From positions 1,538,501-1,602,500 of the forward strand of contig NZ_JYNQ01000001.1 of NCBI RefSeq assembly GCF_000934685.1: a stretch of 64,000 nt of DNA. The letters are read 5' to 3'. The DNA comes from Lacinutrix sp. Hel_I_90 (lineage in GTDB: Bacteria; Bacteroidota; Bacteroidia; Flavobacteriales; Flavobacteriaceae). The notes beneath the pieces are model-generated. The model made no database searches and was not told the DNA's origin. It saw only the letters and a list, made by a program, of their open reading frames with translations. Position numbers and translations under genes: made by a program. This document shows, piece by piece, positions 1 to 64,000 of the stretch (within the stretch, counting starts at the first letter, position 1; each line of letters opens with the position of its first letter).

Positions 1-1011
1 TAAACGTCCTACGAAAGGATCTGTAGCAATTTTAAAAGCTAACGCTGCAAAAGGCTCTTTTACATCTGGCTTACGCAATTCTTGTTTCTCAGTATTAGGA
101 TTCATTCCTAAAATTCCATCCTTATCCATTGGAGAAGGTAGGTAACGACATACAGCATCTAATAAAAACTGTACCCCTTTATTTTTAAAGGCAGAACCAC
201 AAATCATTGGAATGATAGCCATATCCATTACAGCAGCTCTAAGTGCAGCATGCACTTCATCTTCTGTAATTGAATCTTCATCTTCCATGAACTTCTCTAA
301 TAAGTTCTCATCGTAGCTTGCTACTTCTTCAATTAATAAGGCTCTGTATTTCTTAGCTTCAGCTTTTAATTCTTCTGGAATTTCGATAACATCAAAAGTT
401 GCCCCTTGCGTATCTTCATGCCATACAATCGCTCTGTTTTTTACTAAATCAACAATACCTTTGAAGTTCTCTTCATCACCAATATTTAAAACGATTGGCA
501 CTGCATTAGAACCTAACATTTCTTTTACTTGGCCACAAACCATTATAAAATCTGACCCTTGACGGTCCATTTTATTAACGAAACCAATTCTAGGCACTTT
601 ATAGTTATCAGCAAGTCTCCAGTTAGTTTCAGATTGTGGTTCTACACCATCAACTGCACTAAATAAGAATACTAACCCATCTAATACACGTAATGAACGA
701 TTTACCTCTACGGTAAAATCAACGTGACCAGGAGTATCAATAATATTAAAGTGATAGTCTTGTGCATCTGCAGTAGGTTGTGCATTTTCTTTAGGGAAAA
801 CCCACGTACAAGTTGTAGCCGCAGACGTAATAGTAATACCACGCTCTTGCTCTTGCTCCATCCAGTCCATTGTTGCAGCACCATCATGTACCTCACCAAT
901 TTTATGTGAAACGCCTGTATAATAAAGAATTCGCTCCGTTGTTGTTGTTTTACCAGCATCAATATGAGCAGCAATTCCTATGTTTCTTGTTAATTTTAAA
1001 TCTCTTGCCAT
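1..1011 (-). CDS. fusA: Elongation factor G, partial (N-terminal 337 residues)
   Basis: Ribosomal translocase GTPase. Reading the minus strand from the ATG at 1011 gives the EF-G start [20 protein letters not shown], the P-loop [10 protein letters not shown], the switch I region with RGITI, the G3 motif DTPGH and the G4 motif NKMD. The frame is open to position 1, where 337 of about 700 residues have been read, so the C-terminal half lies outside the window. It begins 6 bp after the rpsG stop and is the last visible gene of the str operon. The family assignment is certain; only the end is missing. Confidence 0.98.
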
Positions 1012-1017
1012 TTCTAA

Positions 1018-1494
1018 TTAAAATCTAAAGTGAGAGAATGCTTTGTTTGCTTCAGCCATTTTATGAGTATCTACTCTCTTTTTAACCGCCGCACCTTCTT
1101 CTTTAGCTGCTGCTAAAACCTCAGAGGCTAAACGTTGCGCCATAGACTTCTCGTTACGTTTTCTTGAATAGCTAATTAGCCATTTCATTGCCGTAGAAAC
1201 CTTACGGTCTGCACGTATTGGATTAGGAATCTGAAAGGTAGCACCACCAACTCTACGACTACGTACTTCTACGTGAGGCATAACGTTAGACAAGGCGTCT
1301 TTCCATACTTCTAATGCTGTTTTTTCTTCGTCTGTTTTTTTAGACTCTACGATATCTATTGCATCGTAAAATACTTTAAAAGCTACTGACTTCTTACCAT
1401 CCCACATCATCATGTTAACGAAACGAGTTACTAACTGGTCGTTAAAACGTGGATCTGGCAAAAGCGGTCTTTTTTTCGCTGCTCTTTTTCTCAT
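1018..1494 (-). CDS. rpsG: 30S ribosomal protein S7
   Basis: Primary 16S rRNA-binding protein that nucleates assembly of the 30S head. The 158-residue product matches the family length, begins MRKRAAKKR, and contains the S7 signature around GGATFQIP and the C-terminal AFSHFRF typical of Bacteroidota S7. It lies 22 bp after rpsL and 6 bp before fusA, the standard str operon order. No internal promoter is apparent, so it is probably transcribed from the promoter upstream of rpsL. Confidence 0.98.
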   Translation of the reverse strand: MRKRAAKKRPLLPDPRFNDQLVTRFVNMMMWDGKKSVAFKVFYDAIDIVESKKTDEEKTALEVWKDALSNVMPHVEVRSRRVGGATFQIPNPIRADRKVSTAMKWLISYSRKRNEKSMAQRLASEVLAAAKEEGAAVKKRVDTHKMAEANKAFSHFRF

Positions 1495-1516
1495 GTCTTC
1501 TTCTTAAAGTTTTAAA

Positions 1517-1891
1517 TTACTTCTTAGGGCGTTTTGCACCATACTTAGATCTACGTTGTGTTCTTCCTTCTACACCTGCGGTGTCTAAAGCGCCACGAAC
1601 AATGTGGTATCTAACTCCTGGCAAATCTTTTACCCTTCCACCTCTAACCAATACTATCGAGTGCTCTTGTAAATTGTGTCCTTCTCCAGGAATGTAAGCG
1701 TTCACTTCATTACCATTTGTTAATCTAACACGCGCTACTTTACGCATTGCAGAGTTAGGTTTCTTTGGTGTTGTAGTGTATACACGCGTGCACACTCCTC
1801 TTCTTTGAGGACACGAATTTAAAGCAGCCGATTTACTCTTCTTGGTTATTTTGGCTCTTCCTTTTCGTACTAATTGTGAAATTGTTGGCAT
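1517..1891 (-). CDS. rpsL: 30S ribosomal protein S12
   Basis: Decoding-centre protein S12, 124 residues. It starts [12 protein letters not shown] and contains the conserved [13 protein letters not shown] and [11 protein letters not shown] segments; the lysine of TPKKPNS is the classical streptomycin-resistance position. It is the first gene of the str operon, with a TTG-N19-TAnnTTTG promoter about 45-75 bp upstream and a small inverted repeat (1918-1932) in the leader that could take part in autogenous control, which is only inferred. Confidence 0.98.
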
Positions 1892-1917
1892 ATATCTATA
1901 CTATATAAATTTGTTTA

Positions 1918-1932
1918 CCTCTTTTTAAGAGG
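1918..1932 (-). promoter_or_regulatory. Short hairpin in rpsL leader
   Basis: The leader contains CCTCTT-TTT-AAGAGG, a 6-bp perfect stem with a 3-nt loop lying at about the predicted transcription start of the str operon. Whether it is functional (mRNA stability or S7-type feedback) is inference; it is also close to the AT-rich background. Confidence 0.25.
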
Positions 1933-1936
1933 GCTG

Positions 1937-1966
1937 CAAATGTAGAAATTAATTTTCTAAATTCAA
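1937..1966 (-). promoter_or_regulatory. str operon promoter (TTG-N19-TAnnTTTG)
   Basis: On the minus strand a TTG (complement of 1964-1966) is followed after exactly 19 bp by TACATTTG (complement of 1937-1944). This fits the Bacteroidota housekeeping consensus TTG-N17-23-TAnnTTTG. The predicted start of transcription is near 1930, giving a leader of about 40 nt before rpsL. Confidence 0.65.
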
Positions 1967-2068
1967 ACCGTAAAGGATTAATTTTCAATAGTTTTTTAAA
2001 ATTTCATTTTTGACTATATTAAATCAGTAGTTTTAACGTTAGTTTTACACACTAAATTAAACCGTCTC

Positions 2069-3763
2069 GTGCAAAAACAAATTGTTTTTATAATCTTATG
2101 CTTTTCTTTTTGTTCTTCGGAATTACTAGCGCAAAATTTAAACTTAATAATTAATGGTGCAACCGAAGCCGAAACCCAAACAATTGATTCTTTAGATTAC
2201 GACAAAACACACAAAGACTTCAGCTCGTTAGCTCTTGAAGTTGACACCCTTCATCAAAGATTAATAAAGCTTGGCTATATAGAAAGCAAACGTAGTACTT
2301 CAGAAAAAGTAAACGACAGTTCTATTGTTTACAATTTTCAGTTAAATACGAAATATAAGACACTACAGATCTATTATAATAATACATTAATAAGCAAAAA
2401 GACCCTCTCGCTTATTAGCAAAGCACGTTATGATGATTATTTCAGCATTCCTTTTTCGGAGGCTGAACGCGTTTTAAACTTTATTAATACCCAAATCGCA
2501 AATGACGGCTTTCCATTTTCAAAAATCAGACTTTCTGATATAAAAGTAAAAGACAATAAAACAGTAACTGCTAACCTCTTAATATCAGAAGGCGAAACCA
2601 GACGGGCACTAAACAAAATTGTATTAAAAGGTTATGAGAAATTCCCTAGGTCCTTTTTAAAACGTTATTTAAAAATTAAACCCTCACAAACTTTTAATAT
2701 CGAAACTATAAAAAAGAAAATAGCTGTCTTAGATAATTTACGTTTTGCAAAACAAATTAAAACACCTGAAGTCCTATTTACAAAAGATTCAACGTTACTT
2801 TATCTCTATATCGAAAAAGCAAACAGTAATACATTTGATGGCTTTTTAGGATTTAGTACGGATGAGGACACCAATACCTTAGATTTTAACGGTTATTTGG
2901 ATCTGGAACTCAATAACAATTTAAATTATGGTGAATCCTTAAAACTATTATATAAGGGTAACGAAAATGAAGAGAAAAATTTTGAAATTAAATTAAATCT
3001 CCCCTATCTATTTGGCTCTCCAGTAGGAACGGAATTAGAATTAAACATCTTCAAGAAAGACTCCTCATTTACAACTGTAAATCAAAAAGCAAAACTATTT
3101 TACCAGCTTAATTCAAAAAACAGATTTTATTTTGGTGTTGATAATACACAATCTAACGCGCTTTTATCTAACAATACCTCTATTAGCTTAAACGATTACA
3201 AATCTAATTTCTTAAGTACGCGCTACGAATTTGAGCATAGAAATAGTAAAAACGCGCTCTTTCAAATTAGAACATTAGCACAATTGGAATTTGGCTTTGG
3301 CAATAGATTATTATTACAGACCAAAGAAGAACAGATAAAGCTATTTTTAAATGCCCATCACATTTTTAATTTAAATGAAAAAAACAGCATTTATATAAGG
3401 CTAAATGCTTCTTTTCTTGATTCTGAAACCTATCTTGAAAACGAACTTATAAGATTGGGAGGCATCAATTCTATTAGAGGTTTTACAGAAAATAGTCTTA
3501 CAGCAACCAGATACGCGCTTGTAAACACAGAGTACCGCTACCTTTTAAGCAATACAATTTATGCGCATAGCGTGATAGATTATGCTTCACTCGAAAACAA
3601 AATCACAAATCAAAAGGAAGCGCTTTATGGTTTTGGCTTAGGCTTTGGAATCATAACCAAAGCAGGATTATTGAAATTTAATTTCGCAAATGGAAAAACA
3701 GAAAATCAACAATTTCAATTTTCTAACTCTAAAATCCATCTTAGTTTAACGTCTCTATTTTAG
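2069..3763 (+). CDS. Omp85/BamA-TamA-type outer membrane protein
   Basis: 564-residue outer membrane protein. The GTG at 2069 opens a signal peptide (hydrophobic residues 5-20, cleavage after LLAQ). Residues about 25-240 hold POTRA-like repeats, ending in the segment with SEGETRRALNKI. The C-terminal half is a strand-rich barrel ending in phenylalanine, and R470-G471-F472 (IRGF) is the Omp85 barrel motif. It is shorter than BamA (about 800-900) and closer in size to FhaC/TamA-like proteins, so it is probably not the essential BamA. The substrate is unknown. It is monocistronic and divergent from the str operon. Confidence 0.8.
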   Translation: MQKQIVFIILCFSFCSSELLAQNLNLIINGATEAETQTIDSLDYDKTHKDFSSLALEVDTLHQRLIKLGYIESKRSTSEKVNDSSIVYNFQLNTKYKTLQIYYNNTLISKKTLSLISKARYDDYFSIPFSEAERVLNFINTQIANDGFPFSKIRLSDIKVKDNKTVTANLLISEGETRRALNKIVLKGYEKFPRSFLKRYLKIKPSQTFNIETIKKKIAVLDNLRFAKQIKTPEVLFTKDSTLLYLYIEKANSNTFDGFLGFSTDEDTNTLDFNGYLDLELNNNLNYGESLKLLYKGNENEEKNFEIKLNLPYLFGSPVGTELELNIFKKDSSFTTVNQKAKLFYQLNSKNRFYFGVDNTQSNALLSNNTSISLNDYKSNFLSTRYEFEHRNSKNALFQIRTLAQLEFGFGNRLLLQTKEEQIKLFLNAHHIFNLNEKNSIYIRLNASFLDSETYLENELIRLGGINSIRGFTENSLTATRYALVNTEYRYLLSNTIYAHSVIDYASLENKITNQKEALYGFGLGFGIITKAGLLKFNFANGKTENQQFQFSNSKIHLSLTSLF

Positions 3764-3882
3764 AAATTTTAACCAAATACTTGAAGTTTTTTGAAAAAAA
3801 ATTGAAATTTTAACCAATAAATATTGTTTAATTAACTTTTTATTATGATTTTTGGCACAGACTAATTCAAATAAAATATAAA

Positions 3883-6800
3883 ATGAAAACAAAGTTTAGT
3901 GGAATTTTAACGCTATTACTAGCGTTTGTTGTGCAACTATCGTTCGCACAAGAAAAAAATATTTCAGGTACGATTTCCGATGAAAGCGGATTACCCTTAC
4001 CTGGAGTAAATATTGTTGTAGCAGGTACAAATGACGGTACTCAAACAGATTTTGATGGTAAATACTCAATTTCTGCGAATACTGGTGAAGTACTTACCTA
4101 CTCATATGTTGGTTACAAAACGGCAAACAAAACTGTAGGAACTGAAAACAATATCAGTTTCAATATGGAGTTGGATGTTGAAGCTATCGACGAAGTAGTA
4201 ATTACCGCTCTTGGTATTAAGAGAAAGAAAGACGAGGTTACAACAGTTTACCAGGAGGTAAAAACCGAGGAACTTGTTAAAGCAAACAACCCTAGTGTTG
4301 TAAACAGTTTATCTGGTAAAGTATCTGGTTTGACTATTACACAAAACTCTAATGGAGTTGCTGGAGGTACTAGAATTGTACTTCGTGGTAACCGTTCTAT
4401 TTCTGGTAACAACCAGGCTTTAGTGGTTATTGATGGTGCTATTTCTGATACTACTTTCTTAAATGCTTTAGATCCTAACCAAATTGATTCGGTTAACGTT
4501 ATAAAAGGTGCGGCTGGTTCTGCATTATACGGTTCTCAAGGGTCTAACGGTGTAATTGTTGTTACAACAAAGAAAGTGACTAAAGGAGAAAAGATGACTA
4601 TTCAAGTAAATAGCTCAATCGATTTTGAAACTGTTGCTTATGTTCCAGAAAAACAAACCAGATATGGTCAAGGTTGGGATTTAGGAAATGGTTTTGAAAA
4701 TGTTATTTACGAAAACGGTGGATGGGGTCCAGAATTTGATGGACAAATAGTTCCTGTTGGTTTACCTCAAGCAGATGGTACTTTTATTACTGCGCCATAC
4801 GAGTCTAGAGGTTCTGATCATATTAAAGAATTCTTTAGTACTGGTTTAACAAAGCAAAACTCTATTTCTATTTCTTCTGGAAACAGTGAAGGTTATATCA
4901 CTTTAGGTGCTAGAAATGTAAATACAGAGTTTGTTGTAAAGGGCGATCAACGTAAACGAAACACCCTAACATTAAATGCTGGTAAAACAGCTGGGAATTG
5001 GACTGTTGCTAGTAATATTATTTACACCAACACCTCTGCAGAATTTCACAATGGAGATTTATACAGACAATTACTACAGTCTGCTACGAATATTCCAATT
5101 CAGGAATTTGCGAATTCAGGAAATGAAGGTCACTGGAATGCTTACTTTACTAACCCATATTGGAACCTAGTAAATCAAAGAGCTAAAAACGAAAACAATA
5201 ATTTAAGTTTAACTGGTGATTTAGGGTATAAAATTAATGACAACATCTCTCTTAAGTTAGTAAGTAACGCAAGAATTACAGATGCACAAAATTTGACTTT
5301 TCAAAACGAATATGAAGAGCCAACAGAAATCACCACAAATACTGGTGCTACTAGATCTCTTATTTCTCAGTTTACTTTTCAAAATTTTAGAGATAGCCAG
5401 TACTACACTGACTTCTTTATTAATTTAGATTACATGTTAACCGACGACATCTCTTTTGCAGCCAATATTGGTTTAAACAATCAATATTTCAAGCAAAGTA
5501 ATACTATTGTTGGTGGATCAGATTTAACAGTACCAGGTGTTTACACAACTGCTAACTTAAATAATGGCCCTGATGATGCAGTTACTGGAGATTTTAGATC
5601 TACTAGATCAAGAATAGGAGCATTTGCCAATGTTGATTTTGGTTACAAAGACTTTTTCTTCTTAAATATTACAGGTAGAAATGACTGGTCTTCAACTTTA
5701 GCCAAGTCAAACCAATCTTTCTTCTACCCTAGTGCAAGTATCTCTTTCTTACCTACTAAAGCTTTTGATGCTTTAAAAGGTGATGTATTAAATTATATGA
5801 AATTGACTGCGGCATATGTAAAAACTGGTAATGACGGTGGTACTGGCGCTTATGATATACAACAATTTGTTAACCCAGGAGCTGCTTTCCCTATCGGTGG
5901 ACAAAATTCATTTGTTGTGGATCAATCAATAACTGACCCATTACTTAAGCCAGAATTTTTTACAACATTTGAGGTTGGTATTAACTTAGGTTTATTAAAA
6001 GATAGATTAACTCTAGATGTGAGTTATGCTAATTTTACAGGTACAGATCAAATTAACCTTATTGGGGCTTCTGCAGCATCAGGAATTACAAATGCAAGCG
6101 TTAATATTGGGGAAACTAAAGGTACTTCGATAGAAGTTGATTTAGGTGTTAAAGTTATTAAAACAGAGAATATTAAATGGAATGTTAACCTAGGGTATTC
6201 TACAACGGATAACGAAGTTGTTAAAGTTTCAGATCAAGCAACTCAAGTAGCATTAACTACTGGTGGTTTAGCGCAATCTTATGCTATAGAAGGTGAAGCG
6301 TTCCCTGTATTACAAACAGCATATTATGAAAGAGATCCTCAAGGTCGTGTATTAATCGATCCTACAAATGGAGATCCAATTCAGGGTGCTGGTTTAAAAA
6401 TCGCAGGTAGAACTACAGCTAAGCATATTGTAAACCTAAATACCTCTTTTAACTATAAAAACTGGTCTTTACAAGCGACTATGGATTATAGAACAGGTCA
6501 TGTATTCTTCGCAGATACTAAATCTCAATTAACTTGGTCTGGTCATGCTGTTGAGACAGCTCAAGGTGGACGTGGATCATTTATTTATCCTAATTCGGCA
6601 ATAGAAACTTCTCCAGGAGTTTATGAAGCAAATACTTCTGTGCCTTCTGCTGGTCCAAATGCAGGTGCTTTTATTACTTTCTTTGGTAACTACCAAGGTA
6701 TTGGTGAAAACCATGTTTTAGATGCTACTGCTTTTAAAGTTAGAGAGCTATCTTTAAGTTATGACTTAAACAAAAATTACTTAAAAAACACGTTTATCTC

Positions 6801-6978
6801 AGGTTTAAGAATTAGTGCTACTGCTAGAAATCCTTTCATTGTATTACCTGCTGAAAACAGAGGGTATGCTGATCCAGAAAGTAGTTTTACTACTGGAAAT
6901 GGTCAAGGTGTTAGTGGTGTAGATACGAACTATCCTCCGACTAAAACATTTGGTCTAGGATTAAACTTAACTTTTTAA
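3883..6978 (+). CDS. SusC/RagA-family TonB-linked outer membrane transporter
   Basis: 1031-residue TonB-dependent importer. A signal peptide (cleavage after LSFAQ, about residue 22) is followed by a carboxypeptidase-regulatory-like domain (about 25-105, GTISDESGLPLPGVNI), then the plug (about 110-235, with the SusC signature region SGKVSGLTI and VLRGNRSISG), then a 22-strand-type barrel ending GLGLNLTF. The next gene, 10 bp downstream, is its SusD partner, so the two should form a lidded import complex for an oligomeric nutrient (glycan or peptide). No glycoside hydrolase lies nearby, so the substrate cannot be named. Confidence 0.95.
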   Translation: MKTKFSGILTLLLAFVVQLSFAQEKNISGTISDESGLPLPGVNIVVAGTNDGTQTDFDGKYSISANTGEVLTYSYVGYKTANKTVGTENNISFNMELDVEAIDEVVITALGIKRKKDEVTTVYQEVKTEELVKANNPSVVNSLSGKVSGLTITQNSNGVAGGTRIVLRGNRSISGNNQALVVIDGAISDTTFLNALDPNQIDSVNVIKGAAGSALYGSQGSNGVIVVTTKKVTKGEKMTIQVNSSIDFETVAYVPEKQTRYGQGWDLGNGFENVIYENGGWGPEFDGQIVPVGLPQADGTFITAPYESRGSDHIKEFFSTGLTKQNSISISSGNSEGYITLGARNVNTEFVVKGDQRKRNTLTLNAGKTAGNWTVASNIIYTNTSAEFHNGDLYRQLLQSATNIPIQEFANSGNEGHWNAYFTNPYWNLVNQRAKNENNNLSLTGDLGYKINDNISLKLVSNARITDAQNLTFQNEYEEPTEITTNTGATRSLISQFTFQNFRDSQYYTDFFINLDYMLTDDISFAANIGLNNQYFKQSNTIVGGSDLTVPGVYTTANLNNGPDDAVTGDFRSTRSRIGAFANVDFGYKDFFFLNITGRNDWSSTLAKSNQSFFYPSASISFLPTKAFDALKGDVLNYMKLTAAYVKTGNDGGTGAYDIQQFVNPGAAFPIGGQNSFVVDQSITDPLLKPEFFTTFEVGINLGLLKDRLTLDVSYANFTGTDQINLIGASAASGITNASVNIGETKGTSIEVDLGVKVIKTENIKWNVNLGYSTTDNEVVKVSDQATQVALTTGGLAQSYAIEGEAFPVLQTAYYERDPQGRVLIDPTNGDPIQGAGLKIAGRTTAKHIVNLNTSFNYKNWSLQATMDYRTGHVFFADTKSQLTWSGHAVETAQGGRGSFIYPNSAIETSPGVYEANTSVPSAGPNAGAFITFFGNYQGIGENHVLDATAFKVRELSLSYDLNKNYLKNTFISGLRISATARNPFIVLPAENRGYADPESSFTTGNGQGVSGVDTNYPPTKTFGLGLNLTF

Positions 6979-6988
6979 AAAAAAAATT

Positions 6989-8521
6989 ATGAAAAAATAT
7001 ATTAAAACAGGAATTGCATTGCTTTTTGTTGGAGCTCTTTTCAATTCTTGTGAAAGTACTCTAGACATCAATGAATCTGAAGTAGGTTTTACAACGGACG
7101 CTGTAAGTCCAGATTTATTGTTAGCAGGTGCCATTCAGGCACCTAGAACTCAATTTGAAGTTACAACTAGTGAATTAGGTAGTATTTTTATGAACCAGTG
7201 GGCTGGTGATATTAATAACGTTACTGGTGGTTTTCAAGATGAATTCAGACTAAACATTACGCAAAATTTCTATGGTTCGATTTGGAATAATCTTTATAGA
7301 GGTATGGGAACATACCAAACTATTATCGATTCTGAAGGTGATGCTTACAACAATCACAAAGCAATAGCAAGAATATTAAAATCTTACTATTTCCAGTATA
7401 TCGTTGATTTATATGGTAATGCACCATATTCTCAAGCCTTACAAGGTGGTGAATTATTAACCCCAGCTTATGACGATGCTCAGGCTATTTACAGAGCACT
7501 TGTTGCCGATGTTAATATCGCTTTAGCAACTTTAGCTAATTCTTCAGAATATTTACCTGTAGGCGCTGAAGACACTGTCTTTCAAGGAAATTTAAACGGT
7601 TGGATTGAAGTCGCTAATACTTTAAAATTAAGATTATTATTACGTCAGTCTGAAATGACCGATGCTGATACTACAACTTACTTAGCTACGGAATTTGCAA
7701 GTTTAGCTGGCGGACCGTTTGTAACTGCGAACGCAACTCTTAATCCAGGTTATGTAAATGAAAATGGAAAATTAAATCCATTCTGGGCGAACTATGGCTT
7801 TGATGTTGCTGGAAATCCAACATTTGATCGTGATTTTATTGTCCCTTCAGAATATTTTGAAAAGTTCTTAAAAGGAGAAAATCAAACAGATGCTGATTTT
7901 AATGTTGGTGCTTTACCAGGAACAGGCGTTAATGATACAAGATTAGTACGTTTCTTTGATCCTGCATCAGGTGTTCCCGGTAATGGTGTAACAGGAGTTG
8001 TTCAAGGTGCTGAAAACAGCCAAGCTCCATCTCAATTATCTGAACCAGGACCAGGATTATTAAGAAGTTTTGATCAAGATAGTTATATCTTCACTGCTTC
8101 TGAAAGTTTCTTTTTACAAGCGGAGGCTATAGAAAAAGGATATTTAACTGGAAGTGCTCAAACAATGTTTGAAAATGGTATAATAGCGTCATTTGATCTA
8201 TTAGGCGCTACAGGTTCTGCAACATACCTTACAAATTCTGCAAATGTTAACAGAATTGGTTGGAATGGATCAGCGAACAAAATTGAAGCCATTATGACTC
8301 AAAAGTGGATTGCACTTTGTGGATTTAATGCTATAGAATCGTTTATCGATTATAACAGAACAGGATTTCCTAATGTTCCATTATCGGTTGTAGCTACAAA
8401 GCCACAATTGCCTTATAGACTATTATATCCAACATCAGAATATTCAACTAACTCTGCAAACGTGCCTAATCAGCCTGTTTCAAATGCGTTCAGTTCGAAA
8501 ATTTTCTGGGATGTTAATTAA
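6989..8521 (+). CDS. SusD/RagB-family nutrient-binding lipoprotein
   Basis: 510-residue surface lipoprotein. The lipobox ends at C21 (ALFNSC). The N-terminal part (AGAIQAPRTQFE, then QNFYGSIWNNLYRGMGTYQ) and the C-terminal IEAIMTQKWIALCGFNAIESFIDYNRTGFP fit the SusD-like_2 subgroup seen next to many Flavobacteriaceae SusC proteins. It should form the lid on the SusC protein encoded 10 bp upstream. Two small lipoproteins follow at 23 and 15 bp, indicating a single operon ending at the terminator at 10194. Confidence 0.93.
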   Translation: MKKYIKTGIALLFVGALFNSCESTLDINESEVGFTTDAVSPDLLLAGAIQAPRTQFEVTTSELGSIFMNQWAGDINNVTGGFQDEFRLNITQNFYGSIWNNLYRGMGTYQTIIDSEGDAYNNHKAIARILKSYYFQYIVDLYGNAPYSQALQGGELLTPAYDDAQAIYRALVADVNIALATLANSSEYLPVGAEDTVFQGNLNGWIEVANTLKLRLLLRQSEMTDADTTTYLATEFASLAGGPFVTANATLNPGYVNENGKLNPFWANYGFDVAGNPTFDRDFIVPSEYFEKFLKGENQTDADFNVGALPGTGVNDTRLVRFFDPASGVPGNGVTGVVQGAENSQAPSQLSEPGPGLLRSFDQDSYIFTASESFFLQAEAIEKGYLTGSAQTMFENGIIASFDLLGATGSATYLTNSANVNRIGWNGSANKIEAIMTQKWIALCGFNAIESFIDYNRTGFPNVPLSVVATKPQLPYRLLYPTSEYSTNSANVPNQPVSNAFSSKIFWDVN

Positions 8522-8544
8522 TAAAAATTGTTAAATTAAGAAAA

Positions 8545-9399
8545 ATGAAAAAAATGAAAAAATTAAAATTAGTAGTACTCGCAGTAGTATTGTCTGCATT
8601 AAACTTTTCTTGTTTAGTGGATGATAGCGAAGAGAACTTAGAGGCTTTCGGAGAGTCTCCATTTATCGTAGGTTTCAATAGTAATACAGCTTTATTAAGC
8701 TATTTCCAAGATGTTGGACCTGTAGAAAGAGAATTTCCTATTAACTTTTTAGGAGGACAAACTGGAAACTTAACAAGTGACTTAGTTATCAACTATAGCA
8801 TTGATCCTGCATCAACTGCAACAGAAGGTCAGGAATTTGACTTTGTAACTTTGTCAGGAACTGTAACTATTCCTGCTGGAAATAGTTTTGCCATGTTTCC
8901 ATTACTAGTAAATACAGGAGGACTTGATCCAAACGTACCAACAGAGTTAATTTTAAACTTAGATGCCGTTTCTGGTGCACCAGCTACAATCTCTGCTTTA
9001 GGAGATACATTAGCCATTACATTCGTGGGATGTCAAACTACCTTAAATAACTTTAATTATTCTGTTGTAACAACTAGAGATGACGGTGCTACCTTAAATC
9101 AAGGAGTTGAAGATTTAAGATTAACTGCTGCCAATACACTTAAAACTAGAACTACTGGTCTTTGGTCTGATGGGCAATTACCTCCACCTGATCACGGTAT
9201 GACTTTTACTGATGTGTGTGGAGACTTAAATGTTCCTGCTCAAAATTTAATGGAATTTTATTCGAACCAAGTTAGTGGAACAAATTTAGCTGGTCCTGAT
9301 GGACAGGTAGATTCTGCAACCGGTAACTTCTCATTATCGTATCAAATTACCTTTTCAGCTGGTAACAGAACTTACGTAACAACTTATACAAGACTTTAA
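8545..9399 (+). CDS. SusCD-associated lipoprotein with Calx-beta-like fold
   Basis: 284 residues with lipobox cysteine C23 (LNFSC). Residues about 35-160 are strand-rich and acidic-rich with a segment like Calx-beta or DUF4843-type domains (EGQEFDFVTLSGTVTIPAGNS). The C-terminal part has no recognised domain. As third gene of the SusCD operon it is probably a surface glycan- or ligand-binding accessory protein, analogous in position to SusE/SusF; this role is inferred from context only. Confidence 0.7.
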   Translation: MKKMKKLKLVVLAVVLSALNFSCLVDDSEENLEAFGESPFIVGFNSNTALLSYFQDVGPVEREFPINFLGGQTGNLTSDLVINYSIDPASTATEGQEFDFVTLSGTVTIPAGNSFAMFPLLVNTGGLDPNVPTELILNLDAVSGAPATISALGDTLAITFVGCQTTLNNFNYSVVTTRDDGATLNQGVEDLRLTAANTLKTRTTGLWSDGQLPPPDHGMTFTDVCGDLNVPAQNLMEFYSNQVSGTNLAGPDGQVDSATGNFSLSYQITFSAGNRTYVTTYTRL

Positions 9400-9414
9400 T
9401 AAATAATCATAATA

Positions 9415-10173
9415 ATGAAAAATACATATATTAAATTATTAGCTTTAATACTTATTGCTTCGGTTTCAGTGTCGTGTGTAAACGATGACGAAACGTTTGG
9501 TGTAAGTGACACAAAAGCTATAGCGACGACCACAGTCACTTCAATTACTGTACCGGAAGGTTCTACTGGTGTTATTCCATTTACTTTAAGTAAAGCATTA
9601 AACAAAGCTTCTCAGTTTAAAATTGAGTTGATGAGTGGTAGCGCTTCACAAGAAGAAATAATGGTAGGTGATCAAGAAACAGATGCTGATACTGGAATTC
9701 CAGGAGAAGGATTTGAAATAACTGTTCCTGCATACCAAAGCTCTTTCGAAATTCCTTTTGAGTCTTTACTAGATTTCGATTGTGAAGCGAATGAAAATGT
9801 CAAAATAAGAATTACTGCTGCTGGTGTAAGAACAGCAATAACACCTGATAGTGATGGTTACATCATTGATGTTGCTATACCTAATGTGCCAACATGGACC
9901 ATAGTTGGTGTTGATACTTACGGTGATAGTTGGAATGGTGCATCTATTGACGTTACAATTGATGGTGTAACAACTAGCTATACTGTTGAAGAAGACACAA
10001 ACACTTACTATGTTGGAATACCAACAGGCGCGACTTATTCGTTTGCATTCGTAAGTGGTGATTGGGATGGTGAAGTTGAATATACAATAACATCTCCTGA
10101 TGGCGATGTATTTGCTGATGCATATTATCCTGCAGTTGGACAAATCACAAGCGGTACTAGTTCTTGTAACTAA
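9415..10173 (+). CDS. SusCD-associated lipoprotein
   Basis: 252 residues with lipobox cysteine C21 (SVSVSC). The first half again resembles a Calx-beta-like domain (VPEGSTGVIPFTLSKAL); the second half carries a DTYGDSWNGASIDV motif seen in several secreted Bacteroidota beta-sandwich domains. It is the last gene of the SusCD operon, 15 bp after the preceding lipoprotein and immediately before a strong terminator. It probably binds substrate at the cell surface, by position only. Confidence 0.7.
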   Translation: MKNTYIKLLALILIASVSVSCVNDDETFGVSDTKAIATTTVTSITVPEGSTGVIPFTLSKALNKASQFKIELMSGSASQEEIMVGDQETDADTGIPGEGFEITVPAYQSSFEIPFESLLDFDCEANENVKIRITAAGVRTAITPDSDGYIIDVAIPNVPTWTIVGVDTYGDSWNGASIDVTIDGVTTSYTVEEDTNTYYVGIPTGATYSFAFVSGDWDGEVEYTITSPDGDVFADAYYPAVGQITSGTSSCN

Positions 10174-10193
10174 TTCCACTTCAAATATTTTTA

Positions 10194-10225
10194 AAAAACC
10201 ACTTCTTTATGAAGTGGTTTTTTTA
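10194..10225 (+). terminator. Terminator of the SusCD operon
   Basis: Perfect 10-bp stem AAACCACTTC / GAAGTGGTTT with loop TTTAT, followed by a T-rich tract. It begins about 20 bp after the stop of the last lipoprotein gene. Confidence 0.85.
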
Positions 10226-10244
10226 TTTTTGTTAAAAAAGAAAG

Positions 10245-11870
10245 ATGAAAAACATTACTTTATTACTCATTTTATTAACCAGTTTATTTAGCACCGCTCA
10301 AAACACAGTCGGAACCATAAGAAATGATTCGGGTTCTTTTAATGCTTACACTTTGTTATCACCAATAAACTCAACAGAAACTTACTTGATAAATAACTGT
10401 GGTCAAGTCGTTCACCAATGGACAAGTACATACACACCAGGAGCTTCTGTGTATTTATTAGAAAATGGTAATCTACTAAGAACCGGAAAAATTGCTAATA
10501 ATAATTTTCAGTTTGGTGGTGTTGGAGGCAAAATAGAATTATTTGATTGGGATAATAACTTGCTTTGGGAATACACTCACTCTGCTAATGATTTTACACA
10601 ACATCATGACATATACCCCTTACCCAACGGTAACATAATCATGATTGTTGCTACCAAAATGAACGAGGCAGAGGCATTACAGGCAGGTAGAGATCCTGCG
10701 AACTTAACACAAGGTGAGGTTTTTAATGAACAAATTCTAGAAATTCAACCTGTTGGCACGAATCAAGTAAACATCGTATGGGAGTGGAACATTAAAGATC
10801 ATTTAGTGCAGGATTATGATGCTACAAAAGACAATTTTGGTGTTGTAGCAGATGCTCCTGGGCGTTTAGACTTCAATTACATAAATATTACTAATGCAAC
10901 TGCCAACTGGCTACATGTCAATTCAATACAATACAACGTCGCCTTAGATCAATTAGTTTTAAGTTCAAGAATTATGAGTGAGATCTATGTTATTGATCAC
11001 TCTACAACTACAGCACAGGCAGCGACTAATACAGGTGGAACCTATGGAAAAGGTGGCGATTTTTTATACCGTTGGGGAAATAATGCCGCTTACGATAAAG
11101 GAACTCCCGCTACACAGACTTTATTTGGGCAACATTATCCACATTGGATAGCTGACGGACTAACAGACGCTGGAAAACTCATGATTTTCAATAATGGAGG
11201 AGATCGTGCTTATTCGTCGATTGATATAATTGACCCCATTGAAACAACTCCTGGTCATTACGTTTATGATCCCGTTAATGGTTACGCGCCAACAACAGCA
11301 GAATGGATATATACAACGCCAACAAACACAGATTTCTATACAGCTATTTTATCAAGCGGCCAGCGCTTGCCAAATGGTAACACCTTAATTTGTGATGGCG
11401 ACTCCGGCTATTTTTTTGAAATAGATTCAAATGAAAATATTGTTTGGGAATATGTTAACCCCGATGCAACGAATACTATTATTAATCAAGGGGATGCCCC
11501 TTCTTTTAATCTTGTATTTAGGGCTATAAAATTTGCACCAGATTACCCTGCTTTTAGTGGAAGAACTCTAACTCCCGGAGACCCCATAGAAACAAACCCA
11601 GATTTAAGTAATTGTACTGTTTTAAGTGTCAAAGAAAATGAGTTACCAGAAGTGAGTATTCAATTATACCCAAATCCTGTGGTAGATATATTAACTGTTG
11701 TCTATGAAAAAGAGATTAATAAAATTGAAATTTATACGCTATTTGGTCAGCTCATTCAAGTGATTGAGAACTCAAATGTTGTTGACTTAAAATCATATGC
11801 ATCAGGATTGTATTTAGTAAAAATTCATGCTAACGAAGGTACTTTAACCAAGAAAATTATAAAAGAGTAG
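10245..11870 (+). CDS. Arylsulfotransferase (ASST)-like secreted protein with T9SS type A sorting domain
   Basis: 541 residues. A signal peptide (cleavage after FSTAQ, about 19) precedes a six-bladed-propeller-type region (about 30-430) with repeated WE/NGN blade motifs (LLWEYTH, HHDIYPLPNGNII, IVWEWN, LPNGNTLICDGDSG, IVWEY) as in bacterial ASST. The last ~75 residues (YPNPVVDILTV ... GLYLVKI ... KKIIKE) form a T9SS type A sorting domain, so the protein should be exported by the type IX system and attached or released at the surface. Known ASSTs move sulfate between phenols using a histidine; I cannot verify the catalytic histidine here. It could be a non-enzymatic propeller. It is monocistronic between two terminators. 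Confidence 0.8.
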   Translation: MKNITLLLILLTSLFSTAQNTVGTIRNDSGSFNAYTLLSPINSTETYLINNCGQVVHQWTSTYTPGASVYLLENGNLLRTGKIANNNFQFGGVGGKIELFDWDNNLLWEYTHSANDFTQHHDIYPLPNGNIIMIVATKMNEAEALQAGRDPANLTQGEVFNEQILEIQPVGTNQVNIVWEWNIKDHLVQDYDATKDNFGVVADAPGRLDFNYINITNATANWLHVNSIQYNVALDQLVLSSRIMSEIYVIDHSTTTAQAATNTGGTYGKGGDFLYRWGNNAAYDKGTPATQTLFGQHYPHWIADGLTDAGKLMIFNNGGDRAYSSIDIIDPIETTPGHYVYDPVNGYAPTTAEWIYTTPTNTDFYTAILSSGQRLPNGNTLICDGDSGYFFEIDSNENIVWEYVNPDATNTIINQGDAPSFNLVFRAIKFAPDYPAFSGRTLTPGDPIETNPDLSNCTVLSVKENELPEVSIQLYPNPVVDILTVVYEKEINKIEIYTLFGQLIQVIENSNVVDLKSYASGLYLVKIHANEGTLTKKIIKE

Positions 11871-11890
11871 TTTTTACTCCACTAATATAT

Positions 11891-11922
11891 GAAGCGGCTG
11901 ATTTTTATCAGCCGCTTTTTTA
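11891..11922 (+). terminator. Terminator after the ASST-like gene
   Basis: Perfect 10-bp stem AAGCGGCTGA / TCAGCCGCTT (11892-11901 and 11908-11917) followed by a T run. It sits directly in front of rlmB, whose start codon is only 15 bp beyond the T run. Confidence 0.85.
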
Positions 11923-11923
11923 A

Positions 11924-11931
11924 TACCTTTG
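11924..11931 (+). promoter_or_regulatory. Probable -7 element of rlmB
   Basis: TACCTTTG matches TAnnTTTG exactly and ends 5 bp before the rlmB ATG. If used, the transcript would be leaderless or nearly so. No TTG is visible at the -33 spacing because the upstream terminator hairpin occupies that position, so confidence is moderate. Confidence 0.4.
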
Positions 11932-11936
11932 TCACA

Positions 11937-12671
11937 ATGGAAGATAACACACAAATTTTTGGTTTAAGAGCGGTTATAGAAGCTATACATGCTGAAACAA
12001 CTATAGATAAGGTTTTTTTACAAAAAGGTCTCAAAGGAGCGCTTTTTTTAGAGTTAGAATCCCTTTTAAGGAAACACAGTATAAATTCTTCATACGTCCC
12101 AGTTGAAAAACTAAACCGCCTTACTAAAAACAACCATCAAGGTGTCGTCGCACAAATTTCTCCTATTTCCTTTTATGATTTAGATACTTTAGTTGAACAA
12201 ACGATAGCAAGCGGTGCTACACCACTATTCCTTTTATTGGACCAACTTAGTGATGTAAGAAACTTTGGTGCTATCATTCGAACTGCGGAATGTACAGGTG
12301 TTCATGGTATTATTATACAAAAAAAAGGTGGTGCTCCTATAAATGGTGACACCATTAAAACAAGTGCTGGTGCCGTTTTTAAAGTTCCTATTTGTAAAGT
12401 AGACCATATTAAAGACGCCATGTTTCACATGCAGGCTTCAGGTATAAAAGTGATTGCTGCCACCGAAAAAACAGAGCACACCATTTATGATGTCTCTTTA
12501 AAAGGGCCCTGTGCCATAATTATGGGTTCAGAAGGACGCGGCATTAATCCTTCCGTTTTAAAACTGGTAGATGATAAAGCAAAGTTGCCTTTATTAGGCG
12601 AAATAGAATCTTTAAACGTATCTGTTGCTTGTGGTGCATTTTTGTATGAAGCGTTAAGACAACGTTTATAG
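11937..12671 (+). CDS. rlmB: 23S rRNA (guanosine-2'-O-)-methyltransferase RlmB
   Basis: SpoU-family (SPOUT) methyltransferase acting on G2251 of 23S rRNA, 244 residues. The N-terminal substrate-binding domain (about 1-80, IFGLRAVIEAI) precedes the SPOUT domain with motif 1 LDQLSDVRNFGAIIRTAE, motif 2 IIMGSEGRGI and motif 3 LPLLGEIESLNVSVACGAFLYE. The ATG at 11937 is chosen; an upstream in-frame ATG at 11889 would place the terminator hairpin inside the gene and add 16 unconserved residues. The end overlaps the convergent rhomboid gene by 6 bp. Confidence 0.93.
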   Translation: MEDNTQIFGLRAVIEAIHAETTIDKVFLQKGLKGALFLELESLLRKHSINSSYVPVEKLNRLTKNNHQGVVAQISPISFYDLDTLVEQTIASGATPLFLLLDQLSDVRNFGAIIRTAECTGVHGIIIQKKGGAPINGDTIKTSAGAVFKVPICKVDHIKDAMFHMQASGIKVIAATEKTEHTIYDVSLKGPCAIIMGSEGRGINPSVLKLVDDKAKLPLLGEIESLNVSVACGAFLYEALRQRL

Positions 12672-13406
12672 GTCTTCTTTGTTTTCTTTGAATATATAAT
12701 TATATTGAGGAGCCTCTTCTGTTAATGGTTCCTCTTTTATGCTTTCAATAAAGTTTCCATTTTCATCGAAGTGTTTCATAAACTCATCGTCTTCTTCATT
12801 ATAAGTAGGTTCTTCCCAACTATACTTTTTTGGTTTTGCTATTTCTTTTTTAAAGAGTAAGGCAAAAATAAATCCTGTTAATAAACCGGCAGAATGACCT
12901 TCCCAAGAGACTTGCTCATTTATAGGAAATGCGTAGATAAACATACTGCCATAAATAAAAATAACCACTAATGACAAGGCTATTAAACGGTAATGTTTTG
13001 CAAAGATGCCTTTAAAGAAATTAAAGCTAAATAAAACATAAATCAATCCGCTAGCACCAATATGATACGAGGGTCTTCCTATAACCCAAGTTATTAAACC
13101 AGACAATAAAATACCGTAAACTACTACTTTCCATGCAATGGGTCTATAAAAATAAAACAAAGCAGAAGATAATACGAATAGTGGAATCGTATTAGAATAT
13201 AAATGTTTTATATCTCCATGAATAAACGGACTTAATAAAATACCACGCAAACCTTTTACCGTTTGCGGATAGACCCCAAATTTATTAAAGCGATAACCGA
13301 AACGGTTCTCTACAACAAACACCAACCAAATTAATAGTACAAATAGTATGGGATTGGTTAATGCCCCGAGTGAAAACTTAAAAGGCTCTTTTTTCTGTTT
13401 TTTCAT
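12666..13406 (-). CDS. Rhomboid-family intramembrane serine protease
   Basis: 246-residue, multi-pass membrane protease. The rhomboid signature H63-G-D-x-x-H68-L-x-x-N72 lies before the catalytic serine S119 in GASG and histidine H171 in GHSAGLLTG. About six transmembrane segments lie between residues 20 and 190; the last ~55 residues are an acidic cytoplasmic tail. The substrate is unknown; housekeeping roles in membrane protein turnover are typical. It is convergent with rlmB. Confidence 0.9.
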   Translation of the reverse strand: MKKQKKEPFKFSLGALTNPILFVLLIWLVFVVENRFGYRFNKFGVYPQTVKGLRGILLSPFIHGDIKHLYSNTIPLFVLSSALFYFYRPIAWKVVVYGILLSGLITWVIGRPSYHIGASGLIYVLFSFNFFKGIFAKHYRLIALSLVVIFIYGSMFIYAFPINEQVSWEGHSAGLLTGFIFALLFKKEIAKPKKYSWEEPTYNEEDDEFMKHFDENGNFIESIKEEPLTEEAPQYNYIFKENKEDL

Positions 13407-13656
13407 ACCTTCAAATATAGCAATTAACTATCCAATAGTGCTATTGTGCTAGAATGTCAGTCATGAGAAACATCACGCATTGCGATTGTGCTCAATACAC
13501 TCGTTAAAGCTCAAATCCCTATTCACAAAAAAAAGTACCTTGAGAAATGAAAATTAAAAAATCCCTTAAAGTAAATAGCCATGAGTAAATCCAGAGATTT
13601 TTAAGAAGCATGATCAAAATTATATCCAATATTTAAAAAAAGCTTAATTTTACGGT

Positions 13657-14934
13657 ATGAATACTCCTTTAGCCGAAAGATTACGCCCGAAGACTTTAGC
13701 AGACTATGTGAGTCAGACCCATTTGGTTGGTGAGCAAGGTTCGCTTACTAAGCAAATTACTCAAGGCTTGATTCCCTCGTTAATTTTTTGGGGCCCTCCA
13801 GGTATTGGAAAAACAACACTAGCTAATATTATTGCTGAAACATCTGGCAGACCATTTTATACTTTGAGCGCGATCAGTTCAGGAGTAAAAGAGGTGCGAG
13901 AAGTTATTGAAAAAGCCAAGCAAAGTGGTGGTTTATTCACGACTAAAAATCCGATTCTATTTATCGACGAGATTCATCGTTTTAGTAAATCCCAACAAGA
14001 TTCACTATTACAGGCTGTAGAAAAAGGATGGGTTACTTTAATTGGAGCAACCACCGAAAACCCAAGTTTTGAAGTGATTCCAGCATTGTTGTCACGTTGT
14101 CAGGTGTATATATTAAATCCGTTTGAAAAAAAGGATTTAGAAGCGCTTTTAATGCGCGCCATTGAAACCGATGAGGAAATCTCTAAAAAAAAGATTATAC
14201 TCAAAGAAACCGATGCGCTATTGAGGCTTTCTGGAGGTGACGCCAGAAAACTACTTAACATTTTTGAATTGATTGTCAATGCTGAAGAGAGTAAAGAGAT
14301 AACAATTACCAATGCGAGCGTTTTAGACAAAGTACAAAACAATACAGTGCGTTACGATAAAACTGGTGAACAACATTATGATATTGTTTCAGCGTTTATT
14401 AAATCCATTCGTGGTAGCGATCCAAATGCAGCCGTATATTATTTAGCACGCATGGTTGAAGGTGGTGAAGATGTGAAATTTATTGCCCGGCGCATGCTTA
14501 TTCTGGCCAGCGAAGATATTGGCAATGCCAATCCTACAGCATTAGTAATGGCAAACACCACGTTTCAAGCCGTTTCCACTATTGGTTATCCTGAGTCCCG
14601 AATTATTTTAAGTCAGTGTGCCACCTACTTAGCCTGTTCACCAAAGAGTAATGCTGCCTATATGGCCATAGGTAATGCACAACAACTAGTAAAAGCTACC
14701 GGCGATTTATCTGTACCATTAGCCATTAGAAATGCACCAACAAAACTTATGCAAGAAATAGGTTACGGCGAAAACTATAAATATTCTCATAACTACGAGA
14801 ATAACTTTGTTTCTCAAGAGTTCTTGCCTAAAGAAATTGTAAATACTACCCTCTACGAGCCTGGAAATAATGGAAGAGAAAATACACAACGTGAGTTTTT
14901 AAAAGAAAGATGGAAAGAGAAATATGGGTATTAA
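13657..14934 (+). CDS. rarA: Replication-associated recombination protein A (AAA+ ATPase)
   Basis: 425 residues, the usual RarA/MgsA length. Walker A GPPGIGKT at 46-53, Walker B LFIDE at 101-105 and the sensor region ATTENPSF are clear, and the C-terminal tetramerisation region includes [12 protein letters not shown] and AYMAIG. Relatives act at stalled replication forks with SSB and RecA. Its end overlaps the convergent gene below by 4 bp. Confidence 0.95.
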
Positions 14935-15776
14935 AATTGAATCTCAATAATGCTTGTTTGCAAATCATTTTCTACATATTGCGCAAGAATCCATCTGTTA
15001 TTCTTTTTATACACTAAAGCGTCCTTACTTTTAACTATAAAAACATCGTCTTTTCCTGAAAAAAATAAGGTATAACGTACTTGTCCAGCATTATTCTTTA
15101 ATTGATAATTAACAATACTTCCAGGTATTAGCGTTGCTATTAAAGCATTGTTTTCCTTCTCAATAATTACTGGTTGTTCTTCTTTAATTTGACTTACCGA
15201 ATTTTCACCCTTTTCTTGTTCTCCTGCCTTTACCATCTTAGGCTTCTTTTCGGCTTTGAGTTCTTCAATCTCACTTTTTAACTTTTCTATTTCGGTTTGA
15301 GTACCTTTTTCTGGAATTATCGTTGTAACGGTATCACTAGTTGGGACATAATTATAATTCTCCATTTTAATGGACTCAAAGGCCATACGAATGGCTTCTT
15401 GAAACGCTTTTTTATAAGCTTTTTCTCTAGAAACACCTTGAACAGAGGTAAACACGACCTCCTCCCGACAGTTTTTTAACTGTATTTTCATTTGCGTTTT
15501 AAGCAAACTAGATTCGTCTATAATAGTCGCTTTCAAGGCGAGACAGCCATTTTTAATAAGATCTTCTGGCAAGGCCTCATTAGACATAAGGGTTTCAAAA
15601 TTATTTTTCTCAAATAGAAATTTTAAAAGCGCATTTAAATTGTACTCACTTTCACTTTTTTGAAACTCAAATTTAATTGGCACTACGATATATTTATAAT
15701 CATTCAAATTATTTTGAGCAAACGACATTGACAGTGTTATAAAAAACAAAGCGATACAGGTGATATTTTTAATCAT
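14931..15776 (-). CDS. Secreted hypothetical protein with coiled-coil segment
   Basis: 281 residues. Signal peptide with cleavage after MSFAQ (about residue 21). The N-terminal domain (about 25-135) has the look of a periplasmic alpha/beta repeat protein (YKYIVVPIKFEF ... AYKKAFQEAIRMAFESI). A charged coiled-coil-like stretch (about 155-205) joins it to a small C-terminal domain. I do not recognise a named family. It is the last gene of the minus-strand run starting at radC or the deacetylase-like gene, 4 bp after the HAD gene. The function is unknown. Confidence 0.7.
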   Translation of the reverse strand: MIKNITCIALFFITLSMSFAQNNLNDYKYIVVPIKFEFQKSESEYNLNALLKFLFEKNNFETLMSNEALPEDLIKNGCLALKATIIDESSLLKTQMKIQLKNCREEVVFTSVQGVSREKAYKKAFQEAIRMAFESIKMENYNYVPTSDTVTTIIPEKGTQTEIEKLKSEIEELKAEKKPKMVKAGEQEKGENSVSQIKEEQPVIIEKENNALIATLIPGSIVNYQLKNNAGQVRYTLFFSGKDDVFIVKSKDALVYKKNNRWILAQYVENDLQTSIIEIQF

Positions 15777-15780
15777 AATA

Positions 15781-16467
15781 TTATAAATAGTTTTTTAATT
15801 CAAGGAGGTGGTTTATGCTTTTTATATGGTCTTCCAATACTACTTTATGGTAATTAAAACAAATGGCATCCAGTCCAATATTCAAGGCCCCTTGAACATC
15901 TGCCTCAAAATTATCTCCAATCATTATGCCATTTTCTTTCTTAATATTTGCGAGAGCTAAGGCGTGATGAAACATTTTAGGATTTGGCTTCTTTACACCA
16001 ACCATTTCAGAATTGGTAATTGTGTCAAAATAATGAGCAATTTTAGCTTTCTCCAATTTACTTTGTTGTACTTCTTCAAAACCATTAGTAATTATATGCA
16101 GTTTGTATTTTGGTTTTAAATATTCTAATATTTCTATTGTCCCTTCAAAAACATGATTGTGTGTTGTTAAATAATCAATGTAGTCTTTAGAAAGTTGATG
16201 AATAATTTCATCTGACACTTTTATATTTAAAACATCAAAGGTGTCTTTCAATCTACCGTAGCGTAAATTCGCTTTACTCACTTTTTCTGAACCGTAGAGC
16301 TTCCAATATTTTAAATTTATGGGTTGATAAGCCTTAGAAAATAGTTCAAAATCAATGGCGACATCATTCTTCTTAAAAATAATACCAAAGGTTAGTCCAG
16401 AATTTTTATCGAAATCCCAAAGTGTATGATCAAGATCAAAAAAAATATCTGTAATGTTATGCTTCAT
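15781..16467 (-). CDS. HAD-family hydrolase, YjjG-type (pyrimidine nucleotidase-like)
   Basis: 228 residues. HAD motif I FFDLDHTLWD gives nucleophile D11 and acid D13; motif II is in LHIITNG, motif III around VGVKKPNPKMF and motif IV IMIGDNFEADV. The WDF-N segment after motif I and the overall size match the YjjG subgroup, which removes non-canonical pyrimidine nucleoside monophosphates. It overlaps the end of the upstream deacetylase-like gene by 11 bp, so the two are co-translated. Confidence 0.87.
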   Translation of the reverse strand: MKHNITDIFFDLDHTLWDFDKNSGLTFGIIFKKNDVAIDFELFSKAYQPINLKYWKLYGSEKVSKANLRYGRLKDTFDVLNIKVSDEIIHQLSKDYIDYLTTHNHVFEGTIEILEYLKPKYKLHIITNGFEEVQQSKLEKAKIAHYFDTITNSEMVGVKKPNPKMFHHALALANIKKENGIMIGDNFEADVQGALNIGLDAICFNYHKVVLEDHIKSINHLLELKNYL

Positions 16468-17776
16468 GTTCTGAGTCTAATATAATATTGAATAACTCCT
16501 TATACCCTTGCCAGGTCTCATCAGTTCCAAAGGTATAGTTATGAAACACAGAAACAAACTCGCCGTTCACTTTTTTTACTTCATTAATCACTCTATTCAA
16601 CATCATCTTCTTATCTAGTAAAGACTGGTGTTTTAAGAGGGCGTAATCTAAAACATGATAGGTGTTTATACGCAAAGGCGTTTGAACTTCATAATCTAAA
16701 TCGTAAAAGAAAAACGGTGTACATGTTCCTGCTCTAAAGCCTATTTGTTTGATGTAACCCATGGTATAGTCTTCCGGTATTTCTAATTCTACTAAGTTCC
16801 TGTACGATTCGGGCAAGTTTAGTTTTGAAAAAGAATGTCTTGAAGCTTCTAATTCTTGATTAATAATAGACTCCATTCTTAATTTTTCTTCTTTTAAAAT
16901 AGCTTTACTTTCTAATGCAAAATAAGAGGCTTTCAAACCAATTCTTGAATAGTCTCCTATTTGCTTAATTAAGGACTGAAAGGCAGATTTTTGAGCATTA
17001 ATATTCTTGTCATACGTTGAAAAATCTCCAATTAGAAAAAAGAAGACAAACTTGTTTACGACTTGCTTTTGCTTGTTTATGATATACTTAAAGGTGTCAT
17101 AAGGATCATTTTGTAAACCAAAAAGCACGACGTATCGCTGGTATACTTTTTTCAATTTAAGCATTGAAAGATCGCGTATCGTGCCACCAAAAGTGCGCAT
17201 AATCCCTTTTAGTTTAAAAGCATAGGCACTAGGCACATCTATGACTGGTGTGATTTTGTACTGACGCTCTGGAAAAACAAAATCTGGATACTGATCTTGT
17301 AGTATTTTTCTAAATTTAAAGGCCCAGATATCAACCACGGGTTGGTTTAAAAAACCACTCTTAAAAGCTAAGCTTTCCTCGGCAGTAAAGCGACCATAAT
17401 CGTCTTTAACGTGTGGCAAATACTCTTCATACCTGCTTAACAAATAAAAAGAGGCCGCAAAAATATCAAAGGGCAATGCGCTTAGCTCTCCATTGGCAAA
17501 AAAGCATTTTGTCTCTTCCCATTCACTAACTTTCAAGTCTAAGTCGTTTAGACCTTGCTCAAATAATAATTCGTTGGAGCGCACAAAAATCTCATGGCTT
17601 AACGGTTGTCTTGTATAAGACATTTTTAAGCTGTCGTGTGCTATAAATTCTTCAATCGTTGTTGTAAAATTTACAGGAACGCCAATAATTCGTGTACAAA
17701 TTTGTTTAAAAATGTACTTAACTCTCGGTGTGATTTTATGTGTATAAACTAGAAGCATAAGCATTACAAATTCCAA
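16457..17776 (-). CDS. Polysaccharide deacetylase-like protein (DUF7033 N-terminal domain)
   Basis: 439 residues from the first ATG. Methionines at residues 5 and 7 (MLMLLVYTHK) are likelier starts because homologues begin MLLVYTHK. The N-terminal domain (about 1-150) matches a Bacteroidota domain found in front of deacetylase-like NodB folds (LPFDIFAASFYLLSRYEEY). The C-terminal half has PVIDVPSAYAFK, FFLIGDFSTYD and FRAGTC. Metal ligands of classical NodB enzymes are only partly recognisable, so activity is uncertain. It is part of an operon with the HAD gene. Confidence 0.75.
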   Translation of the reverse strand: MEFVMLMLLVYTHKITPRVKYIFKQICTRIIGVPVNFTTTIEEFIAHDSLKMSYTRQPLSHEIFVRSNELLFEQGLNDLDLKVSEWEETKCFFANGELSALPFDIFAASFYLLSRYEEYLPHVKDDYGRFTAEESLAFKSGFLNQPVVDIWAFKFRKILQDQYPDFVFPERQYKITPVIDVPSAYAFKLKGIMRTFGGTIRDLSMLKLKKVYQRYVVLFGLQNDPYDTFKYIINKQKQVVNKFVFFFLIGDFSTYDKNINAQKSAFQSLIKQIGDYSRIGLKASYFALESKAILKEEKLRMESIINQELEASRHSFSKLNLPESYRNLVELEIPEDYTMGYIKQIGFRAGTCTPFFFYDLDYEVQTPLRINTYHVLDYALLKHQSLLDKKMMLNRVINEVKKVNGEFVSVFHNYTFGTDETWQGYKELFNIILDSEHEA

Positions 17777-17876
17777 AGGCTAAAATACCAAATTACAAAC
17801 GCTTACTGCATTTTAAATAGCCGATTTTAGCATTTACTTTTTTTATTTTTTAAGTCGGTTCTTTTCTAGTAAAATT

Positions 17877-18575
17877 TTAAAGTAATGATTCGTCTGCAAA
17901 ACTAAAATAAGCAGTTTCTGTGACGATTAAGTGATCTAAGACTTTTATATCTAAACTTTGTGCTGCCGTTTTTAGTTTTAAGGTGAGTACTTTATCTGCC
18001 TGACTTGGTTTTAAAGTGCCTGAAGGATGATTATGAGCCAAAACAATGCCTACTGCTCCAACTTCAAGTGCTGTTTTAAGGGCCAAACGCACATCGACCA
18101 GGGTTCCAGTAATACCGCCTTTACTCAATTGATTTTTCTGAATGACTTTATTTGAATTATTTAAATATACAATCCAGAATTCTTCATGAGGCAGTTCGCC
18201 AATTATGGGTTGCATGAGTTCAAAAACGGAAGCACTAGACGTTATTTTTTTTCGTTCTAAGGCGGCTCCTCCGCGTCGTCGTCGTCCTAATTCTAAAGCA
18301 GCAATAATGGTAATGGCTTTAGCTTCACCAATACCTTTAAATGCCATAAGTTGTTTAATAGACAACTTTCCTAATTCACTCAAATTATTATCGGTTCCCG
18401 CTAAAATACGTTGACACAGGGCGACGGCACTTTCTTCACGATTACCAGAGCCTATTAAAATGGCTACTAATTCTGCATCGCTCAATGCCGCTTTACCTTT
18501 ATAAAGTAATTTTTCTCGTGGCTGATCGTCTTGTGACCAGTTCTTTATAGAAAATGAAGCCGCTTTTTTAGTCAT
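17877..18575 (-). CDS. radC: RadC-family JAMM/MPN protein
   Basis: 232 residues. A helix-hairpin-helix (about 79-90, FKGIGEAKA) is followed by the MPN domain with the JAMM zinc motif H181-N-H183-P-S-G-x7-D194. This is the usual RadC architecture. Despite the name, a direct DNA-repair role is unproven; the fold suggests a metallo-isopeptidase or nuclease. The next minus-strand gene begins 100 bp downstream, so co-transcription is possible. Confidence 0.92.
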   Translation of the reverse strand: MTKKAASFSIKNWSQDDQPREKLLYKGKAALSDAELVAILIGSGNREESAVALCQRILAGTDNNLSELGKLSIKQLMAFKGIGEAKAITIIAALELGRRRRGGAALERKKITSSASVFELMQPIIGELPHEEFWIVYLNNSNKVIQKNQLSKGGITGTLVDVRLALKTALEVGAVGIVLAHNHPSGTLKPSQADKVLTLKLKTAAQSLDIKVLDHLIVTETAYFSFADESLL

Positions 18576-18694
18576 TCTATAAATCTACATCTTTTTTTTT
18601 GTTTTCACTTTTAAATGCTCAAAGACTCTACATATGTGTCCTACTTATTAAGAAAATATTGTAAATTTCAGACACATAGTTAAATCATTTCGTT

Positions 18695-19138
18695 ATGCAA
18701 TCCATTTTTAATCCTGAAACGTACCAAGAGATACTAAATCGTGTTGAAAACCTAAACGAAAATGCGCAACCTAATTGGGGAAAGATGACGGTAGGTCAAA
18801 TGGCTTCACACTGCCAAATTCCATTAAACGTTATACTTGAGAAAGAAGATTATGGTTTAAAACCAAACTGGCTTATTATTCTACTCTTCAAGAAATCAAT
18901 GTATAACGATAAACCATGGCGTAAAAATATGCCAACACCAAAACGTTTTCAAGTCATCGAAACCAAAGATTTTAATACCGAAAAACAAAAACTAGTGACG
19001 CTTTTGAATGAACTCCACGAGCATAAAGAAAAAAACAATTGGCAACCGCATCCCGCTTTTGGAAAATTAACCAAAGACCAGTGGGGACAAATGCAATACA
19101 AACATTTAAATCATCATCTAACACAATTTGGCGTTTGA
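18695..19138 (+). CDS. DUF1569 domain protein (DinB-like fold)
   Basis: 147 residues matching the DUF1569 family throughout: W-x-K-M-x-V-G-Q-M-A-S-H-C near residue 30 and HPAFGKLTKDQWGQMQYKHLNHHLTQFG at the end. The histidines at the two ends fit a DinB/YfiT-type metal site. No enzymatic role is established. Its TGA stop overlaps the TTG start of the PaiB gene (TTGA), so the pair is translationally coupled. Confidence 0.85.
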   Translation: MQSIFNPETYQEILNRVENLNENAQPNWGKMTVGQMASHCQIPLNVILEKEDYGLKPNWLIILLFKKSMYNDKPWRKNMPTPKRFQVIETKDFNTEKQKLVTLLNELHEHKEKNNWQPHPAFGKLTKDQWGQMQYKHLNHHLTQFGV

Positions 19139-19728
19139 AATATCCACCACAACACCATCAGGACGGCGACATCAATCACATGATTGAAGTCATTAAAACC
19201 TATCCTCTAGCTACAGTTATTTCAGTTAAGAATAACGAACCTCTGGTCACGCATTTGCCATTAATTTATGAGTCGGGTAAACTTATTGGACACATAGACA
19301 TTTATAATCCGCAAACTGAGTTGCTAAAGGACAATAACGACATTACCATTATATTTTCTGGCCCACAATGTTACATTTCACCAAGTATATATACCACTGC
19401 ACAATTACCAACCTGGAATTATGTTAAAGTCCATTTAAAAGGTAAGGTAAAACGCATTGAAAATAATGAGACCTTAAAGCAGAGCTTAATAAGCATGACT
19501 GAATTTCTGGAAGCACCTGATCACCACTATATTTTAGAGCCAGACAATCCTAGACTGGATGCTAACCTCAACTATATTAAACTATTTGAGATAGAGATTA
19601 CGCATTGGGAAGGCAAATTTAAACTCTCTCAAGACAAACACCCTAAAGACATTAGAAATGCGCGGGCTGAACTGCTTCGTGCTAATCAAGAGACTATAAA
19701 GGCTTTTTTAGATTCTATTTTCCTTTGA
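19135..19728 (+). CDS. PaiB-family FMN-binding negative transcriptional regulator-like protein
   Basis: 197 residues from a TTG at 19135 giving (M)KYPPQHHQDGD, where PaiB proteins normally begin with Y-x-P-x-H/F. An ATG-initiated reading from 19039 would overlap the preceding gene by 100 bp with residues not seen in the family. The split-barrel flavin fold is marked by VTHLPLIYE, GPQCYISPSIY and PTWNYVKVHLKGKV. PaiB was named for repression of sporulation and protease genes in Bacillus; here a flavin-dependent role is likelier but unproven. Confidence 0.85.
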   Translation: MKYPPQHHQDGDINHMIEVIKTYPLATVISVKNNEPLVTHLPLIYESGKLIGHIDIYNPQTELLKDNNDITIIFSGPQCYISPSIYTTAQLPTWNYVKVHLKGKVKRIENNETLKQSLISMTEFLEAPDHHYILEPDNPRLDANLNYIKLFEIEITHWEGKFKLSQDKHPKDIRNARAELLRANQETIKAFLDSIFL

Positions 19729-19777
19729 GTTATTGTGAAACCACTAAATGAAATACAAAGCACAAAATAGATAGCGA

Positions 19778-20461
19778 TTAAAAAACGGTATATAGCGTAG
19801 TTACAATAACACCTCTATCATTGTCTAAAACAACAGACACAAGTTGTTTTTCTTCTTTTATTTTAAAGTCAAACGGTGGTGCTAATAGGTTTACGCCACT
19901 TTGTTTTTTAAGTCTAGTACCTTGTCCAGAAATAATGTCTTTATTGGGTGTAAACTCACCTTGAGGGACATGCTCTGTTAAAATAACATATTTAAAAGCG
20001 GCTAAATTACTTGCTATCTGTTGTATTTCAGCATTCGACAGGTGTTGTAATACTTGCCGCAGTAAAACACAGTCTCCAGAAGGCAAATCGTCTTTTGCGA
20101 TATCCAAACATTGAAATTCTAAATGTTCTGCTTGAAATTGTTCTTTATTACGCGCTATGAGGTCGGCTACTATATCTACTGCAACAAACTGCTTTGTATG
20201 CTTAACCAATGCTTTTCCCACATTAAAATCCCCACAGCCTAAATCGCAGACCACTAAAGGTGTTTCAAAAGCTGTTAAGAATGCTGTTACAACCTTGACA
20301 TATGGATTTACAATCTCAGGATCGTGTGATCCCGTTCCTGAATAAAAATGAGAGGTCTTCCCACCCCAAAGATTCATGCTATAAACCTGTTCCATAGCCG
20401 CTTTAGTTGGCCAGGGAGGCTTTATTTTTTTAGATGCCTTTCCTTTCTTATCCATAATCAA
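19778..20461 (-). CDS. Class I SAM-dependent methyltransferase
   Basis: 227 residues. Motif I VVCDLGCGDFNVG (about 80-92), an acidic ribose-binding residue in FVAVDIV, and the post-I segment LLRQVLQHLSNAEI support a class I methyltransferase. The N-terminal ~30 lysine-rich residues are not conserved. An internal methionine in MEQVYSMNLWGG (residue 19) is an alternative start. The substrate is unknown. It is monocistronic on the minus strand, 140 bp upstream of mpl. Confidence 0.8.
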   Translation of the reverse strand: MIMDKKGKASKKIKPPWPTKAAMEQVYSMNLWGGKTSHFYSGTGSHDPEIVNPYVKVVTAFLTAFETPLVVCDLGCGDFNVGKALVKHTKQFVAVDIVADLIARNKEQFQAEHLEFQCLDIAKDDLPSGDCVLLRQVLQHLSNAEIQQIASNLAAFKYVILTEHVPQGEFTPNKDIISGQGTRLKKQSGVNLLAPPFDFKIKEEKQLVSVVLDNDRGVIVTTLYTVF

Positions 20462-20561
20462 TGTAGTACCCTATACTAACTGTAAAAATTTCATAAGGGT
20501 AATAACGAAACCTTAAACAGCTTGCACCTAATTTAGAATAACCTAAATAACAATACCAGTA

Positions 20562-20577
20562 ACAGCCCTGATTTTAG
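20562..20577 (-). terminator. Possible weak terminator of mpl
   Basis: GCCCT-GATTTT-AGGGC forms a 5-bp GC-rich stem about 25 bp past the mpl stop, but the following sequence on the minus strand has no T run. Low confidence. Confidence 0.25.
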
Positions 20578-20601
20578 GGCAAATAAATTGACAAATAGCT
20601 A

Positions 20602-21954
20602 CTAAATCAATTCCTTAACTGCCTCAAAATCCAACCCACCATAATTACCAGAACTCATTAATAATAAGGCTTTATTCTCAAAATTCTGTGAGAAAAGAAA
20701 CTGTTTAAATTCTTCGGGATTGGTGTAAATGATTAAATCCTCGCGCTCAAAAGCGTTCGCTATTTGTTCGTGTGTGACTTCTTCCAGTTTTTTAATTTCT
20801 ACTGCATGTGGAGAATAAAAAACAACGGCAATATCTGCTGCATCCAACGCCCCTTTGTATTCTTTTAGAAACTCGGCATTTAAACTACTGTAAGTGTGTA
20901 ATTCTAAACAGGCCACCAAAGTGCGGTTTTCATACTGTTCTTTTACGGCCTTTGTAGTTGCCTCTACCTTACTTGGTGAGTGTGCGAAATCTTTATAGGC
21001 AACACTGTTTTTAGTTTCTGCAATTTTCTCTAAACGTTTACTTGCACCTTTAAAAGATGAAATGGCTTCGTAGAAATCGTCTTCGTCGACACCCATATGT
21101 TGGCAAATCCATTTGGCACCAGCGAGATTATTCAAATTGTGTTTCCCAAAGACTTCAATTGGCAAATCACCTTCAGGAGTTTCGAGTAAGGTTTGTCCGT
21201 CAACGACTGTATATTCGGGCGTTGTATAGGCTAATTTACGTATGGTATTTTGAGACGTTTCCACAACTCTTTTAACCTCAGCATCTTCTTCATTGTAATT
21301 GATACTTCCGCCATTGACAATGCTATCTACAAAAATGCTAAACTGCTCTACGTAGTTATCATAGGTTGGAAACACATTAATATGATCCCAGGCAATACCG
21401 CTTAAAAGTGCAATATTGGGTTTATATAAGTGAAATTTTGGGCGCCGGTCTATTGGCGAACTCAAATACTCATCCCCCTCTAAAACAATAAAATCGTTGT
21501 CCTCGGTTAATTTAACCATGACATCAAAACCTTCTAATTGTGCACCAACCATATAATCCACATCCCGATCGTGGTAATGCATCACGTGCAAAATCATTGC
21601 GGTAATTGTTGTTTTTCCATGACTTCCGCCAATAACCACTCTGGTTTTATGTTTTGATTGTTCGTACAAAAACTCAGGATAGGAGTAAATTTTAAGGCCT
21701 AATTCCTGTGCTTTTAACAATTCTGGATTATCTTCTTTCGCATGCATTCCTAAAACAATAGCGTCTAAATGCGATGTGATTTTTTCTGGAAACCAACCAA
21801 AAGTTTCTGGTAACAGCCCTTTGGCACTTAATCTTGATTTTGAAGGTTCAAAAATAGTATCATCACTTCCTGTGACTTGGTATCCTTTATTATGTAATGC
21901 TAAAGCAAGATTGTGCATAGCACTGCCGCCAATAGCTATAAAATGTACGTTCAT
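20602..21954 (-). CDS. mpl: Mpl-type Mur ligase (peptidoglycan recycling)
   Basis: 450 residues, the family length. N-terminal Rossmann GxG region (IAIGGSAMHNLA), P-loop GSHGKTT at 110-116, the ATP/Mg segment EGDEY, and the C-terminal domain with DFAHSPSKVEATTKAV. This fits UDP-N-acetylmuramate:L-alanyl-gamma-D-glutamyl-meso-diaminopimelate ligase, which returns recovered murein tripeptide to UDP-MurNAc. MurC is the main alternative, but the DFAHSP-K and MHAKEDNPEL segments favour Mpl. Confidence 0.9.
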   Translation of the reverse strand: MNVHFIAIGGSAMHNLALALHNKGYQVTGSDDTIFEPSKSRLSAKGLLPETFGWFPEKITSHLDAIVLGMHAKEDNPELLKAQELGLKIYSYPEFLYEQSKHKTRVVIGGSHGKTTITAMILHVMHYHDRDVDYMVGAQLEGFDVMVKLTEDNDFIVLEGDEYLSSPIDRRPKFHLYKPNIALLSGIAWDHINVFPTYDNYVEQFSIFVDSIVNGGSINYNEEDAEVKRVVETSQNTIRKLAYTTPEYTVVDGQTLLETPEGDLPIEVFGKHNLNNLAGAKWICQHMGVDEDDFYEAISSFKGASKRLEKIAETKNSVAYKDFAHSPSKVEATTKAVKEQYENRTLVACLELHTYSSLNAEFLKEYKGALDAADIAVVFYSPHAVEIKKLEEVTHEQIANAFEREDLIIYTNPEEFKQFLFSQNFENKALLLMSSGNYGGLDFEAVKELI

Positions 21955-22243
21955 GGGTTTATTTTATGAAATGTAAATATAAGGATTGGATTTATTTTAG
22001 ACACGAATCTTGATGTGATTATTCTTTTGTCATTACCCAGAGATACAACGACATTTCACAAAGCATTTTTATTTGCTAAAACAATTACGTTTCCATTGGA
22101 GATTTTTAAATTAACTCGTTTACGCTACAAACCTATAGCCTGAAGGTCAGGGGTTTAGAAATTGTTGTAGCTCATGTCTGATAGCGACTTTAGAGCGCGC
22201 GATTTATAGAGCAACTACTTATTGGCAGGCAAGCATTAAAAAT

Positions 22244-23197
22244 TTAAAGATTATTTATTGTCGCTTTTTCTTCTTTAAAGACCTCTATCTTAGGTAAATC
22301 GACAATCGCTTTATCTATCCACTTCAACGCTTCGGTTTTATTTGCTTTGTGCTTATAAATTTGAGCCAAACGATAATAAGCCCATGATTTTGGCACACCA
22401 TCCTTAGCGCTGTAATGTTCTATATAACGTTTTAAACACTGTTCCCCTTTATCCAATTGTACATTGTATTCTGCACAAACCTTACCAATTTGATAATGCA
22501 TCGCATTACGCTTATGCTTTACATGAGCTGCTTCTAAGTTGCTAATCGCTTCATTAGACTTTCCTTCTTTTTCATAAAGATTCGTAAGTTTGTCATAACA
22601 AGTTATAGAGCCACCTTCTGTTATGGCGAGCTTATAGAATTTTTCAGCTAATTCGGGCTCGTCGTCATATTCATAAATATAGCCTTTTGCTAAATAGCCA
22701 TCTACTTTTGAAAGATTAAAAAGTTCTTCAGCATATTTAAAACTTTTAGATTTACTACCCCCAATAATACCTGGCAGTTGCATGTATAATTCTACTAACG
22801 CCCAACGGGTATCTATGTGCTTTGGGTCCAGTTCAGCCGCTTTTAAAAAAGCTGTTTTTACATCACCAATAATCCCTAATGCCGTTATTTTATTCACAGA
22901 AAGGGCTTTCATCCCTAATGCACCACCATATTTATAATGGTAATTTGCGCGATTAGGTTTGGCACCAATTAGTTTTTTATATTGCTCAGCGGCTTCATCC
23001 CATTTTTTCTGGTGGCCAAAAGCATCCCCTAATAATTCGATAGCTTTTAAGTCTGATGCATCTTTTAAAACTAAGATAGACAGTTTTTGTTCAGCTTTAG
23101 CAAAGTCTTTCTTTTCTATTAATACCTCAGCTTCGCTATACAGCGATTGTGCCAATGAAAAAAATGGAACTAAAAGTAAAATGATGAGTTTTCGCAT
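22244..23197 (-). CDS. Secreted tetratricopeptide repeat protein
   Basis: 317 residues with a signal peptide (cleavage after FFSLAQ, about 17). At least six TPR-like units follow, for example AEQKLSILVLKDASDLKAIELLGDAF cut into its helical pairs and the final TEALKWIDKAIVDLP. It is divergent from the alpha-2-macroglobulin gene across a 341-bp gap. It is probably a periplasmic scaffold; no specific partner can be named. Confidence 0.8.
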   Translation of the reverse strand: MRKLIILLLVPFFSLAQSLYSEAEVLIEKKDFAKAEQKLSILVLKDASDLKAIELLGDAFGHQKKWDEAAEQYKKLIGAKPNRANYHYKYGGALGMKALSVNKITALGIIGDVKTAFLKAAELDPKHIDTRWALVELYMQLPGIIGGSKSKSFKYAEELFNLSKVDGYLAKGYIYEYDDEPELAEKFYKLAITEGGSITCYDKLTNLYEKEGKSNEAISNLEAAHVKHKRNAMHYQIGKVCAEYNVQLDKGEQCLKRYIEHYSAKDGVPKSWAYYRLAQIYKHKANKTEALKWIDKAIVDLPKIEVFKEEKATINNL

Positions 23198-23538
23198 TAT
23201 TAAAAATTAATTAGTGCTAATTTAATATTCTATTGGTACTGTTTTTGATTTTGTATGTTAAACATCTCAATAAATTTAAATTAGCATTCTTGAGAAATGG
23301 TCTTTCCCTTGAAAAGGGAATCTAAAATAAAAGGATTACTTTTAAAGTAGCTTAGTTTACTCAATGAAACGTTGCATTTACGCATTTAGTCTTTTGTAGA
23401 ATAATTAATGAAACGATATTGCTTCAAAAAAAACAATAAATATCAAAAAATGAACCGAGCCTTCTCAATTATTAAAGCATGATAAACACTTTTTAGGCGA
23501 ACACATTTTACCTTTAAAAAACAATAAATATCAAAAAA
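23198..23538. other. Intergenic region with duplicated 28-bp leader
   Basis: This 341-bp divergent gap holds no convincing gene. It contains a direct repeat (23428-23455 and 23516-23544) covering the 5' leader and first codons of the alpha-2-macroglobulin gene. The first copy leads only into a 10-codon reading frame that stops at 23483. Confidence 0.6.
23428..23455 (+). repeat. Direct repeat, upstream copy of the A2M leader
   Basis: A-run followed by CAATAAATATC, another A-run and ATGAAC; it matches 23516-23544 with only a one-base difference in the length of the second A-run. It precedes an abortive 10-codon frame (MNRAFSIIKA). Confidence 0.7.
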
Positions 23539-23544
23539 ATGAAC
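23516..23544 (+). repeat. Direct repeat, downstream copy at the A2M start codon
   Basis: Second copy of the repeat, containing the genuine start codon of the alpha-2-macroglobulin gene at 23539. Confidence 0.7.
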
Positions 23545-26500
23545 AAATTTGTCACGGTATTAATACTCATCCTTTTTGCAAACACTTCATTCTCTCAAAA
23601 CAACAACTATTCCAAATTATGGACAGAAGTTGAGGATTTGGAAATTAAAGGTTTACCAAAATCTGCTTTAAAGGTTGTTGAAACTATAGAAGCACAAGCA
23701 AATGAAGAAAACAATGCGCCACAAAAAATTAAAGCGCTCCTCTTTAAAAGCAAATACCTACTCACTTTGGAAGAAGAGGCGCAACTCAATATTGTAAAGG
23801 CCTTTAAAGCCGAAATTAAAAACAGCGCGGCTCCCACTAAAAACGTTTTAGAAAATATTTTAGCAACACTATACTGGCAATATTTTCAGCAAAACAGATG
23901 GAAATTCTATAATCGTACCACGACAAAGGAAAAAGTTGACACAGAGGATTTTCGAACCTGGGATTTGCAAACTGTGTTTGAAGAAGTGCATTTTTATTAC
24001 GACCGTTCTTTAGAAAACGCATCAATTTTGCAACAAACCAACCTAGAAGCTTATAGCGAATTACTTCATGAACAGAAAGATTCCAAAATCTACCGTCCAA
24101 CATTATATGATTTTCTGGCGCACAACGCCCTTCTTTTCTATAATACCTCCGAAAACAGCATTACTAAACCAGCTTATAAATTTATAATTGATGATGCCAA
24201 GTATCTTTCGAAATCTGAAACATATGCCAAACTACAAATAGCATCAAAAGACACGGCTTCTTTAGCGTTAAACGCATTAAAACTCTATCAGGAATTAATC
24301 AGGTTTCATCTCAAAGACAAAACCCCTTATGCGCTTGCGGCTGTAAATATAGATCGTTTGGGTTATGTTAAGGAAAATACGGTTATCAAAAACAGTGAAG
24401 CCCTTTTAATTGACACCTATCGATTAGAAAGTGAACGTATTGCTTCACACGAAGTTTCAGGTTTATATGATTATGAAATCGCAGCTATTTATACTAATCA
24501 AGCCAATAATTATTCGCCAGAAGCCCCTTTAGAACTGCAATGGAAGAACAAGGAGGCCTTAGCCCTTTGCGACGCCGTAATTTCAAAATTCCCAAAAAGT
24601 AAGGCCGCAGATAAATGTAAGGGACTAAAAGCCCAAATTAGCAATCCGAGCTTGAGTATTTTAACGGAGTCATTGCTCCCTGTGCAAACCCATGGAAGGC
24701 TACTAGTAACACATAAAAATTTGGACCAGGTATGTCTTTCTGCTTATAAACTGACTGAAAAGCAACATAAAACATATGCCAAAATCTATAGACAAACAGA
24801 GCGTGAAGCCTTTATTACAAAGTTAAATGCTATTGAGAACTGGGAATCCGCTTTAAAAAACGAAAAAGATTATCAGTTTCACCGCACCGAAATTATAATG
24901 CCACTATTAGCGAATGGACGTTACCTAATAATCGGTAAAACAAAAGATTTAGAAAAAAATTTCTTAGCCTTTTCTACTGTCCAAATAACCAATATGGCAG
25001 TGGTAGAATACGATTATTACGACGAAAAGCACCTTCAAATCATTAATAGAAATAATGGAAAACCTATTGCAAATGCTAAGGTTAGATTAGAATTTTTATA
25101 CGATCATGAGGTGCAGGAAACGGTAAATAAAACAACCGATTCAAGAGGCAAATTAGTCATTACGAAACTCAAAAACAACAGGCGTCATGTGAATATCAAA
25201 ATCACAGATAACAGTGAGGTGGCTCACTTTGAAAACCTCTACATCAATGGCTATTACAGCAACAGATACCCGGATACCCCTGAAAGTTATAACTCCTTTT
25301 TATTTACAGACCGAAGCATCTATAGGCCGGGACAAACCGTTTATTTTAAAGGTATTGCGATGAAAACAAAGGACGAAAAGTCTGAAGTCGTTGCTAACCA
25401 GAAATTAACAGCCTATTTATATAATGTTAATGGGGAAAAAATAAAAACACTCGATTTAATAACGAACGCGTATGGCTCCGTTGCAGGTGAATTTATATTA
25501 CCCAATGATGGCTTAACCGGAAGTTTTAGCCTCCGTTTACAAGATAACAATCGTTTTAATGGGTATGCCTCTATTTCGGTTGAAGAATACAAACGTCCAA
25601 AATTTGAAACTAATTTTAAACCCATCACCGAAAGTATTAGAGTAAATGATAGTGTGACTGTAAAAGGAGAGGCTTTGGCCTATGCCGGCGCCTCTATTTC
25701 TAATGCTAAAGTCGTCTATCGCGTAAAACGAAACATTCAATATCCACATTGGTATTATTGGAGACATCCTGTAACTACAGATCAAGGTCAAGAAATCACC
25801 CAAGGAGAAACAATAACCGATGCTAATGGTCATTATGAGGTTACTTTTAAAGCCATTCCAGATGAAACGGTTGATAAGGAAAGCTTACCTATTTTTAAGT
25901 ACGAAATTACCGCAGAGGTCACAGATATTAATGGGGAAACACGGAGTACAACAACAATTGTCAATGTTGGCTATCATGCGTTGTTAGCAAGTATTTCCAT
26001 TCCTAATAATTTAGACAAAACAGAAAAAGACCATCAAATAACTGTCGATACTAAAAACTTAAATGGTGAATTTGTTCCCACAAAAGGCAGCATTAAAATT
26101 TACAAATTACAAGCACCCGAAAACGTATTACGCCCAAGGCCATGGCCAGCTGGAGATTATAAAAAACTAACAAAAGCCGAATTTAAAAAGTTATTTCCAC
26201 ATGACGCCTACGATACTGAAAGTAACCAAGAACAATGGGAAAAAGGTAAACTGCTTTTTGATGAAGAGTTTGATACCCAAGAGTCGAAGACCATAGATTT
26301 AGGAACTATTAAAAAATGGCCTTCGGGTGACTATATTGTGGTTATTGAAACCAAAGACCAATTCGGACAATTAGTAAAAGACGAAGCTAAAACGCGTCTG
26401 TATAGTGCGAAAGAAGAAACCTTAGCAGACAAGCAATTGTTTAGTGTGACCACTAATAAACAGACTTACGAGATTAATGAGACTGTCGCACTCATTTTCG

Positions 26501-29500
26501 GTACGGCAGCTAAGGATCTTTGGGTCACTGTTGCAATAGAAAAAGACCATGACATTATCAATACCTATGTGATTCAATTGAATGCAGAAAAGAAGACCAT
26601 TAGAATACCTATAACAGCAAAAGACTTGGGTGGTTTTGTCGTACATTACAGTTTTGCAGCGTATAATAGTTTCCAGAGTAGCTCAATCTATATTAATGTA
26701 CCCTATCCTAAAACCGATTTAGACATTGAAACGGTCACCTTTAGAGACAAACTACAACCAGGAACCGATGAAACCTGGTCATTTAAAATCAAAGGCCCCA
26801 TGGGCGATAAGGTCTCTGCCGAATTATTAGCAAGTATGTATGACGCCTCTTTAGATGCGTTTAAGCCTCATAGCTGGCAGTTTAATCCGATCTATCATGG
26901 CACGTATCGTTCCGCTCTACAAAAGAGCGCTTATAGAAGTTTTGGCCAAAGCCATTTTAGTGTGCAAAGAGATTACATACTGCCTAATTATTACAGTCCT
27001 CAAAGCTATGACCAATTGAATTGGTTTGGATTATCTTTTGGTTATGGATCCCATTATTATATGAAAAGAGAAAAGGGAAAAGTTTCTGGTATAGAAATTA
27101 ATGAAGAAGAGGCACAGCTTGAGGAGGTAGCAGTTGAAGCCATGAGTGTATCTGCTCCAACAGCAAATACCTATGATGCAGACGAAGCATTAAAAACTGA
27201 AGAAAGTACTGATGTTTTCTCACCTGACGCTACTGAAAAAGTAGATTTCTCAACCGTCAAAATCCGTAAGAACCTGCAAGAAACGGCCTTTTTCTTTCCA
27301 CAGTTAGCTACAGATACTAGTGGCAATGTCTCTTTTAGTTTCACCGCACCTGAAGCGTTGACCAAATGGAAATTACAATTGTTAGCGCATACTAAATACC
27401 TAGAACATGCGACAACTTCATTAACTACAGTGACTCAAAAAGAACTGATGGTCTTACCAAATGTGCCACGCTTTTTACGCCAAGGCGATCAAATTAAAAT
27501 TAGCACTAAAATTTCAAACCTGACAGATAACCCACTAGCTGGTGTTGCAGTGCTTCAATTGTTTGATGCCTTAACAGGTGAGCCTATTGATAGTAAACTA
27601 TCTAATACAAACAACGAACTTGCGTTTACTGTTGATGCAAAAGGTAATACACAAGTCACTTGGGGCTTAAATATTACAGATGCGGTGTCCGCTATTCAAT
27701 ACAAAATAATAGCAAAATCTGGTGATTTTAGCGATGGTGAGCAAAATGCGTTACCAGTATTAACCAACCGCATGTTAGTAACCGAAACGCTAGCTATGTG
27801 GGTTAAAAGTAATGAAACACGCACCTTTACTTTAGACAAACTAGAAACAAATACCTCAAAAACACTTAAAAACCATAAGCTTACGCTGGAGGTGACAAGT
27901 AATCCAGCATGGTATGCGGTACAAGCACTGCCCTATTTAATGGAGTATCCTTATGAGTGTAACGAGCAAACATTTTCAAGTTACTATGCTAATGCATTGG
28001 CGCGCCATATTGCCAATTCCAATCCAAGAATTCAAGAGGTCTTTAATCAGTGGAAAAACACGGATGCTCTAGTCAGTGACTTGGAAAAGAACGAAGAATT
28101 AAAATCCATTTTAATTCAGGAAACGCCATGGCTTCGTGATGCACAAAGTGAAACCGAACAGAAAAAACGCATCGCGTTGTTATTTGATTTAAATAAAATG
28201 AATAACGAATTATCGAAAGCCAAAAGGAAACTAGAAAACAATCAGCTGGCTTCTGGTGGCTGGTCCTGGTTTGGTGATTATAGCGTAAACCGTTACATCA
28301 CCCAACATATTATTACGGGTTTTGGACATCTGGAGAAACTTGGTGTTAGTCTGAGTGCAGGTGACGACAATAGTAGCGCTATGGTTGAAAAAGCCTTAAA
28401 CTACTTAGATTCAGAATTCATTAAAGAATATAAAGACATTAGAAAGTTCGATGAAAAAGCTGATTTAACCCTAGATAGATTAAGCTATACACAATTACAT
28501 TACCTATACATGCGTAGCTTCTTTCCAGAGAAAAAGCCATCAACAGAAGTTAAAGAAATCATGAGTTATTACCATTCACAAATCAAGAACTACTGGTTAA
28601 AGCGCAACCTGTATTCAAAAGGGATGATGGCCTTAGTGGCACATAGAATGCATGATAATAATACTTCTGCTAACATTTTAAAATCTTTAAAAGAGACAAG
28701 TATCACCAGTGACGAATTAGGCATGTACTGGAAAGAAAACACCAATTCTTGGTATTGGTATCAGGCACCAATTGAAACACAAGCTTTGATGATTGAGGCC
28801 TTTTCAGAAATTGAAAATGATACGAAAACCATCGATAATTTAAAAATCTGGTTACTTAAAAACAAGCAAACCAACAGCTGGAAAACGACCAAAGCAACCA
28901 CCGAAGCTGTTTATGCTTTACTATTACAAGGAAGTGATTGGTTATCTGTGACAGAAATGGTTGAAGTCGTTATTGGCGGACAAGAAATCGCCCCTTCAAA
29001 ACTAGAAGCTGTAAAAGTAGAAGCTGGCACGGGCTACTACAAAACGTCTTGGAGTGGCTCAGAAATAACCCCAGAAATGGCCGAAGTAAAAATAACAAAA
29101 ACAGGAGACGGTATTGCTTGGGGTGGTCTATACTGGCAATATTTCGAGGATTTAGATAAAATCACTTCAGCGGAGACCCCTTTGAAATTGGAGAAAAAAC
29201 TCTTCAAAAAAACAAATACTGATAAAGGAGAAGTGATTACAGACATTACGAAAGATACTGAGTTGCAGGTGGGCGATTTAATAAGAGTACACATAGAATT
29301 GCAAAGCGATCGTAATATGGAATTTGTACACATGAAAGACATGCGTGCTGCCGGATTAGAACCTATAAATGTGCTGTCTCAATACAAATATCAGGATGGC
29401 TTAGGCTATTATGAAGCGACAAAAGATGCCTCAACCAACTTCTTTTTCGATTATTTACCTAAAGGTATTTATGTATTTGAATATGATTTACGAGTGAATA

Positions 29501-29598
29501 ATGCGGGGAATATGAGTAATGGTATTACCACTATTCAAAGCATGTATGCACCAGAGTTTAGCAGTCATAGTGAAGGGACGCGAATTACCGTGGAATAG
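23539..29598 (+). CDS. Alpha-2-macroglobulin-family protein (giant, with thioester motif)
   Basis: 2019 residues. Signal peptide (cleavage after TSFSQ, about 20); an alpha-helical N-terminal region of about 400 residues; macroglobulin domains with the MG2 signature SIYRPGQTVYFKGIAMK near 590; an A2M domain near 1245-1290 (FFPQLATDTSGNVSFSFTAPEALTKWK in pieces); the thioester C1474-N-E-Q1477 in YPYECNEQTF; then the alpha/alpha toroid and a C-terminal domain. Bacterial A2Ms are thought to trap foreign proteases in the periplasm. The absence of a lipobox cysteine differs from E. coli YfhM. It is monocistronic, ended by a strong terminator. Confidence 0.92.
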   Translation: MNKFVTVLILILFANTSFSQNNNYSKLWTEVEDLEIKGLPKSALKVVETIEAQANEENNAPQKIKALLFKSKYLLTLEEEAQLNIVKAFKAEIKNSAAPTKNVLENILATLYWQYFQQNRWKFYNRTTTKEKVDTEDFRTWDLQTVFEEVHFYYDRSLENASILQQTNLEAYSELLHEQKDSKIYRPTLYDFLAHNALLFYNTSENSITKPAYKFIIDDAKYLSKSETYAKLQIASKDTASLALNALKLYQELIRFHLKDKTPYALAAVNIDRLGYVKENTVIKNSEALLIDTYRLESERIASHEVSGLYDYEIAAIYTNQANNYSPEAPLELQWKNKEALALCDAVISKFPKSKAADKCKGLKAQISNPSLSILTESLLPVQTHGRLLVTHKNLDQVCLSAYKLTEKQHKTYAKIYRQTEREAFITKLNAIENWESALKNEKDYQFHRTEIIMPLLANGRYLIIGKTKDLEKNFLAFSTVQITNMAVVEYDYYDEKHLQIINRNNGKPIANAKVRLEFLYDHEVQETVNKTTDSRGKLVITKLKNNRRHVNIKITDNSEVAHFENLYINGYYSNRYPDTPESYNSFLFTDRSIYRPGQTVYFKGIAMKTKDEKSEVVANQKLTAYLYNVNGEKIKTLDLITNAYGSVAGEFILPNDGLTGSFSLRLQDNNRFNGYASISVEEYKRPKFETNFKPITESIRVNDSVTVKGEALAYAGASISNAKVVYRVKRNIQYPHWYYWRHPVTTDQGQEITQGETITDANGHYEVTFKAIPDETVDKESLPIFKYEITAEVTDINGETRSTTTIVNVGYHALLASISIPNNLDKTEKDHQITVDTKNLNGEFVPTKGSIKIYKLQAPENVLRPRPWPAGDYKKLTKAEFKKLFPHDAYDTESNQEQWEKGKLLFDEEFDTQESKTIDLGTIKKWPSGDYIVVIETKDQFGQLVKDEAKTRLYSAKEETLADKQLFSVTTNKQTYEINETVALIFGTAAKDLWVTVAIEKDHDIINTYVIQLNAEKKTIRIPITAKDLGGFVVHYSFAAYNSFQSSSIYINVPYPKTDLDIETVTFRDKLQPGTDETWSFKIKGPMGDKVSAELLASMYDASLDAFKPHSWQFNPIYHGTYRSALQKSAYRSFGQSHFSVQRDYILPNYYSPQSYDQLNWFGLSFGYGSHYYMKREKGKVSGIEINEEEAQLEEVAVEAMSVSAPTANTYDADEALKTEESTDVFSPDATEKVDFSTVKIRKNLQETAFFFPQLATDTSGNVSFSFTAPEALTKWKLQLLAHTKYLEHATTSLTTVTQKELMVLPNVPRFLRQGDQIKISTKISNLTDNPLAGVAVLQLFDALTGEPIDSKLSNTNNELAFTVDAKGNTQVTWGLNITDAVSAIQYKIIAKSGDFSDGEQNALPVLTNRMLVTETLAMWVKSNETRTFTLDKLETNTSKTLKNHKLTLEVTSNPAWYAVQALPYLMEYPYECNEQTFSSYYANALARHIANSNPRIQEVFNQWKNTDALVSDLEKNEELKSILIQETPWLRDAQSETEQKKRIALLFDLNKMNNELSKAKRKLENNQLASGGWSWFGDYSVNRYITQHIITGFGHLEKLGVSLSAGDDNSSAMVEKALNYLDSEFIKEYKDIRKFDEKADLTLDRLSYTQLHYLYMRSFFPEKKPSTEVKEIMSYYHSQIKNYWLKRNLYSKGMMALVAHRMHDNNTSANILKSLKETSITSDELGMYWKENTNSWYWYQAPIETQALMIEAFSEIENDTKTIDNLKIWLLKNKQTNSWKTTKATTEAVYALLLQGSDWLSVTEMVEVVIGGQEIAPSKLEAVKVEAGTGYYKTSWSGSEITPEMAEVKITKTGDGIAWGGLYWQYFEDLDKITSAETPLKLEKKLFKKTNTDKGEVITDITKDTELQVGDLIRVHIELQSDRNMEFVHMKDMRAAGLEPINVLSQYKYQDGLGYYEATKDASTNFFFDYLPKGIYVFEYDLRVNNAGNMSNGITTIQSMYAPEFSSHSEGTRITVE

Positions 29599-29640
29599 GT
29601 TGTTATAGCATTCGCCGCAACAATTAGTAGCACACACAAA

Positions 29641-29684
29641 AAAAGCTGAAGTTGAACATGCTGTTCTAACTTCAGCTTTTTTTT
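29641..29684 (+). terminator. Strong terminator after the A2M gene
   Basis: Perfect 13-bp stem (29641-29653 with 29668-29680, AAAAGCTGAAGTT and its complement), extendable by GAACA/TGTTC with one bulge, followed by eight T. It may serve both strands, because the convergent SDR gene ends 50 bp downstream. Confidence 0.9.
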
Positions 29685-29730
29685 ATTCATTCCTATAAGG
29701 TCTTTTTATTATTAAAAACTAACTACTATT

Positions 29731-30456
29731 TTACTTACTAGGTGGTAATGTTGGTCTTACTTCAATTTTACTTGGTAAGGTTCTTGGATTCATTTTTATT
29801 AAGTCTACAACCAATTCACCAATATCTTCAATTTGAATTTTCCAGGCATCTTTATCACTTGGATCATTCCCATTAAAATGAGTAGCTACAGAGCCTGGCA
29901 TGATGGTACTCACTTTTATATCATACTGTCGTAAATCTAACATAACAGCTTGGGTAAAGCCCGTAACACCAAACTTACTGGCATTGTAAGCCGAGCCGCC
30001 AGCAAAGAAATTGGTGCCAGCTAAACTTGATATAGTAATAAAATAACCTTTGGTTTTTTTTAATGCGGCGACACTGGCCTTGATAGAATTAAACACCCCT
30101 GTTAGATTGGTATCGATGACCTCGTTCCATTGCTTTGAGGTTAAATCTTCAATACTCCCAAAATGACCCAAACCAGCATTAGCTATAACAATATCTAATT
30201 GACCAAACGCGTCTATTACTTGCTTTACGGCGTCCTGTTGGCTTTCCAATTTACGCACATCTGCCTTAATTCCAAGAGCTTTAGCTTCCGTAGAACATTG
30301 GTCTTCTAATTCTTTAGCAGCGTTCTCTGCGGCCGCTGTGCTTCGGCTGGTAATTGCAACATGAATCCCTTGGGCCATGAGGGCTTTGGCAGTACCAAAA
30401 CCTATGCCTTTTGTTCCTCCTGTTATTAGTGCAACTTTAGTATTAAGTGTCATCAT
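29731..30456 (-). CDS. Short-chain dehydrogenase/reductase
   Basis: 241 residues, classical SDR. Cofactor motif T12-G-G-T-K-G-I-G19, NAG at 93-95, catalytic S143/S144, Y157 and K161 (YNASK). The start ATGATG leaves either methionine possible; the second gives the usual MTLNTKVALITGG. The proline-rich C-terminus ends PTLPPSK. The substrate is unknown; relatives reduce 3-oxoacyl or sugar ketones. Confidence 0.9.
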   Translation of the reverse strand: MMTLNTKVALITGGTKGIGFGTAKALMAQGIHVAITSRSTAAAENAAKELEDQCSTEAKALGIKADVRKLESQQDAVKQVIDAFGQLDIVIANAGLGHFGSIEDLTSKQWNEVIDTNLTGVFNSIKASVAALKKTKGYFITISSLAGTNFFAGGSAYNASKFGVTGFTQAVMLDLRQYDIKVSTIMPGSVATHFNGNDPSDKDAWKIQIEDIGELVVDLIKMNPRTLPSKIEVRPTLPPSK

Positions 30457-30711
30457 AATTTACTGTTTTTTCTATGGTATCTAAAATTACAAAACTGAAA
30501 TGATTATCTTTAATTTAGATTGTTATAAAAATGATAAAACTGCACCTTTTAATTTAAAGAAAAGCTTAAAAAAGATTCTCAATTATATTTCCAGAAATCT
30601 AAATAGTAATTAATCTAAAAATAAGTCTTTACTCAAAGCCTCCACCAATTTCGACAATAAGAATTTAAAAAGATTATTTTACTTTAAAATACTAACCAAA
30701 ACAAAAACATT

Positions 30712-31089
30712 ATGAATTCAAAAGTATTTATTATTCTAAGAATTTTACTTGGTCTCTTCGTTTTAGTCTTCGGCCTTAATAAATTAGTACCTGGTGGGTT
30801 TTTACCTATGCCAGAAACGAGTGGAGATGCAGCAGCCTACTTTACAGCTTTAATGAACTCAAAAACATTGATGCTAGTGGCTGTAGTTGAGGTCCTCGCT
30901 GGCTTAGCTTTAATTTTTAATAAATTTGGTGCTTTATTCGCATTAATTTTAATGAGTGTGTCTGTTAATGCTGTATTATTTCACGCTGTATTAGATCCTG
31001 GTGGTATTGCTGGAGCAGCGGTGCTATTACTATTAAACATTGCTGTATTAATTGGTTACAAGGAGAAATACAAGCCATTATTAAGTTAA
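30712..31089 (+). CDS. DoxX-like small membrane protein
   Basis: 125 residues with four predicted membrane helices (about 5-25, 52-70, 72-92, 98-116). The segment LRILLGLFVLVFGLNKL is typical of the DoxX/DoxD-like family, membrane proteins of uncertain redox role. It is monocistronic and ends before the large inverted repeat. Confidence 0.8.
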   Translation: MNSKVFIILRILLGLFVLVFGLNKLVPGGFLPMPETSGDAAAYFTALMNSKTLMLVAVVEVLAGLALIFNKFGALFALILMSVSVNAVLFHAVLDPGGIAGAAVLLLLNIAVLIGYKEKYKPLLS

Positions 31090-31108
31090 TTCAACTTCTA
31101 ACTTGAAT

Positions 31109-31247
31109 AGAAGAGGCTATCTAAAAAGACGTGTCCATTGTCATATTGAGCCTGTCGAAATATTTTAACCTACTGGTAATCAATATTAGTTTCGACAAGC
31201 TCAACCTGACAAAGTAAATTTAAAAGTCTTTTTAGACAGCCTCTTCT
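31109..31247. repeat. 139-bp nested inverted repeat between convergent genes
   Basis: Outer arms 31109-31130 and 31226-31247 are 22 bp each with one mismatch. Inner arms 31139-31160 and 31190-31211 are 22 bp with three mismatches and contain TTGAGC-TGTCGAAA. The whole element fills the gap between the DoxX gene and the DUF4136 gene and ends exactly at the latter's stop codon. It probably works as a bidirectional terminator, and the inner motif resembles short dispersed repeats I associate with flavobacterial genomes. Confidence 0.8.
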
Positions 31248-31772
31248 TTATTTTTTTGGTGGATACTCCGTAAACATCTTCTCGACTATGGCGTCTAACT
31301 TAGCTTCTCGCTTTTCGGGAGTTGCATTGGGATTAAAACTACTTACACTTCTTACCTGCCAAAATAGCCCAGTTTTAGAATCGTCTACAAACTCTACTAT
31401 AATTTCCCTATTTATTTTTTCCTGCCCCATTGGAATACCTATTGAAACACCACCACCACTAAGTCCTACATTTCCTCCACCAAGCCCTACGCCTACAGTA
31501 TTCCTTTGGCCCTCATGATATTCATTGCTTTTCAAATCGATAACAAAATCTGGTGTTTCAGATTTTGTCAATCCCATCGTATTTAATTTTGTTTCTAAGG
31601 CGAGAATAAAACGCTTTTCATCTAAACCAGTAAACCCTGTATCCATATCATCATAAAAATGATAGGTTTTATAGTCAGAAAAATTAGTGGTCTTTTCATA
31701 ATCGTAATTCACATAAATGGGCGCGCACGAAACCACACATAGAAATAAAAGAACTATTTTTAAAATTTTCAT
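31248..31772 (-). CDS. DUF4136 lipoprotein
   Basis: 174 residues. Lipobox cysteine C16 (CVVSC). YDYEKTTNFSDYKTYHF at the mature N-terminus and the C-terminal REAKLDAIVEKMFTEYPPK match DUF4136 lipoproteins. A glycine-rich turn (GVGLGGGNVGLSGGG) lies in the middle. No function is known for the family. Confidence 0.87.
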   Translation of the reverse strand: MKILKIVLLFLCVVSCAPIYVNYDYEKTTNFSDYKTYHFYDDMDTGFTGLDEKRFILALETKLNTMGLTKSETPDFVIDLKSNEYHEGQRNTVGVGLGGGNVGLSGGGVSIGIPMGQEKINREIIVEFVDDSKTGLFWQVRSVSSFNPNATPEKREAKLDAIVEKMFTEYPPKK

Positions 31773-31973
31773 AAGCCTCTTTTATATATAAAAATAACGA
31801 AAATTATACCATTTAGTATTCGTTTCAAACCGTTTGTCATAATTTTACTTTGAAAAATGAGTTTATTCAATGCTAATGACGTTGAAGTATCCAGAAAACA
31901 ACCTTTAAAATTCAAACAGAGTTTAGAATTTTAATTTCTTTATTGTAATTTTAACAGAAATTAAAAAGGAACT

Positions 31974-32750
31974 ATGGATTTAAAGCTTGCAGTGTTAATT
32001 GATGGAGATAACATCCCTTCTGCCCATGTAAAAGAGATGATGGAAGAAATTGCCAAATACGGCAATCCGACCATAAAAAGAATATATGGCGATTGGACGA
32101 AGCCGCATTTATCAAAATGGAAAACCATACTTCTCGAAAACGCGATTACACCCATTCAACAATATGGTTACACGACCGGTAAAAACGCAACAGATTCTGC
32201 AATGATTATTGATGCTATGGACATCTTATATTCAGAAAAAGTAGATGGTTTTTGTTTAGTGTCCAGCGATAGTGATTTTACACGTTTAGCGACAAGACTT
32301 CGTGAAGCAGGGATGCAAGTGTTTGGCATTGGAGAAAAGAAAACACCGAACCCGTTTATAGTGGCTTGTGATAAGTTTATTTATATTGAAATCCTTAAAG
32401 ATCAATCTCAGAGTGATGCATCAGCATCTAATGAAAATAGTACCGCTTCAAAAAATACTGTGGATAATATTACGCCGCAAGTCATTAAATTAATTTCTAG
32501 CACCATATTAGATTTAGCAGATGATGACGGTTGGGCTTTTTTAGGTGATGTAGGTAGTCTTTTACAAAAGAAACAACCTAATTTTGATTCCAGAAATTTT
32601 GGCTTTCAAAAACTAACCCCTTTAATAAGTTCAATTAAAACACTTGAAATTGATAAACGAGAAACAACAAAAGGACGCTTTAAACTCGTTTATGTTAGAG
32701 TTAAAGAAAATGCAGCGATTAAGTCTAAAAAAGCGAAACAAAAAAAATAA
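31974..32750 (+). CDS. NYN-domain putative RNase with C-terminal LOTUS/OST-HTH domain
   Basis: 258 residues. The N-terminal NYN (PIN-like, LabA/DUF88) domain (about 1-135) shows the acidic cluster D10-G-D12-N, D74 in NATDSAMIIDAMD, and S-S-D-S-D in 97-102. Residues about 168-251 (VIKLISSTILDLADDDGWAFLGDVGSLL) are an OST-HTH/LOTUS RNA-binding domain. The combination suggests RNA cleavage or processing; targets are unknown. It is monocistronic. Confidence 0.88.
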   Translation: MDLKLAVLIDGDNIPSAHVKEMMEEIAKYGNPTIKRIYGDWTKPHLSKWKTILLENAITPIQQYGYTTGKNATDSAMIIDAMDILYSEKVDGFCLVSSDSDFTRLATRLREAGMQVFGIGEKKTPNPFIVACDKFIYIEILKDQSQSDASASNENSTASKNTVDNITPQVIKLISSTILDLADDDGWAFLGDVGSLLQKKQPNFDSRNFGFQKLTPLISSIKTLEIDKRETTKGRFKLVYVRVKENAAIKSKKAKQKK

Positions 32751-32809
32751 GACGGTCTAAAAAGTTTTTATTACCATAAAATGGTCCTATTTTGAAATGC
32801 AATAAAAAG

Positions 32810-32840
32810 AAAAAGCTCTTAATCTGATTAAGAGCTTTTT
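32810..32840. terminator. Bidirectional terminator between NYN gene and obgE
   Basis: Near-continuous 15-bp inverted repeat AAAAAGCTCTTAATC / GATTAAGAGCTTTTT around a single central base (in practice a small loop), with A and T runs suited to both strands. The flanking genes are convergent. Confidence 0.85.
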
Positions 32841-32863
32841 GTTATAAACGTATTAAAAAAATA

Positions 32864-33859
32864 TTAGTTTAATGCCTTCCAAAGCGCATCTTTCAATTCT
32901 GTTAAACCTTGTTGCGCAACAGATGATATTAGAAAGTAAGGAATGGGCAGTTCATTATCCAATTGTTCACTTAACTCCGCTTTAAGCTCATCGTCCAGCA
33001 TATCACATTTAGAAATTGCAATTAGTCGGTCTTTATCCAACATCTCTGGATTGTAACGACGTAACTCATCTAATAAAATATCGTATTGCTTTTTAATATC
33101 CGGAGCATCAGCAGGAATTAAAAACAATAAAATAGAATTACGTTCAATATGTCTTAAAAAGTAATAGCCAAGCCCTTTACCTTCTGCAGCACCTTCTATA
33201 ATTCCAGGGATATCTGCCATCACGAAGGTTTGAAATTCACGATATTTTACAATGCCTAAATTAGGCTTGAGGGTCGTAAACTCATAATCTGCAATTTTTG
33301 GTTTTGCCGAAGTCAAAACAGACAACAGTGTAGACTTTCCTGCATTAGGAAAACCTACTAAACCAACATCTGCTAAAATTTTAAGTTCTAAAATGATATC
33401 TTTCTCCTCCAATGGAATACCAGGTTGCGCATAACGCGGAGTCTGGTTTGTAGAGGTTTTAAAATGCCAATTCCCGCGACCTCCTTTTCCGCCTTCTACT
33501 ACAATACGTTCTTCTCCTTCTTCTGTGATTTCAAAAAGAATCTCATTAGTTTCTGTATCGCGTACAACCGTTCCTAAAGGCACATCAACATACATATCCT
33601 CGCCATCTGCACCAGAACTTCTTCCGCTACTACCGTGTTCTCCATGTCCTGCACGAATATGACGCTTAAATTTTAAGTGTAACAAGGTCCAAAGGTTAGA
33701 GTTGCCTTTTAAAATCACGTGACCTCCACGTCCGCCATCTCCACCATCTGGACCACCTTTCGTGATATACTTTTCACGGTGTAAATGCGTAGATCCTTTT
33801 CCCCCTTTTCCAGAAGATACGTGCATTTTTACGTAGTCAACGAAGTTCCCTTCAGTCAT
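32864..33859 (-). CDS. obgE: GTPase Obg/CgtA
   Basis: 331 residues. Glycine-rich Obg domain (about 1-158, with [14 protein letters not shown]) followed by the G domain: G1 GFPNAGKST at 169-177, switch region TTLKPNLG, G3 DIPGI and G4 SKCD. It lacks the long C-terminal extension of some Obg proteins. It is involved in 50S assembly and the stringent response. It lies 63 bp after the hpt-adk fusion and is probably co-transcribed. Confidence 0.95.
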
Positions 33860-33922
33860 TTGATTTTATTTTATGTTTATTTTAACTCAATCGCAGGTTC
33901 CCTACTTTCGCAAGAACCACAA

Positions 33923-35032
33923 TTACAATTTATCAATGGTATTACACAACCGTTTTGTAATCACTTCAATATCACCAAAACCATCAACGCCAAAATATTT
34001 GTCCTGCGCTGAATAATAGTCTTTTAATATGGCTGTTTTAGTATAGTATTCTTTAATTCGGTTTCTAATAATGCTTTCGTCTGCATCATCAGCTCTCCCA
34101 CTCGATTTCCCTCGTTCTAAAAGACGTTCAACTAATACTTCGTCTTCAACTTCTAAAGCAATCATGGCATTAATTTGAGAATCTTTACTTTGCATCAATT
34201 GATCCAAAGCCTTGGCTTGTGTATTTGTTCTTGGAAAACCATCAAAAATAAACCCTTTAGCGCCTGCATTTTTTTCAACTTCAGCCTCCAACATATCTAT
34301 AGTTACTTGATCTGGCACCAACTCACCTTTATCCATAAATGATTTAGCCAACAGTCCTAAAGCGGTTTCGTTTTTTATATTAAACCTAAAAACATCTCCT
34401 GTTGAAATATGTAAAAGGTTATACTTCTCCTTTAAAAAATTAGCTTGTGTGCCTTTACCTGCTCCTGGAGGACCAAATAATACAAAATTAGTCATGTGTT
34501 GTGTTGTTTTAATTTGATATACTGCTGGTAAATCACGCCCTAATCCATCGTAGTCTAAACCGTAACCAACAATAAATTTATCAGGAATTTCTATACCAAC
34601 ATAATGTAGTTTAAAATCTTTTTTATAGGCTTCAGGCTTGTGAAACAAAGTGGCGATAAGCAATTGCTTTACATTTTCATTTTTAAAAATACGATGTACT
34701 TCATGCAATGTTTGCCCTGTATCTATTATATCTTCTAAGATAACGACAGTTCTGCCACTTAAATCTTGAGTTAAACCAATTAATCGCTGAATATCCTCAG
34801 TAGATTTCACGCCTTCATAAGACGCTAGTTTTATAAAAGTGACCTCACAGGGTTTCGGATATTTTTTTACAAAATCACTTACCAGCATAAATGAGCCATT
34901 TAAAACACCTACAAATACAGGTATTTCGTCTCCTAAGTCATTCGCGACTTCTGCTGCCATTCTCGTAACAACATCCGCTATTTCTTCCTCAGAAATAAAA
35001 GGCTTAAAGTATTTATCGTGAAGCTTTATCAT
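33923..35032 (-). CDS. Fused hypoxanthine phosphoribosyltransferase - adenylate kinase
   Basis: 369 residues with two complete enzymes. Residues 1-178 are a purine phosphoribosyltransferase with the PRPP loop VVILEDIIDTGQTL at 96-109. Residues 180-369 are a short-type adenylate kinase starting MTNFVLFGPPGAGKGTQ, with P-loop G187-P-P-G-A-G-K193, GFPR, and the abbreviated lid GRADDADESIIRNR. The two steps convert hypoxanthine/guanine to nucleotides and equilibrate AMP, ATP and ADP. The fusion is known in Flavobacteriia. M180 could act as an internal start giving free Adk. Confidence 0.93.
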   Translation of the reverse strand: MIKLHDKYFKPFISEEEIADVVTRMAAEVANDLGDEIPVFVGVLNGSFMLVSDFVKKYPKPCEVTFIKLASYEGVKSTEDIQRLIGLTQDLSGRTVVILEDIIDTGQTLHEVHRIFKNENVKQLLIATLFHKPEAYKKDFKLHYVGIEIPDKFIVGYGLDYDGLGRDLPAVYQIKTTQHMTNFVLFGPPGAGKGTQANFLKEKYNLLHISTGDVFRFNIKNETALGLLAKSFMDKGELVPDQVTIDMLEAEVEKNAGAKGFIFDGFPRTNTQAKALDQLMQSKDSQINAMIALEVEDEVLVERLLERGKSSGRADDADESIIRNRIKEYYTKTAILKDYYSAQDKYFGVDGFGDIEVITKRLCNTIDKL

Positions 35033-35125
35033 GGCTTATTTTTATGAAAGTCGCAAAGATACGTATTTGTTAAACGATATACGATTTTCATACGCAATTT
35101 ATGGCATTCTTTTCATTTTAAAATG

Positions 35126-35133
35126 TATTTTTG
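35126..35133 (+). promoter_or_regulatory. Possible -7 element of purKE
   Basis: TATTTTTG matches TAnnTTTG and lies 20 bp upstream of the chosen purK ATG. It supports the shorter purK start, although no clear TTG is found at the -33 distance. Confidence 0.4.
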
Positions 35134-35153
35134 TGCTAAACCAAACTGTACTG

Positions 35154-36308
35154 ATGAATTACTTTTCTTCACAATTTAAACTAGGTATTTTAGGTGGTGG
35201 TCAATTAGGCAAGATGATGCTTAATGTAACACGAAAATTTGATATTACTACCCATGTCTTAGGTGTTAATGACGATGCACCTTGCAGAATCGCTTGCGAC
35301 CAATTCACGACAGGTGATTTAATGGATTTTGAAACGGTTTATAACTTTGGAAAACAAGTAGATCTGCTCACCTTTGAAATTGAAAATGTCAATGTCGATG
35401 CGCTCGAAAAATTAGAAAAAAAAGGTATTAAAGTCTATCCCTCTTCTAAGAATTTAAGGATTATCCAAAATAAAGCGAAACAGAAATTATTTTACTTAGA
35501 TCATAATTTACCAACCTCAGACTTTTCTCGTTTTGCTTATGCTTCAGAAATTGAGGATGCTGTTTTAAATGGCGGATTAGAATTTCCTTTCGTCTGGAAA
35601 AGCGCACAATTTGGTTATGATGGTAATGGTGTTAAAATAGTTCGCACCTTAGCCGATTTAAAAGGATTACCGCCAGGAGAATGTATTACAGAAGCGCTTA
35701 TTGATTTTAAAAACGAATTAGCGGTTATTGTTGCAAGAAATCCTGACGGGGAAGTAAAAACCTATCCTGTGGTAGAGATGGAATTTCACCCAGAAGCCAA
35801 TCAAGTAGAGTATGTTATATGCCCAGCAAGAATCTCTGAGGCGGTTGCAAAAAAAGCACAAGAAGTCGCTTTAAACGTATCTAAGGCTTTTAATAATGTT
35901 GGGCTGTTAGCGGTTGAATTATTTCAAACTCAAAACGACGACATTTTAATTAATGAAGTTGCTCCCAGACCTCACAACTCAGGACACCAAACCATTGAAG
36001 CAAGTTACACCTCACAATTTGAACAACATATTCGTGCCATTCTAAATTTACCTTTAGGTAAAACAGAAAGTAAGGTGGGGGGCATTATGGTAAATCTGGT
36101 TGGTGCTGAAGGTTTTTCGGGTGAGGTTATTTATGAAAATATTGCTGAAATCATGAAAATGGAAGGTGTAACACCGCATATTTATGGTAAAAAGCAAACA
36201 CGTCCCTTTCGTAAAATGGGACATGTAACTATTGTAAACGAAGATTTAAATACCGCAAGAGCGATTGCAGAGGACGTTAAGAATACAATTAAAGTGATAA
36301 GCAAATAA
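35154..36308 (+). CDS. purK: 5-(carboxyamino)imidazole ribonucleotide synthase
   Basis: 384 residues. ATP-grasp enzyme of purine synthesis that carboxylates AIR to N5-CAIR. It starts MNYFSSQFKLGILGGGQLGKMML, with the ATP-grasp segments FPFVWKSAQFGYDGNG and the metal-binding VAPRPHNSGHQTIEA. The upstream in-frame ATG at 35031 is rejected: it overlaps the divergent hpt-adk start and adds 41 unconserved residues over the promoter. The stop is 3 bp from purE. Confidence 0.95.
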   Translation: MNYFSSQFKLGILGGGQLGKMMLNVTRKFDITTHVLGVNDDAPCRIACDQFTTGDLMDFETVYNFGKQVDLLTFEIENVNVDALEKLEKKGIKVYPSSKNLRIIQNKAKQKLFYLDHNLPTSDFSRFAYASEIEDAVLNGGLEFPFVWKSAQFGYDGNGVKIVRTLADLKGLPPGECITEALIDFKNELAVIVARNPDGEVKTYPVVEMEFHPEANQVEYVICPARISEAVAKKAQEVALNVSKAFNNVGLLAVELFQTQNDDILINEVAPRPHNSGHQTIEASYTSQFEQHIRAILNLPLGKTESKVGGIMVNLVGAEGFSGEVIYENIAEIMKMEGVTPHIYGKKQTRPFRKMGHVTIVNEDLNTARAIAEDVKNTIKVISK

Positions 36309-36311
36309 ATT

Positions 36312-36797
36312 ATGAGCAAAGTTGGCGTAATTATGGGAAGCGATAGCGATCTCCCAATCATGCAGGAAGCAATCGATATTTTAAAAGGTTTTGATATTGA
36401 AGTAGAAGTTGATATTGTATCGGCACACAGAACACCAGAGAAATTGTACGATTATAGTAAAAATGCGCATACCAGAGGTCTCTCAGTTATTATTGCTGGC
36501 GCTGGTGGTGCGGCACATTTACCAGGGATGGTTGCAGCTATGTCACCACTTCCCGTAATAGGAGTGCCAGTGAAAAGTAGAAATTCTATAGATGGCTGGG
36601 ATTCCATATTATCTATCTTACAGATGCCTGGAGGTGTTCCAGTGGCTACTGTAGCCCTGGATGGCGCAAAAAACGCAGGCATTCTAGCCGCGCAAATTAT
36701 TGGCACGAGTGACCAATGTGTTTTAGATAAAATTATAGTTTACAAAGAAGGATTAAAGCTAAAAGTTGAAGCTGCTTCAAAAAAACTTAAATACTAA
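36312..36797 (+). CDS. purE: N5-carboxyaminoimidazole ribonucleotide mutase
   Basis: 161 residues, class I PurE. Converts N5-CAIR to CAIR. The active-site segments GSDSDLPIM, SAHRTPEK (catalytic histidine) and GAGGAAHLPGMVAA are intact. It is translated from an ATG 3 bp after purK, so the two successive pathway enzymes form one operon, which ends at the terminator at 36999-37026. Confidence 0.96.
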   Translation: MSKVGVIMGSDSDLPIMQEAIDILKGFDIEVEVDIVSAHRTPEKLYDYSKNAHTRGLSVIIAGAGGAAHLPGMVAAMSPLPVIGVPVKSRNSIDGWDSILSILQMPGGVPVATVALDGAKNAGILAAQIIGTSDQCVLDKIIVYKEGLKLKVEAASKKLKY

Positions 36798-37159
36798 ACG
36801 TAAAAAAGTCTAGTCTCCTAGTTTTTTTATAGCTTTAAAGGGTTATCTAGAACCGTTTTTTCCACATCAAAGACTAGGGTGTTTAAAATTCTTAATTGGC
36901 CATCCATTGAAAGCATTCAAATAAATAGATTTAATGCATTGGAGGACACGAGAACAAATACAGTTTAACTTAAAAATAGGTTGATTTTTATCATAAAAAA
37001 AAGCCTCAAATAAATTTGAGGCTTTTCATCGCTATTAATCAATAATTTTTAAGAGAGTAACCAGCTCTCACGAAAAATCAAGACAAAACTAAATAATAAT
37101 TACAGTTTGCTAAAATAATAATTGAAAGATTTAACTTACAAAAAATTACACGCTTATAA
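36798..37159. other. Intergenic region purE to M3 peptidase
   Basis: This 362-bp gap holds no credible gene. It contains the purKE terminator at 36999-37026 and, beyond it, the presumed promoter region of the M3 peptidase gene, in which I see no exact TAnnTTTG. Confidence 0.5.
36999..37026 (+). terminator. Terminator of purKE
   Basis: 13-bp perfect inverted repeat AAAAGCCTCAAAT / ATTTGAGGCTTTT with a 2-nt centre. It is about 200 bp beyond purE and ahead of the peptidase gene. Confidence 0.75.
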
Positions 37160-39190
37160 ATGAATACATTAACAACAAACTTTTCGACCAAATACACATC
37201 AGCACCATTCGTTCAAATAGAAAACAGCGACTTTAAGCCTGCAATTATGCAGCTTATTGAGGAAACGAAGGAAGAAATTAATGCCATCGTTAATAATCCT
37301 GAAGCGCCTACTTTTAAAAACACCATAGAAGCATTAGAATTTAGTGGGCAGCAATTAAACCGGGTAACCAGTATCTTTTTTAATTTAAATTCTGCTGAAA
37401 CCAATGATGAAATACAAAAAATAGCACAGGAGGTTTCTCCTTTGCTTTCAGAATTTGGAAATGACATTACTTTAAACGAAGATTTATTTAAAAGAGTAAA
37501 AGTGGTTTACAATCAAATGAAGGACTTAAATCTTTCAGTAGAACAAACCACACTATTAGATAAAAAGTATAAAGGTTTTTCTAGAAATGGTGCTAACTTA
37601 AAAGCGGATGCGAAAGTCAAACTTCGTGAAATAGACAAGAAATTAGCAAAACTAAAACTCACTTTCGGAGAAAATATTTTAGCCGAAACCAATAAATATG
37701 AGCTCCTAATAACCAGTGAAGAAGCCTTGTCTGGTTTACCAGAAGGCGCAAAAGAAGCCGCCAAACAATTAGCAGAAAGTAAGAACAAAGACGGTTGGTT
37801 GATCACGTTAGATTACCCAAGTTATATTCCTTTTATGACGTATGCAGATAATCGTGAGTTAAGAGAAGAATTATCGAAAGCTTTTGGCAGCAAAGCCTTT
37901 AAAGGCGATGCTTTAGACAATCAACAAAACGTTTTAGATATTGCAAAACTTAGTTATGATCGCGCACAATTGTTAGGTTATAAAACACATGCCCATTTTG
38001 TATTAGAAGAACGTATGGCAGAAACTCCTGAAAAAGTTGAGACTTTTTTAAATGAGTTACTAGAAAAAGCAAAGCCTGCTGCTGAAAATGAATTTGAAAC
38101 ATTAGAAAATTTCGCAAAAGCATTAGACGGTATTAAGGCCTTACAAAAATGGGATTCAGCTTATTATTCTGAAAAATTAAAACAAAAATTATTCAGTTTA
38201 GATGACGAACAATTAAAGCCTTATTTTAAATTAGAAAATGTGATTGCTGGCGCTTTTATGGTGGCGGAAAAATTATTCAATTTACATTTTGAAGAAATAC
38301 ACGATATCGATAAATACCACGAAGAGGTTTTAACGTATAAAGTAACAAACGATAAAGGCGACTTTATCTCACTTTTTTATGCTGATTTTTTTCCGAGAAA
38401 AGGCAAACGAAATGGCGCTTGGATGACCTCGTACAAATCACAATACATCCAAAACAACGAAAACGAAAGACCGCATGTGTCTATCGTCTGCAACTTTACA
38501 AAACCAACAAAGACCAAGCCATCACTGCTTACTTTTAATGAAGTAACGACCTTGTTTCACGAGTTTGGTCATGCCTTACACGGCATGTTAGCCAATACAA
38601 CTTACCCAAGTTTATCTGGCACAAGTGTGTACTGGGATTTTGTAGAATTACCAAGTCAGGTGATGGAAAACTGGTGCTATGAGAAAGAAGCATTAGAGCT
38701 ATTTGCGACACATTATGAAACTGGAGCAGTCATCCCTATGGAGCTAATAGATAAAATAAAAGCGTCAGCCACCTTTCAACAAGGCATGCAAACACTACGT
38801 CAAATAAGTTTTGGTCTATTAGATATGGCTTGGTATGGCACAAACCCTACAAGCATTACAGATGTAAAAGCCTATGAAAGTAATGCTTTTAGTGATACAG
38901 ACCTTTATCCAGATATTCCAACGAGTTGTATGAGTACTACTTTTGCGCATATTTTTCAAGGGGGGTATTCTTCTGGGTATTACAGTTACAAATGGGCTGA
39001 AGTTTTAGATGCAGATGCGTTTGACTATTTTAAACAAGAAGGTATTTTCAACAAAGACGTAGCCACTAAATTCAAAGACCACGTGCTCTCTCAGGGCGGC
39101 ACAGAAAATCCTGTGATTTTATACGAACGTTTTAGAGGTCAGGCAGCAAAACCAGAGGCTTTATTAAGGCGTGCTGGTCTGATAAAATAG
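37160..39190 (+). CDS. M3-family zinc metallopeptidase (Dcp/oligopeptidase A type)
   Basis: 676 residues, cytoplasmic (no signal peptide). The thimet-oligopeptidase motif H467-E-F-G-H471 in LFHEFGHALHGML, with the third zinc ligand in the downstream FVELPSQVMENW, is intact. The C-terminal SGYYSYKWAEVLDADAFDYF is typical of peptidyl-dipeptidase Dcp. It degrades short peptides. Monocistronic, ended by the terminator at 39239. Confidence 0.92.
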   Translation: MNTLTTNFSTKYTSAPFVQIENSDFKPAIMQLIEETKEEINAIVNNPEAPTFKNTIEALEFSGQQLNRVTSIFFNLNSAETNDEIQKIAQEVSPLLSEFGNDITLNEDLFKRVKVVYNQMKDLNLSVEQTTLLDKKYKGFSRNGANLKADAKVKLREIDKKLAKLKLTFGENILAETNKYELLITSEEALSGLPEGAKEAAKQLAESKNKDGWLITLDYPSYIPFMTYADNRELREELSKAFGSKAFKGDALDNQQNVLDIAKLSYDRAQLLGYKTHAHFVLEERMAETPEKVETFLNELLEKAKPAAENEFETLENFAKALDGIKALQKWDSAYYSEKLKQKLFSLDDEQLKPYFKLENVIAGAFMVAEKLFNLHFEEIHDIDKYHEEVLTYKVTNDKGDFISLFYADFFPRKGKRNGAWMTSYKSQYIQNNENERPHVSIVCNFTKPTKTKPSLLTFNEVTTLFHEFGHALHGMLANTTYPSLSGTSVYWDFVELPSQVMENWCYEKEALELFATHYETGAVIPMELIDKIKASATFQQGMQTLRQISFGLLDMAWYGTNPTSITDVKAYESNAFSDTDLYPDIPTSCMSTTFAHIFQGGYSSGYYSYKWAEVLDADAFDYFKQEGIFNKDVATKFKDHVLSQGGTENPVILYERFRGQAAKPEALLRRAGLIK

Positions 39191-39238
39191 AACAGCTCCT
39201 CTTCCTTTTAATTTAGGAAGGCAAAACAAGCATGCATT

Positions 39239-39268
39239 CTCCTCCTTTTTTTAGGAGGAGTTTTTTTT
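39239..39268 (+). terminator. Terminator of the M3 peptidase gene
   Basis: 7-bp GC-rich stem CTCCTCC / GGAGGAG around an 8-nt loop, followed by eight T. A weaker hairpin CTTCC / GGAAG precedes it at about 39200-39219. Confidence 0.85.
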
Positions 39269-39516
39269 GATATATAGTACTCATTTTAATTTCTGTTATA
39301 TTTCATATTATAGAGTTACCGAATAGGCAATTCTCTTTTTCAATAAGATAAGACTGCTGTTTATATTTAAACGCCGTTTATTTACGCTTGTGAATGAATT
39401 CTAGTTTAGAATAGTTGTAACACATGTCTCAAAAATCCCAGCATACAATAGGATCTATAGACGAAATACGCTTATTAGGAACCACCGTCTTTCTGGGAAA
39501 CAAACATTTATAAAAA

Positions 39517-39544
39517 TAAACTTTCAGTAATTACTGAAAGTTTA
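39517..39544 (+). promoter_or_regulatory. 28-bp perfect palindrome, operator of the GbsR-type regulator
   Basis: Each 14-base half is TAAACTTTCAGTAA, mirrored exactly. The core is ACTTTCA-N8-TGAAAGT. It covers the -33 region of the regulator's own promoter, and the same core with the same spacing recurs before the next gene (40087-40108). This predicts binding by a dimeric winged-helix protein and autorepression. Confidence 0.8.
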
Positions 39545-39555
39545 AAATATTTAAT

Positions 39556-39563
39556 TATCTTTG
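39556..39563 (+). promoter_or_regulatory. -7 element of the regulator gene
   Basis: TATCTTTG matches TAnnTTTG and ends 4 bp before the ATG at 39568, so transcription would begin at or next to the start codon (leaderless mRNA). CTG sits where the -33 TTG would be, within the operator. Confidence 0.55.
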
Positions 39564-39567
39564 ACGC

Positions 39568-40071
39568 ATGGAATATCAAGAAGCAAAAGAGAAATTTATT
39601 AGTACCTGGGGAAGTTTAGGCTCGCTATGGGGCATCAATAAAGCGATGGCCCAAATTCAATCCTTACTGTTTATTTCTACAACACCACTGTCTATGGAAG
39701 ACATCATGGAAGACCTTAAGATTTCTCGTGGTAATACCAGCATGAATTTACGACAATTGATGGATTGGGGTATCGTTACAAAAATACTAGTCCCTGGAGA
39801 ACGTAAAGAGTATTTTACAACAGAAAAAGACGTACAAGAATTGGCCAGAATTATAGCAAAAGAACGTAGTCGTCGCGAAATCAAACCGGTTATTAAAATT
39901 TTAGATGAAGTCTCGACTATTGAAGATGACGGCACCGAAAAAACAAAAGAACTCATAAAACAAACCAAAGCACTACACGAATTAACGGAGACTATGGATT
40001 CGATGATTAATAAATTAGTAAACCAAAAACAAAACTGGCTAACGAAGTCGGTTCTAAAACTCTTTAAATAA
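39568..40071 (+). CDS. GbsR/MarR-family winged-helix transcriptional regulator
   Basis: 167 residues. The winged helix spans about 25-90 (PLSMEDIMEDLKISRGNTSMNLRQLMDWGIV as helix 2-turn-recognition helix, then the wing VPGERKEYF). The C-terminal helices, rich in charged residues, probably dimerise. The family includes GbsR. It is the first gene of a plus-strand cluster (membrane proteins, methyltransferase, epimerase, DUF2071) and carries matching operators before itself and before the next gene, so it probably controls both. The inducer is unknown. Confidence 0.88.
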   Translation: MEYQEAKEKFISTWGSLGSLWGINKAMAQIQSLLFISTTPLSMEDIMEDLKISRGNTSMNLRQLMDWGIVTKILVPGERKEYFTTEKDVQELARIIAKERSRREIKPVIKILDEVSTIEDDGTEKTKELIKQTKALHELTETMDSMINKLVNQKQNWLTKSVLKLFK

Positions 40072-40086
40072 AAAAATTTAAATCAT

Positions 40087-40108
40087 ACTTTCATTTTTTT
40101 CTGAAAGT
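40087..40108 (+). promoter_or_regulatory. Second operator, ACTTTCA-N8-TGAAAGT
   Basis: Same half-sites and same 8-bp spacing as the palindrome at 39517-39544, and the following TTTAAAATATT is also identical. It lies between the regulator stop (40071) and the ATG at 40126. It predicts that the regulator also controls the downstream genes separately from itself. Confidence 0.75.
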
Positions 40109-40125
40109 TTAAAATATTAAAAACA

Positions 40126-40410
40126 ATGAAAAAGGCATTCAAAATTTTAAAAATCGTAAATATCATTGCTTTAGTCTTTCTCCTCCTAGGACCTTATGGC
40201 TTGCCGGTGACAGGAGGTCTACAAATTATTTGCGGATTATTCTTCACCTTCCTGTTTCCTAGAAATAAACTAATCTATATATACTTAGGCTTAGTCTTGT
40301 TTTTCTTCCTGGCATGGACTAGAGAAATTAATTGGTTTTTAATGCTGCCAATTTCATTAATCTTCTTTCTAACTTATATTATTTATTCTCAAAAAATTCA
40401 AAAATCATGA
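40126..40410 (+). CDS. Small three-helix membrane protein
   Basis: 94 residues, almost entirely hydrophobic: helices at about 10-28, 32-50 and 68-88. No family is recognised. It lies 18 bp downstream of an operator and its stop overlaps the next start (ATGA), so it is real by context and co-translated with the gene at 40407. Confidence 0.65.
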   Translation: MKKAFKILKIVNIIALVFLLLGPYGLPVTGGLQIICGLFFTFLFPRNKLIYIYLGLVLFFFLAWTREINWFLMLPISLIFFLTYIIYSQKIQKS

Positions 40411-40853
40411 AATTAAACATCCCAAACTGGCTAATTATTCTAAGTGGTTTAGGTCAAATATTTACCGCTATAATTTACCCCTATATTCGGCATAAAGTAT
40501 TCGATTGGTATAACGATGTCAAGCAACTAAAACCTCTAAATCAAGAAATTGTAAAAACCTATGGTCGCTATATTCAAGGTTTAAATTTCTATTTTGGTTT
40601 AATTGCCATTCTTTTGACTTCAGAATTAAAAAACGGAAGTGTTTTAGCTATTGCTATTACAGGATTAATGGCTGCTTATTGGGTTGGCAAAGTTTTAACT
40701 CAAATTGCCTATTACCCTATGTATGCTATTCCAAAAAAGGCCCTTTTTAAATTTGGTGGTTATGGCATGAATCTATTGTTTGTTTTATTCGCAGTGGTAA
40801 ATGTACTATTGCTTCTTCAAAACATCCTGTATTATTTAAACTACAATAACTAA
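40407..40853 (+). CDS. Membrane protein of unknown function
   Basis: 148 residues from ATG 40407 (MKLNIPNWLIILSGLGQ), chosen because it overlaps the preceding stop as ATGA. The in-frame ATG at 40332 would overlap the previous gene by 78 bp. Four membrane helices are likely (about 7-25, 55-75, 78-98, 118-142). No family is recognised. It lies 4 bp before the methyltransferase gene, in one operon. Confidence 0.7.
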   Translation: MKLNIPNWLIILSGLGQIFTAIIYPYIRHKVFDWYNDVKQLKPLNQEIVKTYGRYIQGLNFYFGLIAILLTSELKNGSVLAIAITGLMAAYWVGKVLTQIAYYPMYAIPKKALFKFGGYGMNLLFVLFAVVNVLLLLQNILYYLNYNN

Positions 40854-40857
40854 ATCT

Positions 40858-41733
40858 ATGGAAACACTTATACTAAAACACCAAGAAAAATCTAAAGAAA
40901 ACACCATAGAAATGGTAGACTTCTATAACGAAGCTACTGAAGATTATGCCTTTTGGAGTAAAGATTTAAATATGCATTTTGGTTACTATAGACCCTTCCT
41001 AAACAGTCCATTTAGACGAAATACAATGCTTAATGAAATGAATAATCAAGTACTGAAACGCTTAAACTTAGATAAAGACAAAAGTACAATTATAGATTTA
41101 GGTTGCGGTGTTGGTGGCACCATGCGTTATGCATTAAAAAAAATAAAAGGTTTAACCGCATTTGGTGTTACCTTATCTCCGTTTCAAGTTGAAAAGGGTA
41201 ATGCACTTTTAAAACATTTAAAAGGCAGTATTATAAACGAAAATTACAACCAAACCTCTTTTAAGTCTAATAGCTTTGATGGTGCATTAGCCATAGAAAG
41301 TTTTTGTCATTCTGGTCACGACAAGCGTTCTTTTAAAGAAGCGTATCGTGTATTAAAGTCCAACGGCCGATTTGTTATTGCAGATGCTTTTTTAAAAAAA
41401 GAAACATCAGAGTTGTGCTATGGTTCAAATTACGCGTACAGAAAATTGTGCTCACATTGGAGTTTAGAACGTTTGGCTTCAATAAAAACCGTTAAAAAAG
41501 ACCTAACTGATTTGGGATTCAAAAACATTAAAGTAGAAGACGTTTCATTTAGAGTTGCTCCCTCAGTATTACATGTGCCGTTTGCTATTACAGGATTTAT
41601 TCTAAAAAAATTATTCGCCTTTAAATCGCTTAAGCGCGAAAGTTTACATAATCTTAAAGGTTCGTTTTACGCTCTATTATCTGGATTACACATGAAGAGT
41701 TTTGGATATTATTTTATAAGTGCAACAAAATAA
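40858..41733 (+). CDS. SAM-dependent methyltransferase (cyclopropane-synthase/tocopherol-methyltransferase-like)
   Basis: 291 residues. Motif I IIDLGCGVGGTMRYAL (about 80-95), post-motif GALAIESFCHSG and YRVLKSNGRFVIADAF are the class I fold of small-molecule methyltransferases acting on lipids or prenylated rings. The N-terminal MVDFYNEATEDYAFWS and HFGYY fit this group. With membrane proteins upstream, a membrane lipid substrate is a reasonable inference. It is 4 bp after the previous gene. Confidence 0.85.
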   Translation: METLILKHQEKSKENTIEMVDFYNEATEDYAFWSKDLNMHFGYYRPFLNSPFRRNTMLNEMNNQVLKRLNLDKDKSTIIDLGCGVGGTMRYALKKIKGLTAFGVTLSPFQVEKGNALLKHLKGSIINENYNQTSFKSNSFDGALAIESFCHSGHDKRSFKEAYRVLKSNGRFVIADAFLKKETSELCYGSNYAYRKLCSHWSLERLASIKTVKKDLTDLGFKNIKVEDVSFRVAPSVLHVPFAITGFILKKLFAFKSLKRESLHNLKGSFYALLSGLHMKSFGYYFISATK

Positions 41734-41818
41734 TTATGAAAACCCATAAACGATATTTAAAAGCATAGTCATACACGTCACTACTATTAAAAAAATAAAC
41801 TAGTAAAAAATTAAAACG

Positions 41819-42724
41819 ATGAAGACCATTATCATAGCCGGCGGAAGCGGCTTTTTAGGCCAGGTTTTAGAAACCTTTTTTACAAAGAAGCAATACGCGG
41901 TTAAAATATTAACACGAAACCCTAAACGTAATAATGACATTTATTGGAATGCTAAAGATTTGGGGGATTGGACAAATCAATTGGAAAACACAGTAGCAGT
42001 AATCAATCTCACTGGCAAATCTGTTGATTGTCGCTATACTGAAGAAAACAAAAAAGAAATTTATAAATCAAGAATTGATTCTACTAACCTACTGGGCTTG
42101 GCTATTAACTTATGCGAACAGCCTCCAAAAGTTTGGTTTAATTCGTCTACAGCAACCATTTATCGTCACTCTGTAGACAAACAAATGACTGAAGAAAACG
42201 GAGAAATAGGCGACAATTTCTCTATGAGTATTGCGAAGTCTTGGGAGACCGCATTTTATGAGGTGATGACTCCTAAAACCAGAAAAATTGCATTGCGTAC
42301 GTCTATTGTAATGGGCAAAAAAGGTGGCGCCATATCACCTTTAAAAGCACTAACTAAACTTGGCTTAGGAGGAAAACAAGGCTCAGGTAAACAAAAAGTA
42401 AGCTGGATTCACGAACTTGATTTTGCAAGAGCTATTGATTTTCTATTAGAAAATGTAAACCTAGAAGGCAACTTCAACCTCTCAGTCAAAAACCCGACAG
42501 ATAACAAAACACTCATGCAGAATATGAGACAAAAATTGGGTGTCCCTTTTGGTATTTCACATCCGGTATGGCTCTTAAAGTTTGGGGCAACACTCATTGG
42601 TACTGAAACAGAACTCGTTTTAAAGAGTCGCAATGTGATTCCGAAACGGTTAATCGATAATGGCTTTGAATTCAGGTTTGATACTATTGAAGTAGCTTTA
42701 GATGATTTACTTAAAAACAAATAA
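41819..42724 (+). CDS. TIGR01777-family NAD-dependent epimerase-like oxidoreductase
   Basis: 301 residues. N-terminal Rossmann motif IIIAGGSGFLGQVL, the family-typical INLTGKSVDCRYTEENKKEI, and a DUF1731-type C-terminal domain (SHPVWLLKFGATLIGTETELVLKSRNVIP in pieces). It belongs to the YfcH/SulA-like group, whose substrates are unknown. It is 85 bp after the methyltransferase and 2 bp before the broken DUF2071 gene, and probably belongs to the same regulon. Confidence 0.9.
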   Translation: MKTIIIAGGSGFLGQVLETFFTKKQYAVKILTRNPKRNNDIYWNAKDLGDWTNQLENTVAVINLTGKSVDCRYTEENKKEIYKSRIDSTNLLGLAINLCEQPPKVWFNSSTATIYRHSVDKQMTEENGEIGDNFSMSIAKSWETAFYEVMTPKTRKIALRTSIVMGKKGGAISPLKALTKLGLGGKQGSGKQKVSWIHELDFARAIDFLLENVNLEGNFNLSVKNPTDNKTLMQNMRQKLGVPFGISHPVWLLKFGATLIGTETELVLKSRNVIPKRLIDNGFEFRFDTIEVALDDLLKNK

Positions 42725-42726
42725 CG

Positions 42727-43437
42727 ATGACATTTTTAAAAGCAAGATGGGAAAACTTAATACTAGTCAATTATTGTATTGACCCCAAACTATTAACACC
42801 TTATATTCCTAATGGTACTGAACTAGATTTGTACAACAATAAGTGCTATGTAAGTCTAGTAGGATTCCTTTTTAAGGATGTAAAAGTTCTTGGGCTTAAA
42901 ATCCCGGGGTACATCAATTTTGAAGAAGTAAATCTGCGGTTTTATGTAAAAAGAAAAGTAAATAACACCTGGAGAAGAGGGGTTGTTTTTATTAAAGAAA
43001 TTGTTCCAAAGTCATTAATTACAGTAATAGCAAACACCATATACAATGAACATTATGAAACTAGGAAAATGTCTCATGACTGGTCAATAACAAAAGAAGC
43101 CTAAAACATACAATACCAATGGGAAATAAACAACGTGACACAATGCATAAAAGTTCAAACTAAAATTAATAGTAGCCAAATTTTACTTGATAGCGAAGCC
43201 GAATTTATCACCGAGCATTATTTTGGTTATACAAAAAGCAAAAATAAAACACATGAATATGAAGTTGTTCATCCCAGATGGAATCAATTTCAAATTAAAA
43301 ATTTTAAAATTGATGTTGATTTTGAATTAAATTACGGGAAGACCTTTAGTGTTTTAAATAAAATAAATCCCGAATCAATATTATTGGCAGATGGTTCTGA
43401 AGTTTCAGTAAAAAACAAACGGACAATGAAGTTTTAA
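42727..43437 (+). pseudogene. DUF2071 (YqjF-like) gene interrupted by one in-frame stop
   Basis: Two halves of a DUF2071 protein lie in the same frame (positions 42727 and 43135 differ by 408, a multiple of 3), separated only by the TAA at 43102-43104. The first 125 residues (LVNYCIDPKLLTPYIPNGTELD, YVSLVGFLFKDVKVLG in pieces) and the last ~110 (EAEFITEHYFGYTK, VHPRW, INPESILLADGSEV) are colinear with the family, total about 236 residues. The codons around the stop read through sensibly (KEA-stop-NIQYQWE). It is most likely a recent nonsense mutation of an AAA lysine codon, or a sequencing error. Confidence 0.85.
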
Positions 43438-43463
43438 GCTTAGTTTTCTTTTAAAATTTTCTT

Positions 43464-43471
43464 TACATTTG
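43464..43471 (+). promoter_or_regulatory. -7 element of the ECF sigma gene
   Basis: TACATTTG matches TAnnTTTG, 19 bp before the ATG at 43491. The predicted leader is about 13 nt. No clear -33 TTG is present. Confidence 0.45.
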
Positions 43472-43490
43472 AAAAAACAACTGCAAGCCA

Positions 43491-44045
43491 ATGCCAGATC
43501 ACAAAATAGATCCTAACCAGTGGATTACTTTGTATTCAGATTATTTATTTAACTACACCGTTTCTCGCGTTAGTGACAGAGATATGGCGCAGGACTTGGT
43601 GTCTGAAACATTTTTAGCAGGTTTGGGTGCTATGAAAAATTTTAAAGGGGAAGCGAGCGAGCGCACCTGGCTTATTTCTATTTTGAAACGAAAAATCATA
43701 GATTACTATCGCAAAATAAATTCAAACAAAGGCAAAGCGGAAGTAAGAATGAGTTACAATAGCGCTACAGAAAGTGAAGGCGATTGGTTACAGGAACGCG
43801 TTGCAGACCCATTTGATAAAACAGCTGAAGACCAACTTGAAAACACTGAATTAGGTATCGCCATTAATAATTGTTTAGCCCAATTACCTAAAAAACAAGC
43901 GCAAGTCTTCGAGATGAAAACCATTTTAAATTACGACACTGAAGCCATTTGTAATGAATTAAATATTACTGCGTCTAACCTCTGGGTAATCATCCATAGA
44001 GCAAGAACAGCTATGGCAGGTTGCCTTGAAAAAAATTGGTTTTAA
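43491..44045 (+). CDS. ECF-type sigma factor
   Basis: 184 residues. Region 2 (about 20-85: YSDYLFNYTVSRVSDRDMAQDLVSETFL split at helix 2.1-2.2, then RTWLISILKRKIIDYYRK) and region 4 (about 125-180: AINNCLAQLPKKQAQVFEMK, AICNELNITASNLWVIIHRAR) are clear. The next codon after its stop starts the zinc-finger gene (44046), so the pair is a sigma/anti-sigma module. The target genes are unknown. Confidence 0.9.
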   Translation: MPDHKIDPNQWITLYSDYLFNYTVSRVSDRDMAQDLVSETFLAGLGAMKNFKGEASERTWLISILKRKIIDYYRKINSNKGKAEVRMSYNSATESEGDWLQERVADPFDKTAEDQLENTELGIAINNCLAQLPKKQAQVFEMKTILNYDTEAICNELNITASNLWVIIHRARTAMAGCLEKNWF

Positions 44046-44300
44046 ATGAGTACTAAACTATTTCTATCCTGCGACGAAGCGAATCATACCTGTGACAAAT
44101 CACAGTATAACGAAGCGACGTTATGGGGTAAAATTAAATTAAACATCCACCTCCTGTATTGTGCTGCCTGCAGAAAATACGCTAAAAACAATGCGAAATT
44201 AACAAAGTTAATTAACCGCAGACCTGTTAAATTAGAGCCACAGGCTAAAGCAGAAATTCGAGCAACTTTAGAAAGAGAATTAGCAAAGCAAAACCATTAG
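44046..44300 (+). CDS. Small zinc-finger (ZAS-like) anti-sigma partner
   Basis: 84 residues, starting immediately after the sigma factor stop. It contains H-x3-C-x2-C (HLLYCAAC, around 35-42) as in zinc anti-sigma domains, plus N-terminal C and H residues (CDEANHTC). There is no membrane segment, so it would be a soluble anti-sigma factor, possibly redox-sensing. This is inferred from motif and position. The last 21 bp overlap the convergent membrane gene. Confidence 0.7.
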   Translation: MSTKLFLSCDEANHTCDKSQYNEATLWGKIKLNIHLLYCAACRKYAKNNAKLTKLINRRPVKLEPQAKAEIRATLERELAKQNH

Positions 44301-45110
44301 CAACCAAAGTATGGGAATACCTTCTACAAAAAAAGAGCAGTAATACGCGCTTCTTTCTTTATTTGAAAAAAGAACAAAAAGTAGTGTCACCACTAAGACA
44401 GTAAGATGTTCTGTAATGCTACTCACCGTTAATTCCTCTTTAAAAAATTCAGCAAAAAAGAAAAGCATTAATAACACTCCACCCGCTATTTTCGTGCGCT
44501 TCACGCCTATCTTTTGCGGAATAGTAGACAATCGCAAACTATCATATTTCAAATCCCTGATTTCAAAAGGAAGCATTAAAACAATCGCGAAAACAAAACG
44601 CTGAAAAGCGGTAATATACACCGCTGCATTCCATTCAAAATCATGGTTTATCAATGGTAAAAAAACAGTAACACCAGACCAAACCAAAGCAATAACATAC
44701 ACCTTGAGCCCACTAACATCGCGTAAGTTTTGCTGACTATCCAAATAAAAACTTTTAGGGATAAAGGGTATGGCGTACAGAAAAGTAATCACACCAAAAA
44801 CAGCAATATAAGTAAGCGTCTTTAACTCTAATTGTGTCGCATAATAACACAGCAATAAAAAACAAAGCAACGAAAAAAGCTGAATCACTTTTAGGGTATC
44901 GGTCAAGCTCCTATGATGGAATTTTGCGATCCCAAAATACTTAACAAAATTATAACCGGTTATCGTTGCAAAAAAGATAAAATAAAGCACGTTTTCATCA
45001 TAAGATAGGTTGAAGTGCTTCAAGGTAATCCAACTTAGCGCATAAACAGCTATGGCCACATGAATACTGGCATTGATATAAAAATCGAAAAGCTGTTTAA
45101 TAAGGCGCAT
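44280..45110 (-). CDS. UbiA-like integral membrane protein
   Basis: 276 residues with about eight membrane helices. The cytosolic loop LPFEIRDLKYDSLRLSTIPQKIG resembles the second Asp-rich loop of UbiA prenyltransferases (DxxxD: D-L-K-Y-D), followed by the usual T-x-P-x-x-x-G. The first Asp-rich motif is degenerate (GYNFVKYFGI), so classical prenyl-transfer activity is doubtful. Its 3' end overlaps the zinc-finger gene by 21 bp, convergently. Confidence 0.7.
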   Translation of the reverse strand: MRLIKQLFDFYINASIHVAIAVYALSWITLKHFNLSYDENVLYFIFFATITGYNFVKYFGIAKFHHRSLTDTLKVIQLFSLLCFLLLCYYATQLELKTLTYIAVFGVITFLYAIPFIPKSFYLDSQQNLRDVSGLKVYVIALVWSGVTVFLPLINHDFEWNAAVYITAFQRFVFAIVLMLPFEIRDLKYDSLRLSTIPQKIGVKRTKIAGGVLLMLFFFAEFFKEELTVSSITEHLTVLVVTLLFVLFSNKERSAYYCSFFVEGIPILWLLMVLLC

Positions 45111-45119
45111 GAAACAAAG

Positions 45120-45212
45120 TTAACCAATACCTTTTGTAAATTGAATTTCCAAAAAAGAAATATAGCCTTCACTGTTTAGATACTCAAGAAAATCAGACAT
45201 AGCATTAGCCAT
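45120..45212 (-). CDS. Possible 30-residue peptide ahead of the UbiA-like gene
   Basis: An ATG at 45212 opens 30 codons (MANAMSDFLEYLNSEGYISF then LEIQFTKGIG) and stops with TAA 9 bp before the membrane protein start. Composition looks protein-like, but the length allows chance. It could be a leader peptide, a gene remnant or nothing. No family is recognised. Confidence 0.25.
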   Translation of the reverse strand: MANAMSDFLEYLNSEGYISFLEIQFTKGIG

Positions 45213-45355
45213 AGTTTGTTTTTAATTTATAGCAGTACTAGAAAAGAATGGTTTATCTGAGTTTATTTATTTTACAAAAGGCCTTAGCTGTTAATAACCA
45301 CGACGTTTGGTTAAAAACTTTCGGTTTTTTGGGAAATATTACCTTAAGTTTTCAG

Positions 45356-45363
45356 TATTTTTG
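45356..45363 (+). promoter_or_regulatory. -7 element of gcvP
   Basis: TATTTTTG matches TAnnTTTG, 27 bp before the chosen ATG at 45391. A TTG at 45329-45331 is 24 bp upstream, slightly longer than the usual spacing. Confidence 0.45.
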
Positions 45364-45390
45364 CCGAAAATTAATAGCAACACAACTACT

Positions 45391-48240
45391 ATGAATACAA
45401 AGTCTTTCGCACTACGTCACATTGGCCCTCAGGAAAACGACCAAAACAAGATGTTAAAAACACTTGGTGTAGACAGTATGGAGCAACTTATTTACGAAAC
45501 GATTCCAGACGATATCCGTTTAAAAAGGGATTTAAACTTAGACGTAGCAATGAGCGAATTTGAGTATTCGTCACATATAAACGAGTTGTCTAAACTTAAT
45601 AAACTCTATAAAACGTATATTGGTTTAGGCTACCACCCCACTATTTTACCTGCAGTTATTCAACGTAATGTATTAGAAAATCCGGGTTGGTACACGGCTT
45701 ACACACCATATCAGGCAGAGATTGCACAAGGCCGTCTTGAAGCCTTGTTAAATTTCCAGACTATGATCACGGATTTAACGGGAATGGAGCTTGCCAATGC
45801 CTCTCTTCTTGATGAAAGTACCGCAGCAGCAGAAGCGATGAGCTTGTTATTTGCTGTTCGTGAGCGTGAACAAAAGAAAGCGCAGGTAAATAAGTTTTTT
45901 GTTGCTGAAACTATTTTGCCACAAACCTTATCATTACTTCAAACGCGTGCAACACCTATTGGTATTGAATTGGTAGTTGGCAATGAAACTGAGTTTGATT
46001 TCTCTTCAGGGTTTTTTGGGGCAATCCTTCAATATCCAGGAAAAAACGGACAAGTTAGCGATATAAAAACATTTATCTCTAAAGCTAATGCTGCGCAAAT
46101 AAAAGTAGCGGTAGCTGCAGATATTTTAAGTTTAGTAAAATTAGAAGCGCCAGGTAAATTTGGTGCAGATGTTGTTGTTGGTACTACACAACGTTTTGGA
46201 ATACCTTTAGGCTATGGTGGCCCACATGCTGCATATTTTGCTACAAAAGAAGCTTATAAGCGTGACATTCCAGGGCGTATTATTGGTGTTACCAAAGATA
46301 TGAACGGCAATCGTGCGCTGCGTATGGCCTTACAAACACGTGAACAACATATAAAAAGAGATAAAGCAACCTCTAATATTTGTACAGCACAAGTATTATT
46401 AGCCGTAATGGCCGGCATGTATGCCGTTTATCATGGCCCTAAAGGCTTATCGTTTATCGCAGATGAAGTTCATAATACGGCATCAACTTTAGCCAATGCG
46501 TTGGTAAAATTAGGGGTTGAGCAAACCAACACCTCCTTTTTCGATACCATTCAGTTGAAAACAAATGCTCCAGTTATTAAAGCTTTCGCTGAAAAAGAGG
46601 AAGTGAATTTCAATTATCCTGATGATGAAACGGTAACCATTTCAGTAAATGAAACAACAACGGTTTCAGATGTGAATCAAATTATTTCCATTTTTGCTGA
46701 AGCGTTAGGTAAAGAGTCGCTATCTATAGACAGTCTTTCGGAAGCCAATAACATTCCTCAAACCCTTCAACGTCAAACTGAATTTTTAACCTTAGACGTT
46801 TTCAATACCTATCATTCGGAAACCGAATTGATGCGTTATATAAAATATTTAGAACGTAAAGATTTATCATTAAATCACTCGATGATTTCTTTAGGCTCCT
46901 GTACAATGAAATTGAATGCTGCGGCAGAAATGTTACCGTTAAGCTCTCCAAATTGGGGCAATATTCATCCCTTTGTACCAGTCGCACAAGCACAGGGCTA
47001 TCATAAAGTATTACATGCTCTAGAAAACCAATTGACAGAAATTACTGGTTTTGCTGCCACCTCTTTACAACCTAACTCTGGGGCGCAAGGCGAATATGCA
47101 GGCTTGATGGTTATTCGTGCGTATCACGAATCTCGTGGCGATCACCATAGAACTATTTGTTTAATTCCATCATCAGCACACGGTACAAATCCTGCAAGTG
47201 CTGTTATGGCTGGAATGAAAGTTGTCGTAACTAAAGCCAACGACGATGGTAATATTGATGTAGACGATTTAAGAGAAAAAGCAGAATTACACAAAGATAA
47301 CTTAGCTGCTCTAATGGTTACTTACCCGTCTACCCATGGTGTTTATGAGTCTGCAATTAAAGAAATCACACAATTGATTCATGATAATGGCGGACAAGTT
47401 TACATGGACGGTGCGAATATGAATGCTCAGGTTGGTTTAACCAATCCAGGAAATATTGGCGCAGATGTTTGCCATTTAAACTTACATAAAACCTTTGCTA
47501 TTCCTCATGGTGGTGGTGGCCCAGGTGTTGGACCTATTTGCGTAGCAAAACAACTGGTTCCTTTTTTACCAGGTAACCCGTTAATTAAAACAGGAGGTGA
47601 CCAGGCGATTACAGCGATTTCTGCAGCACCGTTTGGTTCTGCTTTAGCGTGCTTGATATCGTATGGCTACATTAGAATGCTAGGCGTAAAAGGGTTGAAA
47701 AAAGCTACTGAAGTTGCTATTTTAAATGCAAACTACATAAAGCAGCGTTTACAAGGTTCTTTTGAAACCTTGTATTCTGGAGAACGCGGTCGTGCAGCCC
47801 ATGAAATGATTATAGATTGTCGTCCGTTTAAAGAAAACGGCATTGAAGTGGTCGATATAGCAAAACGTTTAATGGATTATGGATTTCATTCACCAACAGT
47901 ATCTTTTCCTGTAGCTGGTACCATGATGATTGAACCAACAGAAAGTGAAAGTAAAGCTGAAATGGACCGTTTTTGTGATGCGATGATTTCTATTAGAAAA
48001 GAAATTGCACAAACTTCAAAAGAGGACATAAATAATCCGTTAAAAAACGCACCGCACACCATGGCTATGCTCACTAGTGATGAATGGCTGTTTCCGTACT
48101 CTCGGGAAAAAGCAGCTTTCCCTTTAGATTACGTGCGCGACACTAAGTTTTGGCCTACAGTACGTCGTGTAGATGATGCGTATGGCGACAGAAATTTAAT
48201 CTGTACTTGCGCACCAATTGAAGCCTATATGGAAGCATAA
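45391..48240 (+). CDS. gcvP: Glycine dehydrogenase (decarboxylating), P protein
   Basis: 949 residues, single-chain P protein of the glycine cleavage system. The start MNTKSFALRHIGPQENDQNKML is the family N-terminus; the upstream in-frame ATG at 45307 is rejected since it runs through the promoter. N-terminal half (about 1-450, RHIGP ... QRFGIPLGYGGPHAA) and PLP-binding C-terminal half with K700 in HLNLHKTFAIPHGGGGPG are complete. It releases CO2 from glycine and passes the aminomethyl group to GcvH, which is not in this window. Monocistronic. Confidence 0.97.
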   Translation: MNTKSFALRHIGPQENDQNKMLKTLGVDSMEQLIYETIPDDIRLKRDLNLDVAMSEFEYSSHINELSKLNKLYKTYIGLGYHPTILPAVIQRNVLENPGWYTAYTPYQAEIAQGRLEALLNFQTMITDLTGMELANASLLDESTAAAEAMSLLFAVREREQKKAQVNKFFVAETILPQTLSLLQTRATPIGIELVVGNETEFDFSSGFFGAILQYPGKNGQVSDIKTFISKANAAQIKVAVAADILSLVKLEAPGKFGADVVVGTTQRFGIPLGYGGPHAAYFATKEAYKRDIPGRIIGVTKDMNGNRALRMALQTREQHIKRDKATSNICTAQVLLAVMAGMYAVYHGPKGLSFIADEVHNTASTLANALVKLGVEQTNTSFFDTIQLKTNAPVIKAFAEKEEVNFNYPDDETVTISVNETTTVSDVNQIISIFAEALGKESLSIDSLSEANNIPQTLQRQTEFLTLDVFNTYHSETELMRYIKYLERKDLSLNHSMISLGSCTMKLNAAAEMLPLSSPNWGNIHPFVPVAQAQGYHKVLHALENQLTEITGFAATSLQPNSGAQGEYAGLMVIRAYHESRGDHHRTICLIPSSAHGTNPASAVMAGMKVVVTKANDDGNIDVDDLREKAELHKDNLAALMVTYPSTHGVYESAIKEITQLIHDNGGQVYMDGANMNAQVGLTNPGNIGADVCHLNLHKTFAIPHGGGGPGVGPICVAKQLVPFLPGNPLIKTGGDQAITAISAAPFGSALACLISYGYIRMLGVKGLKKATEVAILNANYIKQRLQGSFETLYSGERGRAAHEMIIDCRPFKENGIEVVDIAKRLMDYGFHSPTVSFPVAGTMMIEPTESESKAEMDRFCDAMISIRKEIAQTSKEDINNPLKNAPHTMAMLTSDEWLFPYSREKAAFPLDYVRDTKFWPTVRRVDDAYGDRNLICTCAPIEAYMEA

Positions 48241-48275
48241 TAGTCCTTTGGACATCATAAATAATTAATCAATTA

Positions 48276-48341
48276 AAATTGCCTTTAGATTTTACTGCTT
48301 ATCTTAGCAAATTAAAATAACTAAAGGCAATTTCTTTTTTT
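48276..48341 (+). terminator. Terminator-like hairpin ending at the ketosynthase start codon
   Basis: Perfect 13-bp inverted repeat (AAATTGCCTTTAG at 48276-48288, complement at 48321-48333), then C and seven T, the last T immediately before the ATG at 48342. The 32-nt loop holds TATCTTAG, close to TAnnTTTG with a TTG 18 bp upstream. It would stop gcvP transcripts and may contain the promoter of the next gene. Confidence 0.65.
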
Positions 48342-49400
48342 ATGAATATTAAAATTACAGGAACAGGGAGCTACATTCCTCAAGGTGTTGAAAAGAATGA
48401 AGACTTTTATAGTCATGAGTTTTTAAATGCCGATGGCTCAATAATAAACCATCCCAATGAAGTCATTATTGATAAATTCCAAGCCATAACAGGCATTCAA
48501 GAAAGACGGTATATAAAATCTGAGCTATTAAACTCTGACATCGCCTTTTACGCGGCAGAAAAAGCCATTGTTGACGCTAAGATTGACAAAGAAACACTAG
48601 ACTACATTATTGTTGCCCATAATTATGGAGATGTAAAACACAACTCTGATCAAAGTGACACCGTACCAAGCATAGCCTCTAGAGTAAAACACTTATTACA
48701 AATTAAAAATCCAAAATGTGTTGGATACGACTTGCTTTTTGGTTGTCCTGGTTGGATAGAAGGCGTTATTCAAGCCAATGCTTTTATTAAAGCAGGTATC
48801 GCAAAACGCTGTTTGGTTATTGGTAGTGAAACACTATCGCGTGTCATAGACAAACACGATAGAGATTCTATGATCTATAGTGATGGCGCTGGAGCAGCTG
48901 TTATTGAACAAACTACGGACGACGGCGGAATTATCGCTCACGAGTCTGCTACATTTGCATTAGACGAAGCCCATTTTATTTATTTTGGTGAAACGAATCA
49001 TCCAGAAGTTATAAGTCAGCGCAAATACATAAAAATGTACGGTAGGAAAATTTATGAATTTGCACTTAACAATGTTCCATTAGCTTTAAAAGCGTGTTTA
49101 GAAAAAAGTGTCTATACTATAAAAGATGTCAAAAAAATACTGATTCATCAAGCCAATGAAAAAATGGATGAAGCCATTGTAAAACGCTTTTACAAACTTC
49201 ATGATATGCAAATGCCTGAAGGCGTTATGCCAATGACCATTAATAAACTTGGAAACTCAAGTGTAGCAACAGTTCCTACTCTTTATGACATGATTTTAAA
49301 AGGCGAACTTGAAAATCAAGAAATCAATAAAGGCGATATTATTATTTTTGCTAGCGTTGGTGCTGGCATGAATATAAACGCGATAGTTTACAAACATTAA
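48342..49400 (+). CDS. 3-oxoacyl-ACP synthase III-family ketosynthase
   Basis: 352 residues. Thiolase-fold condensing enzyme with catalytic C135 (LLFGCPGW), H269 (LIHQANEK) and N305 (NKLGNSSVAT), the FabH-type triad. The sequence differs from housekeeping FabH in its long N-terminal segment and GCPGW rather than ACAGF context, so it probably starts or ligates a specialised acyl chain. A methyltransferase and a glycosyltransferase follow within 700 bp. Confidence 0.87.
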   Translation: MNIKITGTGSYIPQGVEKNEDFYSHEFLNADGSIINHPNEVIIDKFQAITGIQERRYIKSELLNSDIAFYAAEKAIVDAKIDKETLDYIIVAHNYGDVKHNSDQSDTVPSIASRVKHLLQIKNPKCVGYDLLFGCPGWIEGVIQANAFIKAGIAKRCLVIGSETLSRVIDKHDRDSMIYSDGAGAAVIEQTTDDGGIIAHESATFALDEAHFIYFGETNHPEVISQRKYIKMYGRKIYEFALNNVPLALKACLEKSVYTIKDVKKILIHQANEKMDEAIVKRFYKLHDMQMPEGVMPMTINKLGNSSVATVPTLYDMILKGELENQEINKGDIIIFASVGAGMNINAIVYKH

Positions 49401-49413
49401 AAAATAATAGTTC

Positions 49414-49941
49414 TTGTACGAAGGAAAATTTCCACATAAAAGATACAAACTCACCTTTGAGTTTTTAGAAAAACATATTTCTAAAGAATCATTAATTTTA
49501 GATTTAGGCATCGTAAATCCGTTTACAGAAGTGATGACCAATGCTGGGTTTAAAGTAAGCAATACTTTAGGGGAAGATTTAGACACAAATACTGCTGCTA
49601 TTGAAAATTCTAATGCTGATGTGGTTACTGCATTTGAAATTTTCGAACATTTACTGTCTCCCTTAACCGTTTTAAAGTCCATCAAAGCCGACAAATTAGT
49701 CGCAAGTATCCCCCTGCGTTTATGGTTTTCTCCAGCTTATAGAAGTAAAACCGATACATGGGACCGGCATTTTCATGAATTTGAAGATTGGCAGTTCGAT
49801 TGGTTACTGGAAAAAGCGGGCTGGGAAATCAAAGATTCGAAAAAATGGACAAACCCAACAAAAAAAATTGGAGTACGACCTATTTTAAGATGGTTCACAC
49901 CGCGATATTACATCGTTTACGCTGAAAGAATTAAAAAATAA
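49414..49941 (+). CDS. Class I methyltransferase-like protein, TTG start
   Basis: 175 residues from TTG 49414 (MYEGKFPHKRYKLTFEFLEK). Motif I is reduced (LILDLGIVNPF, no GxGxG), while DVVTAFEIFEHLLSPLTVLKSI and the C-terminal PTKKIGVRPILRWFTPRYYIVYAER fit Bacteroidota methyltransferases. It lies 13 bp after the ketosynthase gene. SAM binding is likely but not certain; the substrate is unknown. Confidence 0.75.
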   Translation: MYEGKFPHKRYKLTFEFLEKHISKESLILDLGIVNPFTEVMTNAGFKVSNTLGEDLDTNTAAIENSNADVVTAFEIFEHLLSPLTVLKSIKADKLVASIPLRLWFSPAYRSKTDTWDRHFHEFEDWQFDWLLEKAGWEIKDSKKWTNPTKKIGVRPILRWFTPRYYIVYAERIKK

Positions 49942-50000
49942 CACTATCCTAGAAACTGAGTGCTATTCAAATTCACCTGCTTTATTCGTATTAAAAAGTT

Positions 50001-50008
50001 TAACTTTG
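50001..50008 (+). promoter_or_regulatory. Possible -7 element of the glycosyltransferase gene
   Basis: TAACTTTG matches TAnnTTTG, 23 bp before the TTG start at 50032. No clear -33 element was seen. Confidence 0.35.
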
Positions 50009-50031
50009 AATCTTTAATTGAATTTTAAACG

Positions 50032-50883
50032 TTGAACATTTACATTGTCATTCCAGCCCATAATGAAGCCCAGTGCATTGCTTTAATGCTTGATTCTTTA
50101 ACGAAACAAACGGTTTTGCCTACCCAGGCTGTAGTAGTAAATGACCATTCATCAGATAATACCCAAACTATAATTAATGGGTTTACAGCAGAAAACCATT
50201 GGCTCAAAGCAATAGAAATTAAATCTTCATCCTCGCATATTCCAGGAAGCAAAGTTATTAATGCCTTTTATAAAGGCTTAGACACTTTAGACGATCAGTA
50301 TGACATTATTTGTAAGTTTGATGCCGATATTATACTGCCAGAGAATTATATAGAACAATTGATTTCAATTTTTAAAGCTGATGACAGCATCGGCATTGCT
50401 GGTGGATTGGCCTTTATTAAAAAAAACGACACTTGGGTTTATGAAACCGTCGCTTCTAAAAACCATGTCCGTGGTCCATTTAAAGCCTATAGAAAAGCTT
50501 GTTTTAAAGCTATTGGTGGCTTAAAACACAGCATTGGTTGGGATACCATCGATGTTCTATTAGCGCAATATCAGGGTTGGAAAATAAAAACAGACGCTTC
50601 TTTAAAAGTAAAGCATTTAAAACCAACAGGGCAATCTTACAATAAGAGTAGTCGGTTTTTACAAGGTGAAGCGTTTTATAAAATGCGTTATGGCTTAGCC
50701 ATTACTTTAATTTCAGCACTAAAAAAAGGGCTTAAAAACGGTAGTTTCACACTATTTTTGAATGACCTAAAAGGTTTTATTAACGCAAAACGCAGTCATA
50801 TAGATTTTATAGTTTCTGAAGAAGAAGGAGAATTTATCAGAAAATTCCGTTGGAAAACTATCTTTTCGAAATTGGGCTTATAG
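50032..50883 (+). CDS. Family 2 glycosyltransferase, TTG start
   Basis: 283 residues. GT-A fold: YIVIPAHNEAQCI at the N-terminus, the nucleotide-binding VVVNDHSSDNT, the DxD motif in CKFDADIILPENYI, and the acceptor loop GLKHSIGWDTIDVLLAQ. No membrane segment. The start is TTG (MNIYIVIPAHNE); no upstream ATG is in frame. It follows the methyltransferase gene by 90 bp. It transfers a sugar to an unidentified lipid, protein or polysaccharide. Confidence 0.88.
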   Translation: MNIYIVIPAHNEAQCIALMLDSLTKQTVLPTQAVVVNDHSSDNTQTIINGFTAENHWLKAIEIKSSSSHIPGSKVINAFYKGLDTLDDQYDIICKFDADIILPENYIEQLISIFKADDSIGIAGGLAFIKKNDTWVYETVASKNHVRGPFKAYRKACFKAIGGLKHSIGWDTIDVLLAQYQGWKIKTDASLKVKHLKPTGQSYNKSSRFLQGEAFYKMRYGLAITLISALKKGLKNGSFTLFLNDLKGFINAKRSHIDFIVSEEEGEFIRKFRWKTIFSKLGL

Positions 50884-50890
50884 TGACGCG

Positions 50891-50910
50891 ATTTCCGAGG
50901 CCGCGGAAAT
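50891..50910. terminator. Short hairpin between convergent genes
   Basis: ATTTCCG / CGGAAAT, a 7-bp stem with a 6-nt GC-rich loop, lies in the 36-bp gap between the glycosyltransferase and the nuclease genes. There is no T run, so the termination role is uncertain. Confidence 0.35.
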
Positions 50911-50919
50911 GAAAAATAG

Positions 50920-51729
50920 TTAATTAAAACGCCAATCCCTATAAGCACGCGATGCCTCTAATCTGTTTTCAATACTATCTTCCAATTCTGGAAAGAAATC
51001 AATGCCTGTTAATGCCTCTACCTCATCCACCGAGACTACAAATTCATATAAAGGCTTGTTTGACTCTTCATGAGCCATTAAAAAAGCAAGCAGCTTTGGT
51101 TGTCCAGAATTAGTATCAATCACGACTTTATAAAATTGATTAGGCACAGCAACTTTCTCATCGCCTATGGTTTTCATATTCCCTTTTAAAACACCTCCAG
51201 AAACCACATACACGCCATCGTATATACTCGCCCAATACCGCACTTGTTGTTCTAGCCTATTCCAAACACCAGCATTAAAATCATGAGTTTGCGGACTAAT
51301 GTTACTTGTTAAAAAGGTTTCGTCAAAAGTAAATTGACTGTATGCTCTATCTGCTGCAGGACATAAATGGCCGCGATCATAACCCGATTTTTTATAATTT
51401 CGCCAATGGGCTGCTTTGGTTTTTACAGCTTTATCCTCTTCAAAATAAGGGCGTTTAAAATTAGTGGTAGATAAATGTGCCTGCTTTAGTTCATAAGCCA
51501 CCCATTCTGCCTGTTCATGTGGCTCACTATAACTTAAACTATACCCTTCATGATGTACAATTTGCCCTGTAGTACTTGTTGGTAAAAAATAGGTGTTGGT
51601 ATCTGTTTTAGACGAAGCGCCTTCTGTTATAACTTGTTCTTCTTCTTGTTTTTCAGAGTAGAGATTATACGAATAAACAGCGATTAAAAGTAATGCTGCT
51701 AGTATGGAATACATTGTTTTTTTAGACAT
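50920..51729 (-). CDS. Secreted or anchored DNA/RNA non-specific endonuclease (NUC1 family)
   Basis: 269 residues. N-terminal hydrophobic segment (about 6-20) serves as signal or anchor. The beta-beta-alpha-metal active site YDRGHLCPAADR, the downstream N-I-S-P-Q (SNISPQTHDFNAGVWN) and VYVVSGGVL identify a Serratia-type nuclease. It is the last gene of the sigma/anti-sigma operon and its ATG overlaps the preceding stop (TAATG). It would act in the envelope or outside, in nutrient scavenging or attack on foreign DNA. Confidence 0.9.
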   Translation of the reverse strand: MSKKTMYSILAALLLIAVYSYNLYSEKQEEEQVITEGASSKTDTNTYFLPTSTTGQIVHHEGYSLSYSEPHEQAEWVAYELKQAHLSTTNFKRPYFEEDKAVKTKAAHWRNYKKSGYDRGHLCPAADRAYSQFTFDETFLTSNISPQTHDFNAGVWNRLEQQVRYWASIYDGVYVVSGGVLKGNMKTIGDEKVAVPNQFYKVVIDTNSGQPKLLAFLMAHEESNKPLYEFVVSVDEVEALTGIDFFPELEDSIENRLEASRAYRDWRFN

Positions 51730-52553
51730 TACTGCATTGCTTCTAGTATCGCTTTTGCTTTAACATGCTTATAATACTCAGGGTTAGCAGCTATAATTTC
51801 TAAGTTTTTTATAGCATTCGCTTTATCATTGCGTTTGAAATATACCAATGCTTTATACCAATACCCCTTTGAGTGATCTAAGGTTTTAGAATCTATTATT
51901 TTTTGAAAACTCTCTAAAGCGGACGTGTAATTCTCAAGCTCTAATTGTGCAATACCTAAATATAAAAGCGCATTAACATTAAAGTCTTTTTCATTCTTAA
52001 TATAAGTGCTAAAACTTTTTTCAGCTAATTTATAATCCTTGTTTGTAAACGCATTTTCACCGGTAGATAATAGCATGGCATTCGTTTCACCTCGTGATAC
52101 TAGTGATGGTAATTCGTCCCAATTACTATTTTCAACATATATCGCTTCGCTGGTAAGCGCATTGTCTTTTAAAAAGATTCCAAAAAACACAACTAAAGCC
52201 GCTGCAATAGCTAATGCAAAATATAACTTAGGTCTGATACTCGTTATGCTTTTAGATTTTTCATTCTTAAAATAGAGGTCGCCAGCATTTTTTATAGCTT
52301 TCTTTTTGTCTTGAAATTCTTTAGAAATCAATAAAGATTCTAAGGCATTCGCCTCATCATTACGCTTATCATCTGCAATAAAATCCCATGTAGCATCACC
52401 ATATTGCAAACGCATTTTTTTATTGATTGCTACCGTTTCTGCAAGATCGGGATTCTCCTTTATTTGCTTCTCGAATGCCTTCAACTGTTCAGCACGCAGG
52501 TCGCCATTAAAGTAATCCTCAATGCGTTGGAGTATGTCGTCAGAAAAATTCAT
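51729..52553 (-). CDS. Anti-sigma-like membrane protein with TPR domain
   Basis: 274 residues. N-terminal helices (about 1-70, DILQRIEDYFNGDLRAEQLKAFE) resemble the cytoplasmic anti-sigma region of Bacteroidota regulators; one membrane helix lies at about 108-127 (LYFALAIAAALVVFFGIFL); residues about 150-270 hold TPR units (AEKSFSTYIKNEKDFNVNALLYLGIA). It overlaps the sigma gene by 4 bp (ATGA). The topology suggests a membrane anti-sigma factor sensing a periplasmic partner. Confidence 0.75.
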   Translation of the reverse strand: MNFSDDILQRIEDYFNGDLRAEQLKAFEKQIKENPDLAETVAINKKMRLQYGDATWDFIADDKRNDEANALESLLISKEFQDKKKAIKNAGDLYFKNEKSKSITSIRPKLYFALAIAAALVVFFGIFLKDNALTSEAIYVENSNWDELPSLVSRGETNAMLLSTGENAFTNKDYKLAEKSFSTYIKNEKDFNVNALLYLGIAQLELENYTSALESFQKIIDSKTLDHSKGYWYKALVYFKRNDKANAIKNLEIIAANPEYYKHVKAKAILEAMQ

Positions 52554-53113
52554 ATTTCTTTTAATTCGTTAAATCTCACATCCTGCTTAATCATTTCAGT
52601 TAACTTGGCTTTGCATTTAAAAACACGTTGTCTTACCACGTTTTCATCATTGTAATCTAGTTCTATTGCAATATCCTTATAAGCGATTTTATTAAAAAAC
52701 CGTTTTAATATTTGCTTACAATTTTCAGAAATTAATTCTAATTTTTCCTGAAAGAAATCCCACCGTTCTTGTTCTAATGCAGACAAAGCGATATCGCGTG
52801 CTTCATTCTTTAGTTCCACAACACCATCAATTGTTACCTCGTGTTTTGATTTATTTAATTCTCTGCGCCATAAATTCTTACAAACTGCAAATAAATAGGC
52901 TTCAAAACTAGAGGTAATTTCAAAGGGTGCTTTTTCATACCGCAGTGTTAATTGTAGTAATGCTTTTTGAAAAACATCTTCCGCATCTGCTTGCTCACCT
53001 TTATTTTGAATCACAAAACGTTTTACATTGGGGAAACTAGTTTCATAGATATCTAAAATCTTTTTATTGTCTCCATGTAATAAGGCTTTAAGATAGGTAG
53101 ATTGGTTTTTCAT
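52550..53113 (-). CDS. RNA polymerase sigma factor, ECF type
   Basis: 187 residues from ATG 53113 (MKNQSTYLKALLHGDNKKIL); an upstream ATG at 53185 adds 24 unconserved residues across the promoter region. Region 2 (about 20-85, ADAEDVFQKALLQL and SFEAYLFAVCKNLWRRELNK) and region 4 (about 125-180, AYKDIAIELDYNDENVVRQRVFKCKAKL) are present. It is the first gene of the operon with the TPR anti-sigma and NUC1 genes, divergent from the lipoprotein-CHAT genes, which are plausible targets. Confidence 0.88.
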   Translation of the reverse strand: MKNQSTYLKALLHGDNKKILDIYETSFPNVKRFVIQNKGEQADAEDVFQKALLQLTLRYEKAPFEITSSFEAYLFAVCKNLWRRELNKSKHEVTIDGVVELKNEARDIALSALEQERWDFFQEKLELISENCKQILKRFFNKIAYKDIAIELDYNDENVVRQRVFKCKAKLTEMIKQDVRFNELKEI

Positions 53114-53145
53114 CGAATAGTTAGGTAGTATGCAAAATATAATTT

Positions 53146-53153
53146 TATATTTG
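53146..53153 (+). promoter_or_regulatory. Possible -7 element of the lipoprotein-CHAT genes
   Basis: TATATTTG matches TAnnTTTG, 60 bp before the lipoprotein ATG at 53213, in the 99-bp divergent gap with the sigma factor. The -33 position has no TTG, so a non-housekeeping sigma factor is possible. Confidence 0.4.
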
Positions 53154-53212
53154 GATGGGTAACAAATATAATTATTTAGGAACAAATAGGTATTAACATA
53201 TAAAAATTAATA

Positions 53213-53683
53213 ATGAAAACAACCACTAAATTCCTATTAGCATTAGCATTATTTTTTTCTTTATTTAATGGCTGCTCTGAAGAAGAATTATTTTTTGAAG
53301 AAGAAAAAACACAAGAAGAAAAAATCATAGAATCAACTACAAAGCGCTTACCAGCCGCTTCCAATTTTAGCACCTCCTCTGCTAGAATAATTCCTACCGA
53401 AATATGCAACTGTTTCAGCCTAATAGTCAAATATAAAGAAGGCACATCTGAAGCGCAAAAAGTATTGTATAGGAATAATTGGGCTGATTGTGTAGGGCTT
53501 ATAAATTACACCCCTCTTGATAACCAAAGGGAAGTTTGGATACTGGATTATACAATTTACAATAATAGTTCTGCACTTTGTCCAATACCTGTAGAATCTG
53601 GCGGTGGCAAAGACCTCACATTGACTGATGATCCTATTATTGACGGTATTGAGCAAGATACTGAAACAACTATTAACCCCTGA
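53213..53683 (+). CDS. Small lipoprotein of unknown function
   Basis: 156 residues, lipobox cysteine C21 (LFNGC), acidic linker, then a compact domain (about 62-115, YKEGTSEAQKVLYRNNWADC ... TPLDNQREVWILD) which reminds me of the propeptide/inhibitor domain preceding Bacteroidota S8 peptidases. Three or four further cysteines (ICNC, DC, LC) could form disulfides. Its TGA stop overlaps the CHAT start as CTGA. Possibly it regulates the neighbouring protease; that is inference. Confidence 0.6.
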   Translation: MKTTTKFLLALALFFSLFNGCSEEELFFEEEKTQEEKIIESTTKRLPAASNFSTSSARIIPTEICNCFSLIVKYKEGTSEAQKVLYRNNWADCVGLINYTPLDNQREVWILDYTIYNNSSALCPIPVESGGGKDLTLTDDPIIDGIEQDTETTINP

Positions 53684-56340
53684 AAAATATTTTAACTTAT
53701 TTATTTGTTCTTTTATTAAGCAAATCTTTTGCTCAAGAATTAAATAAAATGACTACGACTTCTCACGATAGTCTATTAATTTCATTAAAAAATAATAATA
53801 ATTTGGCTGACTATGCCAAGTTAGCGCATGATCTTTCATTTGAATATTATAAAAAAAATGATTATCCAAAAGCAATTAAATATGCCTTAGAAGAAGTTAG
53901 ATATAAGAAATACCGCAGTATTGAAAGACAAAAAAATAGCCTGTTTAACTTAGGGCTGTTTTTCTTTAAAAATGAAAACTATTCTAAATCCATAGCGGCC
54001 TATAATAAAGTTATTGATAGTTTTGAAGTTGACGAAAAAACCTATCGTGCCTATTGTGAAAATGCTAAAAATTTTCAAAAATTAGGGGATTATTATCAAG
54101 CTAAAAATTATTTTAAAAAAGGATTGAGCTACCCTGATAAAATAAGCACAAAACACCTTCCTCTAATATATTTAAATAATATCATTCTTAACCGCATAAT
54201 TGAAAGTGACGAAACTCTAAAGGAGAATGTGACGCTTTTAAAAAAAATGGATTCGCTTAATAATATAACTCCATTAAATGCATCTAACTTTTATTCCTTA
54301 AATAATGAATATGGCATTCATTACAATTCTAATAATGCTTATAATGATTACAAGAAAAGCAAATATTATCATCTAAAAGCCTTAGATGCTTCTGTTAAGA
54401 GAAAGGATTCAGCCAGGATCTCTATTTCTTCAAATAATATTGCTAAGTTATTAAATTTAGAAAAAAACGATAGTGCGCTCTATTATATAGATAAAGGTCT
54501 AAAATTTGTTAAAAAAGATGACCCCGATGTAGCAAAACTATATTTAAACCAGGCAGATTTCTTTTTTTATAAAAATAAATTAAACGCTGCTTTTAAGAGT
54601 TTAAATACGGCCTTACAGTTAACACTCCCCGTTAAAATTGACACTTCACACAGTGCTATCCCTGACTTTAGGGTTTTAAAACAATCTAATAATAAGATAC
54701 TTACTGTCCTAATTTTAAAAGAAAAATCAAGATATATACTTGAGAATAGTATTTATTCTAGAAACAAACAACTTCTTAAGATTGCATACAAAAATATAGT
54801 TCTTACAGACAGGCTCTTAGATCTAATACGCTTAGAAAGTTCAGAAAAAGAGTCTAAATTGCTTTGGCAAAAAGAAGCGTCTCAAGTCTATGCACTTGCA
54901 GTAGATGCTTGTTACAAATTAGACAAACCAAATGAGGCTTTTTATTTTATAGAGAAAAACAAGGCACTGCTGCTACTAGAAAACATAGCTGAAAATAACA
55001 TAAACAAAAGTTCGTTGGTTCCTGCAACTGTGTTACAACAAGATTTAGATTTTAAGAAAAGAATATATGCTTTAGAAAATAAAATAAGTAATAGTAACAA
55101 CACTGCTTTGCATGACAGATACTACAGCTTAAAAATTAAGTACAGAGATTTTAGAGAATCTTTGGAAAAAAAGTACCCGAGCCATTATAAATTGAGCAAA
55201 CCTTTAAACCTTTTAGGTCTGCAGAATGTAAAAAACAATTTAAAAGAAGCGACCGTCATTCTAGAATACATTTTAGATAAACACAGCAGTTATGTTTTGG
55301 CTATTTCTAAAAACGAAACAGTATTAAAAAAGCTAAACAACCATGACATTTTAAGTGAATTAGTTAATGAATACCTAACATTAATATCTAAGCCGCTTAA
55401 TAATACATTGGATCTTGAGAAACAAGAGACCACTGCGAAGCAGCTTTACGATAAATTATTTCCGTTTAAAAGCGATTCCATTTTCAAGGGTAAAACTAAA
55501 TTAGTAATCATTCCAGACTACACGCTTCAGAATTTACCATTTGAAAGTTTAAAAAACAATAAAAAATACCTCATTGAAGATTATGAAATATCTTATGCTT
55601 ATTCATTATCTTTTTTAAATTATAATAAAACTATAAAGAGAGATGCTGAACATACATTTATTGGCTTTGCACCAGAATCTTTTAATTATGATAAACTACA
55701 AACCCTGCCACGCAGTAAGATTGAAACGACTACTATTGGTAATCAATTGGATGGTTTGGTGCTATTAGATGACTCGGCTAGCAAAGAGAACTTCTTTTCT
55801 AAAGCTAAGGATTACAAAATTATACACCTCTCTACGCACGCCAATGCTAACGACTCTATTGCGCCCTGGATTGCTTTCAAGAACAGCAAGTTATATTTAA
55901 ACGAACTCTATACCACAAAAACAAAAGCTGAGTTAGTGGTATTAAATGCCTGCAACAGCTCCTTAGGCGAAATTAATAACGGCGAAGGCGTCTTTAGCTT
56001 AGCCCGCGGTTTCTTTTATTCTGGAGCGAATAGTGTGATCTCTTCACTATGGAACGTTAATGACAAATCTAATGCAGAGATTACCACCAGCTTTTATCGC
56101 TACTTAAAACAAGGCAAAACTAAAAGCGCTTCTATACGAGAAGCAAAATTAGATTATTTAAGGACACACACACTAAGTGAAGCGTCACCCTATTATTGGT
56201 CCTCTTTAATTTTAATTGGTGATGATTCTTCTATTATTTTATATAATAACTCACTGTATTTTATAGCCTTGGCTATTCTCTTCGTAATAATTATATTTTT
56301 TATTTTAAAAAAATTAAAAATCGTGGGTAACAAATCTTAG
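53680..56340 (+). CDS. TPR-CHAT caspase-like protease with signal peptide and C-terminal membrane anchor
   Basis: 886 residues from a CTG at 53680, which alone gives a signal peptide ((M)KNILTYLFVLLLSKSFAQ); ATG at 53749 would start after the cleavage site. Residues about 30-330 are TPR-like helices, about 330-520 further helices, about 580-850 the CHAT domain with histidine in IIHLSTHAN and cysteine in VVLNACNSSLGE (the caspase-like dyad), and one membrane helix near the end (FIALAILFVIIIFFIL) followed by KKLK. The protein would be periplasmic and anchored in the inner membrane. It overlaps the lipoprotein stop by 4 bp (CTGA), implying coupled translation. Substrates are unknown. Confidence 0.8.
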   Translation: MKNILTYLFVLLLSKSFAQELNKMTTTSHDSLLISLKNNNNLADYAKLAHDLSFEYYKKNDYPKAIKYALEEVRYKKYRSIERQKNSLFNLGLFFFKNENYSKSIAAYNKVIDSFEVDEKTYRAYCENAKNFQKLGDYYQAKNYFKKGLSYPDKISTKHLPLIYLNNIILNRIIESDETLKENVTLLKKMDSLNNITPLNASNFYSLNNEYGIHYNSNNAYNDYKKSKYYHLKALDASVKRKDSARISISSNNIAKLLNLEKNDSALYYIDKGLKFVKKDDPDVAKLYLNQADFFFYKNKLNAAFKSLNTALQLTLPVKIDTSHSAIPDFRVLKQSNNKILTVLILKEKSRYILENSIYSRNKQLLKIAYKNIVLTDRLLDLIRLESSEKESKLLWQKEASQVYALAVDACYKLDKPNEAFYFIEKNKALLLLENIAENNINKSSLVPATVLQQDLDFKKRIYALENKISNSNNTALHDRYYSLKIKYRDFRESLEKKYPSHYKLSKPLNLLGLQNVKNNLKEATVILEYILDKHSSYVLAISKNETVLKKLNNHDILSELVNEYLTLISKPLNNTLDLEKQETTAKQLYDKLFPFKSDSIFKGKTKLVIIPDYTLQNLPFESLKNNKKYLIEDYEISYAYSLSFLNYNKTIKRDAEHTFIGFAPESFNYDKLQTLPRSKIETTTIGNQLDGLVLLDDSASKENFFSKAKDYKIIHLSTHANANDSIAPWIAFKNSKLYLNELYTTKTKAELVVLNACNSSLGEINNGEGVFSLARGFFYSGANSVISSLWNVNDKSNAEITTSFYRYLKQGKTKSASIREAKLDYLRTHTLSEASPYYWSSLILIGDDSSIILYNNSLYFIALAILFVIIIFFILKKLKIVGNKS

Positions 56341-56381
56341 ACTTCAGGAACAATTAAGAAACTAACAAATTCTTAATCATT

Positions 56382-57998
56382 TTGAAAGACACTTTATCCT
56401 TTTTAGTACAAGCGCTGCTTCAAAACAATAAAATAAAGATTGATAGTGCAGAATTAGACTTTCAAATACAAAGTCACCCGTCTTACCCAAGTTTGCACGC
56501 CATTACAGGAGTTTTAAGTCACTTTACTATTGTGCATACTGCTATTCGCGTTCCTGTAGATAAAAACACTTTAGAACAACTTCCTGCTAGTTATATAGGA
56601 CAAATAAAAAGTGAAGATGAAACCGAATTTGCCTTTGTTATTAATAAAGGCAAAAAATATAAAATTATATATAGCAATAAAAAAAGTAAAACCATTTCTG
56701 AAGCTATTTTTTTAGAACAGTTTACAGGTGTTTTGGTTGCCGTCGAGAAAGACGAAACAAAACCTAAACAACAAGCCAGTACTGCTCATTTTCAAAACCC
56801 ACTATTCGGTATTGCCTTAGTATTATTTACAGTCTTATTTTTTAATTCTGAGCCAAGTCTTCCTGCTTCCATTTACTTTATATTATCCTTAATAGGTGTT
56901 GGAGTAAGCCTTTTAATTATACAGCATGATTTAGGATTAGACTCTAAAATTATTGATAGCATTTGTTCCCAAGAAAGTAAAACAACCAATTGTAATGCCG
57001 TTTTAAATTCTAAAGGTGCAACGCTTTACAAACACATAAAGCTTAGCGATGTCAGTCTCATTTATTTCGTTGCGATTGGTGTGTCTTCACTATTACTCAG
57101 TCTTACAAGAATACCCCTAACTACTTTATACTTAATAAGTGTGATGGCTTTACCAGTAATTATTTATTCTATATACTATCAAGTAAAGGTTTCAAAAAAC
57201 TGGTGTGTTTTATGTTTGGGCATTGTATCCATATTAATGTTTCAAGCAGTACCTTTTTTTATTACTGATGTAAATGTATCCATTTTTAGTATTGAGAGCA
57301 TTCTCTTGATTACTTTTTCGATTTTTACAATTGCTGGACTTTGGTTATTTATAAGTTCAAAATTAAAACAAGAGCAAGCGTTTAGAAAATTAAAACTAGA
57401 ATCTCATAAATTTAAAAGAAACTTTGACTTGTTCAACACCCTATTAAAACAATCTAAAACGCTAAACACTGCTTTAACCAACACTCCAGAAATCGTTTTA
57501 GGAAACACAAAAGCCGCATTAAATATTATGGTAATCACCAATCCTTTTTGCGGACACTGTAAAGGGGTACATCATTTAGTGGAATCCATTTTAAAGCAGC
57601 ATTATAATGACCTTAGTATTACAGTACGCTTTAATATAAACACCAGTAACTTAGAAAATAATGGGGTGTTGGTCTCAAGTAGATTGTTAGAACTATTCCA
57701 TACAGAAAGTGAACAAAAATGCTTAGAAGCCATGCATGAGATTTATAGTACAGGCGAGGCAAGCTCTTGGTTAGCTAAATGGGGAAAATCTGCCAATGCT
57801 AGCATCTATGGAGACATCCTCGAAGCCGAATACGCCTGGTGCTTAGATAACAATATTAATTTTACACCAGAAATCTTAATTAATGGCAAATCATACCCGC
57901 AAGCGTATGACAGAAGTGATTTAATTTATTTTATTGAAGACTTAAATGAGACTTGTTGCACAAATGCACAGACTACTCAATTACAAGATACGATATAA
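56382..57998 (+). CDS. Degenerate C39-like domain - VKOR - thioredoxin fusion (disulfide-forming)
   Basis: 538 residues, TTG start. Residues about 1-125 resemble a C39 peptidase domain without the catalytic cysteine (HPSYPSLHAITGVLSHF). Residues about 135-325 are a VKOR-like four-helix domain with active-site C275-V-L-C278 and loop cysteines C195 and C204. Residues about 355-530 are a thioredoxin-like domain with C390-G-H-C393. Such fusions reoxidise and insert disulfides in the periplasm. It sits 41 bp after the CHAT gene and just upstream of two cysteine-rich peptides and their exporter, which are its probable clients. Confidence 0.85.
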   Translation: MKDTLSFLVQALLQNNKIKIDSAELDFQIQSHPSYPSLHAITGVLSHFTIVHTAIRVPVDKNTLEQLPASYIGQIKSEDETEFAFVINKGKKYKIIYSNKKSKTISEAIFLEQFTGVLVAVEKDETKPKQQASTAHFQNPLFGIALVLFTVLFFNSEPSLPASIYFILSLIGVGVSLLIIQHDLGLDSKIIDSICSQESKTTNCNAVLNSKGATLYKHIKLSDVSLIYFVAIGVSSLLLSLTRIPLTTLYLISVMALPVIIYSIYYQVKVSKNWCVLCLGIVSILMFQAVPFFITDVNVSIFSIESILLITFSIFTIAGLWLFISSKLKQEQAFRKLKLESHKFKRNFDLFNTLLKQSKTLNTALTNTPEIVLGNTKAALNIMVITNPFCGHCKGVHHLVESILKQHYNDLSITVRFNINTSNLENNGVLVSSRLLELFHTESEQKCLEAMHEIYSTGEASSWLAKWGKSANASIYGDILEAEYAWCLDNNINFTPEILINGKSYPQAYDRSDLIYFIEDLNETCCTNAQTTQLQDTI

Positions 57999-58002
57999 AA
58001 CA

Positions 58003-58035
58003 GCAAAACCCTTATAATAAGGGTTTTGCGTTTTT
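58003..58035 (+). terminator. Terminator after the VKOR gene
   Basis: 13-bp inverted repeat GCAAAACCCTTAT / ATAAGGGTTTTGC (58003-58015, 58017-58029) then G-free T run. It separates the CHAT-VKOR transcript from the peptide gene, which starts with its own leader element. Confidence 0.8.
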
Positions 58036-58039
58036 GAAC

Positions 58040-58103
58040 AATATTCTCTCGCGAAGAATAGACACAAACTGTGAGTGTCTTTAAATGTTCACGGCAAATT
58101 TAC
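58040..58103 (+). promoter_or_regulatory. Duplicated upstream element, copy 1 (peptide 1)
   Basis: Matches 60798-60860 almost base for base over its first 47 nt. It holds two inverted repeats: ATTCT-CTCGCGA-AGAAT (58043-58059) and AGACAC-N9-GTGTCT (58060-58080). It ends 18 bp before the start of peptide 1. Probably a promoter/operator or RNA leader common to both peptides; no TAnnTTTG is inside it. Confidence 0.75.
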
Positions 58104-58121
58104 TTATTAAATAATATAATT

Positions 58122-58373
58122 ATGAAAAAATTAAAAAACTTAGGCAAAACTTTGTCTACAGCCGAACAAAAAACTATTAAAGGTGGTTGTCCAAGATGTG
58201 GACATGATCCCATTCTCATAGGTGGTGACACAGGTGGTGGCACAGGTGGCAGTGACGACACTTGTGGTTTTGCATTACTTTGTTCACCAGGAAAATGCTT
58301 TAACCCTCGTACATGCCGCTGCCAATATGGAGAAGGCGCTGGACCGAACAATAATGGAACATGTCTTTACTAA
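58122..58373 (+). CDS. Cysteine-rich double-glycine leader peptide precursor 1
   Basis: 83 residues. The leader (1-22) is MKKLKNLGKTLSTAEQKTIK followed by GG, the processing site for a C39 exporter. The predicted mature part is 61 residues: a Gly-rich stretch (33-47), then a cysteine-dense core. Cysteines at 23, 26, 48, 54, 59, 65, 67 and 81 (eight, so up to four disulfides). It resembles bacteriocin-type or pheromone precursors by leader, but the core matches none I know. An in-frame ATG at 58071 is rejected because it lies inside the repeated upstream element. Its own terminator follows. Confidence 0.88.
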   Translation: MKKLKNLGKTLSTAEQKTIKGGCPRCGHDPILIGGDTGGGTGGSDDTCGFALLCSPGKCFNPRTCRCQYGEGAGPNNNGTCLY

Positions 58374-58390
58374 AACATTATTAAAGATAG

Positions 58391-58417
58391 AAAAGGGAGG
58401 GTTTCTCTCCCTTTTTT
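58391..58417 (+). terminator. Terminator of peptide 1
   Basis: 9-bp stem AAAAGGGAG / CTCCCTTTT around a 7-nt loop, then T. It starts 18 bp after the stop of the peptide gene. Confidence 0.8.
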
Positions 58418-58471
58418 ATTAAAATTTAAAGACAAAAAAATTCTTTAGAAATACATGGCTAATTTTAGAAA

Positions 58472-58485
58472 ATTATCTAGATAAT
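58472..58485 (+). promoter_or_regulatory. 14-bp palindrome upstream of the exporter gene
   Basis: ATTATCTAGATAAT is a perfect palindrome about 80 bp before the exporter start. It could be an operator, but AT-rich palindromes of this size also occur by chance. Confidence 0.3.
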
Positions 58486-58565
58486 ACTCGCTTTTTAAGG
58501 CTTCTAAAAAAACACCTATTACTTAAAGAAAGGTATGCTTTACCACATGCTTTCCCCATAAAGAA

Positions 58566-60797
58566 ATGAAAAAATTTCCAACATATAAACAAGCAGAATC
58601 CAAAGACTGTGGTCCTACATGCCTAAAAATTATTGCAAAACATTATGGTAAAAACTTGTCAATCTCACAACTTAGAACAATAAGTGAAACCACTAGAGAA
58701 GGCAGTAACTTACTAAATTTAAGTGAGGCTAGTGAAACCATTGGCTTTCGTTCTTTAGGTGTGAAGTTAACTTTGGAAGAACTAAAAAAAGCACCTTTAC
58801 CCTGCATTTTACATTGGAATAAAGAGCATTATGTCGTCCTCTATAAAATAAAAAGCGCCTCTTCCATTTTCTCAATGGGAAAACACCAAAATGACTTAAC
58901 ATTTTATATTTCAGATCCAGGACATGGCTTAATTACCTACACAAAGGAAGAATTTTTAAAATTTTGGATTGGCAATAATGCCACCGAAAAAACACAAGAA
59001 GGCATTGCACTGCTTCTAGATCCTACACCAAAATTTTATGACAACGATTTTGGAGAAGCTGATGAAAAGAAATTTGACTTCACTTATTTATCTAAATATC
59101 TTTACAAATACAAAAAATTCATCATCCAACTTTGTATTGGCTTATTAGCAGCCAGTTTATTACAACTCCTTGTTCCTTTTTTAACACAAAGTGTTGTAGA
59201 TGTAGGCATTAAAAATCAAGATTTAAATTTTATTTATCTTATTCTATTTGCTCAAATCGCACTTTTTATTGGGAGAACAGGTATAGAAATTATTAGGAGT
59301 TGGATTTTATTACACGTTAGTGCAAGAATTAACATCTCCTTAATTTCCGATTTCTTTATTAAACTCATGCTACTTCCTATCTCCTATTTTGATGTAAAAA
59401 TGACAGGAGATTTACTACAACGTATTAACGATCACAAACGTATTCAGCAGGTTTTAACAACCTCTTCATTAAGCGTTTTGTTTTCAATGGTAAACTTCAT
59501 CATATTCAGCTTTGTACTAGTGTATTATAGCTTACAAATATTTAGTGTTTTTCTTATTGGTAGTATCCTATATTTTGTGTGGATTAAAATTTTTCTTAAA
59601 AAACGTGCCACCTTAGATTACAAACGTTTTTCTGCAGCGAGCCAAGAACAGAGTACCGTTATTGAGCTTATTAACGGCATGCAAGATATTAAGTTGCATA
59701 ATGCTGAAAGACAAAAACGTTGGGCATGGGAGCACACGCAAGCACGATTGTTTAAAGTGTCTATCAAAAGCCTAGCCTTAGAACAAACACAAAGTGTAGG
59801 CTCCTCTTTTATTAACGAACTTAAAAATATTTTTATCACCATTTTATCTGCTAAACTGGTCATAGATGGAGAGATAACTTTGGGGATGATGTTAGCGATT
59901 TCGTACATCGTAGGTCAATTAAATAGTCCTGTATCACAGCTTATTAGTTTCACTAGAGAATTACAAGATGCTAAAATCTCGCTAGACCGTTTAAGCGAAA
60001 TCCATAATATGGACAATGAAGAAGTTGATCCTCAAAACAAAATAAGAGACATTCCAAAAAGTGGTGCTATTACTATAAAAGAGGTTACGTTTAAATACAC
60101 AGGATCAGATATTGCCGTGTTAAAAGATTTAAACCTCACGATTCCAGCAAACAAAACCACCGCTATTGTTGGCACAAGTGGAAGCGGTAAAACCACCTTA
60201 ATGAAACTGCTTTTAGGCTACTACAAACCTAATCAAGGAGACCTTTTACTCAATCAATTTTCCTTACAAAATATCTCACAAAAATCCTGGAGAGACCATT
60301 ATGGTGTGGTCATGCAAGAAGGCTTTATATTTAATGATACGATTGCAAATAATATCGCTATCGGCGAAGATAGTATTGATAAAAAGCGCTTAGCACATGC
60401 TGTTGATGTAGCAAACATTAGAGATTACATCGAGTCCTTACCCCTAGCCTACAATACAAAAATAGGGGCAGAAGGCACTGGCTTAAGTACGGGACAAAAA
60501 CAACGTTTATTTATTGCAAGAGCCGTTTACAAAAACCCCGATTATTTGTTTTTTGATGAAGCAACCTCCGCTTTAGACGCTAATAACGAAAAAGTAATCA
60601 TGGAAAACTTAGATACCTTCTTTAAAGACAAAACAGTAGTCGTTATTGCTCACCGTTTAAGTACGGTAAAAAATGCCCATCAAATAGTCGTCTTAGATGA
60701 TGGAAAAATAGCTGAAATAGGAAACCATAAAGCATTAGTTGCTAAAAAAGGAAACTATTACAACCTGGTTAAAAATCAATTGGAATTGGGTAACTAA
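58566..60797 (+). CDS. Peptidase-containing ABC exporter (C39 type)
   Basis: 743 residues with three domains. C39 peptidase (1-140): C15 in DCGPTC, H88 in KEHYVVLY, D117 in SDPGHG, a complete catalytic set. Six-helix membrane domain (about 165-450). ABC domain (about 505-740): Walker A GTSGSGKTT at 536-544, signature LSTGQ at 640-644, Walker B LFFDEATSALD near 662-671. It cleaves the leader after Gly-Gly during export. It lies between the two peptide genes and upstream of its HlyD adaptor; outer membrane passage would need a TolC-like protein elsewhere. Confidence 0.95.
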   Translation: MKKFPTYKQAESKDCGPTCLKIIAKHYGKNLSISQLRTISETTREGSNLLNLSEASETIGFRSLGVKLTLEELKKAPLPCILHWNKEHYVVLYKIKSASSIFSMGKHQNDLTFYISDPGHGLITYTKEEFLKFWIGNNATEKTQEGIALLLDPTPKFYDNDFGEADEKKFDFTYLSKYLYKYKKFIIQLCIGLLAASLLQLLVPFLTQSVVDVGIKNQDLNFIYLILFAQIALFIGRTGIEIIRSWILLHVSARINISLISDFFIKLMLLPISYFDVKMTGDLLQRINDHKRIQQVLTTSSLSVLFSMVNFIIFSFVLVYYSLQIFSVFLIGSILYFVWIKIFLKKRATLDYKRFSAASQEQSTVIELINGMQDIKLHNAERQKRWAWEHTQARLFKVSIKSLALEQTQSVGSSFINELKNIFITILSAKLVIDGEITLGMMLAISYIVGQLNSPVSQLISFTRELQDAKISLDRLSEIHNMDNEEVDPQNKIRDIPKSGAITIKEVTFKYTGSDIAVLKDLNLTIPANKTTAIVGTSGSGKTTLMKLLLGYYKPNQGDLLLNQFSLQNISQKSWRDHYGVVMQEGFIFNDTIANNIAIGEDSIDKKRLAHAVDVANIRDYIESLPLAYNTKIGAEGTGLSTGQKQRLFIARAVYKNPDYLFFDEATSALDANNEKVIMENLDTFFKDKTVVVIAHRLSTVKNAHQIVVLDDGKIAEIGNHKALVAKKGNYYNLVKNQLELGN

Positions 60798-60860
60798 AAT
60801 ATTCTCTCGCGAGGAATAGACACAAACTGCGAGTGTCTCAAAATGTTTGCAGCTTTTTAC
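60798..60860 (+). promoter_or_regulatory. Duplicated upstream element, copy 2 (peptide 2)
   Basis: Second copy of the element at 58040-58103, starting at the stop codon of the exporter gene. The first inverted repeat is compensated to ATTC-T-CTCGCGAG-GAAT (60801-60817) and the second AGACAC/GTGTCT is unchanged (60818-60838), so structure is conserved more than sequence. Confidence 0.75.
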
Positions 60861-60878
60861 ATTTAAAATAATTAAAAA

Positions 60879-61049
60879 ATGAAAAATTTAAAAAACTTAG
60901 GAAAAGCCTTAACCAAAGTTGAGCAAAGGAGTATTAATGGAGGCGTATTTGCCTGTGGAGGTGGACACCAATGCCCTCCTGGATGGACCTGTCCATACGA
61001 TTATAGAACAGGGACTAACTGGGCTTGCCAAAGATCTTTAGAACTGTAG
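60879..61049 (+). CDS. Cysteine-rich double-glycine leader peptide precursor 2
   Basis: 56 residues, below the usual gene-calling length. The leader is MKNLKNLGKALTKVEQRSIN then GG at 21-22, same length as in peptide 1 with 14 of 22 residues identical. The predicted 34-residue mature part has four cysteines (26, 32, 38, 50) and is rich in Gly, Pro and aromatic residues (GWTCPYDY, NWAC). It lies between the exporter and HlyD genes, with its own copy of the upstream element and its own terminator. Very probably a second exported disulfide-bonded peptide. Confidence 0.88.
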   Translation: MKNLKNLGKALTKVEQRSINGGVFACGGGHQCPPGWTCPYDYRTGTNWACQRSLEL

Positions 61050-61068
61050 ACTAGCCTATCAATATTTT

Positions 61069-61104
61069 GTGCAATGCCAGTATAAGGCATTGCACTTATG
61101 TTTA
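61069..61104 (+). terminator. Terminator of peptide 2
   Basis: Perfect 10-bp stem GTGCAATGCC / GGCATTGCAC (61069-61078, 61086-61095) with loop AGTATAA, followed by a T-rich but interrupted tract. Some read-through into the HlyD gene is likely. Confidence 0.7.
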
Positions 61105-61123
61105 TATAATCTTATAGAATCTC

Positions 61124-62416
61124 ATGATGTCAAAAAAACTAGAAGAAATAGAATTACGAAGTGAGCAGGTACAAGATATTTTATCTTATGTCCCGCATTG
61201 GATGATACGCTATGGTAATCTGGTGTTTTTACTATTAATCATGCTATTTTTAGCCTTATCTTTCTTTATTAAATATCCAGATGTTATTAATGCAGAAGCC
61301 TTAGTTACCACCAAAATCCCCCCTCAAAAAGAGTATGCAAAAATAACCAGTCGTATTCAGGCTATTTTAGTTGAAGACAACACTATAGTTTCTCCAAACA
61401 CACCTTTGGCCATATTAGAGAACACCGCCAATTACAAAGACGTGTTTTTACTTAAGAGCATCTTAGATAGCATTAAACCAAATACGCAATTGTTTTACTT
61501 CCCAATCAATGAAATCCCGCTATTATTTTTAGGCAACATAGATAATGATTTTGCTATTTTCGAAAATAATTACACGCAATATGTACTGAATAAAGAATTA
61601 CAACCTTTTTCTAATGAAGCTTTAGCCAATAAAACAACCTTATCTGAATTATATAGCAGATTAGCCAATTCTAAGTCGCAATTAGAAATCAATCGCGCTG
61701 AACTAGCCTTTAAAAAGAATAAATTAGAAAGAAATAAAACACTTTATAAAAAAGGAATCATTGCCAAATTAGAGTACGAAAATAATCAAATAGAATATGC
61801 TCAGGCCCAGCGAAATCTCAAAAGTTTCGAAGCCTCTATTTCACAAATAAGAGAATCTATTAGTAACGCTAATAAAACGAGTAAAGGCAATAAAATCAAT
61901 AACACTCGGGAAGAAATCAAACTTTTAAAGAATGTCTTACAATCCTTCAATCAATTAAAAATTGCTGTAAAAGACTGGGAGAACACACATGTACTAAGCT
62001 CCAAATTAAATGGAAAAGTATCGTTCATGAACTTTAAAACCGTTAATGAAACGCTTAATGCCGGTGATTTAGTGTTTACTATCATTCCAAATACCAACTT
62101 AGAATATATCGCGAAATTAAAAACACCCATTCTAAACTCTGGCAAATTAAAAACAGGGCAGGCAGTAAATATTAGTATAGAAAACTATCCAGAAACTGAA
62201 TTTGGATTTTTAACTGGAACTATTCATAAAATCTCTGCTATCCCCGATGATGAGGGCTTTTATTTAATAGAGGTCAAACTACCTAATCACTTGGTTACCT
62301 CCTACAATAAAGAAATAGAATTCAAGCAGGAAATGCGTGGTAACGCCGAAATTATTACTGAAGACCTTCGTTTGGCAGAACGCTTCTTTTATCAAATTAA
62401 AGACATCTTTAAATAA
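61124..62416 (+). CDS. HlyD-family membrane fusion protein
   Basis: 430 residues from ATG 61124 (the next codon is also ATG). One membrane helix at about 32-50 (LVFLLLIMLFLALSFFI), a biotinyl-lipoyl-like half before and after a long coiled-coil hairpin (about 175-280, ELAFKKNKLERNKTLYKKGI), and a beta-barrel domain (PETEFGFLTGTIHKI). It is the periplasmic adaptor of the C39 exporter. It lies 74 bp after peptide 2 and ends the plus-strand locus at a bidirectional terminator. Confidence 0.92.
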   Translation: MMSKKLEEIELRSEQVQDILSYVPHWMIRYGNLVFLLLIMLFLALSFFIKYPDVINAEALVTTKIPPQKEYAKITSRIQAILVEDNTIVSPNTPLAILENTANYKDVFLLKSILDSIKPNTQLFYFPINEIPLLFLGNIDNDFAIFENNYTQYVLNKELQPFSNEALANKTTLSELYSRLANSKSQLEINRAELAFKKNKLERNKTLYKKGIIAKLEYENNQIEYAQAQRNLKSFEASISQIRESISNANKTSKGNKINNTREEIKLLKNVLQSFNQLKIAVKDWENTHVLSSKLNGKVSFMNFKTVNETLNAGDLVFTIIPNTNLEYIAKLKTPILNSGKLKTGQAVNISIENYPETEFGFLTGTIHKISAIPDDEGFYLIEVKLPNHLVTSYNKEIEFKQEMRGNAEIITEDLRLAERFFYQIKDIFK

Positions 62417-62440
62417 CAATTAAAAGCACAAGCAATAACA

Positions 62441-62472
62441 AAAAAGCCTTTCCAGATTTGGAAAGGCTTTTT
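62441..62472. terminator. Bidirectional terminator between HlyD and valS
   Basis: Perfect 13-bp stem AAAAAGCCTTTCC / GGAAAGGCTTTTT around a 6-nt loop, with T runs on both strands. The flanking genes are convergent. Confidence 0.9.
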
Positions 62473-62491
62473 AAATTTATACTTAAACTAT

Positions 62492-64000
62492 TTATTTCAA
62501 ACTATCCAAGCTACTCTTCAACGTCTCAATCTTAGCCAAGGCATCTGCTTCTTTTTTACGTTCTCCAGCAATGACCTGCTCTGGTGCCCCTGCAACAAAG
62601 CGCTCGTTTGAGAGTTTCTTTTGAACCGATTTTAAGAAACCTTCCGTATAACTTAATTCTTCAGTCAGTTTTTTAATTTCAGCTTCAACATCTATACTCC
62701 CTTCCATTGGGATGAAGTACTCATTAGACTTCACTCTAAAGGTTAGTGCGCCTTCTACAGCCTCTTGAACGTAATCTATAGTTTCTAAATTACCTAGCTT
62801 AGCGATTACCTCATCAAAAGAAGTACTCGTGCTTTCATTATTAATTACCGAAAAACCAATCGCATCTTTAAATGCTATATTCTTTTGTTTTCTAATGTTT
62901 CTGATACCAGAAATGACTTCAGATGCAAAATCAAATTCAGAAATTAAACGGTCATTTATTGGTTTAGCTTCTGGCCATTTTGAAACGATTAATGCTTCTT
63001 CTGGTGTTCTTTCAGCTATATAATGCCATAGGTCTTCTGTTAAGAATGGCATAAACGGATGCACTATTTTTAAGTTTTCCTCGAAAATTGAAATCACACT
63101 TTTTAAGGTTTTTGCATCAATGGGTTGTTGGTAAGCAGGCTTAACCATTTCTAGCATCCATCCGCAGAAATCATCATAAATCAATTTATAAATAGACATT
63201 AAAGCATCGCTTAAACGGTATTTACTAAAGTGATCTTCTATTTCTAGTAACGCCTTTTGGAATTTAGATTCGTACCAATCTATCGCAATTTTACTAGAGT
63301 TTGGCTGCTTTAAGTTAGTATCTATTTCCCAACCGTCTACCAAGCGGTAAGCATTCCATATTTTATTCCCAAAGCCTTTTCCTTGTTGGCAAAGCGCTTC
63401 ATCAAACATTAAATCGTTTCCTGCGGCACTACTTAATAATAAACCAACACGAACACCATCTGCAGTGTACTCCTCAATAAGTTTTAAAGCATCGGGTGAA
63501 TTCCCTAAACTTTTACTCATTTTACGACGTTGCTTATCGCGAACCAATCCTGTTAAATACACATTATTAAATGGTTTTTGGTCTTTGTACTCGTAACCCG
63601 CAATAATCATACGGGCGACCCAAAAGAATAAAATATCGGGTCCAGTAACCAAATCGTTGGTTGGGTAATAGTATTTTATGTCTTCATTTTCTGGATTTCT
63701 AATACCGTCAAAAACACTCATGGGCCACAACCAAGAAGAGAACCAGGTGTCTAGAGCATCTGTGTCTTGTTTCAAGTCTGAAGCTTGAAGTTGCGTGTTT
63801 GAAGTTGCTACTCTAGCTTTTACCACTGCTTCATCAATACTTTCAGCAACGACAAAATCTTCTTTTCCATCACCGTAGAAATAAGCGGGAATTTGTTGTC
63901 CCCAAAGCAGTTGACGTGAAATATTCCAATCGCGAATATTCTCCATCCAATGCCTGTACGTATTCTCAAATTTCTTCGGAAATAATTTAATTTCAGCATC
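62492..64000 (-). CDS. valS: Valyl-tRNA synthetase, partial (C-terminal ~500 residues)
   Basis: Class I aminoacyl-tRNA synthetase for valine. The frame is open to the right edge of the window (visible residues begin DAEIKLFPKKFENTYRHWM), so the N-terminus with HIGH lies outside. Visible: WNISRQLLWGQQIP, DVLDTWFSSWLWP-type segment, the KMSKS motif in RRKMSKSLGNSPDAL, the anticodon-binding helices and the C-terminal coiled coil (about the last 65 residues), which is characteristic of ValRS. Confidence 0.97.
   Translation of the reverse strand, partial: DAEIKLFPKKFENTYRHWMENIRDWNISRQLLWGQQIPAYFYGDGKEDFVVAESIDEAVVKARVATSNTQLQASDLKQDTDALDTWFSSWLWPMSVFDGIRNPENEDIKYYYPTNDLVTGPDILFFWVARMIIAGYEYKDQKPFNNVYLTGLVRDKQRRKMSKSLGNSPDALKLIEEYTADGVRVGLLLSSAAGNDLMFDEALCQQGKGFGNKIWNAYRLVDGWEIDTNLKQPNSSKIAIDWYESKFQKALLEIEDHFSKYRLSDALMSIYKLIYDDFCGWMLEMVKPAYQQPIDAKTLKSVISIFEENLKIVHPFMPFLTEDLWHYIAERTPEEALIVSKWPEAKPINDRLISEFDFASEVISGIRNIRKQKNIAFKDAIGFSVINNESTSTSFDEVIAKLGNLETIDYVQEAVEGALTFRVKSNEYFIPMEGSIDVEAEIKKLTEELSYTEGFLKSVQKKLSNERFVAGAPEQVIAGERKKEADALAKIETLKSSLDSLK

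Follow-up and report, generated by a model that had tools for sequence, protein, structure and literature searches.

Bacteroidetocins are peptides of Bacteroidota that have been proposed as class IIf bacteriocins. They have a leader ending in GG, four cysteines and a peptidase-containing ABC exporter, and most of their gene regions include a thiol oxidoreductase that is thought to form the disulfides (PMC6671954). In the accessible portion of that paper the leader has 15 residues, a gene for a conserved (five-TM) protein belongs to the regions, the terms VKOR, thioredoxin and HlyD are absent, and no CHAT/sigma module or RNA element is seen (PMC6671954). In the type III-E CRISPR system, the TPR-CHAT protein Csx29 relieves the inhibition of an ECF-type sigma factor (PMC10028731). 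The available sections on this system (CASP; Csx29/Csx30/CASP-sigma) describe genetic linkage of a TPR-CHAT gene to an ECF-like sigma factor and the protein that inhibits it, RNA activation with Cas7-11, and sigma motifs inside the locus that point to autoregulation (PMC10028731).

PCAT exporters (e.g., PCAT1) combine the Q, C, H and D residues of a C39 domain with a GG cleavage site and an ABC core. VKOR-thioredoxin fusions (PF07884) carry four VKOR cysteines and a thioredoxin CxxC, and CDD contains a VKOR group with a fused cysteine-peptidase-like domain. Among RNAs, preQ1-I, SAM-II and SAM-V are small H-type pseudoknot regulatory elements in mRNA leaders.

The locus described here lies in a 64,000-nt stretch (the window, in whose positions all coordinates are given) of Lacinutrix sp. 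Hel_I_90, contig NZ_JYNQ01000001.1, 1,538,501 to 1,602,500. Judging from the parts of the two papers covered above, its closest functional parallels are the bacteroidetocins for the logic of peptide, oxidase and exporter, and Csx29/Csx30/CASP-sigma for the CHAT-sigma pairing. It differs in its predicted periplasmic CHAT, membrane anti-sigma factor, oxidase with a C39-like domain, and RNA element. The leaders of the window peptides have 22 residues, not 15 as in bacteroidetocins. Compared with CASP as seen in those sections, the window CHAT begins with a signal-peptide-like stretch and carries a membrane anchor, and a predicted membrane protein with periplasmic TPRs takes the place of the inhibitor. 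The exporter shares all the PCAT features named above, but the window form is Gram-negative with an HlyD protein, and the oxidase bears an additional C39-like domain that has no conserved Cys. Unlike other VKOR-thioredoxin fusions, the oxidase is tied to leader peptides by genomic context. The RNA element is likewise a compact H-type pseudoknot in an mRNA leader; in contrast to preQ1-I, SAM-II and SAM-V, it has no Rfam match and lies mostly upstream of leader-peptide ORFs at a nearly fixed distance. Among the matches listed, covering titles, the starts of abstracts and open-licence PMC text, we did not find a description of this gene set or RNA.

Gene content and conservation of the locus

An earlier note on this DNA had reported six genes making up a candidate secretion system for disulfide-bonded peptides linked to a CHAT protease. 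As a whole the observation was borne out, with Pfam assigning HlyD, VKOR, thioredoxin and CHAT domains at the reported positions. The locus extends further left than had been noted, taking in a divergent ECF sigma gene and a one-helix TPR membrane protein; this sigma/anti-sigma pair, two promoter-like boxes and two RNA elements had been overlooked. The features are as follows.

51729..52553, minus strand: membrane protein read as an anti-sigma factor, with a cytosolic N-terminus, one helix at about 106-128 and periplasmic TPRs
52550..53185, minus strand: ECF sigma factor (Pfam Sigma70_r2; NCBIfam sigma70-ECF, 49.6 bits); true start perhaps ATG 53113
53157..53183, plus strand: ECF-type promoter-like box GGGTAACA-N15-GAAC upstream of lip-CHAT, from comparison of divergent gaps
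53213..53683, plus strand: LIP, a small variable lipoprotein; C-terminal domain predicted as beta-alpha-beta-beta-alpha-beta
53680..56340, plus strand: TPR-CHAT protease (CHAT, 185 bits), with a signal-peptide-like start (CTG inferred) and a C-terminal hydrophobic helix
56325..56351, plus strand: ECF-type promoter-like box upstream of VKOR with the GGGTAA motif, overlapping the CHAT gene end
56382..57998, plus strand: fusion of a C39-like domain (without conserved Cys), VKOR and a DsbA-type thioredoxin, TTG start (Pfam, alignment, predicted structure)
58003..58029, plus strand: hairpin downstream of the VKOR stop, found by eye, as were similar ones at several relatives
58033..58095, plus strand: RNA element 1, hairpin P1 and H-type pseudoknot (stem A 58060-65/58075-80; stem B 58069-74/58089-94)
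58122..58373, plus strand: double-glycine peptide 1 (22-residue leader ending GG, 61-residue core, 8 Cys)
58566..60797, plus strand: C39 peptidase-containing ABC exporter (Pfam/NCBIfam domains and catalytic residues)
60791..60853, plus strand: RNA element 2, beginning at the exporter stop (stem A 60818-23/60833-38; stem B 60827-32/60847-52)
60879..61049, plus strand: double-glycine peptide 2 (22-residue leader, 34-residue core, 4 Cys)
61124..62416, plus strand: HlyD-type periplasmic adaptor (Pfam domain)

The VKOR fusion is present as a single copy in the window's genome, in this locus, and the gene order is found again in other genera; thus the grouping is more than chance. The fusion occurs in 40/299 genomes of the window's own family, taken as Flavobacteriaceae because the nearest named relatives belong there. 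Two sets of loci were compared. The first consists of 51 stretches of up to 20 kb around VKOR fusions in same-family genomes, and the second of 68 named loci from GTDB contigs that were scanned with short motifs of the VKOR protein. The named loci are chiefly from Lacinutrix, Bizionia, Tenacibaculum, Aquimarina and Winogradskyella, with a smaller share from Lutibacter, Dokdonia, Flavobacterium, Roseivirga and a few others. A C39 exporter homolog (at least 500 bits) was found at 34/52 and 48/68 VKOR loci of the two sets, and HlyD (at least 100 bits) at 35/52 and 44/68. By this comparison, the gene set is a conserved system in which the VKOR fusion mostly has a C39 exporter, HlyD and hypervariable Cys-rich double-glycine peptides as neighbors, and the proposal that the locus makes, oxidizes and exports disulfide-rich peptides is supported. 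A reading as a defense system was dropped, as five locus proteins (LIP, CHAT, VKOR, anti-sigma and sigma) had no PADLOC match at E 0.001.

The VKOR domain scores 52 bits against a PF07884 cut-off of 27.5. Four VKOR cysteines (C195, C204, C275, C278) and the two of the thioredoxin domain (C390, C393) are invariant in the 49 VKOR proteins (of 53) that were aligned. Both domains had been named before, but the description was incomplete since it passed over the N-terminus. This region matches Pfam Peptidase_C39 at E 0.01 in 41/49 of the proteins; the window protein itself scores 20.6 bits, just below the 22-bit cut-off. In a profile-profile comparison with the C39 domain of the exporters the match probability is 97.6, with the match beginning downstream of the Cys segment, and no conserved Cys was found in the N-terminal domain among 120 sequences. 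The predicted structure of the fusion (mean pLDDT 90.4) matches DsbA-type proteins and the C39 exporter PCAT1. On these profile and model matches, the N-terminus is a non-catalytic C39-like domain that lacks the catalytic Cys of the peptidase. It may be a leader-docking module that keeps the precursor near the oxidase.

In the exporter, Q9, C15, H88 and D117, which we take to be the catalytic Gln, Cys, His and Asp of the C39 domain, are invariant in 79/79 exporters compared, the window's own included, and all four are present as the earlier note had said. Outer-membrane efflux proteins are encoded in the window's genome. No immunity gene was identified.

The two peptides with 8 and 4 Cys are also as reported. 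Each has a leader ending in GG and adjoins the C39 exporter gene, and on that basis both belong to the double-glycine peptides. For comparison, 84 leader peptides with at least two core Cys, up to 9.5 kb downstream of VKOR, were picked by script from the first set; the number of core Cys is even in 73 of them. Within one locus, leaders are 66% and cores 22% identical, as compared with 45% and 21% in random peptide pairs. Leaders that are kept while cores diversify are the pattern expected of bacteriocin-like effectors. The window peptides are probably antibacterial, most likely bacteriocins against related Bacteroidota. In curated bacteriocin and RiPP precursor families, the best matches of peptide 1 are under the cut-off (Bacteroid_pep, 16.3 vs 25 bits; leader_Chryseo, 12.9 vs 23.5 bits) and peptide 2 has none. 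At most four of the 68 peptides aligned (of 84, both window peptides included) match any one family at E 0.01.

The peptides might instead be signals in a pheromone circuit. Their sensor would be the CHAT/sigma module here and a two-component system in sister loci. Three kinds of regulatory module are found at one place, which resembles the arrangement of quorum-sensed bacteriocin operons. Against this, the 17 RNA elements in one genome (G059) and the unrelated cores are unlike one ligand, and no cognate receptor was identified. We regard a signaling role as rather unlikely.

The CHAT/sigma module and its substitutes

The CHAT domain scores 185 bits (PF12770, cut-off 24). H716, H720 and C758 are invariant in 22 chosen and aligned sequences, H720 and C758 being presumably the His/Cys dyad. 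A lipoprotein and a TPR-CHAT protease do lie upstream of VKOR as the earlier note had it; the CHAT start is to be revised, however. The start codon is probably CTG 53680, in frame with CHAT and overlapping the lipoprotein stop. By hydropathy, the protein gains a signal-peptide-like stretch with this start, and the hydrophobic helix at 858-876 would anchor its C-terminus. The consensus start of the 22 homologs, MxKxxxxxFxxLxxxxxxxQ, is compatible with a signal peptide. The TPR and CHAT domains are thus predicted to be periplasmic. The protein at 51729-52553 is a putative membrane anti-sigma factor, given its pairing with the ECF sigma gene, its topology and the conservation of the pair.

The linkage of CHAT to the locus was upheld. 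CHAT is directly upstream of VKOR at 6/52 and 21/68 loci of the two sets, and this order occurs in records of Lacinutrix, Bizionia, Winogradskyella, Aquimarina, Tenacibaculum, Lutibacter and Roseivirga; the outcome set beforehand as speaking against the link, CHAT and VKOR never near the peptides and exporter, was not seen among the compared loci. The 97 VKOR rows compared include two pairs of identical sequence from both sets (L034/L191, L045/L239), and CHAT directly precedes VKOR in 27 of the rows. A divergent ECF sigma gene is present at 24/24 of these loci with an intact contig, the other three being cut by a contig end. Eight of the 27 have no C39 exporter in the examined stretch (L052, L057, L212, L218, L225, L229, L192 and L204; the last two are short contigs).

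The regulators upstream of VKOR were labeled on a FastTree phylogeny of the 97 VKOR proteins, which has some long branches and contains the two duplicate rows. The labels are CHAT (27), LuxR-like (17), LytTR (5) and none (48), meaning that no regulator was recognized, and they need 23 changes on the tree. For CHAT status alone, well-supported branches force at least 14 changes. Domain scans confirmed two-component proteins of both sister types: a LytTR regulator with the TPR histidine kinase that partners it and, for the other type, a receiver-domain protein and a HisKA_3 kinase. The LuxR label was given by eye; in the protein that was scanned, the receiver domain is all that Pfam confirms. 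The occurrence of CHAT, LytTR and LuxR-like modules at one place indicates that the slot holds interchangeable regulators. In Bizionia echini (L034 = L191, one sequence), the CHAT module is missing and the flanking genes are kept.

The earlier note had suggested that CHAT might process the peptides, provide immunity or respond to them. It would then trim the peptides, destroy back-diffusing peptide as an immunity factor or act as a responding effector, and the sigma pair would merely control CHAT expression. CHAT is predicted to be periplasmic, where the peptides pass, and at two further loci (L136, L130) it adjoins a tagged peptide, with no VKOR within the 12 kb examined. These points are outweighed by several others. 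CHAT is absent from 70/97 VKOR rows, including Bizionia echini, and two-component regulators occupy its slot in sister loci. Where present it accompanies the ECF sigma gene, and lip-CHAT and VKOR each have a promoter-like box in front. Elsewhere in the window's genome there is a similar sigma/CHAT/lipoprotein set (L088, with the anti-sigma gene recognized by eye), around which no VKOR, exporter, HlyD, peptide or RNA-element match was found. Hypervariable cores would also be a poor substrate set for one protease. We consider action on the peptides improbable. CHAT is better read as a signal-transduction protease: the link to the locus is real and its role looks regulatory, with putative proteolysis. 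The earlier interpretation is thus partly supported.

The small lipoprotein LIP has the same order of secondary structure as inhibitor I9/subtilisin propeptide. In Foldseek, I9-type chains are among the weak matches (E 0.17-0.7), and other ferredoxin-like folds fill the VIA list. The topology makes LIP a tentative I9 inhibitor candidate at most.

The RNA element upstream of the peptide genes

Both window peptide genes are preceded by AATAGACACAAACTGYGAGTGTC, which occurs nowhere else in the genome at up to three mismatches. Across relatives the element consists of hairpin P1 and, after it, stem A (AGACAC/GTGTCT). Bases in the loop of stem A pair with a stretch that lies 6-10 nt further downstream, and this second helix (stem B) makes the fold an H-type pseudoknot. 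At both window genes the element ends 26-27 nt upstream of the ATG, and the two copies differ by a two-sided change in stem B.

The structure was assessed in two alignments. The first (A1) has 51 rows from 84 peptide upstreams, 55 distinct elements having passed a script filter and four having been removed by hand. It shows two-sided changes at 15/17 pairs and 108 doubly changed cells, compared with 33 in shuffles; pairing percentages in A1 are inflated because the filter demanded both stems. The second (A2) is the fairer test and consists of the best 150 of 188 matches to a covariance model without stem B; one of the 150 is identical to an A1 row, and many rows are from related loci. In A2, 97.2% of stem B cells are paired with two-sided changes at 6/6 pairs (144 distinct elements), and the whole structure is 95.1% paired versus 35-58% after sliding partners.

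With Rfam 15 at gathering thresholds there was no match in 50-64 kb of the window or in four relatives, and all matches from a permissive scan of element 1 were far under thresholds. Single-sequence folding of stretches with the window elements, a method blind to pseudoknots, showed no excess stability (z -0.14 and -0.27).

Matches to the RNA model are found in 43/299 same-family genomes at E 0.01. In a draw from the phylum, 13/395 genomes match at E 0.001, two of them outside the family, and in a draw from the order, 12/196 match, four of them outside the family; both draws used strict search filters, so that weak matches are lost.

The element is closely coupled to leader peptides. In 128 of the 150 aligned A2 matches, all from named loci, a leader ORF that fits the strict pattern lies 12-50 nt downstream; the rate at random positions is 186/20000, true peptide genes included. 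The ATG is 26.1 +/- 2.0 nt from the model end. Among the 22 that fail the strict pattern, 13 show a leader by eye with GS, GQ, GK, GG or a GTG start, eight do not, and one is at a contig end. Of 48 further elements outside the VKOR stretches, which are the stronger matches there, 44 precede a leader peptide recognizable by eye, although some are truncated, one is without Cys, and some have GS, GY, GA or GD for GG. Thus, peptide genes at dispersed genomic places carry the element as a tag. The four without a leader peptide are the second element of L131 and elements of L148, L157 and L158. L131 also contains a VKOR match.

TAnnTTTG is a flavobacterial promoter motif. Just upstream of 40 further elements it was seen 5 times against 3.5 expected, so no common promoter position was found there. 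Element 2 begins at the exporter stop codon and is therefore probably inside a polycistronic message. The narrow spacing to the ATG would favor a function in translation initiation or cistron-specific stability over one in transcription termination.

A DNA operator or recombination site in place of an RNA would fit stem A, which is a short inverted repeat, and near-identical elements at several peptide genes could favor cassette shuffling; the lack of excess stability in single-sequence folding points the same way. The crossing stem B, however, is paired and covaries in an alignment whose model was blind to it, and the element has a single orientation and a narrow distance to the ATG, which makes a DNA site very unlikely. 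Far more confidence attaches to the RNA structure and to the linkage of CHAT, sigma and VKOR than to a role of the peptides as bacteriocins, the substrate of the protease or what the RNA does.

Promoter-like boxes and proposed regulation

The divergent gaps between the sigma and LIP genes have in common GGGTAACA, followed after about 15 nt by GAAC. The pattern GGGTAA[CG]-N13-18-GAAC occurs 39 times in the 52 + 68 loci versus 3 times in shuffled sequence; 17 of the matches are before VKOR and 16 before a LIP-type ORF, and the distance from box to start is nearly always 48-63 nt. Counted from 130 nt upstream of the VKOR start to 30 nt inside VKOR, GGGTAA is found in 25/27 CHAT rows and 2/70 others (Fisher p=1e-18, which is overstated as the rows are related). 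The strict form is found near VKOR in 16/27 and 1/70. One of the two non-CHAT rows with GGGTAA (L234) is a 3.4-kb contig cut shortly upstream. A loose pattern, GGGTAACN{14,18}GAAC, has 6 matches in the window's genome versus 9 for the reversed control, and only the two of the described locus read GGGTAACA. Common descent of the CHAT-VKOR junction could account for part of the excess of boxes before VKOR. The main reason to think that the sigma/CHAT module would control VKOR and the downstream genes is that the box accompanies the sigma gene, the boxes themselves being sequence motifs.

That CHAT/sigma is an unrelated neighbor hitchhiking with the peptide locus is highly doubtful: CHAT homologs are common (129/299 same-family genomes at E 1e-20) and most VKOR loci are without CHAT, but the GGGTAA box before VKOR is almost confined to CHAT rows, and the many forced changes of CHAT status mean that the link was gained or lost repeatedly, yet the same order was kept.

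We favor, with moderate confidence, a model in which the locus is an inducible production line for secreted disulfide-rich peptides that is switched by CHAT/sigma. An envelope signal would activate the periplasmic, membrane-anchored CHAT, perhaps through the lipoprotein, and CHAT would cut the periplasmic part of the TPR anti-sigma factor and so release the ECF sigma factor. The freed sigma factor may then fire the two boxes, one for lip-CHAT as feedback and one for VKOR and the peptide and exporter genes behind it. The pseudoknotted leader RNA, about 27 nt upstream of the ATG, would most simply set ribosome loading or cistron stability. The conserved leader is expected to dock on the C39 domain of the exporter and be cut after GG, and the VKOR fusion, through its catalytically dead C39-like domain, is probably a second docking site. 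Docking would place the VKOR/DsbA oxidase at the exit, so that disulfides form before HlyD and a TolC-like channel release the oxidized peptide. Points that count against the model are the CHAT-VKOR loci without a C39 exporter, the 48/97 VKOR rows with no recognized regulator upstream, the failure to identify an immunity gene and the lack of a common promoter position at the further elements. A more far-reaching proposal, which we offer only tentatively, is that the pseudoknotted mRNA leaders are an undescribed family and the shared tag of a dispersed disulfide-rich peptide repertoire, gating translation in step with the exporter and oxidase, while the periplasmic CHAT acts as site-1 protease in an ECF sigma pathway by which the repertoire is turned on.

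Since an ECF sigma/anti-sigma couple and a defined promoter-like box accompany CHAT, there is one clear candidate for its substrate, and the predicted periplasmic protein offers a natural setting for CHAT proteases. The Cys-less C39-like domain of the oxidase suggests leader-guided disulfide formation coupled to export, which, if true, would be useful for making disulfide-rich peptides. Taken together, if true, a caspase-type envelope signaling cascade would control an RNA-tagged peptide arsenal. The RNA element, with its strong covariation, predicts exported-peptide ORFs in flavobacterial genomes from DNA alone, even far from VKOR loci. At L148, the element precedes a Cys-containing lipoprotein gene that is itself downstream of a CHAT gene and a GGGTAACA...GAAC box.

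The hairpin behind the VKOR gene

A hairpin separates the gene of the C39-like/VKOR/DsbA-type thioredoxin fusion (VKOR) from the first copy of the hairpin-pseudoknot RNA element (element 1).

58003-58029: hairpin between the VKOR stop codon and element 1, directly 3′ of the stop codon (found by eye)

Several relatives carry a hairpin of other sequence at the equivalent site behind VKOR, also recognized by eye. The T-run is often missing from these hairpins, and thus the structure is not an obvious terminator.

Variant leader endings and placements of the RNA element

In some Tenacibaculum and Roseivirga loci, the leader of the element-tagged peptide ends in GS, GQ or GK, not GG.

Tenacibaculum, non-GG leader end: L203, L211, L213, L214, L221, L231, L238, L240, L249
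Roseivirga, non-GG leader end: L235

The element is also found in unusual places. At locus L148 (genome G045) it lies directly downstream of the CHAT protease gene, with a GGGTAACA...GAAC box (ECF-type promoter-like motif) upstream of it, and is followed by a 175-residue lipoprotein with Cys in place of a leader peptide. A secreted-looking ORF stands behind the element at L262, which belongs to another family. At L180 (genome G131), the VKOR gene itself is preceded by a shortened element that lacks most of the pseudoknot loop.

Apparently decayed loci and a further CHAT-sigma module

Locus L122 (G107, contig C8, ~1.151 Mb) is apparently decayed: the remnant of VKOR found there contains an inner stop and sits directly 5′ of an element-tagged peptide. 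In Lacinutrix neustonica (L190), a consecutive run comprises several pieces of CHAT together with two lipoprotein genes, which suggests that the CHAT module was duplicated and has decayed.

Strain Hel_I_90 itself has a second set of sigma-like, anti-sigma-like (by eye), CHAT and lipoprotein genes (L088, contig C1, ~3.12 Mb), whose surroundings gave no match to VKOR, the exporter, HlyD or the RNA element. This set suggests that flavobacteria in general may possess CHAT-sigma modules. A further GGGTAACA...GAAC match occurs on the minus strand at L212, L225 and L229, 286 nt before the anti-sigma gene and apparently within the sigma gene.
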